In this document: in pieces, positions 1 to 64,000 of the stretch | How the letters are laid out: the number at the start of each line of letters is the position of its first letter | Numbering within the stretch: the stretch's first letter is position 1 | Assembly: GCF_902832885.1 (NCBI RefSeq) | Contig: NZ_CADFDK010000005.1 | Coordinates: forward strand, 62,001-126,000 | DNA length: 64,000 bases | Direction: 5' to 3' | Source of the DNA: Burkholderia seminalis DSM 23518 | GTDB lineage: Bacteria > Pseudomonadota > Gammaproteobacteria > Burkholderiales > Burkholderiaceae | Program-made: the position numbers and the translations under genes | The notes under the pieces: generated by a model | What the model was told of the DNA's origin: nothing | Databases searched by the model: none | What the model saw: only the letters and a program-made list of their open reading frames with translations

Positions 1-744
1 GACCAGCTTGCCGTTGATGAAGTTCATCGGCGGCGCGCCGATGAAGCCGGCGACGAACAGGTTCGACGGCGAATCGTAGATCTCCTGCGGCGCGCCGAAC
101 TGCTGGACCACGCCGTCCTTCATCACCGCGATCCGGTCGCCGAGCGTCATCGCCTCGATCTGGTCGTGCGTCACGTAGACGATCGTCGTGCCGAGGCGCT
201 GGTGCAGCAGCTTGATTTCCGCGCGCATCTCGATGCGCAGCTTCGCGTCGAGGTTCGACAGCGGCTCGTCGAACAGGAACAGCGACGGATCGCGCGCGAG
301 CGCGCGGCCCATCGCGACGCGCTGGCGCTGGCCGCCCGACAGCTGGCCCGGCTTGCGGTCGAGCAGGTGCTGGATCTGCAGCATCTGCGACACGCGGTCG
401 ACGATCTGCTGCTGCTCGCTCTTCGGCACCTTGCGGATGTTCAGGCCGAACGAGATGTTCTCGCGCACCGTCATCGACGGATACAGCGCGTACGACTGGA
501 ACACCATCGCGATGTCGCGATCCTTCGGCGACAGGTCGTTGACGACCTTGCCGTCGATGCAGATCTCGCCGCTCGTGACGGTCTCGAGCCCGGCGATCAT
601 GTTGAGCAGCGTCGACTTCCCGCAGCCCGACCCGCCGACCAGGATCAGGAACTGACCGTCCTCGATCTCGATGTCGACACCCTTCAGGACCGGCACCCCG
701 TTCGGGTAGGTCTTGTACACGTCACGGATGGAAAGGCTTGCCAT
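1..744 (-). CDS. gtsD: Sugar ABC transporter ATP-binding protein, GtsD/MalK type (3' end outside window)
   Basis: Cytoplasmic ATPase that powers a carbohydrate importer together with the two permeases and binding protein upstream. The 248 visible residues contain Walker [10 protein letters not shown] (37-45), the Q-loop Gln near 83, the LSGGQ signature (135-139), Walker B LFLFDE (155-160) and the H-loop His 193. This is a complete nucleotide-binding domain of the MalK/UgpC group. The C-terminal regulatory OB domain typical of the group lies beyond the window edge. It is the last gene of a four-gene minus-strand operon. A GC-rich hairpin without a T-run (771-790) sits in the gap to the permease gene. 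Substrate glucose/mannose is inferred from the binding protein. Confidence 0.93.
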
Positions 745-856
745 GCTGTGAATCCTCTGTCTCGTCTCGCGCGGCGCCCTCGGGCGCCGCGTCGGGTTCG
801 TTTCGATGCGCCGCGCGTCGTGCGCGGCCGGTTCGTCGTATCGGAAAAAGCCGCGC

Positions 857-1714
857 TTACCCCTTCACCGCGCCTGCCGTCAGCCCGCGCACGAAATAGC
901 GGCCGGCGACGATGTAGACGAGCAGCGTCGGCAGCGCGGCGATGATCGCGCCGGCCATGTCGACGTTGTATTCCTTCACGCCCGTCGACGTGTTGACGAG
1001 GTTGTTCAGCGCCACCGTGATCGGCATCGAATCGACGCCGGAGAACACGATCCCGAACAGGAAGTCGTTCCAGATCTGCGTGAACTGCCAGATCAGGCAC
1101 ACCATGAAGATCGGCAGCGACACCGGCAGGAGGATCTTCGTGAAGATCGTGAAGAAGCCCGCGCCGTCGATGCGCGCGGCCTTCACGAGCTCGGCCGGCA
1201 CGCTCACGTAGAAGTTGCGGAAGAACATCGTCGTGAACGCGATCCCGTACACGACGTGCACGAACACCAGGCCCGGAATCGTGTTGGCAAGACCGAGCAT
1301 CCCCTGCAGGCGCGCCATCGGCAGCAGGATCACCTGGAACGGGATGAAGCAGCCGACCAGCATCATCGTGAACAGCGCGTCCGCGCCGCGAAAGCGCCAG
1401 TGCGTGAGCACGTAGCCGTTGAACGCGCCGATCAGCGACGAGATCAGCACGGCCGGAATCACCATCTGCAGCGAGTTCAGGAAGAACGGCTTCATGCCGT
1501 CGCAGCGCACGCCGGTGCACGCGCCGCTCCACGCCTTCACCCACGGGTCGACCGTCCACGTGGTGGGCGGCGTCAGCAGGTTGCCGGTGCGCAGCTGGTC
1601 GAGATCCTTGAACGACGTCGACAGCATCACGTAGATCGGGAACAGGAAATACAGCGCGAACAGGATCAGTGCCGCATAGATCACTGCCCGGCTGATCGTC
1701 ATCTTAGGCTGCAT
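857..1714 (-). CDS. gtsC: Carbohydrate ABC transporter permease, MalG/GtsC type
   Basis: Inner-membrane permease of 285 residues, the usual size for MalG-like subunits. An N-terminal membrane segment (about 11-31) is followed by five more hydrophobic stretches. The cytoplasmic coupling loop has the EAA pattern ([14 protein letters not shown], about 176-189) that docks on the ATPase. The start ATG overlaps the end of the preceding permease gene by 11 nt, which implies translational coupling. By position and similarity of the whole set to the Pseudomonas gtsABCD system it should carry glucose and perhaps mannose; the substrate is an inference. Confidence 0.92.
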
Positions 1715-2642
1715 TGCGGGTGCTCCTCGATTCCATATACATCAGCGGCACCAGCACCGCGACCACGGTCGCGAGCATCATCACCGAGGACGCCGCGCCG
1801 AGCCCGAGCTGGCCGCGGTTGAACGAAAACGTGTACATGAACATGGCCGGCAGCGACGACGACGTGCCCGGCCCGCCCGCCGTCAGCGCGACGACGAGGT
1901 CGAAGGTCTTGATCGTGATGTGGCAGAGGATCAGCAGCACCGAGAAGAATACCGGGCGCATGCTCGGGATCACGATCTTGCGGTAGATGGTCGGCAGCGT
2001 CGCGCCGTCCACCTGCGCGGCCTTGAAGATCTCGCTGTCGACGCCGCGCAGCCCCGCCAGGAACAGCGCCATCACGAAGCCGGTCGACTGCCACACGGCC
2101 GCGATCACCACGCAGAAGATCGCCTTGTCCGGATCGTCGAGCCAGCCGAACGAGAAGCTCGTCCAGCCCCAGTCGTGCATCACCTTCTCGAGGCCGAGGC
2201 CCGGGTTCAGGATCCACTGCCACGCGGTGCCGGTGACGATGAACGACAGCGCCATCGGGTACAGGAAGATCGCGCGCAGCGCGCCTTCGTTGCGGATGCG
2301 CTGGTCGAGCAGGATCGCGAGGAACAGCCCGAGCGCGACGCAGATCGCGATGAACGGAATCCCGAACCAGCCGAGGTTCGCGGCGGAGGTCCACCACACG
2401 TCGTTCTGGAACAGGTCCGAGTAACGGCCGAAGCCGTCGAATTCGTAGTTCGGCAACAGCCGCGAGCGGGTCAGCGACAGATAGCCGGTAATCAGGATGA
2501 AGCCGTAGATGAACACCACGGCGATCGCGACGCTCGGCGCAAGCACGAGCTTCGGAATCCAGCGATCGGCGAAGGCCGACATCGGCGACGTACGCCGCGC
2601 GGCGGCAGCGCCGGATCCGTTTCCGCTAAGAGGGGCAGCCAC
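1704..2642 (-). CDS. gtsB: Carbohydrate ABC transporter permease, MalF/GtsB type
   Basis: Inner-membrane permease, 312 residues from the chosen start, with about six membrane segments and an EAA coupling loop (EIFKAAQVDGATLP). I chose the GTG at 2642 because AGGAG lies nine bases upstream. A longer reading from 2699 would add 19 Pro/Ala-rich residues and run into the terminator region. Homologous to MalF/UgpA-type subunits and paired with the MalG-type subunit next door. Because an intrinsic terminator lies between it and the binding-protein gene, its expression is probably lower than that of gtsA. Confidence 0.9.
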   Translation of the reverse strand: MAAPLSGNGSGAAAARRTSPMSAFADRWIPKLVLAPSVAIAVVFIYGFILITGYLSLTRSRLLPNYEFDGFGRYSDLFQNDVWWTSAANLGWFGIPFIAICVALGLFLAILLDQRIRNEGALRAIFLYPMALSFIVTGTAWQWILNPGLGLEKVMHDWGWTSFSFGWLDDPDKAIFCVVIAAVWQSTGFVMALFLAGLRGVDSEIFKAAQVDGATLPTIYRKIVIPSMRPVFFSVLLILCHITIKTFDLVVALTAGGPGTSSSLPAMFMYTFSFNRGQLGLGAASSVMMLATVVAVLVPLMYMESRSTRNAA

Positions 2643-2730
2643 TTGATTCGACTCCTGGAACGAGGGCGACGCAGGCCGGGCCGGCGCCGGGTACGGCACG
2701 GGCCCGCGGGCGAGCCCGTTTGCTGCACTT

Positions 2731-2769
2731 GCAAAAACGCCCGGCCGACGAAGCGTTTCCGGCCGGGCG
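2731..2769 (-). terminator. Intercistronic intrinsic terminator between gtsA and gtsB
   Basis: On the minus strand a 9-bp GC-only stem (arms 2761-2769 and 2738-2746, 14-nt loop) is followed directly by TTTTT. It lies about 12 nt after the gtsA stop and about 90 nt before the gtsB start. Partial termination here would give more binding protein than permease, a common arrangement for sugar importers. Confidence 0.75.
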
Positions 2770-2780
2770 CCTGTCGCGCG

Positions 2781-4028
2781 TTACTTGACCTTCGCGGCCT
2801 TCGCGAGCGCGGCGACCGCGCTCTTCGAATCCTGCTGCGAGTTCATGAACTTCGTGACGACGTCGGTGATCGCGCCGGCGGTCGCGTCGCTTTGCGCCAT
2901 GCCGTGCGCGAGCGACGGCACGAAGCCGCCCGACTTGATCGCGGTCTGCTCGTCGGCGTACGACTTCTTCGCGCAGTCGTCGAACTTGTCCATCTTCACG
3001 CCGAGGCGCACCAGCACCGAGCCCTTCAGCAGGCTGAACTGCTCCTGGAAGTCCGGCGTCATGATCGTCTTCGCGAGCGCGAGCTGGCCCGGCGTGGCGT
3101 TCTTCTCGCCCTTCTGCTGGAAGAACACGAACGAATCGACGTTGAACGTGTACGCGTTCGCCGTACCCGGCACCGCCGCGCAGATGTAGTCCTTGCCCGC
3201 CTTCTTGCCGGCGTTCTCGAACTCGCCCTTCGCCCAGTCGCCCATGAACTGCATGCCGGCCTTGCCGTTGATGACCATCGCGGTCGCGAGGTTCCAGTCG
3301 CGTCCGTTACGGCCCGTGTCGAAGTAGCCCTGGATCTTGCGCACCGTGTCGAACACGGACAGCATCTGCGGCGACGTCAGCGTCGCCTGGTCGAGGTCGA
3401 CCAGCGCCTTCTTGTAAAACGCCGGGCCCTGCGACAGCACGACGTCTTCCCACAGCGTCAGGTCCTGCCACGGCTGGCCGCCCATCGCGACCGGCTGGAT
3501 GCCCGCGGCCTTCAGCTTGTCGGCCACCGCGAAGAATTCGGGCCAGGTGGTCGGCACCTTCGCGCCGACCTTGTCGAGCGCGGCCTTGTTGATGTACAGC
3601 CAGTTCACGCGGTGCACCGAGAACGGCGCGGCGACGGTATGGCCCTTGTACTTGATGATCTTGTCGATTTCCGGCGGCAGGTTCTGCTTCCAGTCGCCGG
3701 CGGCGGAATCGATGTTGACGAGCACGCCCTGGTCGGCCCAGTCCTGGATCAGCGGGCCCTTGATCTGCGCGGCCGACGGTGCGTCGCCGCTGATCACCTT
3801 GGTCTTCAGCGCGGTCATCGCCGCGGCGCCGGCGCCGCCCGCGACCGCGAAGTCCTTCCACACGTAGCCCTGCTTCTGCAAGTCGTCCTTCAGCACGCCG
3901 ACGGCCTTCGACTCGCCGCCCGAGGTCCACCAGTGCAGCACGGTTACATTCTCGGCTGCCTGCGCCGCCACGGCGCCAGCCATCAGACCCGCGGCGCAGA
4001 GCGCGCCCATGATCGAGCGAACTTTCAT
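2781..4028 (-). CDS. gtsA: Periplasmic sugar-binding protein of the Gts glucose/mannose-type importer
   Basis: Extracytoplasmic solute-binding protein (family 1), 415 residues. It starts with a Sec signal peptide (basic MKVRSIM, hydrophobic core, AQA cleavage near residue 24) and continues with VLHWWTSGGE, the usual beginning of the mature protein in this group. As I recall it, Pseudomonas GtsA shows the same blocks: HWWTSGGE, FAVAGGAG, SVHRVNWLY, GRDWNLATAM, MGDWAKGEF and FNVDSF. A strong Shine-Dalgarno (GGAGGAG) precedes the ATG. The gene faces zwf across a 431-bp control region, linking uptake of the sugar to its oxidation. Glucose or mannose is the likely ligand, from homology and context. 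Confidence 0.93.
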   Translation of the reverse strand: MKVRSIMGALCAAGLMAGAVAAQAAENVTVLHWWTSGGESKAVGVLKDDLQKQGYVWKDFAVAGGAGAAAMTALKTKVISGDAPSAAQIKGPLIQDWADQGVLVNIDSAAGDWKQNLPPEIDKIIKYKGHTVAAPFSVHRVNWLYINKAALDKVGAKVPTTWPEFFAVADKLKAAGIQPVAMGGQPWQDLTLWEDVVLSQGPAFYKKALVDLDQATLTSPQMLSVFDTVRKIQGYFDTGRNGRDWNLATAMVINGKAGMQFMGDWAKGEFENAGKKAGKDYICAAVPGTANAYTFNVDSFVFFQQKGEKNATPGQLALAKTIMTPDFQEQFSLLKGSVLVRLGVKMDKFDDCAKKSYADEQTAIKSGGFVPSLAHGMAQSDATAGAITDVVTKFMNSQQDSKSAVAALAKAAKVK

Positions 4029-4363
4029 TACTTATCTCCTCCAGACTGAATCAACTCGTGAGGTTCCCTGACCGGGAACCGGCTTCTTGATAAACGACGG
4101 GGAAATCGAGCCGCGGGACGCATGCAGCGTACGGGCCGATGACCGGCCGGGCTCTTACAGAAAGCGTGAATCGAGATTCAACGGCGTGTCTCCTCTTTGT
4201 GTTTCTGGCCCGCCGCGATGATGCGACGCGAGCCCGGGGCCGACGGCGCGCGGACGATGCGCGTCGCCAATGTCCGATAACATTCGGCACAAGGCGCTCC
4301 CGAAGGCGAAGCTCGCGCAGTTCATCGACCGCACATCTTTTTTTCTTCACCCAGGTGCTACCC

Positions 4364-4402
4364 CTTGCGGCGGATTGTAGTTAAACTACAATTCAGTGTC
4401 AA
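4364..4402. promoter_or_regulatory. Shared HexR-type operator with face-to-face promoters for gtsABCD and zwf-pgl-glk/hexR
   Basis: ATTGTAGTTAAACTACAAT (4374-4392) is a perfect 19-bp palindrome around a central A and fits the TGTAGT-N3-ACTACA form of HexR operators. On the minus strand TTGACA (4402-4397), a 17-bp spacer and TACAAT (4379-4374) make a near-consensus sigma-70 promoter toward gtsA. On the plus strand TTGCGG (4365-4370), 16 bp and TACAAT (4387-4392) make a promoter toward zwf. Each arm of the palindrome is therefore a -10 box. The probable regulator is the C-terminal half of the glucokinase fusion encoded downstream. The rest of the 4029-4459 gap shows no gene. Confidence 0.8.
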
Positions 4403-4459
4403 AAATATTTTTATCGCACTACGGATCGCTTCCCAGCACCCCCAACACGGCGGAGACAC

Positions 4460-5929
4460 ATGCATACCGATTCCAGCTTTACCTTCGTCCTTTTCGGCGG
4501 CACCGGCGATCTGTCGATGCGCAAGATCCTGCCCGCGCTGTTCGAAGCGCACCGCGCGAACATGCTCGCGGAGAGCGGCCGGATCGTGGCCGTGGCGCGA
4601 CACGAATCGGATCGGGCGGCCTATCTCGAATGGGTCGATACGCACGTGAAGCCGCATGCGGCAAAGGCCGCCGGCAACGCGCTCGACGAAGCCGCATGGA
4701 AGTCCTTCCTCGACCGCATCGAATACGTGAAGCTCGACCTCGGCCGCGCGGAAGACTACGTCGTGCTGCGCGACGCGATCTCGTCGCTGCCGGGCATCCG
4801 CGTGTTCTATCTCGCGACGGGCCCGTCGCTGTTCGTGCCGATCTGCAAGGCGCTCGCGTCGGTCGGCCTGAACGAAGGCGCACGCATCGTGCTCGAGAAA
4901 CCGCTCGGCTACGACCTGAAATCGTCGAACGCGATCAACGACGCGGTCGGCGAGATCTTCGCGGAAGGCCAGATCTACCGGATCGACCACTACCTCGGCA
5001 AGGAGCCGGTGCAGAACCTGCTCGCGCTGCGTTTCGGCAATGCGCTGTTCGAGCCGCTGTGGCGCCGCGAATGGGTCGAGAGCATCCAGATCACGATCGC
5101 CGAGGAGCTCGGCGTCGAGGCGCGCGGCGATTTCTACGACAATACCGGCGCGCTGCGCGACATGGTGCAGAACCACCTGCTGCAACTGCTGTCGATCGTC
5201 GCGATGGAGCCGCCGCATTCGATGGATTCCGACTCGGTGCGCGACGAGAAGCTGCGCGTGCTGCGCGCGCTCAAGCCGGTCGATCCGCGCGACATCGGCA
5301 AGGTGGCCGTGCGCGGCCAGTATCATGCGGGCGTGATCAAGGGCGCGCAGGTGCCGGCCTACGCGACCGAGCCGGGCGTGAAACCCGACAGCCAGACCGA
5401 AACCTTCGTCGCGCTGAAGGTCGAGATCGAGAACTGGCGCTGGGCCGGCGTGCCGTTCTTCCTGCGCACCGGGAAGCGTCTGGCCGACCGCGTCGCGGAG
5501 ATCGTCGTCAACTTCCGCCCGGTGCCGCACTCGGCGCTGGGCCCGACCGCGCTGCGTCCCGGCTCGAACCGCCTCGTGATCCGGCTGCAGCCGAACGAGA
5601 CGATCCGCCTGTACTGCCTCGCGAAGCAGCCCGGCGAAGGGATGAACCTCGCGAGCGTGCACCTCGACCTCGCGTTCGACCAGTTCTTCAAGGAAGGGCA
5701 GATGGAGGCGTACCAGCGCCTGCTGCTCGACGTGATCAACGGCCGGCTCGCCCTGTTCGTGCGGCGCGACGAACAGGAGGCCGCATGGCGCTGGGTCGAG
5801 CCTATCCTGAACGAATGGGCGCGCTCCCTGAAGCCGCCGAAGCCGTACGCGGCGGGTACGTGGGGGCCGGCCGCGTCGAGCGCGATGCTCGCGCAGCACG
5901 ACACCTGCTGGCTCGAAGAAGAGAACTGA
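4460..5929 (+). CDS. zwf: Glucose-6-phosphate 1-dehydrogenase
   Basis: Oxidises glucose-6-phosphate to 6-phosphogluconolactone with NAD(P)+, the first step of the pentose-phosphate and Entner-Doudoroff routes. At 489 residues it has family length. The N-terminal Rossmann motif is FGGTGDLSMRK (about 12-22), EKPLGYD lies at 146-152, and the active-site signature RIDHYLGKEP at 174-183 contains the catalytic His. First gene of a three-gene operon, 58 nt downstream of the control region. A GGCGGAG stretch lies upstream of the ATG. Expected to be released from repression when Entner-Doudoroff intermediates accumulate, as with HexR targets in pseudomonads (inference). Confidence 0.97.
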   Translation: MHTDSSFTFVLFGGTGDLSMRKILPALFEAHRANMLAESGRIVAVARHESDRAAYLEWVDTHVKPHAAKAAGNALDEAAWKSFLDRIEYVKLDLGRAEDYVVLRDAISSLPGIRVFYLATGPSLFVPICKALASVGLNEGARIVLEKPLGYDLKSSNAINDAVGEIFAEGQIYRIDHYLGKEPVQNLLALRFGNALFEPLWRREWVESIQITIAEELGVEARGDFYDNTGALRDMVQNHLLQLLSIVAMEPPHSMDSDSVRDEKLRVLRALKPVDPRDIGKVAVRGQYHAGVIKGAQVPAYATEPGVKPDSQTETFVALKVEIENWRWAGVPFFLRTGKRLADRVAEIVVNFRPVPHSALGPTALRPGSNRLVIRLQPNETIRLYCLAKQPGEGMNLASVHLDLAFDQFFKEGQMEAYQRLLLDVINGRLALFVRRDEQEAAWRWVEPILNEWARSLKPPKPYAAGTWGPAASSAMLAQHDTCWLEEEN

Positions 5930-5937
5930 TGCAAACC

Positions 5938-5965
5938 GTTGCCGGGCACGATCGTGCCCGGCAAC
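5938..5965. repeat. 28-bp perfect palindrome between zwf and pgl
   Basis: Two 14-bp arms (5938-5951 and 5952-5965) are exact reverse complements with no spacer, built around GGGCACGATCGTGCCC. It starts 8 nt after the zwf stop and is not followed by a T-run. It is therefore more likely an mRNA-stabilising or processing hairpin than an intrinsic terminator. Confidence 0.85.
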
Positions 5966-6015
5966 GTGCCCCACGATTCGTACGATTTGAACAGACAAAG
6001 CAGTCCGGAGGAGAT

Positions 6016-6696
6016 GTGATCGAGATCCACGCTTTCGACACCCAGGAAGCGCAAAGCGAAGCGCTCGCGCGCGCCGTCGGCGATGCGCTGCGCGCGGCGC
6101 TCGCCGGCGCCGCGCGCCCGACGCTCGCGGTGTCCGGCGGCACGAGCCCGCGCCCGTTCCTGCACACGCTGTCGCACGCGGCGCTCGACTGGGCCGGCGT
6201 CGACGTCACGCTGGTCGACGACCGCTGGGTGCCGGAGGACGACGCGGCCAGCAACGCGCAGCTCGTGCGCGACACGCTGCTGCAGCACGCGGCCGCCCCT
6301 GCCCGCTTCCTGCCGCTCGTCGACACGCGCAGCACGCTCGACGCGCACGTCGCCGCGCTGAACGCGAACGCCGACTACCGCGTACCGACCGTCGCCGTGC
6401 TCGGCATGGGCGAGGACGGCCACACCGCGTCGATCTTCGCCGACGCGCCCGAATGGGACCACGCGATCACGACGCCCGAGCGTTTCGTCGCCGTGCACCC
6501 CGGCGCCGCCCCGCATGCGCGCGTGAGCTATTCGCTCGATGCGCTCAAGCGCGTCGAGCGCCTGTTCCTGCTGATCGCGGGCGAGCGCAAGCGCGCCGTG
6601 CTCGACGCCGCCGCCGCGTCGCTGCAGAAGAACGCGATTTCCCAACTGGCCAACGACAAGGGGACCCAGCTCGATGTCTACTGGTGCGCAAAGTAA
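6016..6696 (+). CDS. pgl: 6-phosphogluconolactonase
   Basis: Hydrolyses 6-phosphogluconolactone, the product of Zwf. The glucosamine-6-phosphate isomerase/6-phosphogluconolactonase fold is shown by [13 protein letters not shown] near residue 38, [14 protein letters not shown], and [13 protein letters not shown] place the start at the GTG (226-residue product, beginning MIEIHAF) because GGAGGAG stands immediately before it. An in-frame ATG at 5929 would read through the 28-bp palindrome and add 29 atypical residues. Its 3' end overlaps the next start by 23 nt. Confidence 0.94.
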
Positions 6697-8602
6697 GGTG
6701 GTCGTCGCGGGTCAGCATGCCGACGGTCCGCGCCTGCTCGCGGACGTCGGCGGCACCAACGCGCGCTTCGCGCTGGAAACCGGCCCGGGCGAAATCACGC
6801 AGATCCGCGTCTATCCCGGCGCCGATTACCCGACGATCACCGACGCGATCCGCAAGTATCTGAAGGACGTGAAGATCAGCCGCGTGAACCACGCGGCGAT
6901 CGCGATCGCGAACCCGGTCGACGGCGACCAGGTCACGATGACCAATCACGACTGGAGCTTCTCGATCGAGGCGACGCGCCGCGCGCTCGGCTTCGACACG
7001 CTGCTCGTCGTCAACGACTTCACCGCGCTCGCGATGGCGCTGCCGGGCCTGACCGATGCGCAGCGCGTGCAGGTCGGCGGCGGCGCGCGCCGCCAGAACA
7101 GCGTGATCGGGCTGCTCGGGCCCGGTACCGGGCTCGGCGTGTCGGGCCTGATTCCGGCCGACGACCGCTGGATCGCGCTCGGCAGCGAGGGCGGCCACGC
7201 GTCGTTCGCGCCGCAGGACGAGCGCGAGGACCTGGTGCTGCAGTACGCGCGCAAGAAGTTTCCGCACGTGTCGTTCGAACGCGTGTGCGCCGGCCCCGGC
7301 ATGGAGATCATCTATCGCGCGCTCGCCGCGCGCGACAAGAAGCGCGTCGCCGCGAGCGTCGACACGGTCGAGATCGTCGAGCGCGCGCATGCGGGCGACG
7401 CCCTCGCGCTCGAGACGGTCGAATGCTTCTGCGGGATTCTCGGCGCGTTCGCGGGCAGCGTCGCGCTGACGCTCGGCGCGCTCGGCGGCGTGTACATCGG
7501 CGGCGGCGTCGCGCTGAAGCTCGGCGAGCTGTTCACACGCTCGTCGTTCCGCGCGCGCTTCGAGGCGAAGGGCCGCTTCACGCACTATCTGCAGAACATC
7601 CCGACCTACCTGATCACCGCCGAATACCCGGCGTTCCTCGGCGTGTCGGCGATTCTCGCCGAGCAGCTGTCGAACCGCTCGGGCGGCGCGTCGTCGGCCG
7701 TGTTCGAGCGGATCCGCCAGATGCGCGACGCGCTGACGCCGGCCGAGCGCCGCGTGGCCGATCTCGCGCTGAACCATCCGCGCTCGATCATCAACGATCC
7801 GATCGTCGACATCGCGCGCAAGGCCGACGTGAGCCAGCCGACCGTGATCCGCTTCTGCCGCTCGCTCGGCTGCCAGGGGCTGTCGGACTTCAAGCTGAAG
7901 CTCGCGACCGGCCTCACCGGCACAATCCCGATGAGCCACAGCCAGGTGCATCTCGGCGATACGGCCACCGACTTCGGCGCGAAGGTGCTCGACAACACGG
8001 TGTCCGCGATCCTGCAGTTGCGCGAGCACCTGAATTTCGAGCACGTCGAGAACGCGATCGAGATCCTGAACGGCGCACGGCGCATCGAGTTCTACGGTCT
8101 CGGCAACTCGAACATCGTCGCGCAGGACGCGCACTACAAGTTCTTCCGCTTCGGCATTCCGACGATTGCGTACGGCGACCTGTACATGCAGGCTGCGTCG
8201 GCCGCGCTGCTCGGCAAGGGCGACGTGATCGTCGCGGTGTCGAAGTCCGGCCGCGCGCCCGAGCTGCTGCGCGTGCTCGACGTCGCGATGCAGGCCGGCG
8301 CGAAGGTGATCGCGATCACGTCGAGCAACACGCCGCTCGCGAAGCGCGCGACCGTCGCGCTCGAAACCGACCACATCGAGATGCGCGAGTCGCAGCTGTC
8401 GATGATCTCGCGGATCCTGCATCTGCTGATGATCGACATTCTCGCGGTCGGCGTCGCGATCCGTCGCGCGTCGACGAACGGCGAGCTGCCCGACGCCGTC
8501 GCGCAGGCGAAGGCGCGCGCGAGCGACGACGAAACGGCCGACGTGCTCGACTGGCTGAGCCACGGCGCGTCGCCGGCGGCGAAGGACGTCGCGCGGGACT
8601 GA
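6674..8602 (+). CDS. glk: Bifunctional glucokinase / RpiR-family regulator (HexR-like)
   Basis: A 642-residue fusion. Residues about 20-335 are a complete ROK-independent (Glk-type) glucokinase: [14 protein letters not shown] (21-34), NDFTALA (114-120), GPGTGLG (149-155) and IGGGVALKL. Residues about 345-420 form an RpiR helix-turn-helix ([14 protein letters not shown], then [16 protein letters not shown]). Residues about 460-600 form a SIS sugar-phosphate-binding domain ([31 protein letters not shown]). The first half makes glucose-6-phosphate from imported glucose. The second half probably binds the palindrome at 4374-4392 and senses a phosphorylated sugar acid, like HexR. Such fusions are known in Burkholderia. 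The binding assignment is inference from domain and operator type. Confidence 0.95.
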
Positions 8603-8640
8603 CGCGCGGTGCGGCGGCAGCCGCTTCCTGCGTCCCAACG

Positions 8641-8678
8641 AAAAACGCCACCGGCGCATCGCGCGCGGTGGCGTTTTT
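8641..8678. terminator. Bidirectional intrinsic terminator
   Basis: A 13-nt arm AAAAACGCCACCG (8641-8653) pairs with 8666-8678, giving A-run and T-run ends on both strands. It serves the glucokinase operon (plus) and the convergent MFS gene (minus). Confidence 0.9.
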
Positions 8679-8701
8679 CATTCCGCGGCCCGGCTAGCGG
8701 T

Positions 8702-9919
8702 TCAGGCACCCGCCTTCACCGGCCGACCGTGCCAGCGCAGCACCAGATAACGCCCGACGAAGCACAGCACGCCCGACACGCCGATCGTCATGCCCATCGC
8801 GAACGGCGTGCCGTCCGCGAGTGCGCCGATCGCGACGCTCGCGAGCGCGCCGAGCGCGAGCTGCATCGCGCCGAACACCGCCGCCGACGCGCCCGCGTTG
8901 TGCGGATAGCGGTGCATCAGGTCGGTCGTGCAGTTCGCGGACAGGATCCCGACCACGCCGACCACGAAGAACAGGCACACGACGATCGACCACAGCCCGC
9001 CCCACCCGGTCAGCGCGACGAGCGCGACCGCGAGCGACGCGACGGCGCTCACCAGCGACGCGGCCGCGATGATGCGCAGCGAGCCGATGCGGCCGACGAG
9101 GCGCGTGTTCGCGAAGTTGCCGATCATGATCCCGACGACGTTCAGGCCGAACAGCAGCCCGTAGTGTTGCGGCGATACGTGGAAATACTCGATGTACACG
9201 AACGGCGTCGCGGTAATGTACGAGAACATCGCCGCGAACGCCATCCCGCCGCACAGCATGTGCCCCCACGCGACCGGGTCGGACAGGATGCGCCCGTACG
9301 ACGCGAACGACGCGAGCACGGCCGTGCTCTTGCGCCGCTCCTTCGGCCAGGTTTCGGGCACGCGCAGGTAGGCGGTCGCCGCGCATACCGCGCCGAACAC
9401 GGCCAGCACCACGAACACGCCGCGCCAGCCGGAAAAACGCAGGATCTGGCCGCCGATCAGCGGCGCGAGCAGCGGCCCGACCGCGGTGACGATCGCGACC
9501 ATCGACAGCACCTTCGCCGCATCGCTCGGCTCGTGCGCATCGCGGGCGATCGCCCGCGCGAGCACCGACGCGGCGCCGGCACCGAGCGCCTGCAGGAAGC
9601 GCACGACGATCAGCATGTCGATCGAGCCCGACACGAAACAGCCGATGCTCGCGAGCGTGAACAGCGCGATGCCGCCGAGCAGCACGGGACGGCGCCCCCA
9701 CGTATCGGACAGCGGACCGTACAGCAGCATGCCGACCGAGAAGCCGGCCATGAAGCTCGTCAGCGTGCGCTGCGCGGCGCCGGCGCTGACGGAAAAGCCG
9801 TCGGCGATCGACGGCAGGCTCGGCAGGTACATGTCGGTGGCGATCGGACCGCAGGCGGCGAGCGCACCGAGCAACAGGATCAGCCGGGCATCGGGCCGGC
9901 GCCGGACGACGTGAGACAT
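8702..9919 (-). CDS. Bcr/CflA-family MFS drug exporter
   Basis: Twelve-segment inner-membrane transporter of 405 residues. The DHA1/Bcr-CflA signature is clear: ATDMYLPSLPSIA in TM1, GQ-like FSVGMLLYGPLSDTWGRRPVLL in the TM2-3 loop, and RFLQALGAGAASVLARAIARD in TM4-5. Relatives export bicyclomycin, chloramphenicol or sulfonamides, and some export peptides or cysteine. The specific substrate cannot be read from sequence. Transcribed alone, convergent with the glucokinase operon, and followed by the shared terminator. Confidence 0.92.
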   Translation of the reverse strand: MSHVVRRRPDARLILLLGALAACGPIATDMYLPSLPSIADGFSVSAGAAQRTLTSFMAGFSVGMLLYGPLSDTWGRRPVLLGGIALFTLASIGCFVSGSIDMLIVVRFLQALGAGAASVLARAIARDAHEPSDAAKVLSMVAIVTAVGPLLAPLIGGQILRFSGWRGVFVVLAVFGAVCAATAYLRVPETWPKERRKSTAVLASFASYGRILSDPVAWGHMLCGGMAFAAMFSYITATPFVYIEYFHVSPQHYGLLFGLNVVGIMIGNFANTRLVGRIGSLRIIAAASLVSAVASLAVALVALTGWGGLWSIVVCLFFVVGVVGILSANCTTDLMHRYPHNAGASAAVFGAMQLALGALASVAIGALADGTPFAMGMTIGVSGVLCFVGRYLVLRWHGRPVKAGA

Positions 9920-10121
9920 GGGTATCCGGAATGGAGCCCGCGCGCATCGCGGCGCGCGTGGCGGTGAAGACGGGAGGCCGCGCCACGGATGGCGCGTTCA
10001 GGCCCATGATTGTACGCGCAACTTTTTTGCGCGCCTCCGGCCGCGTACGATGGCGGGCGCGCAAGCGGATTCGATTAAGCTTGCCGCTCTCGTCCGATCA
10101 TTTGAATGCCCGACCGAACCG

Positions 10122-10574
10122 ATGACCGCTTTCCTGCTGATCTGGAGCCCCAAGAAATGGCCGTGGCCCGAGCTGCCCGACGTCGCCGCGCGCGTGAAGG
10201 CCGGCGAGGCCGTGCATGATGTGTGGGGCTGCGGCTTCGCACGCGGCATCCTGCCGGGCGACCGCGTGTTCCTGCACCGCGTCGCGAAGGAGCCGAAGGG
10301 CGTGTTCGGCTCCGGCTACGTGACGCGCGCGCCGTACGAGGTGCCCGATTCGTCGACGAAGCGCGGCTACCGGCTGTGCATCGACTTCGTCTACGACTGG
10401 CTGGTCGATGCACACCAGGACGTCGTGATCGCGCGCGACGCGCTGCGCGTCCACCCGTATTCGGTGCAGACCTGGGACGCGCAGTCGTCCGGCACGTCGA
10501 TCAAGCCGATGGTCGAAGGTCCGCTCGAGAAACGCTGGGCCGAACTGACCGGCAAGCGCAAGCCGCCGCGCTAG
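10122..10574 (+). CDS. Stand-alone EVE (PUA-like) domain protein
   Basis: 150 residues from the ATG at 10122. Upstream in-frame sequence is low-complexity Arg-rich and not conserved-looking, so I reject the longer reading. The protein begins [12 protein letters not shown], then [27 protein letters not shown] and [15 protein letters not shown]. This is the pattern of the EVE domain at the front of EVE-HNH nucleases, which bind modified bases in DNA. Here the chain ends after the EVE fold, with no HNH motif downstream in any frame I could follow. A role in recognising modified nucleic-acid bases is inference from the fold. Confidence 0.75.
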
Positions 10575-10758
10575 CCGGGGCGGGTGCCGGAACGAATCGG
10601 GCCCCCGTTTCCGGCCCAGGCCGGCCCCCGCGCGCCGAAAGGCCGCACAAGCGCCGGCGGGCCTGCCGCGCGCGTCTCCGGTACAATCAGACGATCGTTC
10701 CGCCCAGGCGCCGCGGCCCGTGCACAGCCCCCGCGCCCTTCTCTCGCAGGTTTCGCTC

Positions 10759-12042
10759 ATGTCCAACAATCAGATCCTCTTCGAACGCGCCCAGAAGACC
10801 ATTCCCGGCGGCGTCAACTCGCCGGTGCGCGCCTTCCGTTCGGTCGGCGGCACGCCGCGCTTCGTCGCGCGCGCGCAAGGCCCGTATTTCTGGGATGCCG
10901 ACGGCAAGCAGTACATCGACTACATCGGCTCGTGGGGCCCGATGATCGTCGGCCACGTCCATCCGGAAGTGCTGTCGGCCGTGCAGAACGTGCTCGCCGA
11001 CGGCTTCTCGTTCGGCGCGCCGACCGAAGCCGAGATCGAGATCGCCGAGGAAATCTGCAAGCTCGTGCCGTCGATCGAGCAGGTGCGGATGGTGTCGAGC
11101 GGCACCGAGGCCACGATGAGCGCGCTGCGTCTCGCACGCGGCTTCACGGGCCGCAGCCGCATCGTCAAGTTCGAGGGCTGCTACCACGGCCACGCGGACA
11201 GCCTGCTGGTCAAGGCCGGCTCGGGCCTGCTGACGTTCGGCAACCCGACGTCGGCCGGCGTGCCCGCCGACATCGCGAAGCACACGACCGTCCTCGAATA
11301 CAACAACGTCGCCGCGCTCGAGGAAGCCTTCGGCGCGTTCGGCGACGAGATCGCCGCGGTGATCGTCGAGCCCGTCGCGGGCAACATGAACCTGGTGCGC
11401 GGCACGCCCGAATTCCTGACCGCGCTGCGCGCGCTGTGCACGAAGCACGGCGCCGTGCTGATCTTCGACGAGGTGATGTGCGGTTTCCGCGTCGCGCTCG
11501 GCGGCGCGCAGGCGTACTACGGGATCACGGCCGACCTCACCTGCCTCGGCAAGGTGATCGGCGGCGGGATGCCGGCCGCCGCGTTCGGCGGCCGCCGCGA
11601 CATCATGGCTCACCTCGCGCCGCTCGGCGGCGTCTACCAGGCCGGCACGCTGTCGGGCAACCCGATCGCGGTCGCCGCGGGCCTGAAGACGCTGCAGCTG
11701 ATCCAGGCGCCGGGCTTCTACGACGCGCTCACTGCGCAGACGAAGCGGCTCGCCGACGGCCTCGCGGCGGAAGCGCGCGCGGCCGGCGTGCCGTTCGCGG
11801 CCGACTCGATCGGCGCGATGTTCGGCCTCTACTTCGCGGAGCGCGTGCCGACGAGCTTCGCGGAAGTCACGAAGAGCGACACCGGGCGCTTCAACCGCTT
11901 CTTCCACCTGATGCTCGACGAGGGCGTGTACTTCGCGCCGTCGGCCTACGAGGCCGGCTTCGTGTCGAGCACGCACGACGACGCGGTGATCGACGCGACG
12001 CTCGCGGCCGCGCGCCGTGCGTTCGCGGCACTCGCTGCCTGA
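10759..12042 (+). CDS. hemL: Glutamate-1-semialdehyde 2,1-aminomutase
   Basis: PLP enzyme that converts glutamate-1-semialdehyde to 5-aminolevulinate, the committed haem precursor in the C5 pathway. At 427 residues it has family length, with [12 protein letters not shown] (15-26), [15 protein letters not shown] (113-127), [10 protein letters not shown] (138-147) and the Schiff-base lysine in GKVIGGGMP (Lys 265). I use the ATG at 10759 because [11 protein letters not shown] is the usual N-terminus. An upstream ATG at 10720 would add 13 residues. It is followed 15 nt later by ribD and probably co-transcribed with it. Confidence 0.97.
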
Positions 12043-12057
12043 CCCGGGGCCGCGCGC

Positions 12058-13179
12058 ATGTTCTCGGATATCGATTTCGCCCACATGCAGCGCGCGCTCG
12101 CGCTCGCCGCGCGCGGCATGTATACGACGGCGCCGAACCCGCGCGTCGGCTGCGTGATCGTCAAGGACGGCGACGTGATCGGCGAAGGCTTCACGCAGCC
12201 GGCCGGCCAGGATCACGCGGAAGTGCAGGCGCTGAAGGATGCACGCGCACGCGGATACGACGTCGCGGGTTCGACCGTCTACGTGACGCTCGAACCGTGC
12301 AGCCATTTCGGCCGCACGCCGCCGTGCGCGAACGCGCTGATCGAGGCGCGCGTCGCGAAGGTCGTCGCCGCGATGGAAGACCCGAACCCGCAGGTGTCGG
12401 GGCGCGGCCTCGGCATGCTGCGCGACGCGGGCATCGACGTGCGCTGCGGATTGCTCGCGCATGAAGCCGGCGAGCTGAACATCGGTTTCGTGTCGCGGAT
12501 GACGCGCGGCCGCCCGTGGGTGCGGATGAAGGCCGCCGCGTCGCTCGACGGCCGCACCGCGCTGCCGTCCGGCGAAAGCCAGTGGATCACCGGCGAGGCC
12601 GCGCGCCTCGACGGGCACGCCTGGCGTGCGCGCGCCTGCGCGATCCTGACCGGCATCGGCACCGTGCGCGAGGACAATCCGCTGCTGACCGTGCGCGGCA
12701 TCGACACGCCGCGCCAGCCGCAACGCATCCTCGTGGACAGCCGCCTCGACCTGCCGCTCGACGCGCGGCTGCTCGAGGGCGCCCCGCTGCTGATCTTCTG
12801 CGGACGGCTCGACGCCGGCGGCGAAATGCGCGCGAACGTGCTGAAGTCGCGCGGCGCCGAAATCGTGCCGCTCGCGAACGCGCACGGCAAGGTCGACCTG
12901 CCGGCGATGCTGGCGGCGCTCGGCGCGCGCGGCGTCAACGAATTGCATGTCGAGGCCGGCCACAAGCTGAACGGCTCGCTGCTGCGCGAACAGTGCGTCG
13001 ACGAATTGCTCGTCTATCTCGCACCGAGCCTGCTGGGCACCGACGCGGCCGGCATGTTCGACCTCGCCGCGCCGGCGCATCTCGATGCGCGCACGCGACT
13101 GTCGTTCCACGGCGTCGAGCGGATCGGCGACGACCTGCGGATCCTCGCGCGTGTCGCGCCGCCCGACACGCGTCACTGA
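12058..13179 (+). CDS. ribD: Bifunctional diaminohydroxyphosphoribosylaminopyrimidine deaminase / 5-amino-6-(5-phosphoribosylamino)uracil reductase
   Basis: Catalyses steps two and three of riboflavin synthesis. 373 residues. The N-terminal zinc deaminase domain carries the HAEV zinc-ligand motif and the second zinc motif EPCSHFGRTPPC. The C-terminal reductase domain begins around RMTRGRPWVRMKAAASLDGR with SQWITGEAAR and NELHVEAGHKLNGSLL. Sits directly after hemL and 14 nt before ribE. No FMN riboswitch consensus is visible upstream, so flavin feedback at this locus is not evident. Confidence 0.96.
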   Translation: MFSDIDFAHMQRALALAARGMYTTAPNPRVGCVIVKDGDVIGEGFTQPAGQDHAEVQALKDARARGYDVAGSTVYVTLEPCSHFGRTPPCANALIEARVAKVVAAMEDPNPQVSGRGLGMLRDAGIDVRCGLLAHEAGELNIGFVSRMTRGRPWVRMKAAASLDGRTALPSGESQWITGEAARLDGHAWRARACAILTGIGTVREDNPLLTVRGIDTPRQPQRILVDSRLDLPLDARLLEGAPLLIFCGRLDAGGEMRANVLKSRGAEIVPLANAHGKVDLPAMLAALGARGVNELHVEAGHKLNGSLLREQCVDELLVYLAPSLLGTDAAGMFDLAAPAHLDARTRLSFHGVERIGDDLRILARVAPPDTRH

Positions 13180-13193
13180 ACGAAACCGTCACG

Positions 13194-13823
13194 ATGTTCA
13201 CCGGAATTGTCGCGGCCGTCGGCCGCATCGAATCGATCCGTCCGCTCGGCACGTCCGCCGACGCCGGCGTGCGCCTGACCGTGCAGGCCGGCGGGCTCGA
13301 TCTCGCCGATGTCGCGCTCGGCGACAGCATCGCGATCCAGGGTGCCTGCATGACGGTGATCGAGAAGACCGACACCGCGTTCGACGTCGACGTGTCGCGC
13401 GAAAGCCTGAACCGCACGGTCGGACTCGCCCAGCCCGGCGAAGTGAACCTCGAGAAGGCGCTGCGTGCGCACGACCGCCTCGGCGGGCACATCGTGTCGG
13501 GCCACGTCGACGGCCTCGGCACCGTGTCGCGCTTCGCGCCGGTCGGCGAATCGCACGAACTGCGCATCGTCGCGCCGCGCGAGCTCGGCCGCTATCTCGC
13601 GTACAAGGGGTCGATCACGGTCAACGGCGTGAGCCTGACCGTCAACACGATCGACGATCGCGCGGACGGCTGCGAGTTCTCGATCAACCTGATTCCGCAT
13701 ACGGTCGAGGTCACGACGCTGCGCCATGTGAAGGCCGGCGACAAGGTGAACCTCGAAGTCGACATGATCGCGCGCTATGTCGAGCGGATGCTGTCATCGT
13801 CGCAGGGCGCGCATCAGGACTGA
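13194..13823 (+). CDS. ribE: Riboflavin synthase, alpha subunit
   Basis: Dismutates two 6,7-dimethyl-8-ribityllumazine molecules to riboflavin. 209 residues made of two lumazine-binding barrels. The family start MFTGIV leads the first, with GDSIAIQGACMTV. The second has LGGHIVSGHVDG and GSITVNGVSLTV. The ATG lies just past the ribD stop. Its substrate is made by RibH, whose gene is in the second rib block at 17.4 kb. A 110-bp convergent gap separates it from the GntR gene; I see no strong terminator there. Confidence 0.96.
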   Translation: MFTGIVAAVGRIESIRPLGTSADAGVRLTVQAGGLDLADVALGDSIAIQGACMTVIEKTDTAFDVDVSRESLNRTVGLAQPGEVNLEKALRAHDRLGGHIVSGHVDGLGTVSRFAPVGESHELRIVAPRELGRYLAYKGSITVNGVSLTVNTIDDRADGCEFSINLIPHTVEVTTLRHVKAGDKVNLEVDMIARYVERMLSSSQGAHQD

Positions 13824-13933
13824 TCGCAGCGGCCACCGTCGAAGCGGCGGCTGACGGCCCGACATCCGGATATCGGCAGTCACCGTTTTTCGACATCCTG
13901 CACGGCCCTCATCCGCCGGCATTCCGCCGGCGC

Positions 13934-14617
13934 TCACGTATCCGCGCCGCCTCCGCCCGCCCGCACCAGAATCGTGTCGAGCAGTTGCCGGACATGCGCC
14001 CGTGCCGCGCGCTCGGCGCCATCCGCATCGCGCTTCGCGATCATGTCGAACACCTGCCGGTGTTCGGCGACGTTCCCGCCCAGCCGCTCCCAGTCGTCCA
14101 TCGGGCTCGCACCGCCCGCACACATCGTCTGCACCTGCGCGTACAGCGCCCTGAGCGACGTCGCGATCGTCGTATTGCGCGCGGCGGCGAGCAGCCCGTG
14201 GTGGAAATCGAGGTTGGCGACGCGGTATGCGCCGCCGTCGCGGCGGTCGACCGCGCGGGCCTGCCGCACCAGCGCTTCGTCCAGCGCTGCGCGCTCGTCG
14301 GGTGTCATGCGCTGCGCCGCCAGGCGCGCGGCCATGCCTTCGAGCGCTTCTCGCGCCTCGAAGATGGCCACGACCCGCGCGCGGTCGAACGCGATCACGA
14401 ACACACCCTGGCGCGGCACGACCTGCAGCAGCCCCTCGGCCTCCAGACGCGAGACCGCCGCCCACACGGGCGAGCGGCTGATGCCGAGATCGCGCGACAG
14501 CGCTTCGATGCTGATCTTCTCGCCCGCCGCGAAGCGCGCTTCGTCGACCAGCATCTCCCGGATCGCCCCGTAGGCGTCGCGCCCCAGGGTCGTGCGCTCG
14601 AGTGCGGCGCGCGTCAT
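13934..14617 (-). CDS. GntR-family transcriptional regulator (FadR/FCD subgroup)
   Basis: 227-residue DNA-binding regulator. A winged helix lies at about 20-80 (KISIEALSRDLGISRSPVWAAVSRLEAEGLL with GVFVI after it). It is followed by an all-helical FCD ligand-binding domain whose metal-binding His residues are typical (LDFHHGLL, EHRQVFDMI, ARAHVRQLL). FCD regulators usually sense small carboxylic acids. Its ATG overlaps the stop of the upstream methyltransferase by four bases (ATGA), so the two are one operon. It may autoregulate through the heptamer repeats upstream of that operon (inference). Confidence 0.93.
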   Translation of the reverse strand: MTRAALERTTLGRDAYGAIREMLVDEARFAAGEKISIEALSRDLGISRSPVWAAVSRLEAEGLLQVVPRQGVFVIAFDRARVVAIFEAREALEGMAARLAAQRMTPDERAALDEALVRQARAVDRRDGGAYRVANLDFHHGLLAAARNTTIATSLRALYAQVQTMCAGGASPMDDWERLGGNVAEHRQVFDMIAKRDADGAERAARAHVRQLLDTILVRAGGGGADT

Positions 14618-15216
14618 GCCGGCCGCCGGCGACGTGCGATGTGGAGCCCCTTGCCGACCGGCACGATCGTCGTGTCGAACTCGCGCGTCGCGTCGACCGC
14701 GGCGAGATAAGCGGCGATTTCATCCGGATGGGACAGTGCGTTGTCGGCGACGAGCAGCGCATCGGCCGTCAGCTTCGGCAACAGGTGCGCCAGTTGACGC
14801 GGCGCGCTCACGCGGTCGGCATCGAAGAATACGCAATCGAACGGGCCCGTCACGGCCGCGCAGACCTGCGTCGCCTCGCCTTCGATCACCTGCGCCCAGT
14901 CCTGCAGCGACGCCGCGCGCAGGTTGGTCCTCGCCTGCCCGGCCTTCTCCGGCGAACACTCGACGGTGACGAGCGGCTGCCCGTCCGTTTCGCGCAGCGC
15001 ATGCGCGAGCCAGATCGCGCTGTAGCCGTTGGACGTGCCGATTTCGAGCATGCGCCGGCGCCGCGCGCCGGTGACGAGCAGGTACAGCAGCTCGGCCGTA
15101 GGCAGTTCGAGGTTGAGCATCTTGCGGCTGCGGTCGGCCATCCGCGCGTCGTTTTCCTGGCCGAAGGACGCCAGCCGGGCAAGGACGGCCGACGCGGCAC
15201 TGTCGAGTTCGATCAT
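14614..15216 (-). CDS. Class I SAM-dependent O-methyltransferase
   Basis: 200 residues of the O-methyltransferase family 3 type: MLEIGTSNGYSAIWLA is the SAM-binding motif I, VTVECSPEKA motif II, and FDCVFFDADR the metal/SAM-adjacent acidic motif, with ADALLVADNALSHPDE after it. The start is the ATG at 15216, preceded by GGAG at good spacing; a reading from 15456 runs through non-conserved sequence. Cytoplasmic; methyl acceptor unknown. First gene of a two-gene operon with a GntR regulator. Confidence 0.9.
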   Translation of the reverse strand: MIELDSAASAVLARLASFGQENDARMADRSRKMLNLELPTAELLYLLVTGARRRRMLEIGTSNGYSAIWLAHALRETDGQPLVTVECSPEKAGQARTNLRAASLQDWAQVIEGEATQVCAAVTGPFDCVFFDADRVSAPRQLAHLLPKLTADALLVADNALSHPDEIAAYLAAVDATREFDTTIVPVGKGLHIARRRRPA

Positions 15217-15237
15217 GCAGGTCTCCGTTGCTTCATA

Positions 15238-15258
15238 TTTCGTGTTTCGTGTTTCATG
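15238..15258. repeat. Three tandem heptamers upstream of the methyltransferase-GntR operon
   Basis: TTTCGTG, TTTCGTG and TTTCATG follow one another without gaps, about 22 nt before the methyltransferase start. Position in the promoter region suggests an operator, possibly for the GntR protein encoded in the same operon. A 7-bp period is unusual for GntR palindromes, so this stays a suggestion. Confidence 0.5.
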
Positions 15259-15488
15259 ATACGACAATTTCCGGATCGCGGCGCGATACCCGCGAGGGCC
15301 GCGATTCCGGCGTGCCTGAAACCGCGCCAGCGGGACCGGCGGCCATTCGGTTTGAGGACTCCCGGCCGAATGGCCAACGACGCGCACGGGCCGTGCCGTC
15401 GCGCTAAGATGCGTCGACAGCGGTTTCAACGCCGCCACGCACGACGCGCCGCACACCGGCCGCCCCTCTTCCCACAGGAGTCGTTCCC

Positions 15489-16007
15489 ATGTCCATCTCG
15501 ATGTACCAGGCCTCGCTGCCCGTCCTGATCCGCGGCCTGACCAACCTGCAGCACATCCTCGGCAAGGCGCAGGCGCACGCAGCCGAGAAGCAGATCGATC
15601 CGTCGGTGTTCACCGGCGCACGCCTCTACCCGGACATGCTGCCGCTCGTCCGCCAGGTCTATATCGCGACCGATACGGCGAAGGGCTGCGCCGCACGGCT
15701 CGCCGGCACCGAGATCCCGAGCTTTCCCGACGTCGAGCAGACCTTCGACGAACTGCACGCGCGCATCCAGAAGACGATCGACTACCTGAAAGGCTTCGAC
15801 GCCGCGCAGATCGACGGCAGCGAGACGCGCCAGATCGTGCTGAAGATGCGCGTCGGCCCGATCGAGTTCACCGGCCAGTCGTACCTGCTGAGCTTCGTGC
15901 TGCCCAATTTCTTCTTCCACGTGACGACCGCCTACGACATCCTGCGCCACAGCGGCGTCGAGCTCGGCAAGCTCGACTACCTCGGCGGACGCGACCAGCA
16001 CGCGTGA
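15489..16007 (+). CDS. DUF1993 family protein
   Basis: 172-residue protein matching DUF1993, a DinB-like four-helix bundle family of unknown function. Recognisable parts are the N-terminal SMYQASLPVLIRGLTNLQHILGKA, LYPDMLPLVRQVYIATDTAKGCAARLAG, PSFPDVEQTF, and the C-terminal PNFFFHVTTAYDILRHSGVELGKLDYLGG, whose His residues could bind metal. GGAG precedes the ATG. No partner genes suggest a pathway; it stands alone between a divergent methyltransferase operon and ribBX. Confidence 0.9.
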   Translation: MSISMYQASLPVLIRGLTNLQHILGKAQAHAAEKQIDPSVFTGARLYPDMLPLVRQVYIATDTAKGCAARLAGTEIPSFPDVEQTFDELHARIQKTIDYLKGFDAAQIDGSETRQIVLKMRVGPIEFTGQSYLLSFVLPNFFFHVTTAYDILRHSGVELGKLDYLGGRDQHA

Positions 16008-16199
16008 CGCGCGGCCGGGATCCGCCCGGCCCGCCACCGTCCGCACCCGCGCGCCGGTCACGCGCGGCGGCCCGCCGGGCCCGCCGCACAGGCCGCCCGC
16101 GACACGTTCCGGGGCCCTTGCCCGACGCGCGCGGCCCATGCCAGCCGAAACGCCGTCCGGCTGGCGTAAAATACGCACTTTCCTCTTTCTCGCCCCCTT

Positions 16200-17342
16200 A
16201 TGACGCTCGCCTCCACGCTCGACATCATCGCCGAGCTGAAAGCCGGCCGGATGGTGATCCTGGTCGACGAAGAAGACCGCGAAAACGAGGGCGACCTCGT
16301 GATCGCCGCCGAATTCGTCACGCCGGAAGCGATCAACTTCATGGCCAGGTACGGCCGTGGCCTGGTTTGTCTGACGTTGACGCAGGAACGCTGCAAGCAG
16401 CTGCACCTGCCGCTGATGACCTACCGCAACGGCACGCAGTACGGCACCGCGTTCACGGTCAGCATCGAAGCGGCCGAAGGCGTGACGACCGGCATCTCGG
16501 CCGCCGACCGTGCGCACACGATCGCCACGGCGGTCGCGCACGACGTGCGCCCCGAGCACATCGTGCAGCCGGGCCACGTATTCCCGATCATGGCGCAGCC
16601 GGGCGGCGTGCTCGTGCGTGCGGGCCACACCGAGGCCGGCTGCGACTTCACCGCGCTCGCGGGCCTCACGCCGGCCGCGGTGATCTGCGAGATCATCAAG
16701 GACGACGGCACGATGGCGCGCCTGCCGGACCTGATCGAGTTCGCGAAGGAACACAACCTGAAGATCGGCACGATCGCCGACCTGATCCAGTACCGCAGCC
16801 GCACGGAATCGATCATCGAGCGGATCGCCGAGCGCACGATGCAGACCGCGCACGGCACGTTCCGCACGGTGCTGTACCGCGACCAGCCGAGCGGCTCGCC
16901 GCACATCGCGCTGGTGCGCGGCACGCCGTCGCCCGACGTCGATACGCCGGTGCGCGTGCACGAGCCGCTGTCGGTGCTCGACCTGCTCGAGACGGGCGTG
17001 TCGACGCACTCGTGGACGCTCGACGCCGCCATGCGCGACATCGCGGAACGCGACCTCGGCGTGATCGTGCTGCTCAACTGCGGCGACACCAAGGAACACC
17101 TGATCGACGTCTTCAAGGCGTTCGACGAGGAAGAAAAGGCGGCCGCGCTCAAGCGCCGGCCGGTCGATTTCAAGACGTTCGGCATCGGCGCGCAGATCCT
17201 GCGCGATGTCGGCGTCGGCAAGATGCAGGTGCTGTCGAATCCGCGCAAGCTGGGCAGCATGTCCGGCTACGGCCTCGAAGTCACGGGCTTCATTCCGATG
17301 CCCGGCGGCGAAGCCAAGTCCTGCCCGGCGTCCAACGCGTAA
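16200..17342 (+). CDS. ribB: 3,4-dihydroxy-2-butanone-4-phosphate synthase with degenerate GTP cyclohydrolase II domain
   Basis: 380 residues. The N-terminal half (about 1-205) is a complete RibB: DEEDRENEGDLVIAAEF holds the metal and substrate acidic residues, then RYGRGLVCLTLT and AGHTEAGCDFTALAG. It makes the four-carbon unit of riboflavin from ribulose-5-phosphate. The C-terminal half (about 206-380) has the GTP cyclohydrolase II outline. However, the zinc-binding cysteine cluster (CxxGxxxxxxxCxC in active enzymes) is replaced by VLDLLETGVSTHSWTLDAAM, so it is probably not catalytic. Such RibBX proteins are known in proteobacteria. A true ribA should lie elsewhere in the genome. Followed by ribH. 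Confidence 0.94.
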   Translation: MTLASTLDIIAELKAGRMVILVDEEDRENEGDLVIAAEFVTPEAINFMARYGRGLVCLTLTQERCKQLHLPLMTYRNGTQYGTAFTVSIEAAEGVTTGISAADRAHTIATAVAHDVRPEHIVQPGHVFPIMAQPGGVLVRAGHTEAGCDFTALAGLTPAAVICEIIKDDGTMARLPDLIEFAKEHNLKIGTIADLIQYRSRTESIIERIAERTMQTAHGTFRTVLYRDQPSGSPHIALVRGTPSPDVDTPVRVHEPLSVLDLLETGVSTHSWTLDAAMRDIAERDLGVIVLLNCGDTKEHLIDVFKAFDEEEKAAALKRRPVDFKTFGIGAQILRDVGVGKMQVLSNPRKLGSMSGYGLEVTGFIPMPGGEAKSCPASNA

Positions 17343-17395
17343 CCCGCCACGGCGCTTTCGCCCTATAACCGTTCATCCACACCACGGACAAGATC

Positions 17396-17911
17396 ATGGA
17401 AATCGGACAATACCAACCGAATCTCGAAGGCGACGGCCTGCGTATCGGCATCGTGCAATCGCGCTTCAACGAGCCGGTGTGCAACGGCCTCGCCGACGCA
17501 TGCGTCGAGGAACTGGAACGCCTCGGCGTCACCGGTGAAGACGTGCTGCTCGTGTCGGTGCCCGGCGCGCTGGAAATCCCGCTCGCGCTGCAGAAGCTCG
17601 CCGAAAGCGGCCAGTTCGACGCGCTGATCGCGCTCGGCGCGGTGATCCGCGGCGAGACCTACCACTTCGAACTCGTGTCGAACGAGAGCGGCGCGGGCAT
17701 CACCCGCATCGGCCTCGACTTCAACCTGCCGATCGCGAACGCGGTCCTGACGACCGAAAACGACGAGCAGGCCGTCGCGCGCATGACCGAAAAGGGTCGT
17801 GACGCCGCACGCGTCGCCGTCGAGATGGCCAACCTGACGATGGCCCTCGACCAGCTCGGCGACGACGAGGACGAAGAGGAAGACGAAGACGACGAAGAGG
17901 AGCGCGCATGA
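17396..17911 (+). CDS. ribH: 6,7-dimethyl-8-ribityllumazine synthase
   Basis: Condenses the RibB product with 5-amino-6-ribitylaminouracil to give lumazine. 171 residues: [14 protein letters not shown] at the N-terminus, [15 protein letters not shown], then [19 protein letters not shown] with the catalytic His, and [12 protein letters not shown]. The last 20 residues are a strongly acidic tail of Asp and Glu not needed for the fold, as seen in other Burkholderia homologues. Stop overlaps the nusB start by four bases (ATGA). Confidence 0.96.
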
Positions 17912-18345
17912 AGAAGAGCGCCCGCCGACAATCGCGCGAGCTGGCGACGCAAGGCCTCTACCAGTGGCTGCTGTCGAACGCGTCCTCCGGCGAGATCGAC
18001 GCGCAACTGCGCGGCGCGCTCGGTTACGACAAGGCTGACAAGGAGCTGCTCGACGCGATCCTGCACGGCGTGATCCGCGAGCACGCCACGCTCGTCGACG
18101 CGCTGACGCCGTCGCTGGACCGTCCGATCGACCAGCTTTCGCCGGTCGAACGCGCGGTGCTGCTGATCGCGACGTTCGAGCTCACGCACCACGTCGAAAC
18201 ACCGTACCGCGTGATCATCAACGAAGCGGTCGAACTCGCGAAGACGTTCGGCGGCTCCGACGGCTACAAGTACGTGAACGGCGTGCTCGACAAGCTCGCC
18301 GCGAAGCTGCGCCCTGCAGAAACGCAGGCACGCCGCAACGGCTGA
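17908..18345 (+). CDS. nusB: Transcription antitermination protein NusB
   Basis: RNA-binding partner of NusE in rRNA antitermination. 145 residues, all-helical. Typical blocks are [19 protein letters not shown] at the N-terminus, [16 protein letters not shown], and [33 protein letters not shown] near the C-terminus. The ribH-nusB junction is a widely conserved pairing. The operon is closed by the terminator at 18362. Confidence 0.96.
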
Positions 18346-18361
18346 CACCGTTGGTCTGTTC

Positions 18362-18385
18362 ACGGGCGCGCAAGCGCCCGTTTTT
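18362..18385 (+). terminator. Intrinsic terminator after nusB
   Basis: Stem CGGGCGC / GCGCCCG (18363-18369 with 18374-18380), loop GCAA, followed by TTTTT. Ends the ribB-ribH-nusB transcript. Confidence 0.88.
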
Positions 18386-18415
18386 CATTCTTTCTCCCCT
18401 CCGCCCTGCCCGCCG

Positions 18416-19612
18416 ATGAATACCACCGCCGATTCGCTCGTCACGCTCGCCGCACGCGTCGACGCGATCCAGCCCTTCCATGTGATGGAACTGATGAAGG
18501 AGGCACAGCGGCTCGAGTCCCTTGGACGCGATGTTATCCACATGGGCATCGGCGAGCCCGATTTCACCGCGCCGGAGCCCGTCGTCGAAGCGGCCGCGGC
18601 CGCGCTGCGCCGCGGGGTCACGCAGTACACGAGCGCGCTCGGCATTGCGCCGCTGCGCGAGGCGATCGCCGCCCACTATGCGCGCGCGTACGGCCTCGCG
18701 ATCAGCCCGGAGCGGATCGTCGTGACGGCCGGCGCATCGGCCGCGCTGCTGCTCGCGTGCCTCGCACTCGTGGGCCGTGACGACGAAGTGCTGATGCCCG
18801 ACCCGTCGTATCCCTGCAACCGGCATTTCGTCGCGGCGGCCGAAGGCCGCGCGGTGCTCGTGCCGAGCGGCCCGGACGCGCGCTTCCAGCTCACCGAGAA
18901 CGATGTCCGCACGCGCTGGGGCGACCGCACCCGCGGTGTGCTGCTCGCGTCGCCGTCGAACCCGACCGGCACGTCGCTCGAACCGGACGAACTGAAGCGG
19001 ATCGTCGAGGCCGTGCGCGCCCGCGGCGGTTTCACGATCGTCGACGAGATCTACCAGGGGCTCAGCTACGACGCGGCGCCCGTGTCGGCACTGTCGTTCG
19101 GCGACGACGTGATCACCGTGAACAGCTTCTCGAAGTATTTCAGCATGACGGGCTGGCGGCTCGGCTGGCTCGTCGTGCCGCCCGCACTGGTCGGCACCTT
19201 CGAGAAGCTGTCGCAGAACCTGTTCATCTGCCCGTCCGCGCTCGCGCAGCATGCAGCGCTCGCGTGCTTCGAACCGGCCACGCTCGACCTTTATGAAGCG
19301 CGCCGCCTCGAATTCAAGCGCCGCCGCGATTTCATCGTGCCGGCGCTCGAAAGGCTCGGCTTCACGGTCCCCGTGATGCCCGACGGTGCGTTCTACGTGT
19401 ATGCGCATTGCGGCGGCGTCGCCCATCCGGCAGCCGGCGACAGCGCCGCACTCACGCAGGCGATGCTGCACGACGCCGGCGTCGTGCTGGTTCCCGGCAT
19501 GGACTTCGGCGTCCATGCGCCGCGCGACTATATCCGCCTGTCGTATGCGACGGCCTACCCGCGGCTCGAAGAGGCGGTCGACCGGCTCGCGACGCTGTTC
19601 GGACAGCACTGA
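18416..19612 (+). CDS. PLP-dependent aminotransferase, class I/II (aspartate aminotransferase fold)
   Basis: 398 residues of the AAT-I fold. IGEPDF (45-50) and GVTQYTSALGIAPLREAIAAHY mark the substrate lobe. SPSNPTG (179-185) and VDEIYQG bind PLP, and SFSKYFSMTGWRLGW carries the Schiff-base lysine (Lys 240) and the phosphate-binding Arg. Amino donor and acceptor cannot be fixed from sequence. Monocistronic between two terminators. Confidence 0.93.
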   Translation: MNTTADSLVTLAARVDAIQPFHVMELMKEAQRLESLGRDVIHMGIGEPDFTAPEPVVEAAAAALRRGVTQYTSALGIAPLREAIAAHYARAYGLAISPERIVVTAGASAALLLACLALVGRDDEVLMPDPSYPCNRHFVAAAEGRAVLVPSGPDARFQLTENDVRTRWGDRTRGVLLASPSNPTGTSLEPDELKRIVEAVRARGGFTIVDEIYQGLSYDAAPVSALSFGDDVITVNSFSKYFSMTGWRLGWLVVPPALVGTFEKLSQNLFICPSALAQHAALACFEPATLDLYEARRLEFKRRRDFIVPALERLGFTVPVMPDGAFYVYAHCGGVAHPAAGDSAALTQAMLHDAGVVLVPGMDFGVHAPRDYIRLSYATAYPRLEEAVDRLATLFGQH

Positions 19613-19653
19613 CGCCGCGGCCCGCACACGGGCGTTTCCCCCGCCGCAAAAAG

Positions 19654-19681
19654 AAAAGGCACCCGGATCGGGTGCCTTTTT
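19654..19681. terminator. Bidirectional intrinsic terminator
   Basis: 12-nt arms AAAAGGCACCCG (19654-19665) and 19669-19680 with a 3-nt loop. T-runs on both strands serve the aminotransferase (plus) and the convergent transglycosylase (minus). Confidence 0.9.
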
Positions 19682-19719
19682 CATGGCCTGCCGGCCGGAA
19701 CCGCGCGAAACGCGTGACG

Positions 19720-20844
19720 TTACGCGCCGAGCTCCGAATGATCGCCGTGCGACTGCTTCGCGGTGTCGACGCTCGCGTCGTCCTGCGGCGACGCTTCCTT
19801 CGGCGCGGCCTTCACCGACGTCGCGCTGTCGAGCGTCGCGTGCACGCGCTTTGCGCCGCCTGCCGCCGCCGTCACGGCGGCCGTGACGATCGGCTTCGCC
19901 GGCTGGGCCGGTGCCTGCGGTGCATTGATCGGCACGCTGCGGCCGCGCGCGACGTCGCGCAGGCGGCCGCGCTCGGCCATCACCTTCGAACCGTAGCCGT
20001 TGTCGTCGGGGTTCGTCGAACCGTTGTACATGCGCAAGCCGTTCGCGAGCGAGCCGCCGCGTGCGATGCAGTCCTTCAGCACGAGCGCGCCGACCTGCAG
20101 GTTCGCGAGCGGCTGCAGCGCCGTATCGGTGCCGCCGAAATATTCGAACTTGTCGGAATGGACCTTCGACATGACCTGCATCAGGCCCTTCGCGCCGACG
20201 CCGCTTTCGGCATACGGGTTGAAGCCCGACTCGATCGCCATCACGGACAGCAGCAGCAGCGGATCGAGGCCGACGTCGCGGCCGGTCTGGAACGCCGCCT
20301 TGACGAGCTGGCCGAGCGGCTCCTGCGCGACGCGGTAACGGCGCGACAGGTAGGTCGCGACGAGCGCCTGTTCGCGGTTCGACGCCAGCGCACGATCGTC
20401 GCGCGCATCGGCAGCAACCCGCTGGGCGGGAATCAGCTTGGCCAGCGCGACCGGCGACGGGCCGTTGCGGGCCGGATCGGATGCATCGGCCTGGGCGCCC
20501 GGTGCGGCGGCTTCCGGTGCGACGTCGAGGCCGACCGCGAGCGCGTCCGCTTCAGGCGCATCTTCCTGCTGCGGCTGCGCGCCGGCAGGCGCGAAGTTCG
20601 GCAGCGGATGGCCGGACAGCAAACGGGCGGGCCCGGCCTGCACGGCCGCGGATACGACCGGCATCAGCTTCGCGGCGAGCGTGCCGCGGACGGTTGGCAG
20701 CAGCCACAGTGCAAGCGCAACCGCGACAGCGAAACAGCCGACAACGCTGAATAGATGGTGACTGACACGCGTCCCGCGACGCAGCATGTTGCGCACGATC
20801 TGCGCATGCTGCTCATTGGGACGCCACGATAACCAAGCGTTCAT
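19720..20844 (-). CDS. Membrane-anchored lytic transglycosylase (SLT domain)
   Basis: 374 residues: a cytoplasmic start, one membrane anchor (about 32-50), a Pro/Ala-rich periplasmic linker (about 60-155), then an SLT-type domain. In the domain, LLLLSVMAIESGFNPYAESGVGAKGLMQVM carries the catalytic Glu (205), followed by LQPLANLQVGALVLKDCIARGG and YNGSTNPDDNGYGSKV. It cleaves peptidoglycan glycan strands, forming 1,6-anhydro-muramic ends. The tail after about 310 is low-complexity and Ala-rich. GGGAGA stands at proper spacing before the ATG. A leader of roughly 350 nt with an internal terminator precedes it (see the RNA entry). Confidence 0.9.
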   Translation of the reverse strand: MNAWLSWRPNEQHAQIVRNMLRRGTRVSHHLFSVVGCFAVAVALALWLLPTVRGTLAAKLMPVVSAAVQAGPARLLSGHPLPNFAPAGAQPQQEDAPEADALAVGLDVAPEAAAPGAQADASDPARNGPSPVALAKLIPAQRVAADARDDRALASNREQALVATYLSRRYRVAQEPLGQLVKAAFQTGRDVGLDPLLLLSVMAIESGFNPYAESGVGAKGLMQVMSKVHSDKFEYFGGTDTALQPLANLQVGALVLKDCIARGGSLANGLRMYNGSTNPDDNGYGSKVMAERGRLRDVARGRSVPINAPQAPAQPAKPIVTAAVTAAAGGAKRVHATLDSATSVKAAPKEASPQDDASVDTAKQSHGDHSELGA

Positions 20845-21052
20845 TCAGATCATCTCCCATGAACATGACTCGTGCGGCTCGCTCAGCTCGATGGCGAGAC
20901 AGAAAACGCGCCGCGGAATCACGACGCCGCACGCCTTGGTTGGGACGTGCAGGCATCGGGGAAACGGTATAAGTACCGTTCGAGGCCACGGTGTAAGAGG
21001 GCCGGCACCTTCGCACAATGGGCGAGGCGGGCATACGCGGTGGCACCCACGC

Positions 21053-21193
21053 AAAAAACCAGCGTCTGGTAGCGCTGGCTGGGACTACGACTAAGGCCGT
21101 CGGATACGCCGTGCAGGATTCGGCGGACGGTGACGCGCTGCGTCAAAGATCGGTGATTGGCGGCTCGAAGCCTTTTACCCTGCAGCCAATGTG
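21053..21193 (-). ncRNA. Candidate structured leader RNA or sRNA upstream of the lytic transglycosylase gene
   Basis: The predicted transcript starts near 21193 and ends in an intrinsic terminator: CCAGCG (21078-21073), 8-nt loop, CGCTGG, then TTTTTT to 21053. Before it fold a TTGGC/GCCAA stem enclosing GGCTTCGAGCC, a TGACGC/GCGTCA hairpin, and a CCGTC-CGCCG/CGGCG-GACGG stem-loop. TGCAGG (21184-21179), in the bulge of the first element, is complementary to CCTGCA (21117-21112) in the loop of the last, a possible pseudoknot. The gene start is 208 nt beyond the terminator, so this could be an attenuator or an independent sRNA. The remaining leader (20845-21052) holds a 7-bp inverted repeat AACGGTA/TACCGTT at 20963-20980. 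I do not recognise a known riboswitch class. Confidence 0.5.
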
Positions 21194-21198
21194 AGCGG

Positions 21199-21226
21199 AT
21201 TCTAGCAGGGTTTTATAGATCGTCAA
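21199..21226 (-). promoter_or_regulatory. Sigma-70 promoter for the candidate RNA / transglycosylase
   Basis: On the minus strand TTGACG (21226-21221), a 16-bp spacer and TAGAAT (21204-21199). The surrounding stretch (21205-21265) is visibly AT-rich for this genome. Start of transcription expected near 21193. Confidence 0.65.
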
Positions 21227-21441
21227 CACTATAAAAACTCAAATCTATAACAAAAAGTAATTTGAGACGGGCCTTCAGATCGCAAATCCCGTGCCGTAGG
21301 GGGTTTGCGCGCGATCGACTTTTTTCTCTGCCGGGCGGCCGCGCGGCGGCGCGGGGTAAAATCGTCGGTCGATTCGGGGCCGCAGCCGGCCGCTGCGCCC
21401 GCCCATCGCCGCCCGTCATGCGGGCGGCCCGGACCTTCTTC

Positions 21442-22998
21442 ATGAAATACAAAGACTTACGCGATTTCATCCAGCGCCTCGAGGCGCTCGGCGAACTGCG
21501 GCGCGTCACGCAACCCGTGTCGCCCGTACTCGAAATGACCGAGCTGTGCGACCGCGTGCTGCGCGCCGGCGGCCCGGCGCTGCTGTTCAACGCACCGACC
21601 GGCCATGCGTTTCCCGTGCTCGGCAACCTGTTCGGCACGCCGCGCCGCGTCGCGCTCGGGATGGGCGTCGATGCGGGCGACGACGCCGCGCTCGATTCGC
21701 TGCGCGATCTCGGGCGCCTGCTCTCCGCGCTGAAGGAACCCGATCCGCCGAAGAGCCTGAAGGATGCCGGCAAGCTGCTGTCGCTCGCGAAGGCCGTGTG
21801 GGACATGGCGCCGAAGTCGGTATCGTCGCCGCCGTGCCAGGAGATCGTCTGGGAAGGCAACGACGTCGACCTGAACAAGCTGCCGATCCAGACCTGCTGG
21901 CCCGGCGATGCGGGGCCGCTCGTCACGTGGGGCCTGACGGTCACGCGCGGGCCGAACAAGTCGCGCCAGAATCTCGGCATCTACCGCCAGCAGCTGATCG
22001 GCCGCAACAAGCTGATCATGCGCTGGCTCGCCCATCGCGGCGGCGCACTCGACTTCCGCGAGTTCGCGCTGCGGAACCCCGGCAAGCCGTACCCGGTCGC
22101 GGTCGTGCTCGGCGCCGATCCGGCCACGACGCTCGGCGCGGTGACGCCCGTGCCCGATTCGCTGTCCGAGTACCAGTTCGCCGGCCTGCTGCGCGGCAGC
22201 CGCACGGAGCTCGCGAAGTGCCTGACGCCCGGCGTCGACACGCTGCAGGTGCCCGCGCGCGCGGAAATCGTGCTCGAAGGCTTCATCCATCCGCAGGAAG
22301 GCGCCCCTGCGCCCGCGCCTGCCGGCGCACCGCCGCGCCCGGCCGGCAACGCGTCGGCCGCGTACGAGCACGCGCTCGAAGGCCCGTACGGCGATCACAC
22401 CGGCTATTACAACGAGCAGGAGTGGTTCCCGGTGTTCACCGTCGAGCGCATCACGATGCGCCGCGACGCGATCTACCACTCGACCTACACGGGCAAGCCG
22501 CCCGACGAGCCCGCCGTGCTCGGCGTCGCGCTCAACGAAGTGTTCGTGCCGCTGCTGCAGAAGCAGTTCTCCGAGATCACCGACTTCTACCTGCCGCCCG
22601 AAGGCTGCAGCTACCGGATGGCCATCGTCCAGATGAAGAAGAGCTACGCGGGCCACGCGAAGCGCGTGATGTTCGGCGTGTGGAGCTTCCTGCGGCAGTT
22701 CATGTATACGAAGTTCATCGTGGTCGTCGACGAGGACGTGAACATCCGCGACTGGAAGGAAGTGATCTGGGCGATCACGACGCGCGTCGACCCCGTGCGC
22801 GACACGGTGATGGTCGACAGCACGCCGATCGACTATCTCGACTTCGCGTCGCCGGTGGCCGGTCTCGGCTCGAAGATGGGGCTCGACGCGACCAACAAGT
22901 GGCCCGGCGAGACGAATCGCGAATGGGGCCGCCCGATCGAGATGGACGCGGCCGTGAAGGCGCGCGTCGACCGGCTCTGGCAGGAGATCGGCCTCTGA
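21442..22998 (+). CDS. ubiD: UbiD-family 4-hydroxy-3-polyprenylbenzoate decarboxylase
   Basis: Prenylated-FMN-dependent decarboxylase of ubiquinone synthesis. 518 residues, starting [22 protein letters not shown], the standard N-terminus. An earlier in-frame ATG is not supported. Seen blocks are [99 protein letters not shown], and the C-terminal MGLDATNKW. Needs the flavin prenyltransferase UbiX, which is not in this window. Confidence 0.96.
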
Positions 22999-23056
22999 CG
23001 CCATGCGGCCGGCGCGCGCCGGCCCGTGCCTCGCCATCGCCACAAGAACGACGAAG

Positions 23057-23725
23057 ATGAGTTTTCCACCCGCCTCCATGCTGTCCGACGGTTTCTTCCT
23101 GTCGCTGTCGCTCTGTCTCGACATCGGCCTCGTGAACGTCGCGATGCTGTCGCTGACGCTGTCGCACGGCTTCCGGCCGGGTTTCTGGCTCGGCCTCGGC
23201 TCGTGCGTCGGCGATCTCGTCTATGCGGCGCTCGCGCTCGCGGGAATGGCCGTGCTGCTGCAGTTCGAGCCCGTGCGCTGGATCGTGTGGATCGGTGGCG
23301 GCGCGATCCTGCTGTTTCTCACGTGGAAGATGGCGCGCGAAGCACTGGCGCCGGCCAGTGCGGCCGACGACGACGCGGACGACGCCCCGCAGCCGCGGGC
23401 GAGCGCGCGGCGCAGCTTCCTGCGCGGGATGCTGCTCGCGATGTCGTCGCCGAGCGCGATCCTGTGGTTCGCGGCGGTCGGCGGCGCACTGATCGCAAAG
23501 GCCGGCGCGACCACGCCGGCCACCGCGTCGGTGTTCCTGTCGGGCTTCTTCCTCGGCGGCCTCGCGTGGACGCTCTTCATGTGCACGCTCGCGAGCCAGG
23601 GCCGCAAGCGCGCGGGCGCCGGGCTGATGCGCGCGTGCCATATCGCGTCGGCGCTGCTGTTCGCGTATTTCTCGTACAGCGTGATCGTCGGCGGCTACCG
23701 CGACCTGATCGTGCACGCGGTGTAG
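23057..23725 (+). CDS. LysE-family amino-acid exporter
   Basis: 222 residues with about six membrane segments in the LysE/RhtB pattern. FLSLSLCLDIGLVNVAMLSLTLSHGFRPGFWLGLGSCVGDLVYAALALAGM is the conserved N-terminal half. The charged central loop is followed by RGMLLAMSSPSAILWFAAVGGAL and three terminal helices. Inner membrane; substrate not predictable. It starts 58 nt after ubiD and is closed by the terminator at 23773. Confidence 0.9.
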   Translation: MSFPPASMLSDGFFLSLSLCLDIGLVNVAMLSLTLSHGFRPGFWLGLGSCVGDLVYAALALAGMAVLLQFEPVRWIVWIGGGAILLFLTWKMAREALAPASAADDDADDAPQPRASARRSFLRGMLLAMSSPSAILWFAAVGGALIAKAGATTPATASVFLSGFFLGGLAWTLFMCTLASQGRKRAGAGLMRACHIASALLFAYFSYSVIVGGYRDLIVHAV

Positions 23726-23772
23726 GCGACGACGGCCCGCACGGGCCGCCCGTCAAGCGGCCGCCGCAAAGA

Positions 23773-23812
23773 AAAACGGCGCAGCGCCCCTGGCGGGACG
23801 CTGCGCCGTTTT
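23773..23812. terminator. Bidirectional intrinsic terminator
   Basis: 14-nt arms (AAAACGGCGCAGCG at 23773-23786 with 23799-23812) and a 12-nt loop, with A/T-runs at both ends. Lies between the convergent LysE and Pro/Tyr-rich genes. Confidence 0.9.
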
Positions 23813-23842
23813 GCCACGCGCGGTCAGGCCGCGCGGGACGAA

Positions 23843-24139
23843 TCAGCGACGCCAGTAGCCGTGGTGGCCCCAGCCGCCGTACCCGTGACGCCAGTACGGG
23901 CGACCGTAGTAGCCGCCGACGACCACGGCGGGCGGCGGCGCATAGTAGGCCGGTGCAGGCGCGTAATAGACGGGCGGAGGCGGCGGCGCGTAGTACACGG
24001 GCGGCGGCGGTGCATAAACGGGGTACGCAGGCGCGACCGGGATACCGATGCCGACCCCGATCGACACGTGGGCCTGCGCGGCGCTTGCGGCACCCAGGCC
24101 CAGCGCGGCGGCGGCGATGAACGGAATGAGCTTTTTCAC
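23843..24139 (-). CDS. Small secreted Pro/Tyr/Gly-rich protein
   Basis: 98 residues from a GTG start that has CAGGAGA six bases upstream. The first 24 residues are a signal peptide (KKLIPFIAAAALGLGAASAAQA). The mature part opens HVSIGVGIGIPV and continues with Pro-Pro-Pro-Val-Tyr-Tyr-Ala repeats (about 45-70), ending in a Gly/Tyr/His/Trp-rich tail. This is a common small envelope protein type in Burkholderia with no assigned function. Extended upstream readings would place the signal peptide internally, so I rejected them. Confidence 0.85.
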   Translation of the reverse strand: MKKLIPFIAAAALGLGAASAAQAHVSIGVGIGIPVAPAYPVYAPPPPVYYAPPPPPVYYAPAPAYYAPPPAVVVGGYYGRPYWRHGYGGWGHHGYWRR

Positions 24140-24654
24140 TTCGATTCTCCTGCTGGAGCGGTATTTTGTGCGCTCCTGTCGGCAACGGCGGGCATGCACG
24201 TCGCATGGAAGCAATGTAGCGAAAACCCGCCCCTCGCGTATCGCGCATTTGTTGCAAATTGCAATTGCACGCAGCGGGAGATGCCCTGCGGCATGGCGTC
24301 CTGAGCGGGCGGCGACCCTTGCGGAACGCGCGATTCCGTCCGACAACTCGGGTCGCGACACACGGGCCGGTCAGTCTTACCGGATACGGCACGCGCAGCG
24401 GGTACACGCACGTAATGAACGATTACAAATTTGAGACAAGATGCCGACATTTCAAGCGACGCGGGCACGCGCCATGTTTCGGGGTCGGATTCTCCGGTCG
24501 TCATTCGGCCGTGACGCCGGGCATCGGTACGCAGGGAGACCGGGCCGCACACCGGTCATGAATACCTGCCATGGCACGGCAGCCGCCCTTGCGCAGCGCC
24601 ACCGACATTCCTGCGATACTGGCGGTTGCTTCGTTTTTGCTTACGTCCGCCGCC
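24140..24654. other. Divergent intergenic region, no gene seen
   Basis: 515 bp between the Pro/Tyr-rich gene (minus) and the DUF2520 gene (plus). No convincing reading frame. It contains a 13-bp palindrome TTGCAAATTGCAA (24252-24264) directly followed by TTGCAC, in an AT-richer patch about 115 nt upstream of the minus-strand start, which may be an operator. Confidence 0.5.
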
Positions 24655-25644
24655 ATGCCGCTTCCCGACATCCCCCGCCTCGGCTTCATCGGTGCCGGCC
24701 GCCTCGCGCGCTGCGTCGCGCAGCGCTTCGCGCAAGCCGGCTTCCCCGTCGTCGCGATCGCGAGCCGCACGCCCGCGTCGGCGGCCGACCTCGCCGCGCG
24801 CATCGACGGGTGCCGGGCAGTCGATACGCCGCAGCAGGTTGCCGATGCCGCCGACCTGATCTTCGTGACGGTGCCCGACGACCATCTCGCACCGACCGCC
24901 GCGGCGCTGCGCTTCGACGCGTCGCGCGCCGCCGGCCAGGCAGTCGTCCACTGCAGCGGCGCGTCGGCGGTTGCGCTGCTCGATCCGGCGAAGCAGCAAG
25001 GCGTGGCCACCGGCGGCTTTCATCCGCTCTACCTGTTCGGCGGCACCGATGCCGACCTCGCGCGCATCGACGGCTGCTCGGTCACGATCGAAGCCGACGG
25101 CGCGCTGCATGCGACGCTGCTGCGGCTTGCTGCCGCACTCGGCTGCCATCCGCTGTCGATTCCGGCCGGCGGCCGGATGCTCTACCACGCGGCCGCGCAC
25201 TACGCGGCGAGCTTCGCGCTGTGCGGGCTGTCGGAAGCGGTCGAGCTGTGGCGCGGCCTCGGCTTCGACGAGGATGCCGCGCTGCGCGCGCTGCTGCCGA
25301 TGCTCGCCGGCACGATCGAGACCGCCCGCGACAAGGGGCTCGCCAACGCGCTGGCCGGCCCGGTGTCGCGCGGCGATACGGGTATCGTCGAACGCCAGCT
25401 CGCGCTGCTCGAGGCGCGCGGCGGCGATCACGCGGCGCTGTATGCGCTGCTGACGCGCCGCGCGGTCGCGCTCGCGGCGAAGCGTGCCGCCCCGCCGGCG
25501 TCGCTGCCGGCGCTGGCCGAAGCCGTCGAAACGTCGCTCGCGCGCACGGCCGCGCCCCCTCCCCGTCGCGCGACGAGGCGTGATAAGGTGTCGGCCGATG
25601 CGCCGCCAACCGGCGTTGGCGGCCGCACGCTACTGACTGTATAA
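24655..25644 (+). CDS. Rossmann-fold/DUF2520 oxidoreductase-like protein
   Basis: 329 residues. RLGFIGAGRLARCVAQRFAQAGFPVVAIASR (about 7-37) is a GxGxxA NAD(P)-binding motif of the F420/pyrroline-carboxylate reductase kind, with DLIFVTVPDDHL after it. The C-terminal DUF2520 domain begins near GGFHPLY and contains YHAAAHYAASFALCGLSEAVELWRGLGF. Predicted cytoplasmic dehydrogenase of unknown substrate. I start at MPLPDIPRLG; 28 hydrophobic residues upstream look non-coding. Followed by yggT 14 nt later. Confidence 0.86.
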   Translation: MPLPDIPRLGFIGAGRLARCVAQRFAQAGFPVVAIASRTPASAADLAARIDGCRAVDTPQQVADAADLIFVTVPDDHLAPTAAALRFDASRAAGQAVVHCSGASAVALLDPAKQQGVATGGFHPLYLFGGTDADLARIDGCSVTIEADGALHATLLRLAAALGCHPLSIPAGGRMLYHAAAHYAASFALCGLSEAVELWRGLGFDEDAALRALLPMLAGTIETARDKGLANALAGPVSRGDTGIVERQLALLEARGGDHAALYALLTRRAVALAAKRAAPPASLPALAEAVETSLARTAAPPPRRATRRDKVSADAPPTGVGGRTLLTV

Positions 25645-25658
25645 AAAGGATGCCAACG

Positions 25659-26222
25659 ATGTTCGGCGAGATCGCCCGTTTTCTGCTCAATACCGTCTTC
25701 ACGCTGTTCGGCGCCGCGCTGATCCTGCGCGTCTGGATGCAGGCCGTCCGCGTGCCGCCGTACAACCCCGTCACGCAGGCCGTGCTGCAGGCGACCAACT
25801 GGCTCGTACTGCCGCTGCGCCGCGTGATCGCCGGCGTGCGCGGCATCGACTGGGCCAGCGTCGTCGCCGCGCTGCTCACCGCGCTCGTCTACGTCGTGCT
25901 GATGGTCGTGATGGCCGGCTTCGATCCGGCCGCGGTGATCGCGACGCTCGTCGTGGTCGCGCTGCTCACCGTCGTGAAGTGGGCGCTCAATCTCGTGATC
26001 TGGATGACGATCCTGATGGCGCTGCTGTCGTGGCTCAACCCGCGCTCGCCGGCGATGCCGATCCTCTACCAGCTCACCGCGCCGTTCCTGAACCCGCTGC
26101 GCCGCGTGATCCCGAACCTCGGCGGCATCGACCTGTCGCCGATCCTGTTGTTCGTGATCGTGCAGGTGCTGCTGATGATCGTCACGCGCGCCGCCGTGTC
26201 GCTGACGATGTTCGGTATCTGA
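25659..26222 (+). CDS. YggT family membrane protein
   Basis: 187 residues with two YggT repeats, each a pair of membrane helices. The first is FLLNTVFTLFGAALILRVWMQAVRVPPYNPVTQAVLQATNWLVLPLRRVI, the second INLVIWMTILMALLSWLNPRS with PFLNPLRRVIPNLGGIDLSPI. Proline-rich NP motifs follow each first helix. Family is linked to cell-division and osmotic membrane functions without a defined activity. AAGGAT precedes the second ATG (25659), which I prefer to the one nine bases earlier. Confidence 0.9.
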   Translation: MFGEIARFLLNTVFTLFGAALILRVWMQAVRVPPYNPVTQAVLQATNWLVLPLRRVIAGVRGIDWASVVAALLTALVYVVLMVVMAGFDPAAVIATLVVVALLTVVKWALNLVIWMTILMALLSWLNPRSPAMPILYQLTAPFLNPLRRVIPNLGGIDLSPILLFVIVQVLLMIVTRAAVSLTMFGI

Positions 26223-26234
26223 GTCGACGCCACC

Positions 26235-26585
26235 CTACGCCGCCGGCCCCTGCGCCGGCGGTGCGCCGAGCGTGTCGATCACGCCGAAGCGCGCCGGCAT
26301 CATCGCGTAGCACACGCGTACTTTCTCGTGCGACAGCCGCTCGAGCAACCGCTGCGCCTCGTCCTCGGTGACGATGAATTCGACCTCGATCGCGAGCGAA
26401 CCTTGCAGTTCGAAGAAGCGGTCCTCGTGCAGCACGCGATGCTGGCCGAAGCCGGCCATCGCGCGAAACGCGGACCCGCCCGCGACGCCCATCCGGTTCG
26501 CCTCCTCCAGCAGCCATTCCCACAGCGGTTTCCAGTGCAGCCGGTGCTGCTCGTGCACGTAAAAGCGCAAGAAGACGCGGTCCAT
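26235..26585 (-). CDS. DUF190 family protein
   Basis: 116 residues of the PII-like DUF190 fold: VFLRFYVHEQHRLHWKPLWEWLLEEANRMGVAGGSAFRAMAGFGQH, then LPVEVEFI-like LAIEVEFIVTEDEAQRLLERL. GGAGG precedes the ATG by five bases. DUF190 proteins are often encoded beside crcB, as here (24 nt downstream of it, same strand), and are thought to modulate the fluoride channel. Confidence 0.92.
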   Translation of the reverse strand: MDRVFLRFYVHEQHRLHWKPLWEWLLEEANRMGVAGGSAFRAMAGFGQHRVLHEDRFFELQGSLAIEVEFIVTEDEAQRLLERLSHEKVRVCYAMMPARFGVIDTLGAPPAQGPAA

Positions 26586-26608
26586 CGCACCCTCCGATGG
26601 CGGCCGGC

Positions 26609-26995
26609 TCAGGCCGCCGCAAGCCACGCGCGCGCGGTCCACATGCCGAGCGCCGTCAGCGCGAACGATCCAGTCAAGTGTAGGGCAGCCACCGCCAATG
26701 CCCATCCGAATTCGCCCTCGAGCGCATGCGTCATCACTTCGACCGAATAGGTCGAGAACGTCGTGAGGCCGCCGAGGAAACCCGTGATCACGAACAGCCG
26801 CCACTCGGGCGGCAGCCCGACGCGCGCCGTGAACACGACGGCGGCCACGCCGATCACGTAGCCGCCGATCAGGTTCGACGCGAGCGTGCCGAGCGGCACG
26901 GCCGGAAAGAGTGCGTTGAGCGCGAGGCTCAGGAACCAGCGCAGCAGCGCGCCGAGCCCGGCGCCGACGAAGATCGCGACGATCGAATAGAACAA
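26609..26995 (-). CDS. crcB: Fluoride-specific ion channel CrcB/Fluc
   Basis: 128 residues, four membrane helices; assembles as a dual-topology dimer that expels fluoride. Signature pieces are [13 protein letters not shown] (N-terminal), [14 protein letters not shown] with the pore Asn, and [16 protein letters not shown] with the Phe box and the central Na+ site. I prefer the TTG at 26995: GAGGAG lies five bases before it, whereas the GTG at 27001 would overlap that ribosome site. No fluoride riboswitch consensus was found upstream. Confidence 0.92.
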
Positions 26996-27001
26996 GGCCA
27001 C

Positions 27002-27404
27002 TCCTCACTGACGACGCCGCGCGGCGGACACGGCCCACGCTGAACTGTATGCGGAATCGCGCGACGGCGGCAATGCCGGCAGGCGGGCCGGTACGCGCCC
27101 GATCGTGTCGCGGCTGTTCGAGGCCTTCCGTTATTTTCGCCAGCGCGACGTAATCGATATTTCCGAACAATTCAATCCGTCATGACAAATTCGTTTTAAT
27201 ACGATGATTATTTATCGGATTTTTAAAAGACAAAAAGACAATTCATTTCCCCCGTCGACCCGGCAAATGTCTGCTTATACGGGCATTCCACGGATTTACC
27301 CTCATCAGGCATTCCCGCATCCGGCCGATATTCGATTCAATTGATTCCGTCGATTTCGTAAAATTGTTTCGCCACGCCACTCCATCGACATGGAGACTCG
27401 AGAA
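27002..27404. promoter_or_regulatory. AT-rich intergenic region with promoter for the S53 peptidase
   Basis: The 403-bp gap between crcB (minus) and the peptidase (plus) has a stretch at about 27160-27260 that is strikingly A+T-rich for this genome. TTCAAT (27336-27341), a 17-bp spacer and TAAAAT (27359-27364) form a moderate sigma-70 promoter 41 nt before the peptidase start. No gene is visible in the gap. The base composition suggests binding of a nucleoid protein or local foreign origin; neither is proven. Confidence 0.5.
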
Positions 27405-28616
27405 ATGAACAAGATCCGCCTGTCATCCATGTTGATTCCGGCGCTGTGCGCGTCGCTGCTCGCATCGGGCGGCGTGCTCGCCGACGGCAACGGGCCGCAG
27501 TCCTACGTCGAAGGCAACCGCGCGCCGAAAGGATTCGCGCGGCCGCCGTTCCACACGAAGCAGCGCGCGAGCACGGCCACGATCGCGGGCCTCACGCCCG
27601 CGCTCACGCGGCACGCATACGGGTTCGACTCGATCGCGAACCAGGGCGACGGGATGGTCGTCGCGATCGTCGACGCATACGACGATCCGAAGATCGAGTC
27701 GGACCTCGGCGTGTTCAGCAACGCGTTCTCGCTGCCGGCCTGCACGTCGTCGAACGGCTGTTTCACCAAGGTGTACGCGCATGGCGCACGGCCGAAGACC
27801 GATTCGGGCTGGGCGCTCGAGATCTCGCTCGACGTCGAATGGGTGCATGCGATCGCGCCGAAGGCGAAGATCATGCTCGTCGAGGCCGCGTCGGCCAGCT
27901 TCAGCGACCTCCTGGCCGCGGTCGACGTGGCCGTCAAGCGCGGAGCGTCGGTCGTATCGATGAGTTTCGGCGGCAACGAGTTCAGCAGCGAGACCGGCTT
28001 CGACGGCCACTTCAGCGTCGCGGGCGTCACGTTCGTCGCGTCGTCCGGCGACAGCGGCACCGGGACCGAATACCCGGCCGCGTCGCCGTACGTGGTGTCG
28101 GTCGGCGGCACGACGCTGTCGTCCGACAGCGCCGGCAACTACGTCGGCGAAGCGGCGTGGAGCGGCAGCGGCGGCGGCGTGAGCACCACCGAGGCCGAGC
28201 CGGCCGGCCAGACGGCATGGCCGATTCCGGTGGCCGGCAAGCGCGGCGTGCCCGACGTCAGCTACGACGCGAATCCGTCCAGCGGCTTCGCGGTGTACGA
28301 CTCGGTCGCCTATCAGGGGCAGGCCGGCTGGTTCCAGGTCGGCGGCACGAGCGCGGGCGCACCGCAATGGTCGGCGCTCGTCGCGATCGCGAATTCGCTG
28401 CGTGCGGCGGCCGGCAAGCGGTCGTTGAGCGGCACCTACGATGCGCTTTATGCGGTCGGCAAGAACGCGTACGGCAGCGCCTTTCACGACGTGACGACCG
28501 GGTCCAACGGCACTTGCGGCAGCGTCTGCAGCGCGGCCGGCGGCTACGACTACGTCACCGGCCTCGGTTCGCCCGTCGCGCCGGCCCTCGTGCAGGCGCT
28601 CGTCGCCCGGCCGTAA
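27405..28616 (+). CDS. Secreted S53 (sedolisin-type) serine-carboxyl peptidase
   Basis: 403 residues with an N-terminal signal peptide (cleavage near residue 26, VLADG). The Ser-Glu-Asp triad is visible: Glu 139 and Asp 143 in WALEISLDVEW, the oxyanion Asp 216 in SSGDSG, and Ser 316 in GGTSAGAPQWSA. The calcium site near the C-terminus is FHDVTTGSNG with GYDYVTGLGSP. Sedolisins normally carry a propeptide of about 180 residues. Here fewer than 45 residues separate the signal peptide from the catalytic domain. Likely an acid-active extracellular protease. No immunity or secretion partner lies nearby. Confidence 0.92.
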   Translation: MNKIRLSSMLIPALCASLLASGGVLADGNGPQSYVEGNRAPKGFARPPFHTKQRASTATIAGLTPALTRHAYGFDSIANQGDGMVVAIVDAYDDPKIESDLGVFSNAFSLPACTSSNGCFTKVYAHGARPKTDSGWALEISLDVEWVHAIAPKAKIMLVEAASASFSDLLAAVDVAVKRGASVVSMSFGGNEFSSETGFDGHFSVAGVTFVASSGDSGTGTEYPAASPYVVSVGGTTLSSDSAGNYVGEAAWSGSGGGVSTTEAEPAGQTAWPIPVAGKRGVPDVSYDANPSSGFAVYDSVAYQGQAGWFQVGGTSAGAPQWSALVAIANSLRAAAGKRSLSGTYDALYAVGKNAYGSAFHDVTTGSNGTCGSVCSAAGGYDYVTGLGSPVAPALVQALVARP

Positions 28617-28653
28617 CGGCGCGATCGGCGCCGCTCGGCCCGTGGCGAGGTGC

Positions 28654-29514
28654 TCAGCCGCCGCGCCACGCGCGATCGAGCGTGGTCAACGTCGCAAGCG
28701 CACCGCCTTCCAGCCCGATCACGTCGGAACGGCGCGCCTGCGCTTCGCGCGCGTTGATGCGGATCACGTCCGCACCGAGCCGTTCGCTCAGCAGCCGCAC
28801 GGTCGGAATCGCGGTGCCCGCGCCGATCTCGACCACGGCGACGCGCCCGGCCTGCGCGATCCAGTCTTCCAGCGCGCGTTCCTGCGCGTCGTAGCGCGCA
28901 CCGAGCCAGCCGGTATCGCCGAACATCAGGATGTTCGGCCGCGCGAGGCCGCCGCAATGCGGACAGCCCGGCATGTCGCCGATCAGGCGGCACGTGGCCT
29001 CGTCGACATCCGGCACGAACGGCGCCGCCTCCCACGTATCGTCCGTGCACGGCCGCAGGCACTGCATCGCGTGAATCGACCCGTGAATCTCGACGATGCG
29101 CGCCGGATCGAAGCCGGCTTTCTGGAACTGGCCGTCGACGTTGCTCGTCAGCACGAAGCCGCCGTTCGGCATCGCATCGATCCAGCGGCGCAGGATCGCG
29201 AAGCCCGCATGCGGCACCGTCGCGCGATAGAGCGCGAGACGGTGCCCGTAGAATCCCCACGCGAGCGGCGCACGCGCGCGAAATGCGTGCGGCGACGCAA
29301 TCTCGTGGAATTCGAGACGCGCGTGACGCAGCGCCGGATACGCGCGCCAGAAGCCGTCCGTGCCACGAAAATCGGGCAGCCCCGAATCGACGCCGATACC
29401 CGCGCCGGCCGTCACGAGCAACGCGTCGGCGCGTGCGAGCGCATCGACGGCGGCGGCGACGAGATCGGCGGGCAGTTGCGCGGCGGCGGAATCAACGGAA
29501 TCGGAGAACGGCAT
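28654..29514 (-). CDS. Sir2-family NAD-dependent deacylase
   Basis: 286 residues. NAD-binding motifs GAGIGVDSGLPDFRG (38-52) and TSNVDGQF are followed by IVEIHGSIH with the catalytic His. A CxxxC...CPHC zinc set (CLRPC and CPHC), RPNILMFGDTGWL and IGAGTAIPTVRLL complete the fold. It removes acyl groups from lysines using NAD+, releasing nicotinamide. The IGVDSG variant of the first motif is typical of a bacterial subgroup. Last of three co-directional genes after nudK and a deoxyribosyltransferase-like gene, 183 bp away. Confidence 0.93.
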   Translation of the reverse strand: MPFSDSVDSAAAQLPADLVAAAVDALARADALLVTAGAGIGVDSGLPDFRGTDGFWRAYPALRHARLEFHEIASPHAFRARAPLAWGFYGHRLALYRATVPHAGFAILRRWIDAMPNGGFVLTSNVDGQFQKAGFDPARIVEIHGSIHAMQCLRPCTDDTWEAAPFVPDVDEATCRLIGDMPGCPHCGGLARPNILMFGDTGWLGARYDAQERALEDWIAQAGRVAVVEIGAGTAIPTVRLLSERLGADVIRINAREAQARRSDVIGLEGGALATLTTLDRAWRGG

Positions 29515-29697
29515 GATGGGGAGGCGGTAACGTCGAACGTTGCGCGGGTGGCGACGCGATCATACGCCCGTTCGAGCGTCGCGACGCCAGCGCGATACAG
29601 CGGCGCGATGCCACGCTCGTCCGGCCGCCCCCATGCGGACAGCAGCCGCTACGGCGAGGCCGCCCGCGAACCGTCGGCCCGGCGCCGCGCTGCCCGC

Positions 29698-30078
29698 TTA
29701 GCGATCCGAATCGTCCTGCGCGACCGGAATCGCGTCGGCCGAGAAATAGACCGGCTTGCCGAGCTGCCGTGCAAGGCCGACATCCATGTCCGCTCCGCGC
29801 GATGCGCCGTCGATCCGCAGCACCGCATCGCAACGTCGCAACAGCCGGTGCGCGGCCGGATACAGGAACGTCTCGCTGATCGCGTCGCCGACCTGCCGCG
29901 ACCCGGCCGCGACCGCGAGCGGCAGCGATACCCACTCGCCGATCATCGGCACATGCCCGCGGCGATACACGGCGAGCGCCGCCGTCTCCAGCCGGTGCAG
30001 GTTCGCGGCGATGCGCGCGGGGTCGCCGTCGGTGCCGCTGCGGTAGGGGCCGGCGACCAGCACGAGCCGCGGCGTCAT
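29698..30078 (-). CDS. Nucleoside 2-deoxyribosyltransferase-like / DUF4406-type protein
   Basis: 126 residues in a Rossmann-like SLOG arrangement. The chain opens RLVLVAGPYRSG, has NLHRLETAALAVYRRGHVPMIGEWVSLPL, then CDAVLRIDGASRGADMDVGLARQLGKPVYF. The last segment resembles the DSPGTDxExGxA region of deoxyribosyltransferases, and ADMDVGLA retains an acidic residue where the catalytic Glu would be. An enzymatic role on nucleosides or nucleotide sugars is possible, not shown. Its ATG overlaps the nudK stop by four bases. Confidence 0.75.
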   Translation of the reverse strand: MTPRLVLVAGPYRSGTDGDPARIAANLHRLETAALAVYRRGHVPMIGEWVSLPLAVAAGSRQVGDAISETFLYPAAHRLLRRCDAVLRIDGASRGADMDVGLARQLGKPVYFSADAIPVAQDDSDR

Positions 30079-30674
30079 GCGGCGCGCGCGCCGGCGGTTT
30101 CCCGCAGCGCGACGTACTGCAGCAGCATGATCGTCTTCGCGTCGACGATCTCGCCGCGCTCGACCGCGTCCAGCGCCGCCTGCAGCGGCATCTCGACGAC
30201 TTCGAGATCCTCGCCCTCCTCCGCGACGCCGCCGCCGTCGCCGGTGCGCAGCGACGCATCGTATTCGCCGACGAAGAAATGCAGCTTCTCCGTCACGGAG
30301 CCGGGGCTCATGAACGCCTCGAACACCTTGCGCACGCCGCGCACGCGATAGCCGGTCTCCTCCTCGGCCTCCGCGCGGATGCGTGCTTCGGGTGTTTCGT
30401 CGTCGAGCAGGCCGGCCGCCGCTTCGAGCAGCATGCCGTCGTGGCCCCTCACGAACGCCGGCATCCGGAACTGCCGCGTCAGCAGCACGTCGCCCGTGCC
30501 GGCATGGCGCAGCAGGATCGTCGCGCCGTTGCCGCGATCGTAGGTCTCGCGGCTCAGGCGCTGCCACGTTCCGTCGCGGCGCCGGAAATCGAAGGTCACC
30601 TTCCTGAGCACATACCAGTCATCGGACAGCACCGTCGTATCGACGATGCGCACCCGGTCATGCGTTGCAGCCAT
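30075..30674 (-). CDS. nudK: Nudix hydrolase, GDP-mannose pyrophosphatase (NudK-like)
   Basis: 199 residues closely matching the layout of E. coli NudK: VLSDDWYVLRKVTFDFRRRDG, then YDRGNGATILL, QFRMPAFVRG, and LLEAAAGLLDD leading into the Nudix helix RAEAEEETGYRVRGVRKVFEAFMSPGSVTEKLHFFVGEY. The first Glu of the Nudix box is replaced by Thr while the REx-EE core is intact. Hydrolyses nucleoside diphosphate sugars, GDP-mannose in E. coli. First gene of the minus-strand trio; divergent from the DeoR regulator. Confidence 0.9.
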   Translation of the reverse strand: MAATHDRVRIVDTTVLSDDWYVLRKVTFDFRRRDGTWQRLSRETYDRGNGATILLRHAGTGDVLLTRQFRMPAFVRGHDGMLLEAAAGLLDDETPEARIRAEAEEETGYRVRGVRKVFEAFMSPGSVTEKLHFFVGEYDASLRTGDGGGVAEEGEDLEVVEMPLQAALDAVERGEIVDAKTIMLLQYVALRETAGARAA

Positions 30675-30720
30675 TGCAGCCTCCCGTTCGACAAAAGACA
30701 GCGCCCATGGTAACGTGCAG

Positions 30721-30750
30721 TTTCGTGCAATTTCAAGAATTTTCGTGCAA
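30721..30750. promoter_or_regulatory. Direct repeats TTTCGTGCAA, candidate operator of the DeoR-type regulator
   Basis: TTTCGTGCAA occurs at 30721-30730 and again at 30741-30750, exactly 20 bp apart (about two helical turns). A partial copy, ACGTGCA, precedes at about 30711. The repeats fill the divergent gap between nudK and the DeoR gene and end 5 nt before its start. Confidence 0.6.
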
Positions 30751-30755
30751 CCACG

Positions 30756-31511
30756 ATGCTGACGACCCAACGCAAGAAGGCGATCCTCGATGCGCTCGCG
30801 CGCGACGGCCAGGTGCTGGCCGTCGAGCTGAGCGCGCAATTCGGCGTGTCCGAAGACACGGTGCGCCGCGACCTGCGCGAGCTCGCGGCCGAAGGCCTGC
30901 TGCAGCGCGTGCATGGCGGCGCGCTGCCGGCGTCGCCGGCCGTCGCGCCGTTCGCGCAGCGCGAGGCGCTCGAGACGGCGGAAAAGCGGCGCATCGCGCG
31001 GCGGGCCGCGGAGATGATCGCGCCCGGCCAGGTCGCGATCATCGACGGCGGCACGACCTCCGCGCTGCTCGTCGGCCAGTTGCCGGCCGACCTGCGCGCG
31101 ACGATCGTCACGCACAGCCCGAGCGTCGCGGTCGCGCTGGCCGCGCATCCGTCGATCGACGTGATCCTGATCGGCGGGCGGCTCTACAAGCATTCGATCG
31201 TCGCGGTCGGCGCGGCGGCGATGGAAGGCATCGCACGCATCCACGCGGACCTGTACTTCATGGGCGTCACGGGCGTTCATCCGGTCGCGGGGCTGAGCAC
31301 CGGCGATTTCGAGGAAGCGGCGATCAAGCGCGCGCTGGCGGAACGCGCGGCCGAGACCGTCGTGCTCGCGTCGCAGTCGAAATTGCGCGCGGCGTCGCAG
31401 TTCGTGATCGGCGAGATCACGCTGGCGCAGACGGTCGTCGTCGAGCAAGAAACCGACACCGCGCTGACGAAACCGATCGAGGCGGCTGGCGTGACGGTCG
31501 TGCGCGCGTAG
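30756..31511 (+). CDS. DeoR/GlpR-family transcriptional regulator
   Basis: 251 residues. The N-terminal helix-turn-helix is QRKKAILDALARDGQVLAVELSAQFGVSEDTVRRDLRELAAEGLLQRVHGGALP (about 4-57), a textbook DeoR start. The sugar-phosphate-binding DeoR C domain follows with IDGGTTSALLVGQLP, VILIGGRLYKHSIVAVG and DLYFMGVTGVHP. Expected repressor of a sugar or nucleoside pathway. Its target is not obvious from neighbours, but it probably binds the direct repeats immediately upstream. Confidence 0.93.
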   Translation: MLTTQRKKAILDALARDGQVLAVELSAQFGVSEDTVRRDLRELAAEGLLQRVHGGALPASPAVAPFAQREALETAEKRRIARRAAEMIAPGQVAIIDGGTTSALLVGQLPADLRATIVTHSPSVAVALAAHPSIDVILIGGRLYKHSIVAVGAAAMEGIARIHADLYFMGVTGVHPVAGLSTGDFEEAAIKRALAERAAETVVLASQSKLRAASQFVIGEITLAQTVVVEQETDTALTKPIEAAGVTVVRA

Positions 31512-31623
31512 CGCGTCGGATCGTTGCGGATGCCGTCGCACCGGCGCCGGCCCCATGTCAGCCTGCTGACAGGCGCCGCTTGTAACATGGGCGATCGTCC
31601 GATCGCCACGCGCTACCCGCCCG

Positions 31624-32241
31624 ATGCCCCCGTCCACCGCCACGACTTCCCCGGCGCCGCCCGCAGGCGACGCACCGCCGCCCGGCCTCCTCGCGCTGTT
31701 CGTCGCGTTCACGCAGATCGGCCTGACCAGCTTCGGCGGCGGACTGAGCGGGCGGATGATGCGCGACTTCGTCCACGAGCGGCGCTGGCTCGACGAAGAG
31801 GCGTTCCTCAACGGCCTCGCGCTGTCGCAGGCGTTGCCGGGCGTCAACGTGAAGAACCTCGCGATCTGGATCGGCTACCGCCTCGCCGGATGGCGCGGCG
31901 CGGTGGCCGGCTTCACCGGCATCATCGCGCCGCCGGCCGTGCTGATCGTGCTGTTCGGCGTCGCGTTCTCGACCCTCACGCGCTTCCCGCTCACGCATGT
32001 CGCGCTCGCGGGCGCCGCAGCCGCGGCGATCGGACTGTCGATCTCGATGGCCGTCACCGCCGTGCGGCGGCTGCCGCGTCGCGCACTGCCGTTCGCGGTA
32101 ACGGCGCTCACGTTCGTGTCGGTTGCGGTGCTGCACTGGCCGCTCGTGTGGACCGTGCTGATCGGCGGCACGCTGAGCGTCGCGCTCGAATACCGCCGCG
32201 CGGCCGCGGCACCGGCACCGGCCGGGAGCGATACACGATGA
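31624..32241 (+). CDS. Chromate transporter subunit, N-terminal-type half (ChrA family)
   Basis: 205-residue membrane protein with one CHR domain: FVAFTQIGLTSFGGGLSGRMMRDFVHERRWLDEEAFLNGLALSQALPGVNVKNLAIWIGYRLAGWRGA. The motif G-x-FGGG and the PGVN loop are the conserved ion-pathway elements. About six helices. It forms a pair with the overlapping next gene, so this is the split-gene (short-chain CHR) arrangement in which two halves work as a heterodimer. Chromate or sulfate efflux is inferred from family. Confidence 0.9.
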   Translation: MPPSTATTSPAPPAGDAPPPGLLALFVAFTQIGLTSFGGGLSGRMMRDFVHERRWLDEEAFLNGLALSQALPGVNVKNLAIWIGYRLAGWRGAVAGFTGIIAPPAVLIVLFGVAFSTLTRFPLTHVALAGAAAAAIGLSISMAVTAVRRLPRRALPFAVTALTFVSVAVLHWPLVWTVLIGGTLSVALEYRRAAAAPAPAGSDTR

Positions 32242-32780
32242 CCGTGTCGCCCCGTTATGCGGCCCTGTTCGGCGTATTCGCGCCGTTGTCGATCGCGACG
32301 ATCGGCGGCGGGCAGGCGATCATCGCCGACATCCAGCGGCAGGTCGTCGACGTGCATCACTGGATGACCGCCACGCAATTCGTGAACGACTTCGCGATCG
32401 CGCGGATGGCGCCGGGCCCCGGCTCGCTGCTGGCGACGCTGATCGGCTGGCAGGTCGCGGGCTTCTGGGGCGCGGTGATCGCGACGCTTGCGCTGTTCGG
32501 CCCGACCGCGTTCCTGATCTACGGCGTCGCGCATCTGTGGCGGCGGCACCAGGGCAAGCGCTGGCAGATCGCGCTCGAAGCCGGCCTGCGCCCGGTCGCG
32601 GCCGGCATGATCCTCGCATCGGTCTGGGTGCTGCTGCAGGCGCTCGACGGCGGCTGGGCCGCGCGCGCGATCGCGGTGGCGTCGACGCTGTGCGTGATCT
32701 ACACGCGCATTCACGCCCTGCTGCTGATCGCGCTCGGCGCGTTGCTGCTCGTCGGCGTGCACGCGCTCGGCGGCATGTAG
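32238..32780 (+). CDS. Chromate transporter subunit, C-terminal-type half (ChrA family)
   Basis: 180 residues with the second CHR domain: FAPLSIATIGGGQAIIADIQRQVVDVHHWMTATQFVNDFAIARMAPGPGSLLATLIGWQVAGFWGA. The PGPG loop and the GGGQ turn are typical. The ATG overlaps the stop of the first half (ATGA), which ensures equal synthesis of both halves. Confidence 0.9.
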   Translation: MTVSPRYAALFGVFAPLSIATIGGGQAIIADIQRQVVDVHHWMTATQFVNDFAIARMAPGPGSLLATLIGWQVAGFWGAVIATLALFGPTAFLIYGVAHLWRRHQGKRWQIALEAGLRPVAAGMILASVWVLLQALDGGWAARAIAVASTLCVIYTRIHALLLIALGALLLVGVHALGGM

Positions 32781-32808
32781 CGCACCGCCGCAGCGCGACC
32801 GAACCCGC

Positions 32809-33618
32809 CTAGACGCCGCGAAACCGCGGCGCTCGGCGCTCGCCAAACGCACGCAGCCCTTCGTCGAAGTCGGCGCCTTCGCACGCTTGCCGGCGCAACT
32901 CGGCAATCCGTTCGAATGCGTCGGCAGGCAGCGGCCGCGCGTCCTGCAGCACGCGCAACTGCTCCTTCACCGCATGCACGGCAAGCGGCGCCTTCGCGGC
33001 AATCGTGCGCGCGACGTCGAGCGCCGCGTCGTCGACACCACCGGCTTCGGCCAGCCGGTTCACGAGCCCGTGATGCGCGGCGCGCGCCGCATCGAGCGGC
33101 TGCGCGCAGAAGAACATTTCCTTCAGCACGTGAATCGGCAGGTTGTCGTAAAAACGCAGCAGGCCGCTCGTCGAGTACGGCAGGCCGAGGTTCGCCGGCG
33201 TCATCGCGAAACGCGCGTCGCGCGCCGCGACGACGAGGTCGCAGCTCATCACGAGATCGACGGCCCCGCCCCACGCCGACCCGGCGACCGCCGCGACCAC
33301 CGCGCCCGGATAGGTCCGCACGCGCCGCAGCGCGCGTTCGAGCGGCTTGCCGTAGGCGAGCGGATCGCGATCGTCGGCCAGTTCGCGCAGGTCGTGCCCC
33401 GCGCTCCACACGTCGCCGCTGCCGTCGTTCGACAGGATCACGACGGGCGGCGGACGATGCCCGGCCAGCGCATCGAGGTGCGCGACCAGCGCATCGAGCA
33501 ACGGTGCGTCGAGCGCATGCCGCCGCGCCGGATTCGCGAACCGCACGCGCGCGATCCGCTCGCCGACCATGTCGACCGTCACGGTCGACGCGCTGTCGTG
33601 TTTCGTCATGGCGGTCAT
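32809..33618 (-). CDS. scpB: Methylmalonyl-CoA decarboxylase-like crotonase (ScpB/YgfG type)
   Basis: 269 residues of the crotonase fold. The sequence tracks E. coli YgfG, as I recall it, block by block: WSAGHDLREL with His 75, DRDPLAYGKPL, GSAWGGAVDLVMSCDLVVAA (oxyanion hole), FAMTPANLGLPY with Tyr 148, HVLKEMFFCAQPL, and KAPLAVHAVKEQLRVL. The His and Tyr match the active-site residues reported for YgfG, which decarboxylates methylmalonyl-CoA to propionyl-CoA. A plain enoyl-CoA hydratase is less likely because the paired catalytic Glu residues are absent. Its ATG overlaps the stop of the CoA-transferase gene. Confidence 0.82.
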   Translation of the reverse strand: MTAMTKHDSASTVTVDMVGERIARVRFANPARRHALDAPLLDALVAHLDALAGHRPPPVVILSNDGSGDVWSAGHDLRELADDRDPLAYGKPLERALRRVRTYPGAVVAAVAGSAWGGAVDLVMSCDLVVAARDARFAMTPANLGLPYSTSGLLRFYDNLPIHVLKEMFFCAQPLDAARAAHHGLVNRLAEAGGVDDAALDVARTIAAKAPLAVHAVKEQLRVLQDARPLPADAFERIAELRRQACEGADFDEGLRAFGERRAPRFRGV

Positions 33619-34838
33619 TGCACGGCCTCCGCCACGGCTTCCGCCTGGAAGATCGCACGCCCGGCCAGCAGTTGGTCGATCGCGTCGTCGCCGTAGCCCG
33701 CTTCGCGCAGCACGTCGACCGTATGCTCGCCGAGCAGCGGCGGCGCGTGGCGCGTGCGCGGCGCGGGCAGGTCGTCGCCCATCCCGCCGAGCGGCGTGAC
33801 GACCTGGCGCAGCGTGCCGAGCGTCGGATGCGCAACCGGCTCGACCAGCCCGCAATGCGCGAGCTGCGGATCGTCGAACACTTCGTCGAGCGTGTTGATC
33901 GGCCCGGCCGGCAACCCGGCTTCGACGAAACGCCGCGTCCATTCGCGCTTGCCGCGCGTGCGCAGCCGGCTTTCGAGCAACACCTTGAGTTCGTCGCGAT
34001 GCGCGACGCGTGCATCGTTGGTCGCGAAGCGCGGATCGTCCGACAGCTCGGGCAGCTCCAGCAACTGGCACAGCCGCAGCCACATGTCGGTCGTGATCGG
34101 CGCGAGGTTGAGCGGCCCGTCGGCGGTCTCGAACACGCCGTACGGCGCGATCACCGCATGCGCATTGCCGGTGCGGCGCGGCACGTCGCCGAGACTCAGG
34201 TAGCGTTGCCCGTGCACGCTCAGCAGCGCAACGAGGCTTTCGAGCAGCGACGTGCCGACATGCTGGCCGCGACCGGTGCGCTCGCGCTCGAACAGTGCGG
34301 CCATCACGCCGGTCGCGACCCACATTCCCGAGCTGAGATCGCCGATCGCGGTACCCGTGCGGGTCGGTTCGCCGTCCGCGAACCCGGTGAGGCTCATCAG
34401 CCCGGCATAACCCTGCGCGATCTGGTCGAAGCCCGGCCAGTCGCGCAGCGGGCCGCGCGGGCCGAACGCGGTGACGCTGCCCATCACGAGCCGCGGATCA
34501 TGCGCGCTCAGCGCCGCGTAGCCGAGCCCCATCGCATCCATCGTGCCGGCCTTGAAATTCTCGATCACGACGTCGGCCTGCGCGATCAGCCGCCGCACGA
34601 CGTCGAGGCCCGCCGGCTGCCGGAAGTCCACGCAGATACCGCGCTTGTTGCGGTTGCAGGACAGGTAGTACGTGCTCACGCCGCGATCGAACGGCCCCCA
34701 TGCGCGGCTCATGTCGCCGTGCGGCCCCGACTCGACCTTGATCACGTCGGCGCCGAGATCGGCGAGCACCATCGAGCAGAACGGCCCTGACAGCGCGCGA
34801 CTCAGATCGACGACCTTGATTCCCTTCAATGCCTGCAT
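33615..34838 (-). CDS. CaiB/BaiF family CoA-transferase
   Basis: 407 residues, class III CoA-transferase. GIKVVDLSRALSGPFCSMVLADLGADVIKVE opens the chain. VIENFKAGTMDAMGLGY and QGYAGLMSLTG follow, and GDLSSGMWVATGVMAALFERERTGRGQHVGTSLLES contains the catalytic Asp. It moves CoA between carboxylic acids, making the thioester of an imported acid. Placed between the MFS transporter gene and the decarboxylase gene, it should form the CoA ester that the decarboxylase uses (inference). Confidence 0.92.
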   Translation of the reverse strand: MQALKGIKVVDLSRALSGPFCSMVLADLGADVIKVESGPHGDMSRAWGPFDRGVSTYYLSCNRNKRGICVDFRQPAGLDVVRRLIAQADVVIENFKAGTMDAMGLGYAALSAHDPRLVMGSVTAFGPRGPLRDWPGFDQIAQGYAGLMSLTGFADGEPTRTGTAIGDLSSGMWVATGVMAALFERERTGRGQHVGTSLLESLVALLSVHGQRYLSLGDVPRRTGNAHAVIAPYGVFETADGPLNLAPITTDMWLRLCQLLELPELSDDPRFATNDARVAHRDELKVLLESRLRTRGKREWTRRFVEAGLPAGPINTLDEVFDDPQLAHCGLVEPVAHPTLGTLRQVVTPLGGMGDDLPAPRTRHAPPLLGEHTVDVLREAGYGDDAIDQLLAGRAIFQAEAVAEAVQ

Positions 34839-34899
34839 TCCGGACTCCTGATATTGATGACTGGGTGTGGCGTGGAAGCGAACGACGCGCGTGTGGCGC

Positions 34900-36222
34900 T
34901 CATTCGGGCAGCGTCTGATGCCGCGTTTCGACCGCGAACGGCAGGATCAGGATGCCGAGTCCGAACGCGGCCGCCGTCCACGCGACGGGCACGCCGAGCG
35001 ACCCGTAGCCGTGAATCGCGGCGCCGAGCAGGAAGTTCACGCCCGCGCCGATGAAGCGGCCAACCGACGCGTTGAACGCGAACGCGGTGGCGCGCACGCG
35101 CGTCGGGTACTGCTCGGGCAGCCACAACGAGAAGATCGCGAAATTGCCGCCGAAGAAGCCGAGGAACGCGAGCGACACCATGAACGCCGCCAGCCCGTTC
35201 GGCTGGTAGAACGCCCAGCCGAACGCGAACACGATCGAGGCCGCCATTCCCGCGAAATACACGCCGAGCGCGGTGCGTCGGCCGAGCCGTTCCGACAGCC
35301 ACGGTGCGACCAGGCAGCCGGCGATCGTCGCGCACGACAGGATCGCCGCACCGACGGACGCGAGCCGCAGCGCGCCGACGTGATCGATGCCCGCGCGCGC
35401 CGCCAGCGTGCTGACCGCGCTCGCCTCGTAGACGGAACCGGCCCACAGCCCGACGATCGCGACGCCGACGAGGCTCGCGCTCGTCAGCGTGCGGCGCAGG
35501 AACGCCGGCGCGAAGATCTCGCGCAGCGGGTGCGCGCGCCGCGCGTCGGCCACGTCGCCGTCGCGCGCGTCGTGCCGACGCCACTGCCCGGGCTCCTTCA
35601 CGCGCATCACCGTGAACACCGCGAGCAGCGCGGGCGCCAGACCGCACAGGAACATCGCGCGCCAGCCGTAGGTCGCGCCGATCGTGTAGTTCAGGCAGGC
35701 GGCGATGAAGAAGCCGAAGTAGTAGCCCGTCTGCAGGTAACCGGCGCCCATCTTGCGGCGGTCTTCCGGCCAACTCTCGGCCACGTAGGTGCCCGCGAGC
35801 GCCCACTCGCCGCCGACGCCGATCCCGGCGATCAGCCGGCACGCGGCCAGCGCCCATACGTCGTGCACGAACGCGGCCGCGCCGGTGAACACCGAGTAGA
35901 TCAGGATGCTCGCGGCGAGCGTGCGCACGCGGCCGAAGCGGTCGGCGAGCGGCCCCCAGACGAACGACAGCCCCCAGCCGATCAGGAACAGCGCGAACAG
36001 GATCGACCCGTACATCCCCAGATTCGCGGGCGTCGCCGCGATGCCGGACGCCGGCAGCAGTTCGGTCAGCGCGGGAATCAGCACGAGCGCGTAGATCACC
36101 GAATCCACGCCGTCGAGCACCCAGCCCGCGTAGACGGCCCAGAAGCCCTTCACCTGCTCGCGCGTGAGCGGCGTGCGCCGCGGCTTCGCGCCGGCCGCCG
36201 GCGCGTCGATCGCCTTGAACAT
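34900..36222 (-). CDS. MFS transporter, sugar/aromatic-acid:H+ symporter type
   Basis: 440 residues, twelve membrane segments. VLDGVDSVIYALVLIPAL (TM1) with GPLADRFGRVRTL in the TM2-3 loop and GEWALAGTYVAESWPEDRRKMGAGYLQTGYYFGFF in TM4-5 place it in the metabolite:H+ symporter/AAHS group. The second half repeats the loop as SERLGRRTALG. I start at the ATG at 36222, which has AAGGAGA five bases upstream. First gene of the three-gene operon that ends with the methylmalonyl-CoA decarboxylase-like gene; probably imports that pathway's dicarboxylic acid. Confidence 0.9.
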   Translation of the reverse strand: MFKAIDAPAAGAKPRRTPLTREQVKGFWAVYAGWVLDGVDSVIYALVLIPALTELLPASGIAATPANLGMYGSILFALFLIGWGLSFVWGPLADRFGRVRTLAASILIYSVFTGAAAFVHDVWALAACRLIAGIGVGGEWALAGTYVAESWPEDRRKMGAGYLQTGYYFGFFIAACLNYTIGATYGWRAMFLCGLAPALLAVFTVMRVKEPGQWRRHDARDGDVADARRAHPLREIFAPAFLRRTLTSASLVGVAIVGLWAGSVYEASAVSTLAARAGIDHVGALRLASVGAAILSCATIAGCLVAPWLSERLGRRTALGVYFAGMAASIVFAFGWAFYQPNGLAAFMVSLAFLGFFGGNFAIFSLWLPEQYPTRVRATAFAFNASVGRFIGAGVNFLLGAAIHGYGSLGVPVAWTAAAFGLGILILPFAVETRHQTLPE

Positions 36223-36392
36223 CTTCGTCTCCTTGCCGGCAGGGCCGGCACGTTCGCCGCGTCCGGTCCGGAATGGCCGGCAGTCGGGCTCTTTTGTGAG
36301 ACGAGTATAGAAACCCGATCGATCGCGGAAAAATATGATATTCATCTTGCTCGATCGGATTGGCTTATGACTCGAATCGGGAGACGGCGGCG

Positions 36393-37331
36393 ATGGACTT
36401 GAGACAGTTGCGCTATTTCGTGAAGGTCGTCGAATGTGGCAACGTCACGCATGCGAGCGAGGCGCTGCACGTCGCACAGCCGGCGGTGAGCCAGCAGATG
36501 CGCAATCTCGAACAGGATCTCGGGATGCAACTGCTCGAGCGGAGCGTGCGCGGCGTCGCGCCGACCGCCGCCGGCCGCACGCTGTATCAGCACGCGCTCG
36601 ACCTGCTGCGCCAGGCCGACGGCACGCGCGAGCTGCTGCGCCGCGACGCCGACACGCCGCAAGGCCGCGTGACGGTCGGCATGCCGTCGAGCACCGCGCG
36701 CGTGCTGGCCATTCCGCTCGCCCGCGCGGTGCGCGACCGCTACCCGGGCATCATGCTGGAGCTGATCGAGGCGCCGAGCGCCGATCTCGACACGCTGCTC
36801 GAACGCGCGCGGCTCGATCTCGCGATCGTCGTCGATGCGGTCGACACGCGCGGCATCGCGGTCCACCGGCTGCTGACGGAGACGCTGTACCTGATCACGT
36901 GGCCCGAATTCCAGGTGCCGGACGATCCGGTGCCGCTCGACGCGATCGCGCGGATGCCGCTCGTGCTGCCGAGCGCGCCGAACACGATCCGCAACCGCGT
37001 CGACTGGGCAATGCGCGAGGCCGGGCTGTCGTACGAGATCAGCTTCGAGGCGAGTTCGACCGGGCTGCTGTTCGCGGCCGTGATGGCGCAGCTCGGCGTG
37101 ACGATCCTGCCGTGGACGGCCGCGCACGTCGAGATCGAGGAACGCAAGCTCAAGCTGTCGACGGTCGCGCACCGGCTGTTCGCGCGCGACCTGTCGCTGT
37201 GCTGGCACGATACGGCGCTCGTCAGCAACGCGGTGCAGAAGGTCAAGGGCGAGATCGTCCGGCTGTTCGACACGCTCGGGCAGCGGCCGGAGTGGGCGGC
37301 CGGCAATAACGATCGCAGCGATCGCACGTGA
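36393..37331 (+). CDS. LysR-family transcriptional regulator
   Basis: 312 residues. The helix-turn-helix is MDLRQLRYFVKVVECGNVTHASEALHVAQPAVSQQMRNLEQDLGMQLLER at the very N-terminus. A periplasmic-binding-protein-like effector domain follows from about residue 90 (RVTVGMPSSTARVLAIPLARAVRDRYPGIMLELIE). The start at 36393 has GGGAGA at good spacing. Divergently transcribed from the MFS/CoA-transferase/decarboxylase operon across 170 bp, the usual layout for a LysR activator and its target. That 170-bp gap holds ATCGATC-rich partial palindromes, but I could not single out a T-N11-A box. Confidence 0.93.
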   Translation: MDLRQLRYFVKVVECGNVTHASEALHVAQPAVSQQMRNLEQDLGMQLLERSVRGVAPTAAGRTLYQHALDLLRQADGTRELLRRDADTPQGRVTVGMPSSTARVLAIPLARAVRDRYPGIMLELIEAPSADLDTLLERARLDLAIVVDAVDTRGIAVHRLLTETLYLITWPEFQVPDDPVPLDAIARMPLVLPSAPNTIRNRVDWAMREAGLSYEISFEASSTGLLFAAVMAQLGVTILPWTAAHVEIEERKLKLSTVAHRLFARDLSLCWHDTALVSNAVQKVKGEIVRLFDTLGQRPEWAAGNNDRSDRT

Positions 37332-37370
37332 CCCGTGCCGCGCTTGCTTAGTGCGGCCCCACCGCACGTA

Positions 37371-37453
37371 CCAAGCTCCTTTCATGGGCGGACCGCTGAC
37401 ACCTCCGCTTCTCCTCGCCGCTCGGTATAAGCGTCGGGGGAAGGAGGCCGTTC
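37371..37453 (+). promoter_or_regulatory. Leader of the SMR gene with three anti-Shine-Dalgarno tracts
   Basis: The ribosome site AAGGAGG (37441-37447) is preceded by three pyrimidine tracts complementary to it: CTCCTT (37376-37381), CCTCC (37402-37406) and CTCCTC (37411-37416). CTCCTTTC can pair with GGAAGGAG over 8 bp, including one G-U, enclosing a GCGGA/TCCGC hairpin and a CGCT/AGCG hairpin. This would hide the ribosome site, as in a translational riboswitch. I see no match to guanidine riboswitch classes I, II or III. Confidence 0.4.
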
Positions 37454-37794
37454 GTGTCCCCGTCCCAGTCTGCCTGGTTTCTGCTGGGCGTCAGTGTTCT
37501 CACCGAAGTGCTCGGCTCCGTCGGCCTGAAATTCTCGGCCGTTTTTCCCGCCCGCTGCCGTCTGCGCTCACGATCGCCTGCTATGCCTGCGCCGTATGGC
37601 TGATGGCGCTCGCGACGAAGCGGCTCGAACTGGGGCTCGCGTACGCGAGCTGGGCCGCCGCCAGCACCGCGGCCACCGCCGTGATCGGCATCGTCTGCGT
37701 CGACGAGTGGGTGTCGTCGCTGAAGCTCGCCGGCCTCGCGCTGACCGTCTGCGCGCTCGTCGCGCTCAACCTCGGCGATGCAGCGGCGCGGTGA
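37454..37794 (+). pseudogene. SMR-family efflux transporter gene with a one-base frameshift
   Basis: From the GTG at 37454 (GGAGG upstream) the reading gives SPSQSAWFLLGVSVLTEVLGSVGLKFSA, the first helix of an SMR protein with its essential Glu in LTEVLGS. It then leaves frame at GCCGTTTTTCCC (37538-37549). From there the -1 frame continues FSRPLPSALTIACYACAVWLMALATKRLELGLAYASWAAAST to the end of a four-helix SMR protein. Restoring one base gives 113 residues, the normal SMR length. Either a real inactivating deletion, a sequencing error, or slippage on the T5 run. Substrates of such pumps are quaternary cations or guanidinium. Confidence 0.72.
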
Positions 37795-37902
37795 TCGGCG
37801 CGCAGGCGCCCGGCGCGGCATTGACAACGCCCCCCGGCACCCCTTAACGTTGCTCACATCGTAACCATCACCGGTTCAGCTTAAGAGGTTGTCGGCCCGC
37901 TC

Positions 37903-38529
37903 GTGCTCGACACCTCTGCCTTCCTCGAAGGCCTGCTGCTTGGCGCCGGCCTGTTCACGTCGGTCGGCCCCAAGGACGCCTTCGTCATCAAGCGCTCGCT
38001 CTCGAGCCCTCACCTGCTCTCCATCGCCCTCGTCTGCGCAGGCAGCGACGCGTTGCTGATCGCGCTCGGCGCGCGCGGGTTGTCTTCGTTGCTGTCGCGC
38101 CATCCCGGCGTCGTGTCGGCCGCGCTGTGGGCCGGCATCGCGTATCTGGCCGGTTACGGCCTGCTCGCGTTGCGCTCGGCGATCCGGCGACGACAGCCGG
38201 AACACGTCACGGGTCCACGCTCGGCCACCGAACCCACGCGGTCGAGCACGGTGCTCGCCACCGCCGCCGTTTCGCTGCTCAATCCGTATGCGTGGATCGA
38301 TACCGTGCTGCTGCTCGGCACCGTGATCGTGAGTCATGCGCCGTCCGCACGCGCGCCGTTCGCAATCGGTGCGATGACCGCTTCGCTCGTCTGGTTCCTG
38401 ATGCTTGCCTATGGCGCACGCGCGTGCCGTGCCTGGTTCGCTCGCACGCTCGCGTGGCGTGTGCTCGACGGCTTCGTCGCGGTGATGATGCTCGGCTTCG
38501 CGATTCGGTTCGCGATCGATGCGCTTTAG
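37903..38529 (+). CDS. LysE/ArgO-type amino-acid exporter
   Basis: 208 residues with about six helices: FLEGLLLGAGLFTSVGPKDAFVIKRSL carries the N-terminal GP-K/Q-xxF motif of LysE proteins. SLLNPYAWIDTVLLLGTV is the conserved second-half NPYAxxDT motif. The second motif is strong in ArgO/LysE and weaker in RhtB, suggesting a basic amino acid as substrate. GTG start; the ribosome site is weak (AAGAGG, 14 nt away). Convergent with the next gene, which ends only three bases downstream. Confidence 0.87.
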   Translation: MLDTSAFLEGLLLGAGLFTSVGPKDAFVIKRSLSSPHLLSIALVCAGSDALLIALGARGLSSLLSRHPGVVSAALWAGIAYLAGYGLLALRSAIRRRQPEHVTGPRSATEPTRSSTVLATAAVSLLNPYAWIDTVLLLGTVIVSHAPSARAPFAIGAMTASLVWFLMLAYGARACRAWFARTLAWRVLDGFVAVMMLGFAIRFAIDAL

Positions 38530-38532
38530 GTT

Positions 38533-39699
38533 TCAGCGACCGGATACCGGGATCGCGCGGAATGTATCGTGCGCGTTGACATGCAGTTCGAAACCGATAC
38601 CGGGCACCTGCGGCACGCGTGCGTATCCGGCGTCGACGGTTTCGCCGTCGGCCAATCCGCTGAACGGATGGAACGCGAACGGGCTGACTTCCGCGCCGCC
38701 GAGACCGAGCGCCGCGACGACGTGCAGCGAGAACAGATGGCCGCCGTGCGGCCAGAACGCATCGCGCCGCCAGCCGCGCGACACGAAGTGATCGACGATC
38801 TGCAGATAGCCCGGCAGCCCGTAGCCGTGCACGGGATCGAACACGAGCACGTCGCGATCGCGGCGCAAACCGCCATAGCGCTCGAGCAGCTTCGCTTCCG
38901 CGAGCGAGAACAGCGTTTCGCCGGCCGCGATCGGCGGGGCGTATCGTGCGGCGAGGTCCGCCTGAAGCGGCAGGTCGAGCGGGTCGCACACGTCCTCGAA
39001 CCACCAGAGATCGAACGGTGCGAGCATCTCGGCGGCCGCGCCGACCGTCGTGGCGTCATACGTATTCATCGCGTCGACCGCGAGATGCGAACTGTCCACG
39101 AGGTGCGCCGCGGCGACCTCGATGCGGCGTCGATCCTGGTCGAGATCCGCGCCGCCGATCTTGATCTTCGCACGCGTGTAGCCGAGATCGGCGAAACGAC
39201 GCATCTCGTCCGACAGGCGCGCGAGATCGTCATGCGGATAGCGGTAGCCGCCGCCGGCATACACGCGCACGCGGGTTGCCGCCGTGCGTTCGAGCCGGTC
39301 GGCGAGAAAACGACTGAGCGGCAGGTCGGCAATTTTCGCGGCGGCGTCCCAGATCGCCATGTCGAGCGTGCCGACCGCGACGCAACGTTCGCCGTGGCCG
39401 CCGGGCTTTTCGCCGGCCATCATCGCGCGCCATGCACGGAACGGGTCGAGGTTCGTGCCGGTATCGTCGGCGAGGGTATCGGCGGCGGCCAGCAGGCGCC
39501 GCGCGAACCGTTCGCGGATCAAACCGCCCTGCGCGAAGCGGCCGATCGATGCGTAGCCGTAGCCCGTCACCGGGCGGCCGTCGCGCACGACGTCGGTCAC
39601 GACCGCGACGGCGCTCGTCGTCAGGCCACCGGACGGAATCGCGGGATCGGCATAACGCGACACGGGAATCGCGCGCTCGTGGATGGCGGTGATGCGCAT
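38533..39699 (-). CDS. tarD: Enolase-superfamily dehydratase, D(-)-tartrate dehydratase type
   Basis: 388 residues, mandelate racemase/muconate lactonizing fold. It follows the Bradyrhizobium TarD pattern, as I recall it: FAQGGLIRERFARRLL, EKPGGHGERCVAVGTLDMAIWDA, and the catalytic set Lys 180 (AKIKIGG), metal ligands Asp 209, Glu 235 and Glu 261, and His 318 (WPHGGH). All lie at the same mutual spacing as K184/D213/E239/E265/H322 of TarD. It would dehydrate D-tartrate to oxaloacetate. A related acid sugar substrate cannot be excluded, so the symbol is provisional. Confidence 0.8.
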   Translation of the reverse strand: MRITAIHERAIPVSRYADPAIPSGGLTTSAVAVVTDVVRDGRPVTGYGYASIGRFAQGGLIRERFARRLLAAADTLADDTGTNLDPFRAWRAMMAGEKPGGHGERCVAVGTLDMAIWDAAAKIADLPLSRFLADRLERTAATRVRVYAGGGYRYPHDDLARLSDEMRRFADLGYTRAKIKIGGADLDQDRRRIEVAAAHLVDSSHLAVDAMNTYDATTVGAAAEMLAPFDLWWFEDVCDPLDLPLQADLAARYAPPIAAGETLFSLAEAKLLERYGGLRRDRDVLVFDPVHGYGLPGYLQIVDHFVSRGWRRDAFWPHGGHLFSLHVVAALGLGGAEVSPFAFHPFSGLADGETVDAGYARVPQVPGIGFELHVNAHDTFRAIPVSGR

Positions 39700-40040
39700 G
39701 GTCGGGCTCCGGAGAGGCGTCCGGCGCAGGCGGATGGTTCATGCGCTGCAGCGGAATCGATGGGCGGATCGCTGCATCTTAGGGGTTTGCGTAACAGCGT
39801 GCGGGACCGGCGGCGACCGTCGTCGCGTTATCGCCGGACAACCGCGCGTCGCATTCGTCACGGGTTGCAGCCGAATAGCAGAGCGCGCCGAGCCTTTTGC
39901 CACGCTCGGCGCGCTATTTCCGGACCGGATCGGCATTCATTGATTGAGCCGGAGTCCTCGTTTGCTCCTCGCGGCTTGGTGAGCCGCGAGGATGCAGGGC
40001 GATGACGGTATGCGTGGGCCGGGTCGAATCGACCGCCCGC
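39700..40040. other. Intergenic region with two perfect hairpins, no gene seen
   Basis: 341 bp between the cupin gene and the dehydratase gene, both on the minus strand. AGCGCGCCGAGC (39882-39893) pairs with 39904-39915 (12 bp, 10-nt loop). CCTCGCGGCT (39967-39976) pairs with 39982-39991 (10 bp, 5-nt loop). Neither has a clear T-run on the minus strand, so they may be weak terminators of the cupin transcript or mRNA end-protecting structures. The dehydratase presumably has its own promoter below 39850. Confidence 0.55.
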
Positions 40041-40385
40041 TCAGGCGAAGACGAAGTACTTGCGCACCGTCTCCACCACTTCCCACGTCCCTTTCATGCC
40101 GGGTTCGATCACGAACACGTCGCCGGCCTTCAGGTGCACCGACTCCTCCCCTTCCGGCGTGATGATGCAGTACCCATCGAGGAAGTGGCAGTACTCCCAC
40201 TTCTCGTAGTTCACCTCGAACTTGCCCGGCGTGCAGATCCAGGTGCCCATGATCTTGCTGCCGTCCTTCGAGACGTACGCGTTGAGGTTCACGGTGTGCG
40301 GATCGCCGCCGATGCGCTTCCACTTGGTCGCATCAAGGACAGGCGTCGGGCAGGTTTTGCGCAGAACGGTGATGAAATCGGACAT
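40041..40385 (-). CDS. Small cupin-domain protein (DUF861/EutQ-like)
   Basis: 114 residues forming one cupin barrel: GTWICTPGKFEVNYEKWEYCHFLDGYCIITPEGEESVHLKAGDVFVIEPGMKGTWEVVETVRKYFVF. The first motif holds only one clear His (CHFLDG), and the second lacks the usual His, so metal binding is uncertain. Relatives resemble ureidoglycolate-binding or ethanolamine-utilisation cupins. I start at MSDFITVLRK (40385); upstream residues to 40550 look non-coding. Confidence 0.85.
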   Translation of the reverse strand: MSDFITVLRKTCPTPVLDATKWKRIGGDPHTVNLNAYVSKDGSKIMGTWICTPGKFEVNYEKWEYCHFLDGYCIITPEGEESVHLKAGDVFVIEPGMKGTWEVVETVRKYFVFA

Positions 40386-40681
40386 GTCGGCTCCAGACTG
40401 ACGATCGTGTAAGAGACCTGTCACGTTAGTTCGAAAGCCTTGCCCGGGCTTGTATGCGTCCGACACCGACTCGTCCATTTTCGACATCGGCTGGTAGAGG
40501 CACGCCGCCGGCGGGTTTCGTCCGGTCTGGGTGCCACGGAACCGCCTCACTTAATGGCTGATCTGCCGCGTGGACGGTGCATCGAGATAGGTGTCCGTCG
40601 CGGTACACAAAGTCGTTTGCCAGCCGCCCAAACAACCTCACTTGCCACGTCGTCGCCAAACCTTGTAGAATTACGCGTTCT

Positions 40682-40756
40682 GCGGGCGTCGTATAATGGC
40701 CATTACCTCAGCTTCCCAAGCTGATGACGTGGGTTCGATTCCCATCGCCCGCTCCA
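40682..40756 (+). tRNA. tRNA-Gly (anticodon CCC)
   Basis: Cloverleaf with acceptor GCGGGCG/CGCCCGC (40682-40688 with 40746-40752), anticodon loop TTCCCAA giving CCC, T-arm GTGGG-TTCGATT-CCCAT, discriminator T and encoded CCA. Reads GGG codons. Followed by its own terminator. Confidence 0.96.
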
Positions 40757-40782
40757 GTTTTCGGCTGCATCGCAGCCTGCGC

Positions 40783-40812
40783 AAAAGCCGCCTCGTCGAA
40801 GGCGGCTTTTTT
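40783..40812 (+). terminator. Intrinsic terminator of the tRNA-Gly transcript
   Basis: AAAAGCCGCCT (40783-40793) pairs with AGGCGGCTTTT (40800-40810) over a 6-nt loop, then two further T's. It separates the tRNA from trmB, 78 nt downstream. Confidence 0.88.
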
Positions 40813-40890
40813 GTACCATGTGCCGGATCGCCCGGCGCACTGCCGCGCACAACGGGCCCTCGCCCGCAACCGAGCCTTTCTCTGTCACCG

Positions 40891-41658
40891 ATGATGCACG
40901 ACGATCCGAACGAAGCCGGCCTGCCGCCGCACGACGACGCCATTTCCGACGAAGCCGCCGAAGGCGCCGACGACGTCAATCCGCTGCACCGCCGCCGCAT
41001 CCGCAGCTTCGTGACGCGCGCCGGCCGCGTGTCGACCGGCCAGCGCCGAGCGCTCGACGAGTTCGGCCCGCGCTTCGTCGTGCCGTATGCGCCGGAACTG
41101 CCCGACTGGAACGCGATCTTCGGCCGCAACGCGCCGCGCATCCTCGAGATCGGTTTCGGGATGGGCGCGTCGACCGCGGAAATCGCCGCGCACCGCCCGG
41201 GCGACGACTTCCTCGGCGTCGAAGTCCATGAGCCGGGCGTCGGCGCGCTGCTGAAGCTGATCGGCGAGCAGGACCTGCCGAACATCCGCATCATCCAGCA
41301 CGACGCGGTCGAAGTGCTCGAGCACATGATCGCGCCGGAAAGCCTCGACGGCGTGCACATCTTCTTTCCCGATCCGTGGCACAAGGCGCGCCACCACAAG
41401 CGCCGGCTGATCCAGCCGCCGCTCGTCGCGCATCTCGCGTCGCGCCTGAAGCCCGGCGCCTACATTCACTGCGCGACCGACTGGCAGAACTACGCGGAGC
41501 AAATGCTCGAAGTACTCGGCGCGGAGCCGACGCTCGAGAACACGGCCGCCGACTACGCACCGCGCCCCGACTACCGCCCGGTGACGAAGTTCGAACGGCG
41601 CGGGCTGCGGCTCGGCCACGGCGTGTGGGACCTGGTGTTCCGCAAGCGCGCCGGTTAA
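40891..41658 (+). CDS. trmB: tRNA (guanine-N7-)-methyltransferase
   Basis: Methylates G46 in the variable loop of tRNAs using SAM. 255 residues. After an acidic, variable N-terminus (about 1-30) come [23 protein letters not shown], the SAM motif [32 protein letters not shown], and the signature [17 protein letters not shown]-terminal [17 protein letters not shown] is typical. Begins with two adjacent ATG codons; either may be used. Confidence 0.96.
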
Positions 41659-41675
41659 GCCCCCGCTCCGCCCAG

Positions 41676-41716
41676 AAAAAACGGCCCGACCGGCATTGCC
41701 GATCGGGCCGTTTTTT
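41676..41716. terminator. Bidirectional intrinsic terminator
   Basis: 14-nt arms AAAAAACGGCCCGA (41676-41689) and 41703-41716, with six A and six T at the ends. Between the convergent trmB and uppP genes. Confidence 0.92.
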
Positions 41717-41747
41717 CATGCCCGCACGCCGGATTCCGGCGCGCGCC

Positions 41748-42578
41748 TCACGCCCAGTTCAGCCAGCCGCTGTAACCGACCAGCAGCACGAACAACCCGA
41801 ACGCGATCCGGTACCACGCGAACACCGTGAAATCGTGCGTCGCGACATAACGCAGCAGCCAGCGCACGCACACGAACGCGCTGACGAACGCCGCGACGAG
41901 CCCGAGCGCGAACAGGCCGAGCGAATCGACGGTGAACGCCTGCCAGTCCTTGACGGTTTCGTAGAGCGTCGCGCCGAAGATGATCGGAATCGCGAGGAAG
42001 AACGAGAACTCGGTGGCCACGCGCCGGTCGAGGCCGAACAGCATCCCGCCGATGATCGTCGAGCCCGAGCGCGACATGCCGGGCACCAGCGCGAAGCATT
42101 GCGCGATGCCGACCTTGAACGCATCGAGCGGCGTCAGCGCATCGACCGACATCACGCGCGGCGGCTCGCTGCGTTCGCGCTGCCGCGCCTCGGCCCACAG
42201 GATGATCGCGCCGCCCACGACGAGTGCGAACGCGACGGGCACCGGCGAAAACAGCACGGCCTTGATCTTCTTCTCGAACAGGAGGCCGAGCGCGATCGCG
42301 GGAATCGTCGCGATCACGACGTTCAGCGTGAAGCGCCGCGCGTCGGGCCGGCTCGGCAGCCCGGACACGATGGATGCGATCCGCTGCCGGTATTCCCAGC
42401 AGACCGCGAGAATCGCGCCGAACTGGATCACGACGTCGAACGTCTTCGCGTGCGAATCGTTGAAATTCAGGAAGCTGCCCGCGACGATCAGGTGGCCGGT
42501 GCTCGACACCGGCAGGAATTCCGTCAGCCCCTCGACGACGCCGAGGATCAATGCCTTGCAGATCAGGATCCAGTCCAT
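41748..42578 (-). CDS. uppP: Undecaprenyl-diphosphatase
   Basis: Inner-membrane enzyme that recycles undecaprenyl pyrophosphate for cell-wall and LPS synthesis; confers bacitracin tolerance. 276 residues, about eight helices. [24 protein letters not shown] contains the Glu-rich catalytic motif, and [17 protein letters not shown] the second (PGxSRSxxT) with the essential Arg and Ser. I start at [10 protein letters not shown]; 13 upstream residues lack family character. Confidence 0.96.
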
Positions 42579-42657
42579 CCGTGGCCCAACTCCGAAAAGG
42601 TCGAAAGAAAGGGCCACTCTTCCACGCGCGGCCCGCCCGGCCGCGCGCGGTCCGTCG

Positions 42658-43239
42658 TCACTTTTCGACGATCGCCACGCGTATGCCGTTTGTAAGGATC
42701 GTAATTGTACCGGGTTCGTAGTTCACCCCGGCAAATTGCAGTTGCTCGGGCTTGAACGTGTAGATCGGGTAATTGGTCAGCAACTGCGTCGCGAGCAGGC
42801 CGGCGGCCGCCCCGACCTGCTGCGCGTACATCTGCGCGTCGCCGTCGAGCACGAGGCTGTCGACGGCCGGTGCCTTCAGCACGACCGAGCGGCTCGGCGC
42901 GTCGTACGCGAGCTGGCCCGACACGGTGAACTTGCCGCTGACGGGCGCGCGCAGGAACGGGCTCGCGAAATGCGCGTCGAGCTGCACCGCGACGCGGTTC
43001 TGGTCCGGCAGCAGGTTGACGTTCGGGTTCGCGAGCGACACGTCGACCACCTGCGCAACCGTCTTCTGGTACGGGAACTTGCGCCCGACGGCTTTCTGCA
43101 CGTCGCCGCGCGAGAACGTGTAGTGATCGGGGATGAACGGGAACGTCGACGCGCACGCGGCGAGCGATACGCACACGCCGACGGCGCCGAGGGAGGCGGC
43201 AAGGAAACGGCGCCGGCCGGGCGCGCGAGGTACGGTCAT
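42658..43239 (-). CDS. DUF1439 family lipoprotein with Tat-like signal
   Basis: 193 residues. The N-terminus [11 protein letters not shown] is a twin-arginine motif, and VSLAAC gives a lipobox with the acylated Cys at 29. The product is probably exported folded and anchored as a lipoprotein. The mature part matches DUF1439: [58 protein letters not shown], a SMP-like lipid-binding beta/alpha fold. Function unknown. Its ATG overlaps the stop of the YkgJ-type gene by four bases. Confidence 0.87.
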
Positions 43240-43568
43240 GCTGAACGCTCTCCTGTAGGCGCCGACGGCCGCGTCGCGGCCTCGAGGCGCGTGAGCCACA
43301 CGAGCGCGTCGTCGCGCGACGCGCCGCACATGTCGGCGGACGGCTGCAGCCCGGAACAGCACGCGGGCCGCTCGGGCCGGCCGAAGATCATGCAGCGCAG
43401 GTCGTCGCCGAGCTGCGCGCAGCGCACGCCGGCCGGCTTGCCGCCGGGCATGCCCGGGATCGGGCTGGAAATCGACGGCGCGATGCAGCACGCGCCGCAG
43501 CCCTCGCGGCACGCATGCGGCGGCGGGACGTCGGCGGGCGCCGGGCGGACAGGCAATTCGACGGACAC
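43236..43568 (-). CDS. YkgJ-family cysteine-cluster protein
   Basis: 110 residues from a GTG start. The cysteine cluster is CREGCGACC, then [22 protein letters not shown] and a final MCG, as in YkgJ/Fe-S (8-Cys) proteins thought to bind zinc or an iron-sulfur cluster. Function unknown. An upstream ATG at 43676 would add an Arg-rich segment lying in the hemN promoter region, so I prefer the shorter form. Co-translated with the DUF1439 lipoprotein. Confidence 0.82.
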
Positions 43569-43732
43569 TCGGCTCTCTCGACACGACAGACAACGAAAAC
43601 GGCGCGGCAACCGGACGCGGTGCCCGGTTGCCCCACCCCGCATTGTGCCATCGTCGGCTGCGACGTTATTACACAATGCAGCCGAATCGCGTGTTTATAT
43701 ACTCGAAAGCATCTAAAAAGCGCGAGACCGTC

Positions 43733-45124
43733 ATGAGTTCTGGTTCTGCCGACACAATATTCCGTCCCGATTTGCTCGCGAAATACGGCGCGAACGGGCC
43801 GCGCTATACGTCGTACCCCACCGCGCTGCAGTTCCGCGACGATTTCGACCCGGCCGACTACGTACGCGCGGCCAGCGACCCCGGCGCGTCGTCGAGCGAG
43901 CTGTCGCTGTACGTCCACATCCCGTTCTGCAACACCGCGTGCTTCTACTGCGGCTGCAACAAGATCGCGACCAACAACCGCCGCCGCGCCCGCCCGTATC
44001 TCGACCAGCTCAAGCGCGAGATGGCGCTGCAGGCCGCGCTGTTCGATCCGTCCCGCCCCGTCACGCAGCTGCACTGGGGCGGCGGCACGCCGACCTTCCT
44101 GTCCGACGACGAAACGGCCGAACTGATGGCGGCCACCCGCGAGCACTTCGCGCTCGCGCCGGACGCCGATGCCGAGTTCTCGATCGAGATCGACCCGCGC
44201 ACGGTCACGCCCGCGACGCTCGTGCATCTGCGCACGATCGGCTTCAACCGGCTGAGCCTCGGCGTGCAGGATTTCGACCCGGCCGTCCAGCAGGCAATCA
44301 ACCGCGTCCAGCCGCGCGCGATGACGGCCGACCTGCTCGCCGCCGCGCGCGCGACGGGCTTTCATTCGGTGAGCGTCGACCTGATCTACGGGCTGCCGCA
44401 CCAGACCGTCGCCGTGTTCGCGCGCACGCTGGAGACGATCATCGAGCTCGCGCCCGATCGCCTGTCGGTGTTCGGCTACGCGCACATGCCGCACCTGTTC
44501 AAGATGCAGCGGCAGATCGACGACGCGGCGCTGCCGCCGCCGGAAGCGCGCATCGCGCTGCTCGGCCTCGCGATCGACATGCTGACGTCGGCCGGCTACG
44601 TGTACATCGGGATGGACCACTTCGCGCGGCCGTCGGACGAACTCGTGCGCGCGCAGCGCAACGGCACGCTGCAGCGCAATTTCCAGGGCTACAGCACGCG
44701 CGCGGACACCGATCTCGTCGGCTTCGGCGTGTCGTCGATCGGCAAGGTCGGCGACGTCTACGCGCAAAACGCGAAGGACCTGCCTGCGTACGGCGCCGCG
44801 CTCGACGCGGGCCGGCTGCCGATCGCGCGCGGCGTGCGACTCACGCCCGACGACCGGCTGCGCCGCGACGTGATCACGCAACTGATGTGCAACCTCGCGC
44901 TGCCGTTCTCGCATGTCGAGGCCGCGCACGGCATCCGCTTCACCGATCATTTCGCGCGCGAACTCGACGCGCTGCGCCCGTTCGAGCGCGACGGGCTGCT
45001 GACGATCGCGCGCGACCGCCTGACGATCCATCCGGCCGGCCGGATGGTCGTGCGCAATATCGCGATGGCGTTCGACGCATACCTGGGCCAGATGCCGCGG
45101 CAGCGCTACTCGCGCACCGTTTGA
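43733..45124 (+). CDS. hemN: Oxygen-independent coproporphyrinogen III dehydrogenase
   Basis: Radical SAM enzyme that decarboxylates coproporphyrinogen III to protoporphyrinogen IX without oxygen. 463 residues. YVHIPFCNTACFYCGCNK carries the CxxxCxxC cluster motif with the extra Cys typical of true HemN. LHWGGGTPTFL binds SAM. The N-terminal trip-wire helix (RPDLLAKYGANGPRYTSYPTA) distinguishes it from HemW. Second haem gene in the window besides hemL. No perfect FNR box was found upstream. Confidence 0.95.
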   Translation: MSSGSADTIFRPDLLAKYGANGPRYTSYPTALQFRDDFDPADYVRAASDPGASSSELSLYVHIPFCNTACFYCGCNKIATNNRRRARPYLDQLKREMALQAALFDPSRPVTQLHWGGGTPTFLSDDETAELMAATREHFALAPDADAEFSIEIDPRTVTPATLVHLRTIGFNRLSLGVQDFDPAVQQAINRVQPRAMTADLLAAARATGFHSVSVDLIYGLPHQTVAVFARTLETIIELAPDRLSVFGYAHMPHLFKMQRQIDDAALPPPEARIALLGLAIDMLTSAGYVYIGMDHFARPSDELVRAQRNGTLQRNFQGYSTRADTDLVGFGVSSIGKVGDVYAQNAKDLPAYGAALDAGRLPIARGVRLTPDDRLRRDVITQLMCNLALPFSHVEAAHGIRFTDHFARELDALRPFERDGLLTIARDRLTIHPAGRMVVRNIAMAFDAYLGQMPRQRYSRTV

Positions 45125-45196
45125 CACCCGCGCCGGCCGCACGCGGGCGGCCGGTTTGATACAGTGTGGGGCTTACGCTCCGCCAGAACCCGCACG

Positions 45197-45454
45197 ATGC
45201 GCACCACCAAAGCGACCCACGCGGTCGAACGCCTGAAGACCCGCTCCGGCAACCCGCAATTCGCGGCCGTCGCGATGGCGGGCGGCCTGTTCTATCTCGT
45301 CGACCGTTCCGGCGGCACCGCCGAAAAGCGCTGCGAGCCGCTGCCGCTCGACGAGTTCGTCAAGTTCGTCGACGAATTCGGCCCCAAAAAGCCGCGCAAG
45401 GCGAGCAAGCTCGACCTCGCATTCGAGGCGCAGATCAAGAAGAGCAAGGGGTAA
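45197..45454 (+). CDS. Conserved hypothetical protein, 85 residues
   Basis: Small basic protein: RTTKATHAVERLKTRSGNPQFAAVAMAGGLFYLVDRSGGTAEKRCEPLPLDEFVKFVDEFG, then a Lys-rich C-terminal helix ending IKKSKG. No signal peptide or membrane segment. Coding status rests on codon pattern, on its fit between hemN and the PCMT gene, and on the acidic/basic segmentation; I do not recognise a family. An ATG at 45164 is possible but gives an Arg-rich lead. Confidence 0.7.
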   Translation: MRTTKATHAVERLKTRSGNPQFAAVAMAGGLFYLVDRSGGTAEKRCEPLPLDEFVKFVDEFGPKKPRKASKLDLAFEAQIKKSKG

Positions 45455-45558
45455 AGGTCTGTTGCAGGCCGCCTGAAGGCTTCGCGGCCGCCCCGTTTGG
45501 TACAATCACGAAGTTTCTCTATCCCCGCTGATGGCCGACCAGGCTGCGTGACCACACC

Positions 45559-46215
45559 ATGAATATCGAAAACGCGCGTTTCAACATGATCGAACAGCAG
45601 ATCCGTCCGTGGGACGTGCTGGATCTGGACGTCCTGGGCCTGCTGTCGATCGTCAAGCGTGAAAACTACGTTCCGGCCGAATACCGCGATCTCGCGTTCG
45701 CCGACCTCGAACTGCCGCTGCCCGGCGGCACCAGCAAGATGCTGTTCCCGCGCGTCGAGGCGCGCGTGCTGCAGGAGCTGACCGTCAAGAAACACGAAAA
45801 CGTGCTCGTGATCGGTGCGGGCTCCGGTTACCTGGCCGCGCTGTTCGCGCATCGCGCGCAGCACGTGACGGCCGTCGAAATCGATCCGGCGATCGCGAAA
45901 TTCGCGGAAGACAATCTGCGCAACGACGGCGTGACCAACGCGGAAGTCGTGCTCGGCGACGGTTCGCGCGGCTGGGCGGCCAAGGCGCCGTACGACGTGA
46001 TCTGCGTCGCGGGCGGCCTGCCGGTCGTGCCGCAGGAAATGCTCGAGCAGCTGAAGATCGGCGGCCGCCTGTCGGCATTCGTCGGCGGCCGTCCGGTGAT
46101 GAAGGCACAGATCATCACGCGCATCGACGACAAGCAGTATCGTGTCGCCGACGTGTTCGAAACGTACATCGACCACCTCGTCAACGCGATCGAGCCGTCG
46201 CGCTTCAAGTTCTGA
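45559..46215 (+). CDS. Protein-L-isoaspartate O-methyltransferase-like protein
   Basis: 218 residues of the PCMT family: ARFNMIEQQIRPWDVLD at the start, PRVEARVLQELTVKKHENVLVIGAGSGYLAALFAHRAQHVTAVEIDP as the SAM-binding core, then LGDGSRGW and a variable C-terminus. The canonical TxSAPHM-type segment of repair enzymes is replaced by LPLPGGTSKMLFP. The substrate may therefore differ from isoaspartyl protein, as in the subgroup found next to rhodanese genes in betaproteobacteria. Followed 14 nt later by the rhodanese gene. Confidence 0.88.
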   Translation: MNIENARFNMIEQQIRPWDVLDLDVLGLLSIVKRENYVPAEYRDLAFADLELPLPGGTSKMLFPRVEARVLQELTVKKHENVLVIGAGSGYLAALFAHRAQHVTAVEIDPAIAKFAEDNLRNDGVTNAEVVLGDGSRGWAAKAPYDVICVAGGLPVVPQEMLEQLKIGGRLSAFVGGRPVMKAQIITRIDDKQYRVADVFETYIDHLVNAIEPSRFKF

Positions 46216-46229
46216 GCGGCGGAGCCTCC

Positions 46230-46553
46230 ATGCAGATCCTGACGCCCGCGATGCTCGCGGAATGGCTCGGCGATTCGGCACGCCCCGCGCCGGTCGTGCT
46301 CGACGTGCGCGAGCCGTGGGAAATCGCGACCGCGCAGATCGCCGGCAGCGTGTCGATCCCGATGCAGCAGATCCCCGCGCGCAGCGAGGAGCTCGACGAC
46401 GAAGCGGAAATCGTCTGCGTGTGCCATCACGGGATGCGCAGCGCGCAGGTCGCGATGTTCCTCGAATCGCGCGGCTTCACGAAGCTGTACAACCTGCAAG
46501 GCGGGATCGACGCGTGGTCGCGCGACGTCGATCCGTCCGTGCCGCGTTACTGA
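46230..46553 (+). CDS. Single-domain rhodanese-like sulfurtransferase
   Basis: 107 residues. PVVLDVREPWEIATAQIAGSVSIPMQQIP is the CH2A-type motif, and VCHHGMRSAQVAMFL forms the active-site loop with the persulfide Cys followed by HHGMRS. Six-residue loops of this kind usually act in sulfane-sulfur transfer. Cytoplasmic. Operon partner of the PCMT-like gene. Confidence 0.93.
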   Translation: MQILTPAMLAEWLGDSARPAPVVLDVREPWEIATAQIAGSVSIPMQQIPARSEELDDEAEIVCVCHHGMRSAQVAMFLESRGFTKLYNLQGGIDAWSRDVDPSVPRY

Positions 46554-46845
46554 CCTGTCCGGCGGCGCATCATGCGCCGCCCCGCCGGCCGGCCCGCTGC
46601 CGCCGGCCGCACTGATCCGCCGAACGGGCACGCATCGCGTGCCCGTTTCTGTTTTCCGCTCCGCTTCGTTCCCTTCCACATGCGCCGCCGGCGGGCAAAG
46701 GCACCGCGCCCCGGCCGACCGTGCACCATTTGCGCCCACGCGTCTGCACCGCAACGGACCGCACCTGCTGCGCGACGCATCATCCGCACCATCCCGACGC
46801 CCGGTAACGCCCCGCACAGGCACGCCCGGCGTGCATCCGTGCGAC

Positions 46846-46860
46846 TGGCACATGCCTTGC
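46846..46860 (+). promoter_or_regulatory. Sigma-54 promoter upstream of urtA
   Basis: TGGCACATGCCTTGC fits the -24/-12 consensus (TGGCAC, then TTGC with the GG and GC elements correctly spaced), 60 nt before the urtA ATG. The 46554-46920 gap has no gene. A GTGCACCA half-site at 46721-46728, about 120 bp upstream, could be part of an NtrC enhancer. Nitrogen-limitation control is inferred. Confidence 0.78.
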
Positions 46861-46920
46861 GTTACAGGAAGGCCGGCGCCGCCACGGCGCACGCACAACC
46901 AACACGACAAGGGGATACCG

Positions 46921-48228
46921 ATGAAACGTCGCAGTCTGTTGAAGTTCGGTTCGATGGCCGGCGCGCTCGCGCTGGCGGGCAAGAGCCCGTTCGCGCACGC
47001 GGCCGATGCCGGCACCGGTCCGATCAAGGTCGGCATCCTGCATTCGCTGTCGGGCACGATGGCGATCTCGGAGACGTCGCTGAAGGACACCGCGCTGATG
47101 ACGATCGCCGACATCAACAAGAGCGGCGGCGTGATGGGCCGCAAGGTCGAACCGGTGGTGGTCGATCCCGCGTCGAACTGGCCGCTGTTCGCCGAGAAGG
47201 CGCGCCAGCTGCTCACGCAGGACAAGGTCGCGTGCGTGTTCGGGTGCTGGACGTCGGTGTCGCGCAAGTCCGTGCTGCCGGTGTTCGAGGAACTGAACGG
47301 GCTGCTCTACTATCCGGTGCAGTATGAAGGCGAGGAAATGTCGCGCAACGTGTTCTACACGGGCGCCGCGCCGAACCAGCAGGCGATTCCGGCCGTCGAG
47401 TACCTGATGAGCGCGGAGGGCGGCGGCGCGAAACGCTTCTTCCTGCTCGGCACCGACTATGTGTATCCGCGCACGACCAACAAGATCCTGCGCGCATTCC
47501 TGAAATCGAAAGGCGTGAAGGACGCCGATATTCAGGAGGTCTACACGCCGTTCGGCCACAGCGACTACCAGACCATCGTCGCGAACATCAAGAACTTCTC
47601 GCAGGGCGGGAAGACGACCGTGATCTCGACGATCAACGGCGACTCGAACGTGCCGTTCTACAAGGAACTCGGCAACCAGGGCATCAAGGCGACCGACGTG
47701 CCGGTCGTCGCGTTCTCGGTCGGCGAGGAAGAGCTGCGCGGGATCGACACGAAACCGCTCGTCGGCCATCTCGCCGCATGGAACTACTTCATGTCGGTCA
47801 AGAACCCGACCAACACGAAATTCAAGGACCAGTTCGCCGCCTGGGTGAAGGCGAACAACCTGCCGGGCGGCGCGAAGCGCGTGACCAATGACCCGATGGA
47901 GGCGACCTACGTCGGCATCCACATGTGGAAGCAGGCGGTCGAGAAGGCGAAGAGCACCGACGTCGACAAGGTGCGCGTCGCGATGATCGGCCAGACGGTT
48001 GCCGCGCCGTCGGGCTTCACGCTCACGATGGACGGCAACCATCACCTGCACAAGCCGGTGATGATCGGCGAGATCCGCGGCGACGGGCAGTTCAACGTCG
48101 TGTGGAAGACGAAGACGGCGGTGCGCGCGCAACCGTGGAGCCCGTTCATCGCCGGCAACCAGGGCAAGCCCGACGTCGTCAGCTCGATCCCGGCGTTCCT
48201 GCGCCGGCAGCGCACGGCGCTGGCCTGA
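46921..48228 (+). CDS. urtA: Urea ABC transporter, substrate-binding protein
   Basis: Periplasmic urea receptor, 435 residues. The signal sequence (KRRSLLKFGSMAGALALAG, cleavage near AHA) has a twin-arginine character. The mature part starts GPIKVGILHSLSGTMAISE and carries family features: FGCWTSVSRKSVLPVFEELNGLLYYPVQYEGEE, NVFYTGAAPNQQAIP, and DYVYPRTTNKILRAFL. Heads a five-gene operon immediately followed by the urease genes. Confidence 0.95.
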   Translation: MKRRSLLKFGSMAGALALAGKSPFAHAADAGTGPIKVGILHSLSGTMAISETSLKDTALMTIADINKSGGVMGRKVEPVVVDPASNWPLFAEKARQLLTQDKVACVFGCWTSVSRKSVLPVFEELNGLLYYPVQYEGEEMSRNVFYTGAAPNQQAIPAVEYLMSAEGGGAKRFFLLGTDYVYPRTTNKILRAFLKSKGVKDADIQEVYTPFGHSDYQTIVANIKNFSQGGKTTVISTINGDSNVPFYKELGNQGIKATDVPVVAFSVGEEELRGIDTKPLVGHLAAWNYFMSVKNPTNTKFKDQFAAWVKANNLPGGAKRVTNDPMEATYVGIHMWKQAVEKAKSTDVDKVRVAMIGQTVAAPSGFTLTMDGNHHLHKPVMIGEIRGDGQFNVVWKTKTAVRAQPWSPFIAGNQGKPDVVSSIPAFLRRQRTALA

Positions 48229-48341
48229 CGCGATGCAGGGGCACGCACACCGACGCGCTGCCCCGCTCGCACGCATGCACCGATGCGCCGGCCGGCCCAT
48301 CGGTGCGTGAATCCGCCTCCCTACGCCGACAGGATCTCCCG

Positions 48342-49961
48342 ATGCCTACACGCTTTCGCCGAGCCGCCGTCGCGATCGTCGCGTGCGCCGCCCTCGCGGG
48401 CATGCTGCCGCGCGCCGCGTTCGCGCTGACGGCGGCCGATACCGCCGCGCTCGCCGGCGACGACTTCGACGCGAAGACGGCCGCGATCGAGCGCCTCGCC
48501 GCCGACACGGATCCGCGCGCGGTTACGGTACTCAACGCACTGTCGAGCGGCGACGCGCTCGCGACCGGCGACGGCCGCCTGCTGATCCAGACCGGCGACA
48601 CCGCGCACGATGCGCTCACGCAGGCCGCGACGCCGGCCGGCGATGCGCAGCCCGTGATGCTGAACAACCTGCTGCGCACGAAGATCGCGGGCGCGCTGTC
48701 GGGCCTCGCGCTCGCATCGCCCGACGTCGCCGCGCGACGCGACGCGATCGATGCGCTGCTGAAATCGCCCGATCCGGCGCTCAAGCCGATGATCGACCGT
48801 GCCCGCGCGAAGGAAACCGATCCCGCACTGAAGCGCCGCCTCGACGCGCTGTGGGCGATCTCCGCGCTGCACGACGCCGATCCGGCGAAGCGCCTCGAAG
48901 CCGTGCAGGTGGTGGCCGCGCGCCGCGATCTCGACATGATCGAACAGCTCCGCCCGCTCGTCGCGAAGAATGCCGACGGCAGCTACACGGAACCCGACGC
49001 CCGCGTGCGCGACGCCGCGCAGCAAGGGCTCGACGCATTGCACTCGCTGCAGCGCCGCGGCGAGATCGTCGGCACGCTGTTCGCGGGCCTGTCGCTCGGC
49101 AGCGTGCTGCTGCTCGCCGCGCTCGGCCTCGCGATCACGTACGGGCTGATCGGCGTGATCAACATGGCGCACGGCGAGTTCCTGATGATCGGTGCGTACG
49201 CAACCTATGTCGTGCAGACGCTGGTTCAGCGCTACGCGCCCGGCGCGTTCGACTGGTATCCGCTCGTCGCCGTGCCCGCGTCGTTCGTCGCGGCCGCGCT
49301 CGTCGGCATCGTGCTGGAGCGGCTCGTGCTGCGGCACCTGTACGGCCGCCCGCTCGAAACGCTGCTCGCGACGTTCGGCGTGAGCCTGATCCTGATCCAG
49401 GCGACGCGCATGCTGTTCGGCGCGCAGAACGTGCAGGTCGTGAATCCATCGTGGATGAGCGGCGGCGTGACGGTGATGCAGAACCTGATCCTGCCGTACA
49501 ACCGCCTCGCGATCCTCGCATTCGCGCTCGCGGTGGTGTTCGTCGCGTGGGCCGTGCTGACGAAGACGCGGCTCGGCCTGTTCGTGCGCGCGGTCACGCA
49601 GAACCGCCGGATGGCCGCGTGCGTCGGCGTGAAGACCGCACGCGTCGACGCCTATGCGTTCGCCTTCGGTGCGGGCATCGCGGGCCTCGGCGGCTGCGCG
49701 CTGTCGCAGATCGGCAACGTGGGCCCCGACCTCGGCCAGAACTACATCATCGATTCGTTCATGGCCGTCGTGCTCGGCGGCGTCGGGCAGATCGCCGGCA
49801 CCGTGCTCGGCGGCTTCGGGCTCGGCCTCGCGAGCAAGGCGATCGAGCCGTTCTGGGGCGCCGTGCTCGCGAAGATCGCGGTGCTCGTGATGATCGTGCT
49901 GTTCATCCAGAAACGCCCGCAGGGCATGTTCGCCCCGAAGGGCCGCAGCGCGGAGGCTTGA
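48342..49961 (+). CDS. urtB: Urea ABC transporter, permease UrtB
   Basis: 539 residues: signal peptide (to about 29), a periplasmic alpha-helical, HEAT-like extension (about 30-240) specific to UrtB, and then a LivH-type membrane domain of about eight helices. The membrane domain has LGLAITYGLIGVINMAHGEFLMIGAYATY, LLATFGVSLILIQATRMLFG and FMAVVLGGVGQIAGTVLGGFGLGL. Forms the translocation path with UrtC. Stop and next start are separated by one base. Confidence 0.94.
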   Translation: MPTRFRRAAVAIVACAALAGMLPRAAFALTAADTAALAGDDFDAKTAAIERLAADTDPRAVTVLNALSSGDALATGDGRLLIQTGDTAHDALTQAATPAGDAQPVMLNNLLRTKIAGALSGLALASPDVAARRDAIDALLKSPDPALKPMIDRARAKETDPALKRRLDALWAISALHDADPAKRLEAVQVVAARRDLDMIEQLRPLVAKNADGSYTEPDARVRDAAQQGLDALHSLQRRGEIVGTLFAGLSLGSVLLLAALGLAITYGLIGVINMAHGEFLMIGAYATYVVQTLVQRYAPGAFDWYPLVAVPASFVAAALVGIVLERLVLRHLYGRPLETLLATFGVSLILIQATRMLFGAQNVQVVNPSWMSGGVTVMQNLILPYNRLAILAFALAVVFVAWAVLTKTRLGLFVRAVTQNRRMAACVGVKTARVDAYAFAFGAGIAGLGGCALSQIGNVGPDLGQNYIIDSFMAVVLGGVGQIAGTVLGGFGLGLASKAIEPFWGAVLAKIAVLVMIVLFIQKRPQGMFAPKGRSAEA

Positions 49962-49962
49962 C

Positions 49963-51150
49963 GTGACTTCAATCAGCGATTCGCTGTCGAACCCGGTCGA
50001 CGGCGCACCGACGCCCGCCGCCGCCGGACGGGCGGCCGACGGCTTCGCGCTCGGCCTGCCGCCGCGCCCCGCGCTCTTGTCGCGCCGCGCATGGCTCGCG
50101 CTCGTCGCGCTGTGCGTCGCGATCGGCATCGGCGTGCCGCTCGCCGCGCTCGTCGCGCCCGAAGCGAGCGCGTTCCATCTGTCCGCGTACGCGATGACGC
50201 TCGCCGGCAAGCTGATGTGCTATGCGATCGCCGCGCTCGCGCTCGATCTCGTGTGGGGTTACTGCGGCATCCTGAGCCTCGGCCACGGGCTGTTCTTCGC
50301 GCTCGGCGGCTATGCGATCGGCATGTACCTGATGCGCGAGATCGGTCGCGACGGCAAGTACGGCAGCGACCTGCCGGACTTCATGGTGTTTCTCGACTGG
50401 CACCAGTTGCCGTGGTACTGGAGCGGCACGCAGCATCTCGCGTGGGCGCTCGCGCTCGTGGTGCTCGTGCCGGCCGTGCTCGCCTGGGTGTTCGGCTTCT
50501 TCACGTTCCGCTCGCGCGTGAAGGGCGTGTACCTGTCGATCATCACGCAGGCGCTGACGTTCGCCGCGATGCTGCTGTTCTATCGCAACGAGACGGGCTT
50601 CGGCGGCAACAACGGCTTCACCGACTTCAAGCGCATCGCGGGCTTCGCGATCACGTCGCCCGGCACGCGCACGGTGCTGTTGCTGCTGACGTTCGCGACG
50701 CTGGTGCTGGCGTTCATCGCCGCGCGCGCGATCGTCACGAGCAAGCTCGGGCGCGTCGTCACGGCCGTGCGCGACGGCGAGACGCGGCTGATGTTCCTCG
50801 GCTACAGCCCGCTCGCGTACAAGCTGTTCGTGTGGACCGTGTCGGCCGTGCTGTGCGGGATCGCCGGCGCGCTGTACGTGCCGCAGGTCGGCATCATCAA
50901 CCCCGGCGAGATGTCGCCCGGCAACTCGATCGAGATGGCGATCTGGGTCGCGGTGGGCGGGCGCGGCACGCTGATCGGGCCGATCGTCGGCGCATTCGCG
51001 GTGAACGGCGCGAAGAGCCTGTTTACCGCGTACTTCGCCGAATACTGGCTGTTCTTCCTCGGCCTGATCTTCGTGCTCGTGCCGCTGCTGCTGCCGCGCG
51101 GCATCATGGGCCTCGTCGAAACCTTGCTCGCGAAGGGGAAACGCGCATGA
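49963..51150 (+). CDS. urtC: Urea ABC transporter, permease UrtC
   Basis: 395 residues, LivM-type permease with about ten helices. LDLVWGYCGILSLGHGLFFALGGYAIGMYL is the conserved second-helix region. FYRNETGFGGNNGFTDFK is a UrtC-type insertion, and GRVVTAVRDGETRLMFLGYS the EAA-like coupling loop. GTG start directly after urtB, with GGAGG overlapping the urtB end. Overlaps urtD by four bases. Confidence 0.94.
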   Translation: MTSISDSLSNPVDGAPTPAAAGRAADGFALGLPPRPALLSRRAWLALVALCVAIGIGVPLAALVAPEASAFHLSAYAMTLAGKLMCYAIAALALDLVWGYCGILSLGHGLFFALGGYAIGMYLMREIGRDGKYGSDLPDFMVFLDWHQLPWYWSGTQHLAWALALVVLVPAVLAWVFGFFTFRSRVKGVYLSIITQALTFAAMLLFYRNETGFGGNNGFTDFKRIAGFAITSPGTRTVLLLLTFATLVLAFIAARAIVTSKLGRVVTAVRDGETRLMFLGYSPLAYKLFVWTVSAVLCGIAGALYVPQVGIINPGEMSPGNSIEMAIWVAVGGRGTLIGPIVGAFAVNGAKSLFTAYFAEYWLFFLGLIFVLVPLLLPRGIMGLVETLLAKGKRA

Positions 51151-52004
51151 ACGGAACGGCCCTGTACCAGTTCACGCCGCCGCCCGAGGACGAATTGCTC
51201 GCCGTCAGCGGCGCCGCATCGATGGGCCGCGTCGTGCCGCAAGGCATCGACACGTCGCACGGCACGATCCTTTATCTCGAGGATATCGAGGTGAGCTTCG
51301 ACGGCTTTCGTGCGCTGAAGAAGCTGTCGCTCGCGATCGACGCGGGCGAGCTGCGCTGCGTGATCGGCCCGAACGGCGCGGGCAAGACGACGATGATGGA
51401 TGTCGTCACCGGCAAGACGCGCCCCGATGCCGGCAGCGTGTTTCTCGGCCAGACGCTCGACCTTTCGCGGATGAGCGAGCCCGAGATCGCGCGCGCGGGC
51501 ATCGGCCGCAAGTTCCAGAAGCCGACCGTGTTCGAACAGCATCCGGTGTGGGAAAACCTCGAGCTCGCGATGCAGACCGACAAGGGCTGGCTCGCCTCGC
51601 TGCGCGCGCGGCTCGACCGCTCGGCGCAAGCCAGGATCGAGGAGACGCTCGCGCTGATCGGCCTCGAAAGTCACGCCTACCGCGCGGCCGGCGAGCTGTC
51701 GCACGGCCAGAAGCAGCGGCTCGAGATCGGCATGCTGCTGATGCAGCGCCCTGCCCTGCTGCTGCTCGACGAGCCGGCGGCCGGGATGACCGACCACGAG
51801 ACGATGGAGCTCGCCGAGCTGCTGAACACGCTGCGCGGCACCTGCTCGATGATGGTCGTCGAGCACGACATGGAATTCGTCGCGGCGCTCGCGGGCGACA
51901 CGGGCCGCGTGACGGTGATGGCCGAAGGCGCGGTGCTCGCGCAAGGCACGCTCGACCAGGTCAAGCGCGACGACGCCGTGATCGAGTCATACCTCGGACG
52001 ATGA
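51147..52004 (+). CDS. urtD: Urea ABC transporter, ATP-binding protein UrtD
   Basis: 285 residues, LivG-type ATPase with an N-terminal extension of about 40 residues before ILYLEDIEVSFDGFRALKKLSL. Walker A GPNGAGKTT (74-82), signature LSHGQKQRLEIGMLL, Walker B LLLLDEP and the His switch VVEHDMEFV are complete. Translationally coupled to urtC. Confidence 0.95.
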   Translation: MNGTALYQFTPPPEDELLAVSGAASMGRVVPQGIDTSHGTILYLEDIEVSFDGFRALKKLSLAIDAGELRCVIGPNGAGKTTMMDVVTGKTRPDAGSVFLGQTLDLSRMSEPEIARAGIGRKFQKPTVFEQHPVWENLELAMQTDKGWLASLRARLDRSAQARIEETLALIGLESHAYRAAGELSHGQKQRLEIGMLLMQRPALLLLDEPAAGMTDHETMELAELLNTLRGTCSMMVVEHDMEFVAALAGDTGRVTVMAEGAVLAQGTLDQVKRDDAVIESYLGR

Positions 52005-52008
52005 TGCG

Positions 52009-52701
52009 ATGCTGAAGATCGAAGCACTGAACCAGTACTACGGCGGCAGCCATATCCTGCGCGACGTGAACCTCGCCGCCGACGACGGCAAGCTCACCGT
52101 GCTGCTCGGCCGCAACGGCGTCGGCAAGAGCACGCTGCTGCGCTGCCTGATGGGCGTCGTCGCCGCGAAGAGCGGCAGCGTGTCGTGGCGCGGCACGGCG
52201 CTCGGCGCGCTGCCGCCGTATGCGCGCGTCGCGGCCGGGCCCGCGTACGTGCCGCAGGGCCGCGACATCTTTCCGCGGCTCACCGTCGAGGAAAACCTGC
52301 TCGTCGGCGCGGCCAGCCGCAAGGCGCCGTCGAAAGTGCCGGACCGCATCTACGACCTGTTCCCCGTGCTGAAGGACATGCGCGCGCGGCGCGGCGGCGA
52401 CCTGTCGGGCGGCCAGCAGCAGCAGCTCGCGATCGGCCGCGCGCTGATGAGCGAGCCGCAGCTGCTGATCCTCGACGAGCCGACCGAAGGCATCCAGCCG
52501 TCGATCATCCAGGACATCGGCCGCACGCTGCGCCAGCTCGTCGACGAATCGAGGATGACGGTGCTGCTCGTCGAACAGTATTACGATTTCGCGCAATCGA
52601 TCGCGGACCGCTACTGGGTGATGAGCCGCGGCGAGATCGTCGCGGGCGGCGATGCGCGCGACATGGCGGCGAACGGCGTGCGCGAACTGATCGCGGTGTG
52701 A
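52009..52701 (+). CDS. urtE: Urea ABC transporter, ATP-binding protein UrtE
   Basis: 230 residues, LivF-type ATPase. LNQYYGGSHILRDVNL, Walker A GRNGVGKST (34-42), the urea-type YVPQGRDIFPRLTVEENL, signature LSGGQQQQLAIGRAL and Walker B LLILDEPTEG are seen. Last gene of the urt operon. It is followed by a 178-bp gap with a tandem repeat and then ureD on the same strand. Confidence 0.95.
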   Translation: MLKIEALNQYYGGSHILRDVNLAADDGKLTVLLGRNGVGKSTLLRCLMGVVAAKSGSVSWRGTALGALPPYARVAAGPAYVPQGRDIFPRLTVEENLLVGAASRKAPSKVPDRIYDLFPVLKDMRARRGGDLSGGQQQQLAIGRALMSEPQLLILDEPTEGIQPSIIQDIGRTLRQLVDESRMTVLLVEQYYDFAQSIADRYWVMSRGEIVAGGDARDMAANGVRELIAV

Positions 52702-52708
52702 TGCGCGG

Positions 52709-53755
<1,047 letters not shown>

Positions 53756-53860
53756 GCGCGTCCGCGCCGCGCACCGTTTCGGCGCAAGGCCGCCTCGGAC
53801 ACTGCACGTTCGTCATGCACGACGCACCACGAACGCGCATCGCGCACCATGCGACAGGCA

Positions 53861-53875
53861 TGGCACGCGCCTTGC
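53861..53875 (+). promoter_or_regulatory. Sigma-54 promoter upstream of ureABC
   Basis: TGGCACGCGCCTTGC followed by T is a perfect match to TGGCACG-N4-TTGCT. It lies inside the ureD-ureA gap, 117 nt before the ureA ATG. Two copies of GCACCA (53824-53829 and 53844-53849) precede it at a 20-bp interval. Suggests nitrogen-regulated transcription of the urease structural genes independent of ureD. Confidence 0.82.
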
Positions 53876-53991
53876 TCCTTACATAGTCGATACACGACGC
53901 ACGCAAAACAGCGCGGTGCTACGATGACTCGCGCGTCCGCCTGGTCGCCTGTACACCGATAAAAATTACGTTTTCCTGAACGTTTGCCTTC

Positions 53992-54294
53992 ATGAAACTG
54001 ACTCCCCGCGAGAAGGACAAGCTGCTGATCTTCACGGCAGCGCTGCTGGCCGAGCGCCGTCGCGCGCGCGGCCTGAAGCTCAACTATCCGGAGGCGGTCG
54101 CCTTCATCACCGCCGCGCTGATGGAAGCCGCACGCGACGGCAAGACGGTGGCCGAAGTGATGCATTACGGCACGACGCTGCTCACGCGCGACGACGTGAT
54201 GGACGGCGTGCCGGAGATGATTCCCGACATCCAGGTCGAGGCGACCTTCCCCGACGGCACGAAGCTCGTGACCGTCCATCACCCGATTCCGTGA
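53992..54294 (+). CDS. ureA: Urease subunit gamma
   Basis: 100 residues: [57 protein letters not shown], then [29 protein letters not shown]. Smallest structural subunit of urease. Followed closely by ureB. Confidence 0.97.
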
Positions 54295-54302
54295 GGCCCC
54301 GC

Positions 54303-54608
54303 ATGATCCCCGGCGAAATCCTCACCGACGACGGCGAACACGAACTGAACGCGGGCCGCGCGACGCTGACGCTCGTCGTCGCGAACACCGGCGACCGCCC
54401 GGTGCAGGTCGGCTCGCACTACCACTTCTTCGAAGTCAACGACGCATTGTCGTTCGACCGCGCGGCCGCGCGCGGCTTCCGGCTCAACATCGCGGCCGGC
54501 ACGGCCGTGCGCTTCGAGCCGGGCCAGACGCGCACCGTCGAGCTCGTCGCGCTCGCGGGCGCGCGCGCCGTCTACGGTTTTCAAGGCAAGGTGATGGGGC
54601 CGCTGTAA
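54303..54608 (+). CDS. ureB: Urease subunit beta
   Basis: 101 residues beginning [18 protein letters not shown], the standard UreB start, with [21 protein letters not shown] and [25 protein letters not shown] at 54291 overlapping the ureA stop would add four residues; I prefer the ATG at 54303 on family alignment from memory. Part of the (alpha-beta-gamma)3 enzyme. Confidence 0.96.
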
Positions 54609-54637
54609 GCCGCGCCCCGCTCTTCAGGAACAGCAAC

Positions 54638-56344
54638 ATGACACTACGCTTGAGCCGCCGCGCGTACGCGGAAATGTTCGGGCCGACGACGGGCGACCGC
54701 GTCCGGCTCGCCGACACCGAACTGCTGATCGAGATCGAACGCGACTTCACGACCTACGGCGAGGAAGTGAAGTTCGGCGGCGGGAAGGTGATCCGCGACG
54801 GGATGGGCCAGTCGCAGCGCGTGGCCGCCGACGTGCCCGACACGGTCATCACGAACGCGGTGATCCTCGATCACTGGGGCATCGTGAAGGCCGACATCGC
54901 GATCAAGCACGGCCGCATCGCCGCGATCGGCAAGGCCGGCAACCCCGACATTCAGCCGGGCGTGACGATCGCGATCGGCGCGGCGACCGAAGTGATCGCC
55001 GGCGAAGGGCTGATCGTGACGGCCGGCGGCATCGACACGCACATCCACTTCATCAGCCCGCAGCAGATCGACGAGGCGCTCGCATCGGGCGTCACGACGA
55101 TGCTCGGCGGCGGCACGGGGCCGGCCACCGGCACCAACGCGACGACCTGCACGCCGGGCCCGTGGCACATGGAGCGGATGCTGCAGGCCGCCGACGGCTG
55201 GCCGATCAACCTCGGCTTCCTCGGCAAGGGCAATGCCAGCCTGCCGGAGCCGCTCGTCGAGCAGATCGCGGCCGGCGCGATCGGGCTCAAGCTGCACGAG
55301 GACTGGGGCACGACGCCCGCCGCGATCGACAACTGCCTGTCGGTCGCCGACGACACCGACACGCAGGTTGCGATCCATACCGATACGCTGAACGAAGGCG
55401 GCTTCGTCGAATCGACGGTCGCCGCGTTCAAGGGCCGCACGATCCACACGTACCACACCGAAGGCGCGGGCGGCGGCCACGCGCCCGACATCCTGAAGGT
55501 GTGCGGCGAGTCGAACGTGCTGCCGTCGTCGACCAACCCGACGCGCCCGTACACGATCAACACGCTCGACGAACATCTCGACATGCTGATGGTGTGCCAT
55601 CACCTCGATCCGTCGATCGCCGAGGATCTCGCGTTCGCCGAATCGCGGATCCGCCGCGAGACGATCGCGGCCGAGGACATCCTGCACGATCTCGGCGCGC
55701 TGTCGATGCTGTCGTCCGATTCGCAGGCGATGGGCCGCGTCGGCGAAGTGATCATCCGCACGTGGCAGACCGCGCACAAGATGAAGGTGCAGCGCGGCGC
55801 GCTGCCGGAAGACGGCGCGCGCAACGACAACTTCCGCGCGAAGCGCTACGTCGCGAAGTACACGATCAACCCGGCGCTCACGCACGGCATCGCGCACGAA
55901 GTCGGCTCGATCGAGCCCGGCAAGTGGGCCGACCTCGTGCTGTGGGAACCGGCGTTCTTCGGGATCAAGCCGTCGATGATCCTGAAGGGCGGGATGATCG
56001 CGATGGCGCAGATGGGCGACCCGAACGCGTCGATCCCGACGCCGCAGCCGGTCCACTACCGCGAGATGTTCGCGACGCGCGGCGGGGCGCTCGCGCGCAC
56101 GTCGCTGACCTTCGTGTCGCAGATGGCGGCCGACGCGGGCATCGCGGAACGCTACGGCCTCGCGAAGCGGATCGTACCCGTGCGCAACTGCCGCAACGTG
56201 ACGAAGGCCGACATGATCCACAACGCGTGGCGCCCGTCGATCAGCGTCGATCCCGAAACCTACGACGTGATCGCCGACGGCCAGTTGCTGACCTGCGAGC
56301 CGGCAACGGTGCTGCCGATGGCCCAACGCTATTTCCTGTTCTGA
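54638..56344 (+). CDS. ureC: Urease subunit alpha (catalytic)
   Basis: 568 residues; hydrolyses urea to ammonia and carbamate at a dinuclear nickel site. All ligands are present: His 135 and His 137 (DTHIHF), carbamylated Lys 218 (GLKLHEDWG), His 247, His 273 and Asp 361 (SSDSQAMG). The mobile-flap catalytic residues Cys 320 and His 321 (MVCHHLD) are also present. Numbering is one higher than in the Klebsiella enzyme throughout. Confidence 0.98.
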
Positions 56345-56362
56345 TTGCCGGTTTTCCGTTTC

Positions 56363-57028
56363 ATGCGCACCCTCGACAAACGCATTGCCCCGAACGTGAA
56401 ACTCGCCGCGTCGCTCGTCGCGCGCGCGCCGACGCTCACGCTCGCCTATGACGCCCGCTGCAAGAGCCGCCTCGCGGCGACGCTCGACACCGGCGAGGAC
56501 GTCGCGGTCCTGCTGCCGCGCGGCACGGTGCTGCGCGACGGCGACGTGCTCGTCGCCGACGACGGCGCGCTCGTGCGCATCGCCGCCGCCCCCGAGACCG
56601 TGCTGCTCGTGCGCGCGGCCGATCCGCTCACGCTGATGCGCGCCGCGTATCACCTCGGCAACCGCCACACGCCGGTCGAGATCGGCGACGGTTACCTGAA
56701 GCTCGAAGCCGACCCGGTGCTCGCCGACATGCTGCGCCGGCTCGGCACGCAGGTCGAGGAGACGCAGGTGCCGTTCCAGCCGGAAGCCGGCGCGTACGGC
56801 GGCGGCCACAAGCACGGGCACGACGCGACGTTCGCCGAGGATTACGCGCTCGCGCAGCAGGTATTCGGCGAACATCACGGGCACTCGCACTCGCACTCGC
56901 ACTCGCACTCGCACTCGCACGATCACGATCACGATCACGATCACGATCACGATCACGATCACGATCACGATCACGATCATCAGCATGGTTCCGGATGCAC
57001 GCACGGCCACGGCCATGACCACCACTGA
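56363..57028 (+). CDS. ureE: Urease accessory nickel chaperone UreE with His-Ser/His-Asp repeat tail
   Basis: 221 residues from the ATG at 56363. The N-terminal UreE domain ([10 protein letters not shown] to [16 protein letters not shown]) and the metal-binding C-domain ([34 protein letters not shown], with the conserved GNRH) are normal. The tail from about 150 is extraordinarily His-rich: HGH, six His-Ser, ten His-Asp, then [16 protein letters not shown]. It binds several nickel ions and delivers them to UreG. The tail is encoded by a hexanucleotide repeat, so its length may vary between strains. Confidence 0.95.
56882..56977 (+). repeat. Hexanucleotide tandem repeat inside ureE
   Basis: CACTCG six times (56882-56917) followed by CACGAT ten times (56918-56977), 96 bp in all. 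The period is a multiple of three, so gain or loss of units changes the number of His-Ser or His-Asp pairs without a frameshift. Confidence 0.95.
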
Positions 57029-57695
57029 ACTCGTCGCGCTGCTGCACCTCGCGTCGCCGGCGCTGCCGATCGGCGCGTACAGCTATTCGCAGGGCCTCGA
57101 AGCGGCACTCGACGCAAACCTGATCCGCGACGCCGATTCCGCGCGCGACTGGATCGCCAGCGGCCTGACCGACGTGCTCGCGCACGGCGAGTTGCCGTTC
57201 CTCGCGCACCAGCTCGCGCGCTGGCAGGCGCACGACACGCGCGCGCTCGCCGCCGAAAACGCGTGGTTCGTCGCGAGCCGCGAATCGGCGGAACTGCGCC
57301 GCGAAACCGAACAGATGGGCTGGTCGCTCGCGCAGCTGTGCGCATCGCTCGAATGGGGCGATGCCGCGCGCCGCGCGACGCTCGCGTCGCTGTCGCCGGT
57401 CGCGCTGCCGACCGCGTTCGCCTACGCAGCCGCCACGCACCACGCCAGCGCCGACGCGACGCTCGCCGCATACGCATTCGGCTGGGTCGAGAACCAGACG
57501 TCCGCCGCGCTGAAGGCCGTGCCGCTCGGCCAGCTCGCCGGACAACGCATCATCGTCGCGCTGCGCGGCGCGATCGACGCGGCCGTGCGCCGGGCGCTCG
57601 CGACGCCGCCCGACGCCATCAACACGTTCGCGCCGCAACTCGGCATCCTGTCCGCGCGGCACGAGACCCAGTACTCGCGGTTGTTCCGCTCCTGA
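57015..57695 (+). CDS. ureF: Urease accessory protein UreF
   Basis: 226 residues, all-helical: [27 protein letters not shown] at the start is the UreF signature, then [36 protein letters not shown] and [16 protein letters not shown]. Binds UreD and gates UreG's GTPase during nickel insertion. The ATG at 57015 lies within the end of ureE (14-nt overlap). Confidence 0.95.
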
Positions 57696-57711
57696 CCCCC
57701 CTCGCCAGACC

Positions 57712-58359
57712 ATGAACGCACCTGCTCCCTCCTCCGCCCGCCGCACGAAGAAACTGCCGCCGCTGCGCGTCGGCATCGGCGGCCCCGTCGGCTCCGGCAA
57801 GACCACGCTGCTCGAAATGCTGTGCAAGGCGATGCGCGAGCGCTACGACCTCGTCGCGATCACCAACGACATCTACACGAAGGAAGACCAGCGGCTGCTG
57901 ACGGTGGCCGGCGCACTGCCCGAGGAGCGCATCATGGGCGTCGAGACGGGCGGCTGCCCGCATACGGCGATCCGCGAAGATGCGTCGATCAACCTCGAGG
58001 CCGTCGACCGGATGCTGGCGCGCTTTCCCGACGCCGACATCGTGTTCATCGAATCGGGCGGCGACAACCTCGCGGCGACCTTCAGCCCCGAACTGTCCGA
58101 CCTGACGATCTACGTGATCGACGTCGCGGGCGGCGAGAAGATTCCGCGCAAGGGCGGCCCCGGCATCACGAAGTCCGACCTGCTCGTGATCAACAAGACC
58201 GACCTCGCGCCGCTGGTCGGCGCGAACCTCGACGTGATGGCGTCCGACACGCGGAAGATGCGCGGCGAACGGCCTTATGTGATGACGAACCTGAAGGCGC
58301 TCGAAGGCGTCGCGGACGTGATCGCGTTCATCGAGAAGAAGGGTTTGCTGACGGTCTGA
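57712..58359 (+). CDS. ureG: Urease accessory GTPase UreG
   Basis: 215 residues. P-loop [12 protein letters not shown] (23-34), [13 protein letters not shown], the nickel-binding [18 protein letters not shown] with Cys-Pro-His, [17 protein letters not shown], and the base-recognition NKTD. Powers nickel delivery to UreC. Last gene of the urease operon; convergent with waaA. Confidence 0.97.
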
Positions 58360-58440
58360 GCAGCGTCGCGGCGACACTCGACGCCGCCACGCGCACCGGG
58401 GCGGCCTTGCGCCGCCCTTCGTCGATTCGTCCCACTCGTT

Positions 58441-59799
58441 CTATTCGTCGTCCGACGTGCCCGGCGCGTCCTGCGGCGTGCGCGCGCCGCGCTCGGCGGG
58501 CGGCAGCAGCGCCGCGAGCACGTCGACCGTACGCGCCGTCGCGCCGCGGTGACGCGACGCGAAAGCCGCGCCGGCCGCGCCCATCGCGACGCGCCGCGCC
58601 TTGTCGGCGAACAGCGCATCGAGCACGTGCGCGAGATCGAGCGGATCCGCGACCTGCATCGCCGCACCGGCCGCGACCGCGTCGGCGGTCGCCTGCGTGA
58701 AGTTGAACACGTGCGGCCCGATCAGCACCGGCACGCCCACCGCGCACGCTTCGATCAGGTTCTGGCCGCCGAGCGGCAGCAGGCTGCCGCCGATGAACGC
58801 GATATCGGCGGCCGCGTAATACGCGCCGAGTTCGCCCATCGAATCGCCGAGCAGGACCGTCACGTCGCCCGGCAGCGGTTCGGCAGCCGGCCGGGCGGCC
58901 GCGAGCGCGGCCGCGTCCGCCGCCCAGACGGAACGCCGTACACATTTGAGCCCGCTGCGCGCGACGAGCGCCTCGACCTCGGCGAAACGCTGCGGATGAC
59001 GCGGCACGAGCACCAGCAGCGCGTCGGGCGTACGCATGTCCGCGAACGCCTGCAGCACCAGCGCCTCTTCGTTCTCGCGCGTGCTCGCGGCGACCCACAC
59101 GGGCCGCGCGCCGATCGCATCGCGCCACGCATGGCCGCGTGCCGCCAGTTCCGGCGGCGTCGTCATGTCGAACTTCAGGTTGCCGAGCACCGTCACGTTG
59201 CGCGCGCCGAGCGACGTCAGCCGCTCCGCGTCGGCCGGACTCTGCGCGAGCACGCGCGAGAAGCCGCCGAACACGTCGCGCGTCGCCGCGCCGAACTTCG
59301 CCGCGCGCCGGAACGAACGCGCGGACATCCGCGCATTGGTCAGCACGAGCGGCACGTCCGCGCGGCGGCACTCGTCGATCAGCGTCGGCCACACCTCGGT
59401 TTCCATCACGAGGCCGAGCGTCGGCCGCCACGCGCGCAGGAAGCGCCGCACCGCGCCCGGCATGTCGTACGGCAGGTAGCAGCGCAGCACGCGATCGCCG
59501 AAGATCTGTTCGCCGGTCGCGCGGCCGCTCGGCGTCATGTGCGTGAGCAGGATGCGCGCATCGGGGCGCGCATGCATCAGCGCGTCGATCAACGGCTGCG
59601 CGGCACGCGTCTCGCCGACCGACACCGCATGTACCCAGATCAGCGGCGCGCGGTCGTCGCGCAAGCGGCCCGCAACGTGACCGAAGCGTTCGCCGATATG
59701 CTCGCGATAACCGCGCTCCTTGCGCGAGCGCACGTAGAGCCGGATGACCGCGGCCGGCGCGACGAGCCACCACAGCGCGCGATAGATCACCCTCAGCAT
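58441..59799 (-). CDS. waaA: 3-deoxy-D-manno-octulosonic acid (Kdo) transferase
   Basis: Membrane-associated GT30 enzyme adding Kdo to lipid IVA. 452 residues: RALWWLVAPAAVIRLYVRSRKERGYREHIGERFG at the N-terminal anchor, IWVHAVSVGETRAAQPLIDAL with the catalytic Glu, YLPYDMPGAVRRFL, VLTNARMSARSF, and the CMP-Kdo site RHPQRFAEV plus FIGGSLLPLGGQNLIEA. Upstream on the same strand lie kdoO and waaC, an inner-core operon. Confidence 0.95.
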   Translation of the reverse strand: MLRVIYRALWWLVAPAAVIRLYVRSRKERGYREHIGERFGHVAGRLRDDRAPLIWVHAVSVGETRAAQPLIDALMHARPDARILLTHMTPSGRATGEQIFGDRVLRCYLPYDMPGAVRRFLRAWRPTLGLVMETEVWPTLIDECRRADVPLVLTNARMSARSFRRAAKFGAATRDVFGGFSRVLAQSPADAERLTSLGARNVTVLGNLKFDMTTPPELAARGHAWRDAIGARPVWVAASTRENEEALVLQAFADMRTPDALLVLVPRHPQRFAEVEALVARSGLKCVRRSVWAADAAALAAARPAAEPLPGDVTVLLGDSMGELGAYYAAADIAFIGGSLLPLGGQNLIEACAVGVPVLIGPHVFNFTQATADAVAAGAAMQVADPLDLAHVLDALFADKARRVAMGAAGAAFASRHRGATARTVDVLAALLPPAERGARTPQDAPGTSDDE

Positions 59800-59836
59800 G
59801 CGGCGGCCCTCGTGTTGCGTCGAAGCAGGTGCGCGC

Positions 59837-60721
59837 TCAAACCAGCGCCCTGCCCGTCAGGCGTTCGAGAATGCCGAGCGGCGCGCATTCGCGGCGGACC
59901 ATCGCGTCGACCGGCAGGAAGAACGTCTGTTCGAGCATGAACTGGCCGGACATCACAGCGTGCGAAGTCTGATCGGAGAAACATATCCACACGCAACCCG
60001 GCGGAAACGGCATCGTCTCCTGCGGGCTCGTCTTCTGGTAGTCGAGATCGGCCTTCATGCTGTCGTGCAGGTTCAGCATCAGGTGGTCGTATGCGCTGCG
60101 CGGCGACTTCGTCACGTGCAGCAGGTTCAGCAGCCACGCGGCGCCCGGCAGTTGCGGCCTGATCGACGGCAGGAAGCGCTTCGCGACGTCCTCGAACGGC
60201 TCGCCGACGCGCCAGACGCGCGGCACGCCGGCCGGGTTCACGTTCGTGAACACGCGCAGGATGCGCTCGCCGTAGTTCGGCCGCGACGGGAACGCGTCGA
60301 CGTGCAGCCGGCTGTCGTCCTTGCGCCACGACGTCTGGCGCGTCTCGACCTGCATCAGCCGCAGGCTGGTCGGCGCGACGCGCAGCTTGCCGCGGTATTC
60401 CGGAAAGAGGCCGTCGACGAGCGTGCCGGCCTGCTGCTGGAAGCGCGCGACGAGCGCGCGCACGGCCGACTGCGTGACGCTGTCGCCGAGCACGCCGGCG
60501 AGCGTGCCGCCGTTCGGCGCGAGGCTGATGTTCTTGCGTTTCGGATCGGCGAGCGCCGGATCGAGCAGCGCTTCCTCGCCGCCTTCGATCGCGAAGCGCA
60601 GGTGCGGGAAATACAGCACCTTGCCTTCCTCGACCGCGGCCAGCAGCTGCTCGCGCGGCGCCGACAGGTTGTGCCCGCTCCAGTCGGCGGACGGGACTTC
60701 GATGATCTGGGATTCGCTCAT
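59837..60721 (-). CDS. kdoO: Kdo 3-hydroxylase (Fe(II)/2-oxoglutarate dioxygenase)
   Basis: 294 residues of the Kdo-hydroxylase family, which converts the outer Kdo of lipid A-core to D-glycero-D-talo-octulosonic acid (Ko) in Burkholderia and Yersinia. The iron triad is His 140 and Asp 142 (RLHVDAFPSRP) and distal His 254 (QTSHAVMSGQ), with RVFTNVNP and WLLNLLHVTKSPRSAYDHLMLNLHD between. Its place between waaA and waaC supports the assignment. Confidence 0.92.
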   Translation of the reverse strand: MSESQIIEVPSADWSGHNLSAPREQLLAAVEEGKVLYFPHLRFAIEGGEEALLDPALADPKRKNISLAPNGGTLAGVLGDSVTQSAVRALVARFQQQAGTLVDGLFPEYRGKLRVAPTSLRLMQVETRQTSWRKDDSRLHVDAFPSRPNYGERILRVFTNVNPAGVPRVWRVGEPFEDVAKRFLPSIRPQLPGAAWLLNLLHVTKSPRSAYDHLMLNLHDSMKADLDYQKTSPQETMPFPPGCVWICFSDQTSHAVMSGQFMLEQTFFLPVDAMVRRECAPLGILERLTGRALV

Positions 60722-60745
60722 GATCGGTTCGCGTGTGGGACAGCG

Positions 60746-61741
60746 TTACAGGAGACCGAAGCCCGCGAGCGCCGACTTCACCTGCGCGATCGACGGGGGC
60801 TGCCCCGCCGTGCCGAGATTGACGACGTTCGGCGACCAGTAGCCGCCGGTCCGCCAGGCCGTCGCGAAATTGTACAGTTCGACCGTCGGACGCTTCAGCG
60901 CGGCCGCGATGTGAACCAGACCTGTATCAACCCCGACGGTCGCGGCCGCGCCGTCGATCAGACCGACCACGGCCGGCAGCGACAGTTTCGGCGGCACGAT
61001 CGCAGCATCGCCGAATTCCTTCGCGAGCCGCTCGCTGGTCGCGTGTTCCGCGTCGTTGCCCCACGGCAGCACGAGCGACGCGCCGCGCCGCACGAGCGCC
61101 TGGCCGAGTTCGATCCACGCGGCGTCCGGCCACTGCTTGTCGGCACGCGACGTCGCATGGACGAACACCACGTACGGCACCGGCAGGTTCAGGCCGAGCG
61201 CGGCCACCGCGAGCGCCGCCGCGCGCGTGTCGAGGCCGAAGTCGACCGGATCGGCCGGCGTCGGCGCGGGGTCGTTCAGCGCGGCCGCGACGAGTTGCCG
61301 CGACCGCTCGACGACGTGCGTCCGTGGCGCGATCGGCACGCGCTTCGCATAGAAGAAGCGCACCGGCCATTCGTAGCCGGCGCCATCGGTGCGGTTGCCG
61401 AGCCCGACCAGCGGGCCGCGCGCCCAGCTCGCGACCCAGGCCGTCTTGATGAGGCCCTGGCAGTCGATCACGAGATCGTACTGCTCGGCCGCGAGACGCT
61501 TGCGGAATGCGCGGATCTCGCGCCACGTGGCGCCCGAGAACGGCTTCTTGCGCCAGCGGCGCAGCGAGAATGGCAGCACGTTGCGCACGCCGTCGACGAG
61601 CCGCACGAGGTCGACGAAGCTTTCCTCGACGAGCCAGTCGATCTGCGCGTCGGGGTGGCGGCGCCGGATATCGGCGATCACCGGCATGTTGTGCACGACG
61701 TCGCCCAGCGACGACACGCGCACGATCAGGATCTTTTGCAC
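60746..61741 (-). CDS. waaC: Lipopolysaccharide heptosyltransferase I
   Basis: GT9 enzyme transferring the first heptose to Kdo2-lipid A. 331 residues: KILIVRVSSLGDVVHNMPVIADIRRRHPDAQIDWLVEE, YDLVIDCQGLIKTAWVASWA, FVHATSRADKQWP and the ADP-heptose site GVDTGLVHIAAALKRPTVELYNFA. The GTG at 61741 starts the family-standard N-terminus, but no Shine-Dalgarno precedes it; the T-run of a hairpin lies there instead. Confidence 0.94.
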   Translation of the reverse strand: MQKILIVRVSSLGDVVHNMPVIADIRRRHPDAQIDWLVEESFVDLVRLVDGVRNVLPFSLRRWRKKPFSGATWREIRAFRKRLAAEQYDLVIDCQGLIKTAWVASWARGPLVGLGNRTDGAGYEWPVRFFYAKRVPIAPRTHVVERSRQLVAAALNDPAPTPADPVDFGLDTRAAALAVAALGLNLPVPYVVFVHATSRADKQWPDAAWIELGQALVRRGASLVLPWGNDAEHATSERLAKEFGDAAIVPPKLSLPAVVGLIDGAAATVGVDTGLVHIAAALKRPTVELYNFATAWRTGGYWSPNVVNLGTAGQPPSIAQVKSALAGFGLL

Positions 61742-61745
61742 GCTG

Positions 61746-61770
61746 AAAAAACGCCGGCTGGCAGCCGGCG
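61746..61770 (-). terminator. Terminator-like hairpin directly before the waaC start
   Basis: On the minus strand CGCCGGCT (61770-61763), loop of 3, AGCCGGCG (61759-61752), then TTTTTT and four further bases to the waaC GTG. It has all features of an intrinsic terminator but sits at the place of the ribosome site, so it may attenuate waaC or occupy the very 5' end of its mRNA. Confidence 0.65.
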
Positions 61771-61818
61771 ACAGGCATAAAGGGGGGATTTTATCTCGCC
61801 CGGCGGGGCGGACAGACA

Positions 61819-61853
61819 AAAAGCGGCGCACGCCCGTGGCGTGCGCCGCTTTT
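61819..61853 (-). terminator. Intrinsic terminator after the phosphomannomutase gene
   Basis: Perfect 16-bp stem (61838-61853 with 61819-61834, 3-nt loop) ending in TTTT on the minus strand, about 63 nt after the gene's stop. Confidence 0.9.
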
Positions 61854-61915
61854 CGGGAGAATCGCGGCCGACGAAGCTGCCGCGGCACCGCGGGCGGCCC
61901 GCAGGCCGCCCGCGC

Positions 61916-63310
61916 TCAGAACGGCAGCTTGACGTCCGGCTTCGCGGCCGTCAGCACACGGCGGAAGTCTTCCTGGATCCGCTTGAGCCCTTCCTGCGTC
62001 TCGGCTTCGAAGCGCATCACGACGACCGGCGTCGTGTTCGACGAACGCGCGAGACCGAAGCCGTCCGGGTACTCGACGCGCAGGCCGTCGATCGTCACGA
62101 CTTCCTCGGCACCGTCGAACTTCGCCTCTTTCTGCAGCTTGTCGATCAGGCTGAAGTTCTCGCCTTCGTCGAGCCAGAGCTGCAGTTCGGGCGTGCTCAT
62201 CGCGTCCGGCAGCGCATTGAGCAGCGCGCTCGGGTCGGCCGTCTTCGCGACGATCTCGAGCAGGCGCGCGCCCGTGTAGAGGCCGTCGTCGAAGCCGTAC
62301 CAGCGATCCTTGAAGAACACGTGGCCGCTCATTTCGCCGGCGAGCGGCGCACCCGTCTCGCGCAGCTTCGCCTTCACGAGCGAGTGGCCCGTCTTCCACA
62401 TCAGCGGCTCGCCGCCCTTCGACTTGATCCACTGCGCGAGGTGGCGCGTGCACTTCACGTCGTAGATGATCTGCGCGCCCGGGTTGCGCGACAGCACTTC
62501 TTCCGCGAACAGCATCAGCTGGCGGTCCGGATAGATGATCTGGCCGTCCTTCGTGACGACGCCCAGGCGGTCGCCGTCGCCGTCGAACGCGAAGCCGAGT
62601 TCGGCATCGGTGTCCTTCAGCGCCTGGATCACGTCCTGCAGGTTTTCCGGGTGCGCGGGATCGGGGTGGTGGTTCGGGAACGTGCCGTCGATGTCGGTGA
62701 AACGTTCGACGAGTTCGCAGCCGAGCGCCTTGAACAGGCGCGTCGCGAGCGGGCCCGCGACGCCGTTGCCGGCGTCGACGACCAGCTTCAGCGGCCGCGC
62801 GAGCTTCACGTCGCCGACGATGCGCGCGATGTACTGATCGGCGACGTCGACTTCCTCATACGTGCCGCTGCCCGTCTCGAAGCGCTCGTCGACGATGCGG
62901 CGGTACAACGCCTGGATCTGCTCGCCGTAGATCGCGGCGCCGCGCAGCACCATCTTGAAACCGTTGTAGTCGGGCGGGTTGTGGCTGCCCGTGACGACGA
63001 TGCACGAATCGACGCGGCGCTCGCCGCCCTTCAGCGCCAGCGGCACGTTTGCCGCGAAATAGCCGACCGGCGTCGGCACCATGCCGACGTCGACGACATC
63101 GACACCGGCCGCACGCAGGCCATCGGCGAGCGCGCCGACGAGCTCCGGCCCGGACAGGCGGCCGTCGCGCGCGACGACGACCGCGTCGCCGCCCTGCGCA
63201 CGCACTTCGCTGCCGAATGCGCGGCCGATCCCGCGCGCCGTATCGACGTCGAGTGTCTTGCCGACCACGCCACGGATGTCATATGCCTTGAAGATGGATT
63301 GGGAGATCAT
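61916..63310 (-). CDS. manB: Phosphomannomutase/phosphoglucomutase (AlgC/ManB type)
   Basis: 464 residues, alpha-D-phosphohexomutase superfamily: FKAYDIRGVVGKTLD at the N-terminus, the phosphoserine loop VVTGSHNPPDYNGFK (Ser 109), the metal loop AFDGDGDRLGVV, the sugar-binding GGEPLMWKTGHSLVK/GEMSGHVFFKDRWYGFDDGLY, and the C-terminal RSSNTTPVVVMRFEAE. Interconverts the 6- and 1-phosphates of mannose and glucose for LPS and exopolysaccharide precursors. Closed by its own terminator before waaC. Confidence 0.94.
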   Translation of the reverse strand: MISQSIFKAYDIRGVVGKTLDVDTARGIGRAFGSEVRAQGGDAVVVARDGRLSGPELVGALADGLRAAGVDVVDVGMVPTPVGYFAANVPLALKGGERRVDSCIVVTGSHNPPDYNGFKMVLRGAAIYGEQIQALYRRIVDERFETGSGTYEEVDVADQYIARIVGDVKLARPLKLVVDAGNGVAGPLATRLFKALGCELVERFTDIDGTFPNHHPDPAHPENLQDVIQALKDTDAELGFAFDGDGDRLGVVTKDGQIIYPDRQLMLFAEEVLSRNPGAQIIYDVKCTRHLAQWIKSKGGEPLMWKTGHSLVKAKLRETGAPLAGEMSGHVFFKDRWYGFDDGLYTGARLLEIVAKTADPSALLNALPDAMSTPELQLWLDEGENFSLIDKLQKEAKFDGAEEVVTIDGLRVEYPDGFGLARSSNTTPVVVMRFEAETQEGLKRIQEDFRRVLTAAKPDVKLPF

Positions 63311-63443
63311 CGATTCTCTTCTCTCTCAGTTGCGTGCATGGAAAATTGTCTGGCTTGGCTGGCCGCCTCTCGCCGGTGCCGCGCATGATACAGCGGCCCC
63401 GCAAAACAAGGAACGGAACGGCTGGAGCGGTCGCGATCCCACT

Positions 63444-63449
63444 TATAAT
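63444..63449 (+). promoter_or_regulatory. -10 box upstream of the flippase gene
   Basis: A consensus TATAAT lies 116 nt before the flippase ATG in the 254-bp divergent gap. No convincing -35 hexamer stands 16-18 bp upstream, so the promoter assignment is weak. The leader also holds a 28-codon reading frame (from 63485) that overlaps the flippase start. Confidence 0.4.
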
Positions 63450-63564
63450 CGCGGGTTTCGATGACGCGCATACCGCCCATTTTAATGCCTAGCCGTCCCG
63501 CCGCCGCCAATCCGCAGCCTTCGGGCGCCCTGCCGGCCGCCCCGCACGCGCGCCGCCGCGCCGC

Positions 63565-64000
63565 ATGCTGAAGCGCTTCGGCAACCCGGACGTCGCGAAA
63601 GCCGTCGCGAACCTCGTCTGGCTGGGGCTCGAACGGCTCACGCAGATCGGCGTCGCGATCGCGATCAGCGGCCTGCTGGCCCGTTATTTCGGGCCAGATG
63701 TGTTCGGCAAATGGCAGTATGCGAATACGCTTCTCCTGGTACTCGCGCCGCTCACCTGGGTGTGCGGCGCGGAAATCCTCGTCCCGACCATCGTCCAGCG
63801 CCCGCCCGCCCAGCTCGGCGCGGTGCTCGGCAGTGCGTTCGCGCTGCGCATCGCCGTCTCGGTCGCCGCGCTCGCCGCGACCTGGATCGCGATCGCCGCG
63901 GGCGCGTTCGACCCGCTGGTCGGTGCGATGCTCACGGGTCTCGCCGTCACGATGGTGTTCCGCGAACCGTTCGTCGGCGTGATCAACGCGTGGCTGCAAA
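63565..64000 (+). CDS. Oligosaccharide flippase / O-antigen transporter, Wzx (MATE/MVF type), 5' part only
   Basis: 145 codons run off the window. LKRFGNPDVAKAVANLVWLGLERLTQIGVAIAISGLLARYFGPDVFGKWQYANTLLLVLAPLTWVCGAEILVPTIVQRPPAQLG matches the N-terminal polysaccharide-synthesis/export domain: amphipathic start, TM1 with LARYxGPxxFG, TM2 and TM3. Expected to flip lipid-linked O-antigen or exopolysaccharide repeat units across the inner membrane. Divergent from the phosphomannomutase gene, consistent with a surface-polysaccharide locus beyond the edge. Confidence 0.87.
   Translation, partial: MLKRFGNPDVAKAVANLVWLGLERLTQIGVAIAISGLLARYFGPDVFGKWQYANTLLLVLAPLTWVCGAEILVPTIVQRPPAQLGAVLGSAFALRIAVSVAALAATWIAIAAGAFDPLVGAMLTGLAVTMVFREPFVGVINAWLQ

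Follow-up and report, generated by a model that had tools for sequence, protein, structure and literature searches.

The window, a 64,000-nucleotide stretch of the Burkholderia seminalis DSM 23518 genome, carries near one end two divergent gene blocks for sugar oxidation and sugar uptake, separated by a short control region (Table 1). The plus-strand operon consists of zwf, a second frame that we take to be pgl from its position and a sequence motif, and, as the third gene, a fusion of glucokinase and HexR. The 642-residue fusion protein matches NF010701 (“bifunctional transcriptional regulator/glucokinase”) at 1342.9 bits and the stand-alone HexR model NF008451 at 236.7 bits, under the cut-off of 296. 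The minus-strand block encodes a gts-like ABC importer, for which glucose is the likely substrate; the NCBIfam matches of its binding protein and permeases all lie under their cut-offs. The layout is that of a HexR regulon, with an RpiR helix-turn-helix and SIS regulator encoded together with its putative targets, which comprise zwf, pgl, and glk plus sugar uptake or edd genes.

Table 1. Genes and control elements around the palindrome (window coordinates)
Feature	Position	Strand	Basis
gtsD-like ATPase, cut by window end	1..744	-	PF00005
gtsC-like permease	857..1714	-	PF00528
gtsB-like permease	1704..2699	-	PF00528
gtsA-like sugar-binding protein	2781..4028	-	PF01547; best NCBIfam match glucose-binding GlcS, far under cut-off
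T-tract, 54-60 bp upstream of predicted zwf start	4339..4345	+	8/10 columns of 4339-4348 at >=95%
Weak -35 TTGCGG, zwf-directed promoter, spacer 16	4365..4370	+	TTG in 74/76 distinct rows
Predicted palindromic operator ATTGTAGTTAAACTACAAT, core TGTAGTTAAACTACA at 4376-4390	4374..4392		Symmetry, conservation, likeness to Vibrio HexR motif
-10 hexamer TACAAT, gts-directed promoter	4374..4379	-	Consensus scan; fits TAnAAT
-10 hexamer TACAAT, zwf-directed promoter	4387..4392	+	Sequence; 75/76 distinct rows
-35 hexamer TTGACA, gts-directed promoter	4397..4402	-	Consensus scan; 75/76 distinct rows
A/T-rich stretch just upstream of gts-directed -35, putatively UP-element-like	4403..4412	-	Conserved
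Degenerate second operator or half-site (ACTAC at 4418-4422)	4408..4424	+	ACTAC columns 75-76/76
zwf, glucose-6-phosphate dehydrogenase	4460..5929	+	TIGR00871 above cut-off
pgl (presumed), 6-phosphogluconolactonase	6016..6696	+	Open reading frame; tblastn relatives at same place
glk-hexR fusion: glucokinase + RpiR helix-turn-helix + SIS	6674..8602	+	PF02685, PF01418, PF01380

The palindrome ATTGTAGTTAAACTACAAT was located by inspection of the window sequence. Its two 9-bp arms are exact reverse complements flanking a central A, and the site differs from its own complement at one position because this centre base is unpaired. Over 100 shuffles of the 64-kb window that preserved dinucleotides, and with 3 mismatches allowed, it was matched 0.00 times on average. 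The core TGTAGTTAAACTACA agrees at 13/15 positions with the HexR motif predicted for Vibrio, TGTAATTAAATTACA (PMC11906056): both are 15-bp pseudo-palindromes with the same centre, a shared TTAAA, and they differ at two symmetric inner positions, which are A/T in Vibrio and G/C in Burkholderia. The HexR rule given for Pseudomonas putida is TTGT-N7/8-ACAA (PMC5902321, PMC5489143), whereas the spacing here is N9, so that we assign the palindrome to the 15-bp Vibrio/RccR type rather than to the P. putida type. The Pseudomonas system is nevertheless alike in its RpiR-SIS repressor, its zwf and sugar gene targets, its divergent layout, and its inducer, 2-keto-3-deoxy-6-phosphogluconate (KDPG), until the binding of which HexR acts as a repressor (PMC5902321, PMC5489143). 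It differs in that HexR is a separate protein and the operators lie at +1 to +30 of zwf and at -18 to -6 of gap-1 (PMC5902321, PMC5489143), whereas in Burkholderia one palindrome provides both -10 elements.

The gts-directed promoter matches the sigma-70 consensus at 11/12 positions, with a 17-bp spacer, and is the sole promoter-like match that a consensus scan returned within 4000-4800; the pattern TTGACA-N16-18-TAnAAT occurs once on either strand of the whole 64 kb, at this promoter. In random flanks placed beside the operator, a 6/6 TTGACA at a spacer of 16-18 is expected on one side with a probability of 0.0002 for the composition of window positions 1-10000 and 0.0007 for local composition. 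The zwf-directed promoter was read from the window sequence and was not listed by the scan because TTGCGG matches TTGACA at just 3/6 positions. It fits the promoter consensus measured in Burkholderia cenocepacia (TAnAAT and TTGCC; PMC4603805) better than that of Escherichia coli, TACAAT agreeing exactly with TAnAAT and TTGCG agreeing with TTGCC at 4/5 positions. The -35 and -10 sets of the two promoters interleave within 4365-4402 and are conserved, as in overlapping divergent promoters. The predicted transcription starts are at about 4367 (gts-directed, minus strand) and about 4399 (zwf-directed, plus strand), 32 bp apart. The bidirectional promoters described in E. coli are likewise built on pseudo-symmetric DNA, onto which polymerase can load facing either way, and differ in sharing one -10 element, with starts mostly 18 and also 10 or 23 bp apart (PMC12825309). 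The Burkholderia site does not belong to that type: its two -10 elements are separate, 13 bp apart from start to start, and lie one in each arm of the predicted operator. Thus, the initial annotation, which had described a perfectly symmetric site overlapping two face-to-face promoter cores, holds for the symmetry, apart from the unpaired centre base, for the strong gts-directed core, and, despite the weak -35, for the zwf-directed core.

To follow the site across genomes, we searched named genomes with the fusion protein and obtained 80 loci, 79 of which hold zwf. In this alignment of the gap, which covers Burkholderia as the initial annotation had proposed, the palindrome is found at the same place in 79/79 zwf-bearing loci and as the exact 19-mer in 78, the remaining locus (L023) differing in the last base. 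A gtsA-like gene is divergent in 78 of the 79 and is absent from L032. A column table of 80 rows (the 79 loci and the window; 76 distinct) was anchored on the palindrome; the anchoring is gap-free, so that indels shift rows and far columns score lower, and the conservation of 4374-4391 reflects the choice of rows, which were picked by the 18-bp core. Around the palindrome, the columns conserved at >=95% among the distinct rows number 0/35 in 4304-4338, 8/10 in 4339-4348, 0/8 in 4349-4356, 11/17 in 4357-4373, 28/32 in 4393-4424, and 0/35 in 4425-4459. Conservation is confined to the surroundings of the palindrome and has sharp edges. The gts-directed TTGACA and the plus-strand TACAAT are each kept in 75/76 distinct rows and the TTG of the plus-strand -35 in 74/76; in most Burkholderia rows this -35 reads TTGCGG, and in most Paraburkholderia rows TTGATT.

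Loci with other gene arrangements separate the operator from its partner genes. Among 29 operator copies compared, 25 have TTGACA and face gts (11), edd (13), or a porin gene (1). The four copies without TTGACA (L114-L117, all from group g140) face none of these: zwf and the palindrome are present, the fetched stretches contain neither gtsA nor edd, and L115 retains a partial gtsB. The -35 readings in g140 are TCGACG, TCGACG, TTGGCA, and, at that spacing, CTTAAC, the TTGGCA of L117 being a mild change. L032, which is separate from the 29 copies, has no gts and reads TCGATG; in a tree of 34 Zwf proteins, the topology of which was read by eye, it falls inside the Burkholderia clade, apart from g140. 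Because the g140 cases represent one lineage, these are two independent -35 losses and not five. In two separate lineages, then, the gts-directed -35 is changed where the partner gene is missing, and the operator is retained; the plus-strand -35 drifts as well in several of these rows.

In the 13 genomes of a second group, g5 (L123-L129 and L133-L138), possibly Pandoraea, edd is divergent from zwf-pgl-glk/hexR in 13/13, and the palindrome and TTGACA are kept; the edd of L126 was also identified by TIGR01196. In G328, gts and glk-hexR are immediate divergent neighbors with an intact gts-directed promoter between them, and the plus-strand -10 reads TACATC. G311 has two operator-promoter blocks (L113:4278 and L113:5738), both with TTGACA, one at gts and the other between a porin gene (PF13609) and glk-hexR.

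The same loci bear on whether the zwf-directed core functions as a promoter. The palindrome could be a HexR operator that supplies the -10 of the gts-directed promoter alone, with zwf starting elsewhere and the plus-strand TACAAT arising as a by-product of operator symmetry; TACAA does belong to the operator itself, and the plus-strand -35 is weak and drifts in several zwf-bearing rows, being lost in L023, L032, L115, and L116 and, in L121, displaced by one position, in all of which zwf is adjacent. We nonetheless consider this unlikely, given that TTG stands at exactly 16 bp in 74/76 distinct rows and in 13/13 g5 genomes, where its last bases differ, and that no other promoter-like match was found in 4000-4800. 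The plus-strand -10 is moreover altered in the three copies without adjacent zwf (L122 and both L113 copies: TACATC, TACACT, or TACAGA), though alterations occur with zwf adjacent as well (TACATT in L115 and TACACT in L124 and L125).

Beside the two promoter cores, the conserved block includes further elements. The half-site ACTAC lies 33 bp from the matching operator arm, toward zwf, and recurs with unchanged offset in L124, L125, and the two G311 copies; over the half-site region, L124, L125, and the second L113 copy match at 12/17 positions. It reads GCTAC at 32-33 bp in the four g140 rows and ACTAC in L032. An extra half-operator is found 34 bp away on the other side in 11/13 g5 genomes (L123, L126-L129, and L133-L138), and neither position is occupied in L122. 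The simplest reading of this recurrence is that the half-site is probably a weaker second HexR contact. The A/T-rich stretch is largely kept in loci without gts; both it and the half-site stay where gts is absent, so that they are not parts of the gts promoter alone. The T-tract is a possible distal UP site or gts leader element. The predicted gts leader (window 4029-4366) is long, about 340 nt, and ranges from about 150 to 480 nt among relatives; it has a conserved A-rich stretch near its start. The consensus scan gave no second gts promoter in 4029-4373, and an Rfam search over 3900-4700 returned no family at E up to 1, which leaves no known leader RNA at this place. We also rejected a leader peptide beyond the gts start: in the 10 rows examined, reading frames and lengths disagree.

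Across the family, the palindrome is tied to the Glk-HexR fusion. The exact pattern TTGTAGT-N3-ACTACAA was found in 61/150 family genomes, at one place each and in 7/25 genera, and its reversed control in 1 genome of the 150. All 61 are among the 78/150 genomes in which the protein search found a full-length fusion, and the exact palindrome occurs in 0/72 genomes without one. By match positions, 60/61 exact copies share a contig with the fusion and precede its start by 2-3 kb; in the other genome (G427), the contig breaks before the fusion, and the palindrome copy faces gts and zwf on another contig. The remaining 17 fusion genomes, all of which were fetched, have a near copy (15-16/17 matches) beside zwf, gts, or glk-hexR. 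This co-occurrence, together with the 13/15 agreement with the predicted Vibrio motif, supports the earlier assignment of the palindrome as a HexR-type operator. Four small g140 genomes (G305, G321, G351, and G361) gave no copy in the search, which covered the exact pattern alone. In these genomes, the fusion match ends at residue 340-398, the HexR part being mostly or wholly gone or unreadable.

The genome of the window encodes a second HexR-like regulator, divergent from edd, and such a stand-alone, RccR-like paralog could be the true binder, the fusion being mainly a glucokinase. The paralog scores higher than the fusion against the HexR model (253.6 versus 236.7 bits, both under the cut-off of 296). 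RccR of Pseudomonas fluorescens also resembles the present case in its 15-bp sites TGTAGTAAAACTACA, the half-sites of which, TGTAGT/ACTACA, are identical to those here, in its response to KDPG, and in its paired sites; it differs in controlling aceEF, aceA, pckA, and others, and in a distance of 68 bp between the aceE sites, compared with 33 bp to the half-site here (PMC5489143). A HexR-like paralog adjoins edd in 18/30 edd loci, all 18 of which carry related TGTAG-type sites, so that cross-binding by the paralog is possible; three g152 loci lack a HexR-like neighbor and have TGTAGTATTACTACA some 250 bp before edd. As the main binder, the paralog is quite unlikely in our estimate, in view of the absence of the exact palindrome from every genome without a full-length fusion. 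Furthermore, in G371, where all candidates were scored, nothing but the fusion matches at 1e-40 and the exact palindrome is kept, an indication that the fusion is the binder. In G329 and G344, too, the fusion gives the single match at 1e-40; 8/13 and 8/17 candidates were scored in these genomes, respectively, so that a paralog could have been passed over, and their edd loci show no HexR-like neighbor within the fetched flank.

A search of the window's own genome with up to 3 mismatches gave two further sites, no more than the reversed control (5 and 3); one precedes edd and the other a glycoside hydrolase gene, and both are leads at most. Upstream of edd (L082:1501-1517 and L143), TTGTAGTTTTTCTACTA lies about 95-111 bp before the gene, and the palindrome TTGTAGAAAATCTACAT is nearer to the divergent HexR-like gene. 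The only other perfect TGTAGT-N3-ACTACA in this genome, TGTAGTTTGACTACA (L083:1501-1517), precedes this gene, which belongs to glycoside hydrolase family 3.

Taken as the operator of the Glk-HexR fusion, the palindrome would lie inside two overlapping divergent promoter cores, so that both operons are repressed and induced jointly; we assign this reading a probability of about three in four. The strong promoter would drive the ABC sugar importer and the weaker one zwf-pgl-glk/hexR. When sugar is absent, a HexR dimer bound at 4374-4392 would mask both -10 elements and shut off both operons, including its own gene, and the half-site 33 bp toward zwf would probably add a second, weaker contact. 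Once sugar is metabolized to KDPG, the SIS domain would bind this compound and HexR would leave the DNA, inducing import and oxidation together. Since both polymerase footprints cover the same DNA, one polymerase would load at a time and the two transcripts would share one loading site; mutual exclusion is thus expected from the geometry.

The initial annotation had gone further and proposed a two-way switch between importing and metabolizing the sugar. In such a switch, competition of polymerases at the common core would make import and oxidation alternate. We found no support for it: although both -10/-35 sets occupy the same 38 bp, where simultaneous loading should be impossible, and competition was reported for E. 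coli bidirectional promoters when one direction is strongly activated, basal firing of the five studied was reported as too low for competition (PMC12825309), and a single repressor acting on both promoters and released by KDPG, as in Pseudomonas, predicts co-repression and co-induction rather than a choice between two activities that the pathway needs at once, which makes alternation highly improbable.

Joint control from one operator within opposed promoters has a precedent in which the parts are arranged alike. Overlapping divergent promoters are a known class, and in the E. coli biotin operator, one palindrome inside the opposed bioA and bioB promoters binds one repressor for both, as predicted here, with the difference that the repressor and ligand are BirA and biotin, from another pathway and another regulator family. 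The Glk-HexR fusion has been named for Paraburkholderia xenovorans, where zwf1-pgl-glk is said to adjoin ABC hexose transporters (PMC12568896). In our comparison, the environmental strain P. xenovorans LB400 (L041) carries the palindrome as well. HexR operators, overlapping divergent promoters, and the Glk-HexR fusion are each already known. A literature search over titles and the openings of abstracts, which did not extend to the 2011 comparative paper on HexR (PMC3195618), returned no description of this Burkholderia control region. As far as that search reaches, the use of the two operator arms as -10 elements that face each other, with exchangeable partners, is new. The unusualness claimed initially stands for this feature and not for an operator overlapping two opposed promoters. 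The half-site, the exchange of partner genes among family members, and the second HexR-like regulator with its similar sites go beyond the initial annotation.

Going beyond joint control by the fusion, we tentatively propose that the Glk-HexR operator of Burkholderiaceae could be a symmetrized core promoter, an interchangeable plug that drives whichever of edd, gts, or porin genes faces it. Polymerase would take either orientation by chance, and a HexR dimer, aided by the half-site three helical turns away, would close both directions. If this is so, asymmetry in the DNA of one 38-bp core would determine how much uptake there is relative to oxidation. At this conserved site, the bases of the predicted repressor operator would also make up two -10 elements, and variants missing one partner or the other occur naturally. 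Set side by side, these variants could reveal how selection acts on operator symmetry independently of promoter direction, and how a fusion of glucokinase and repressor regulates both sugar uptake and the operon that encodes it.
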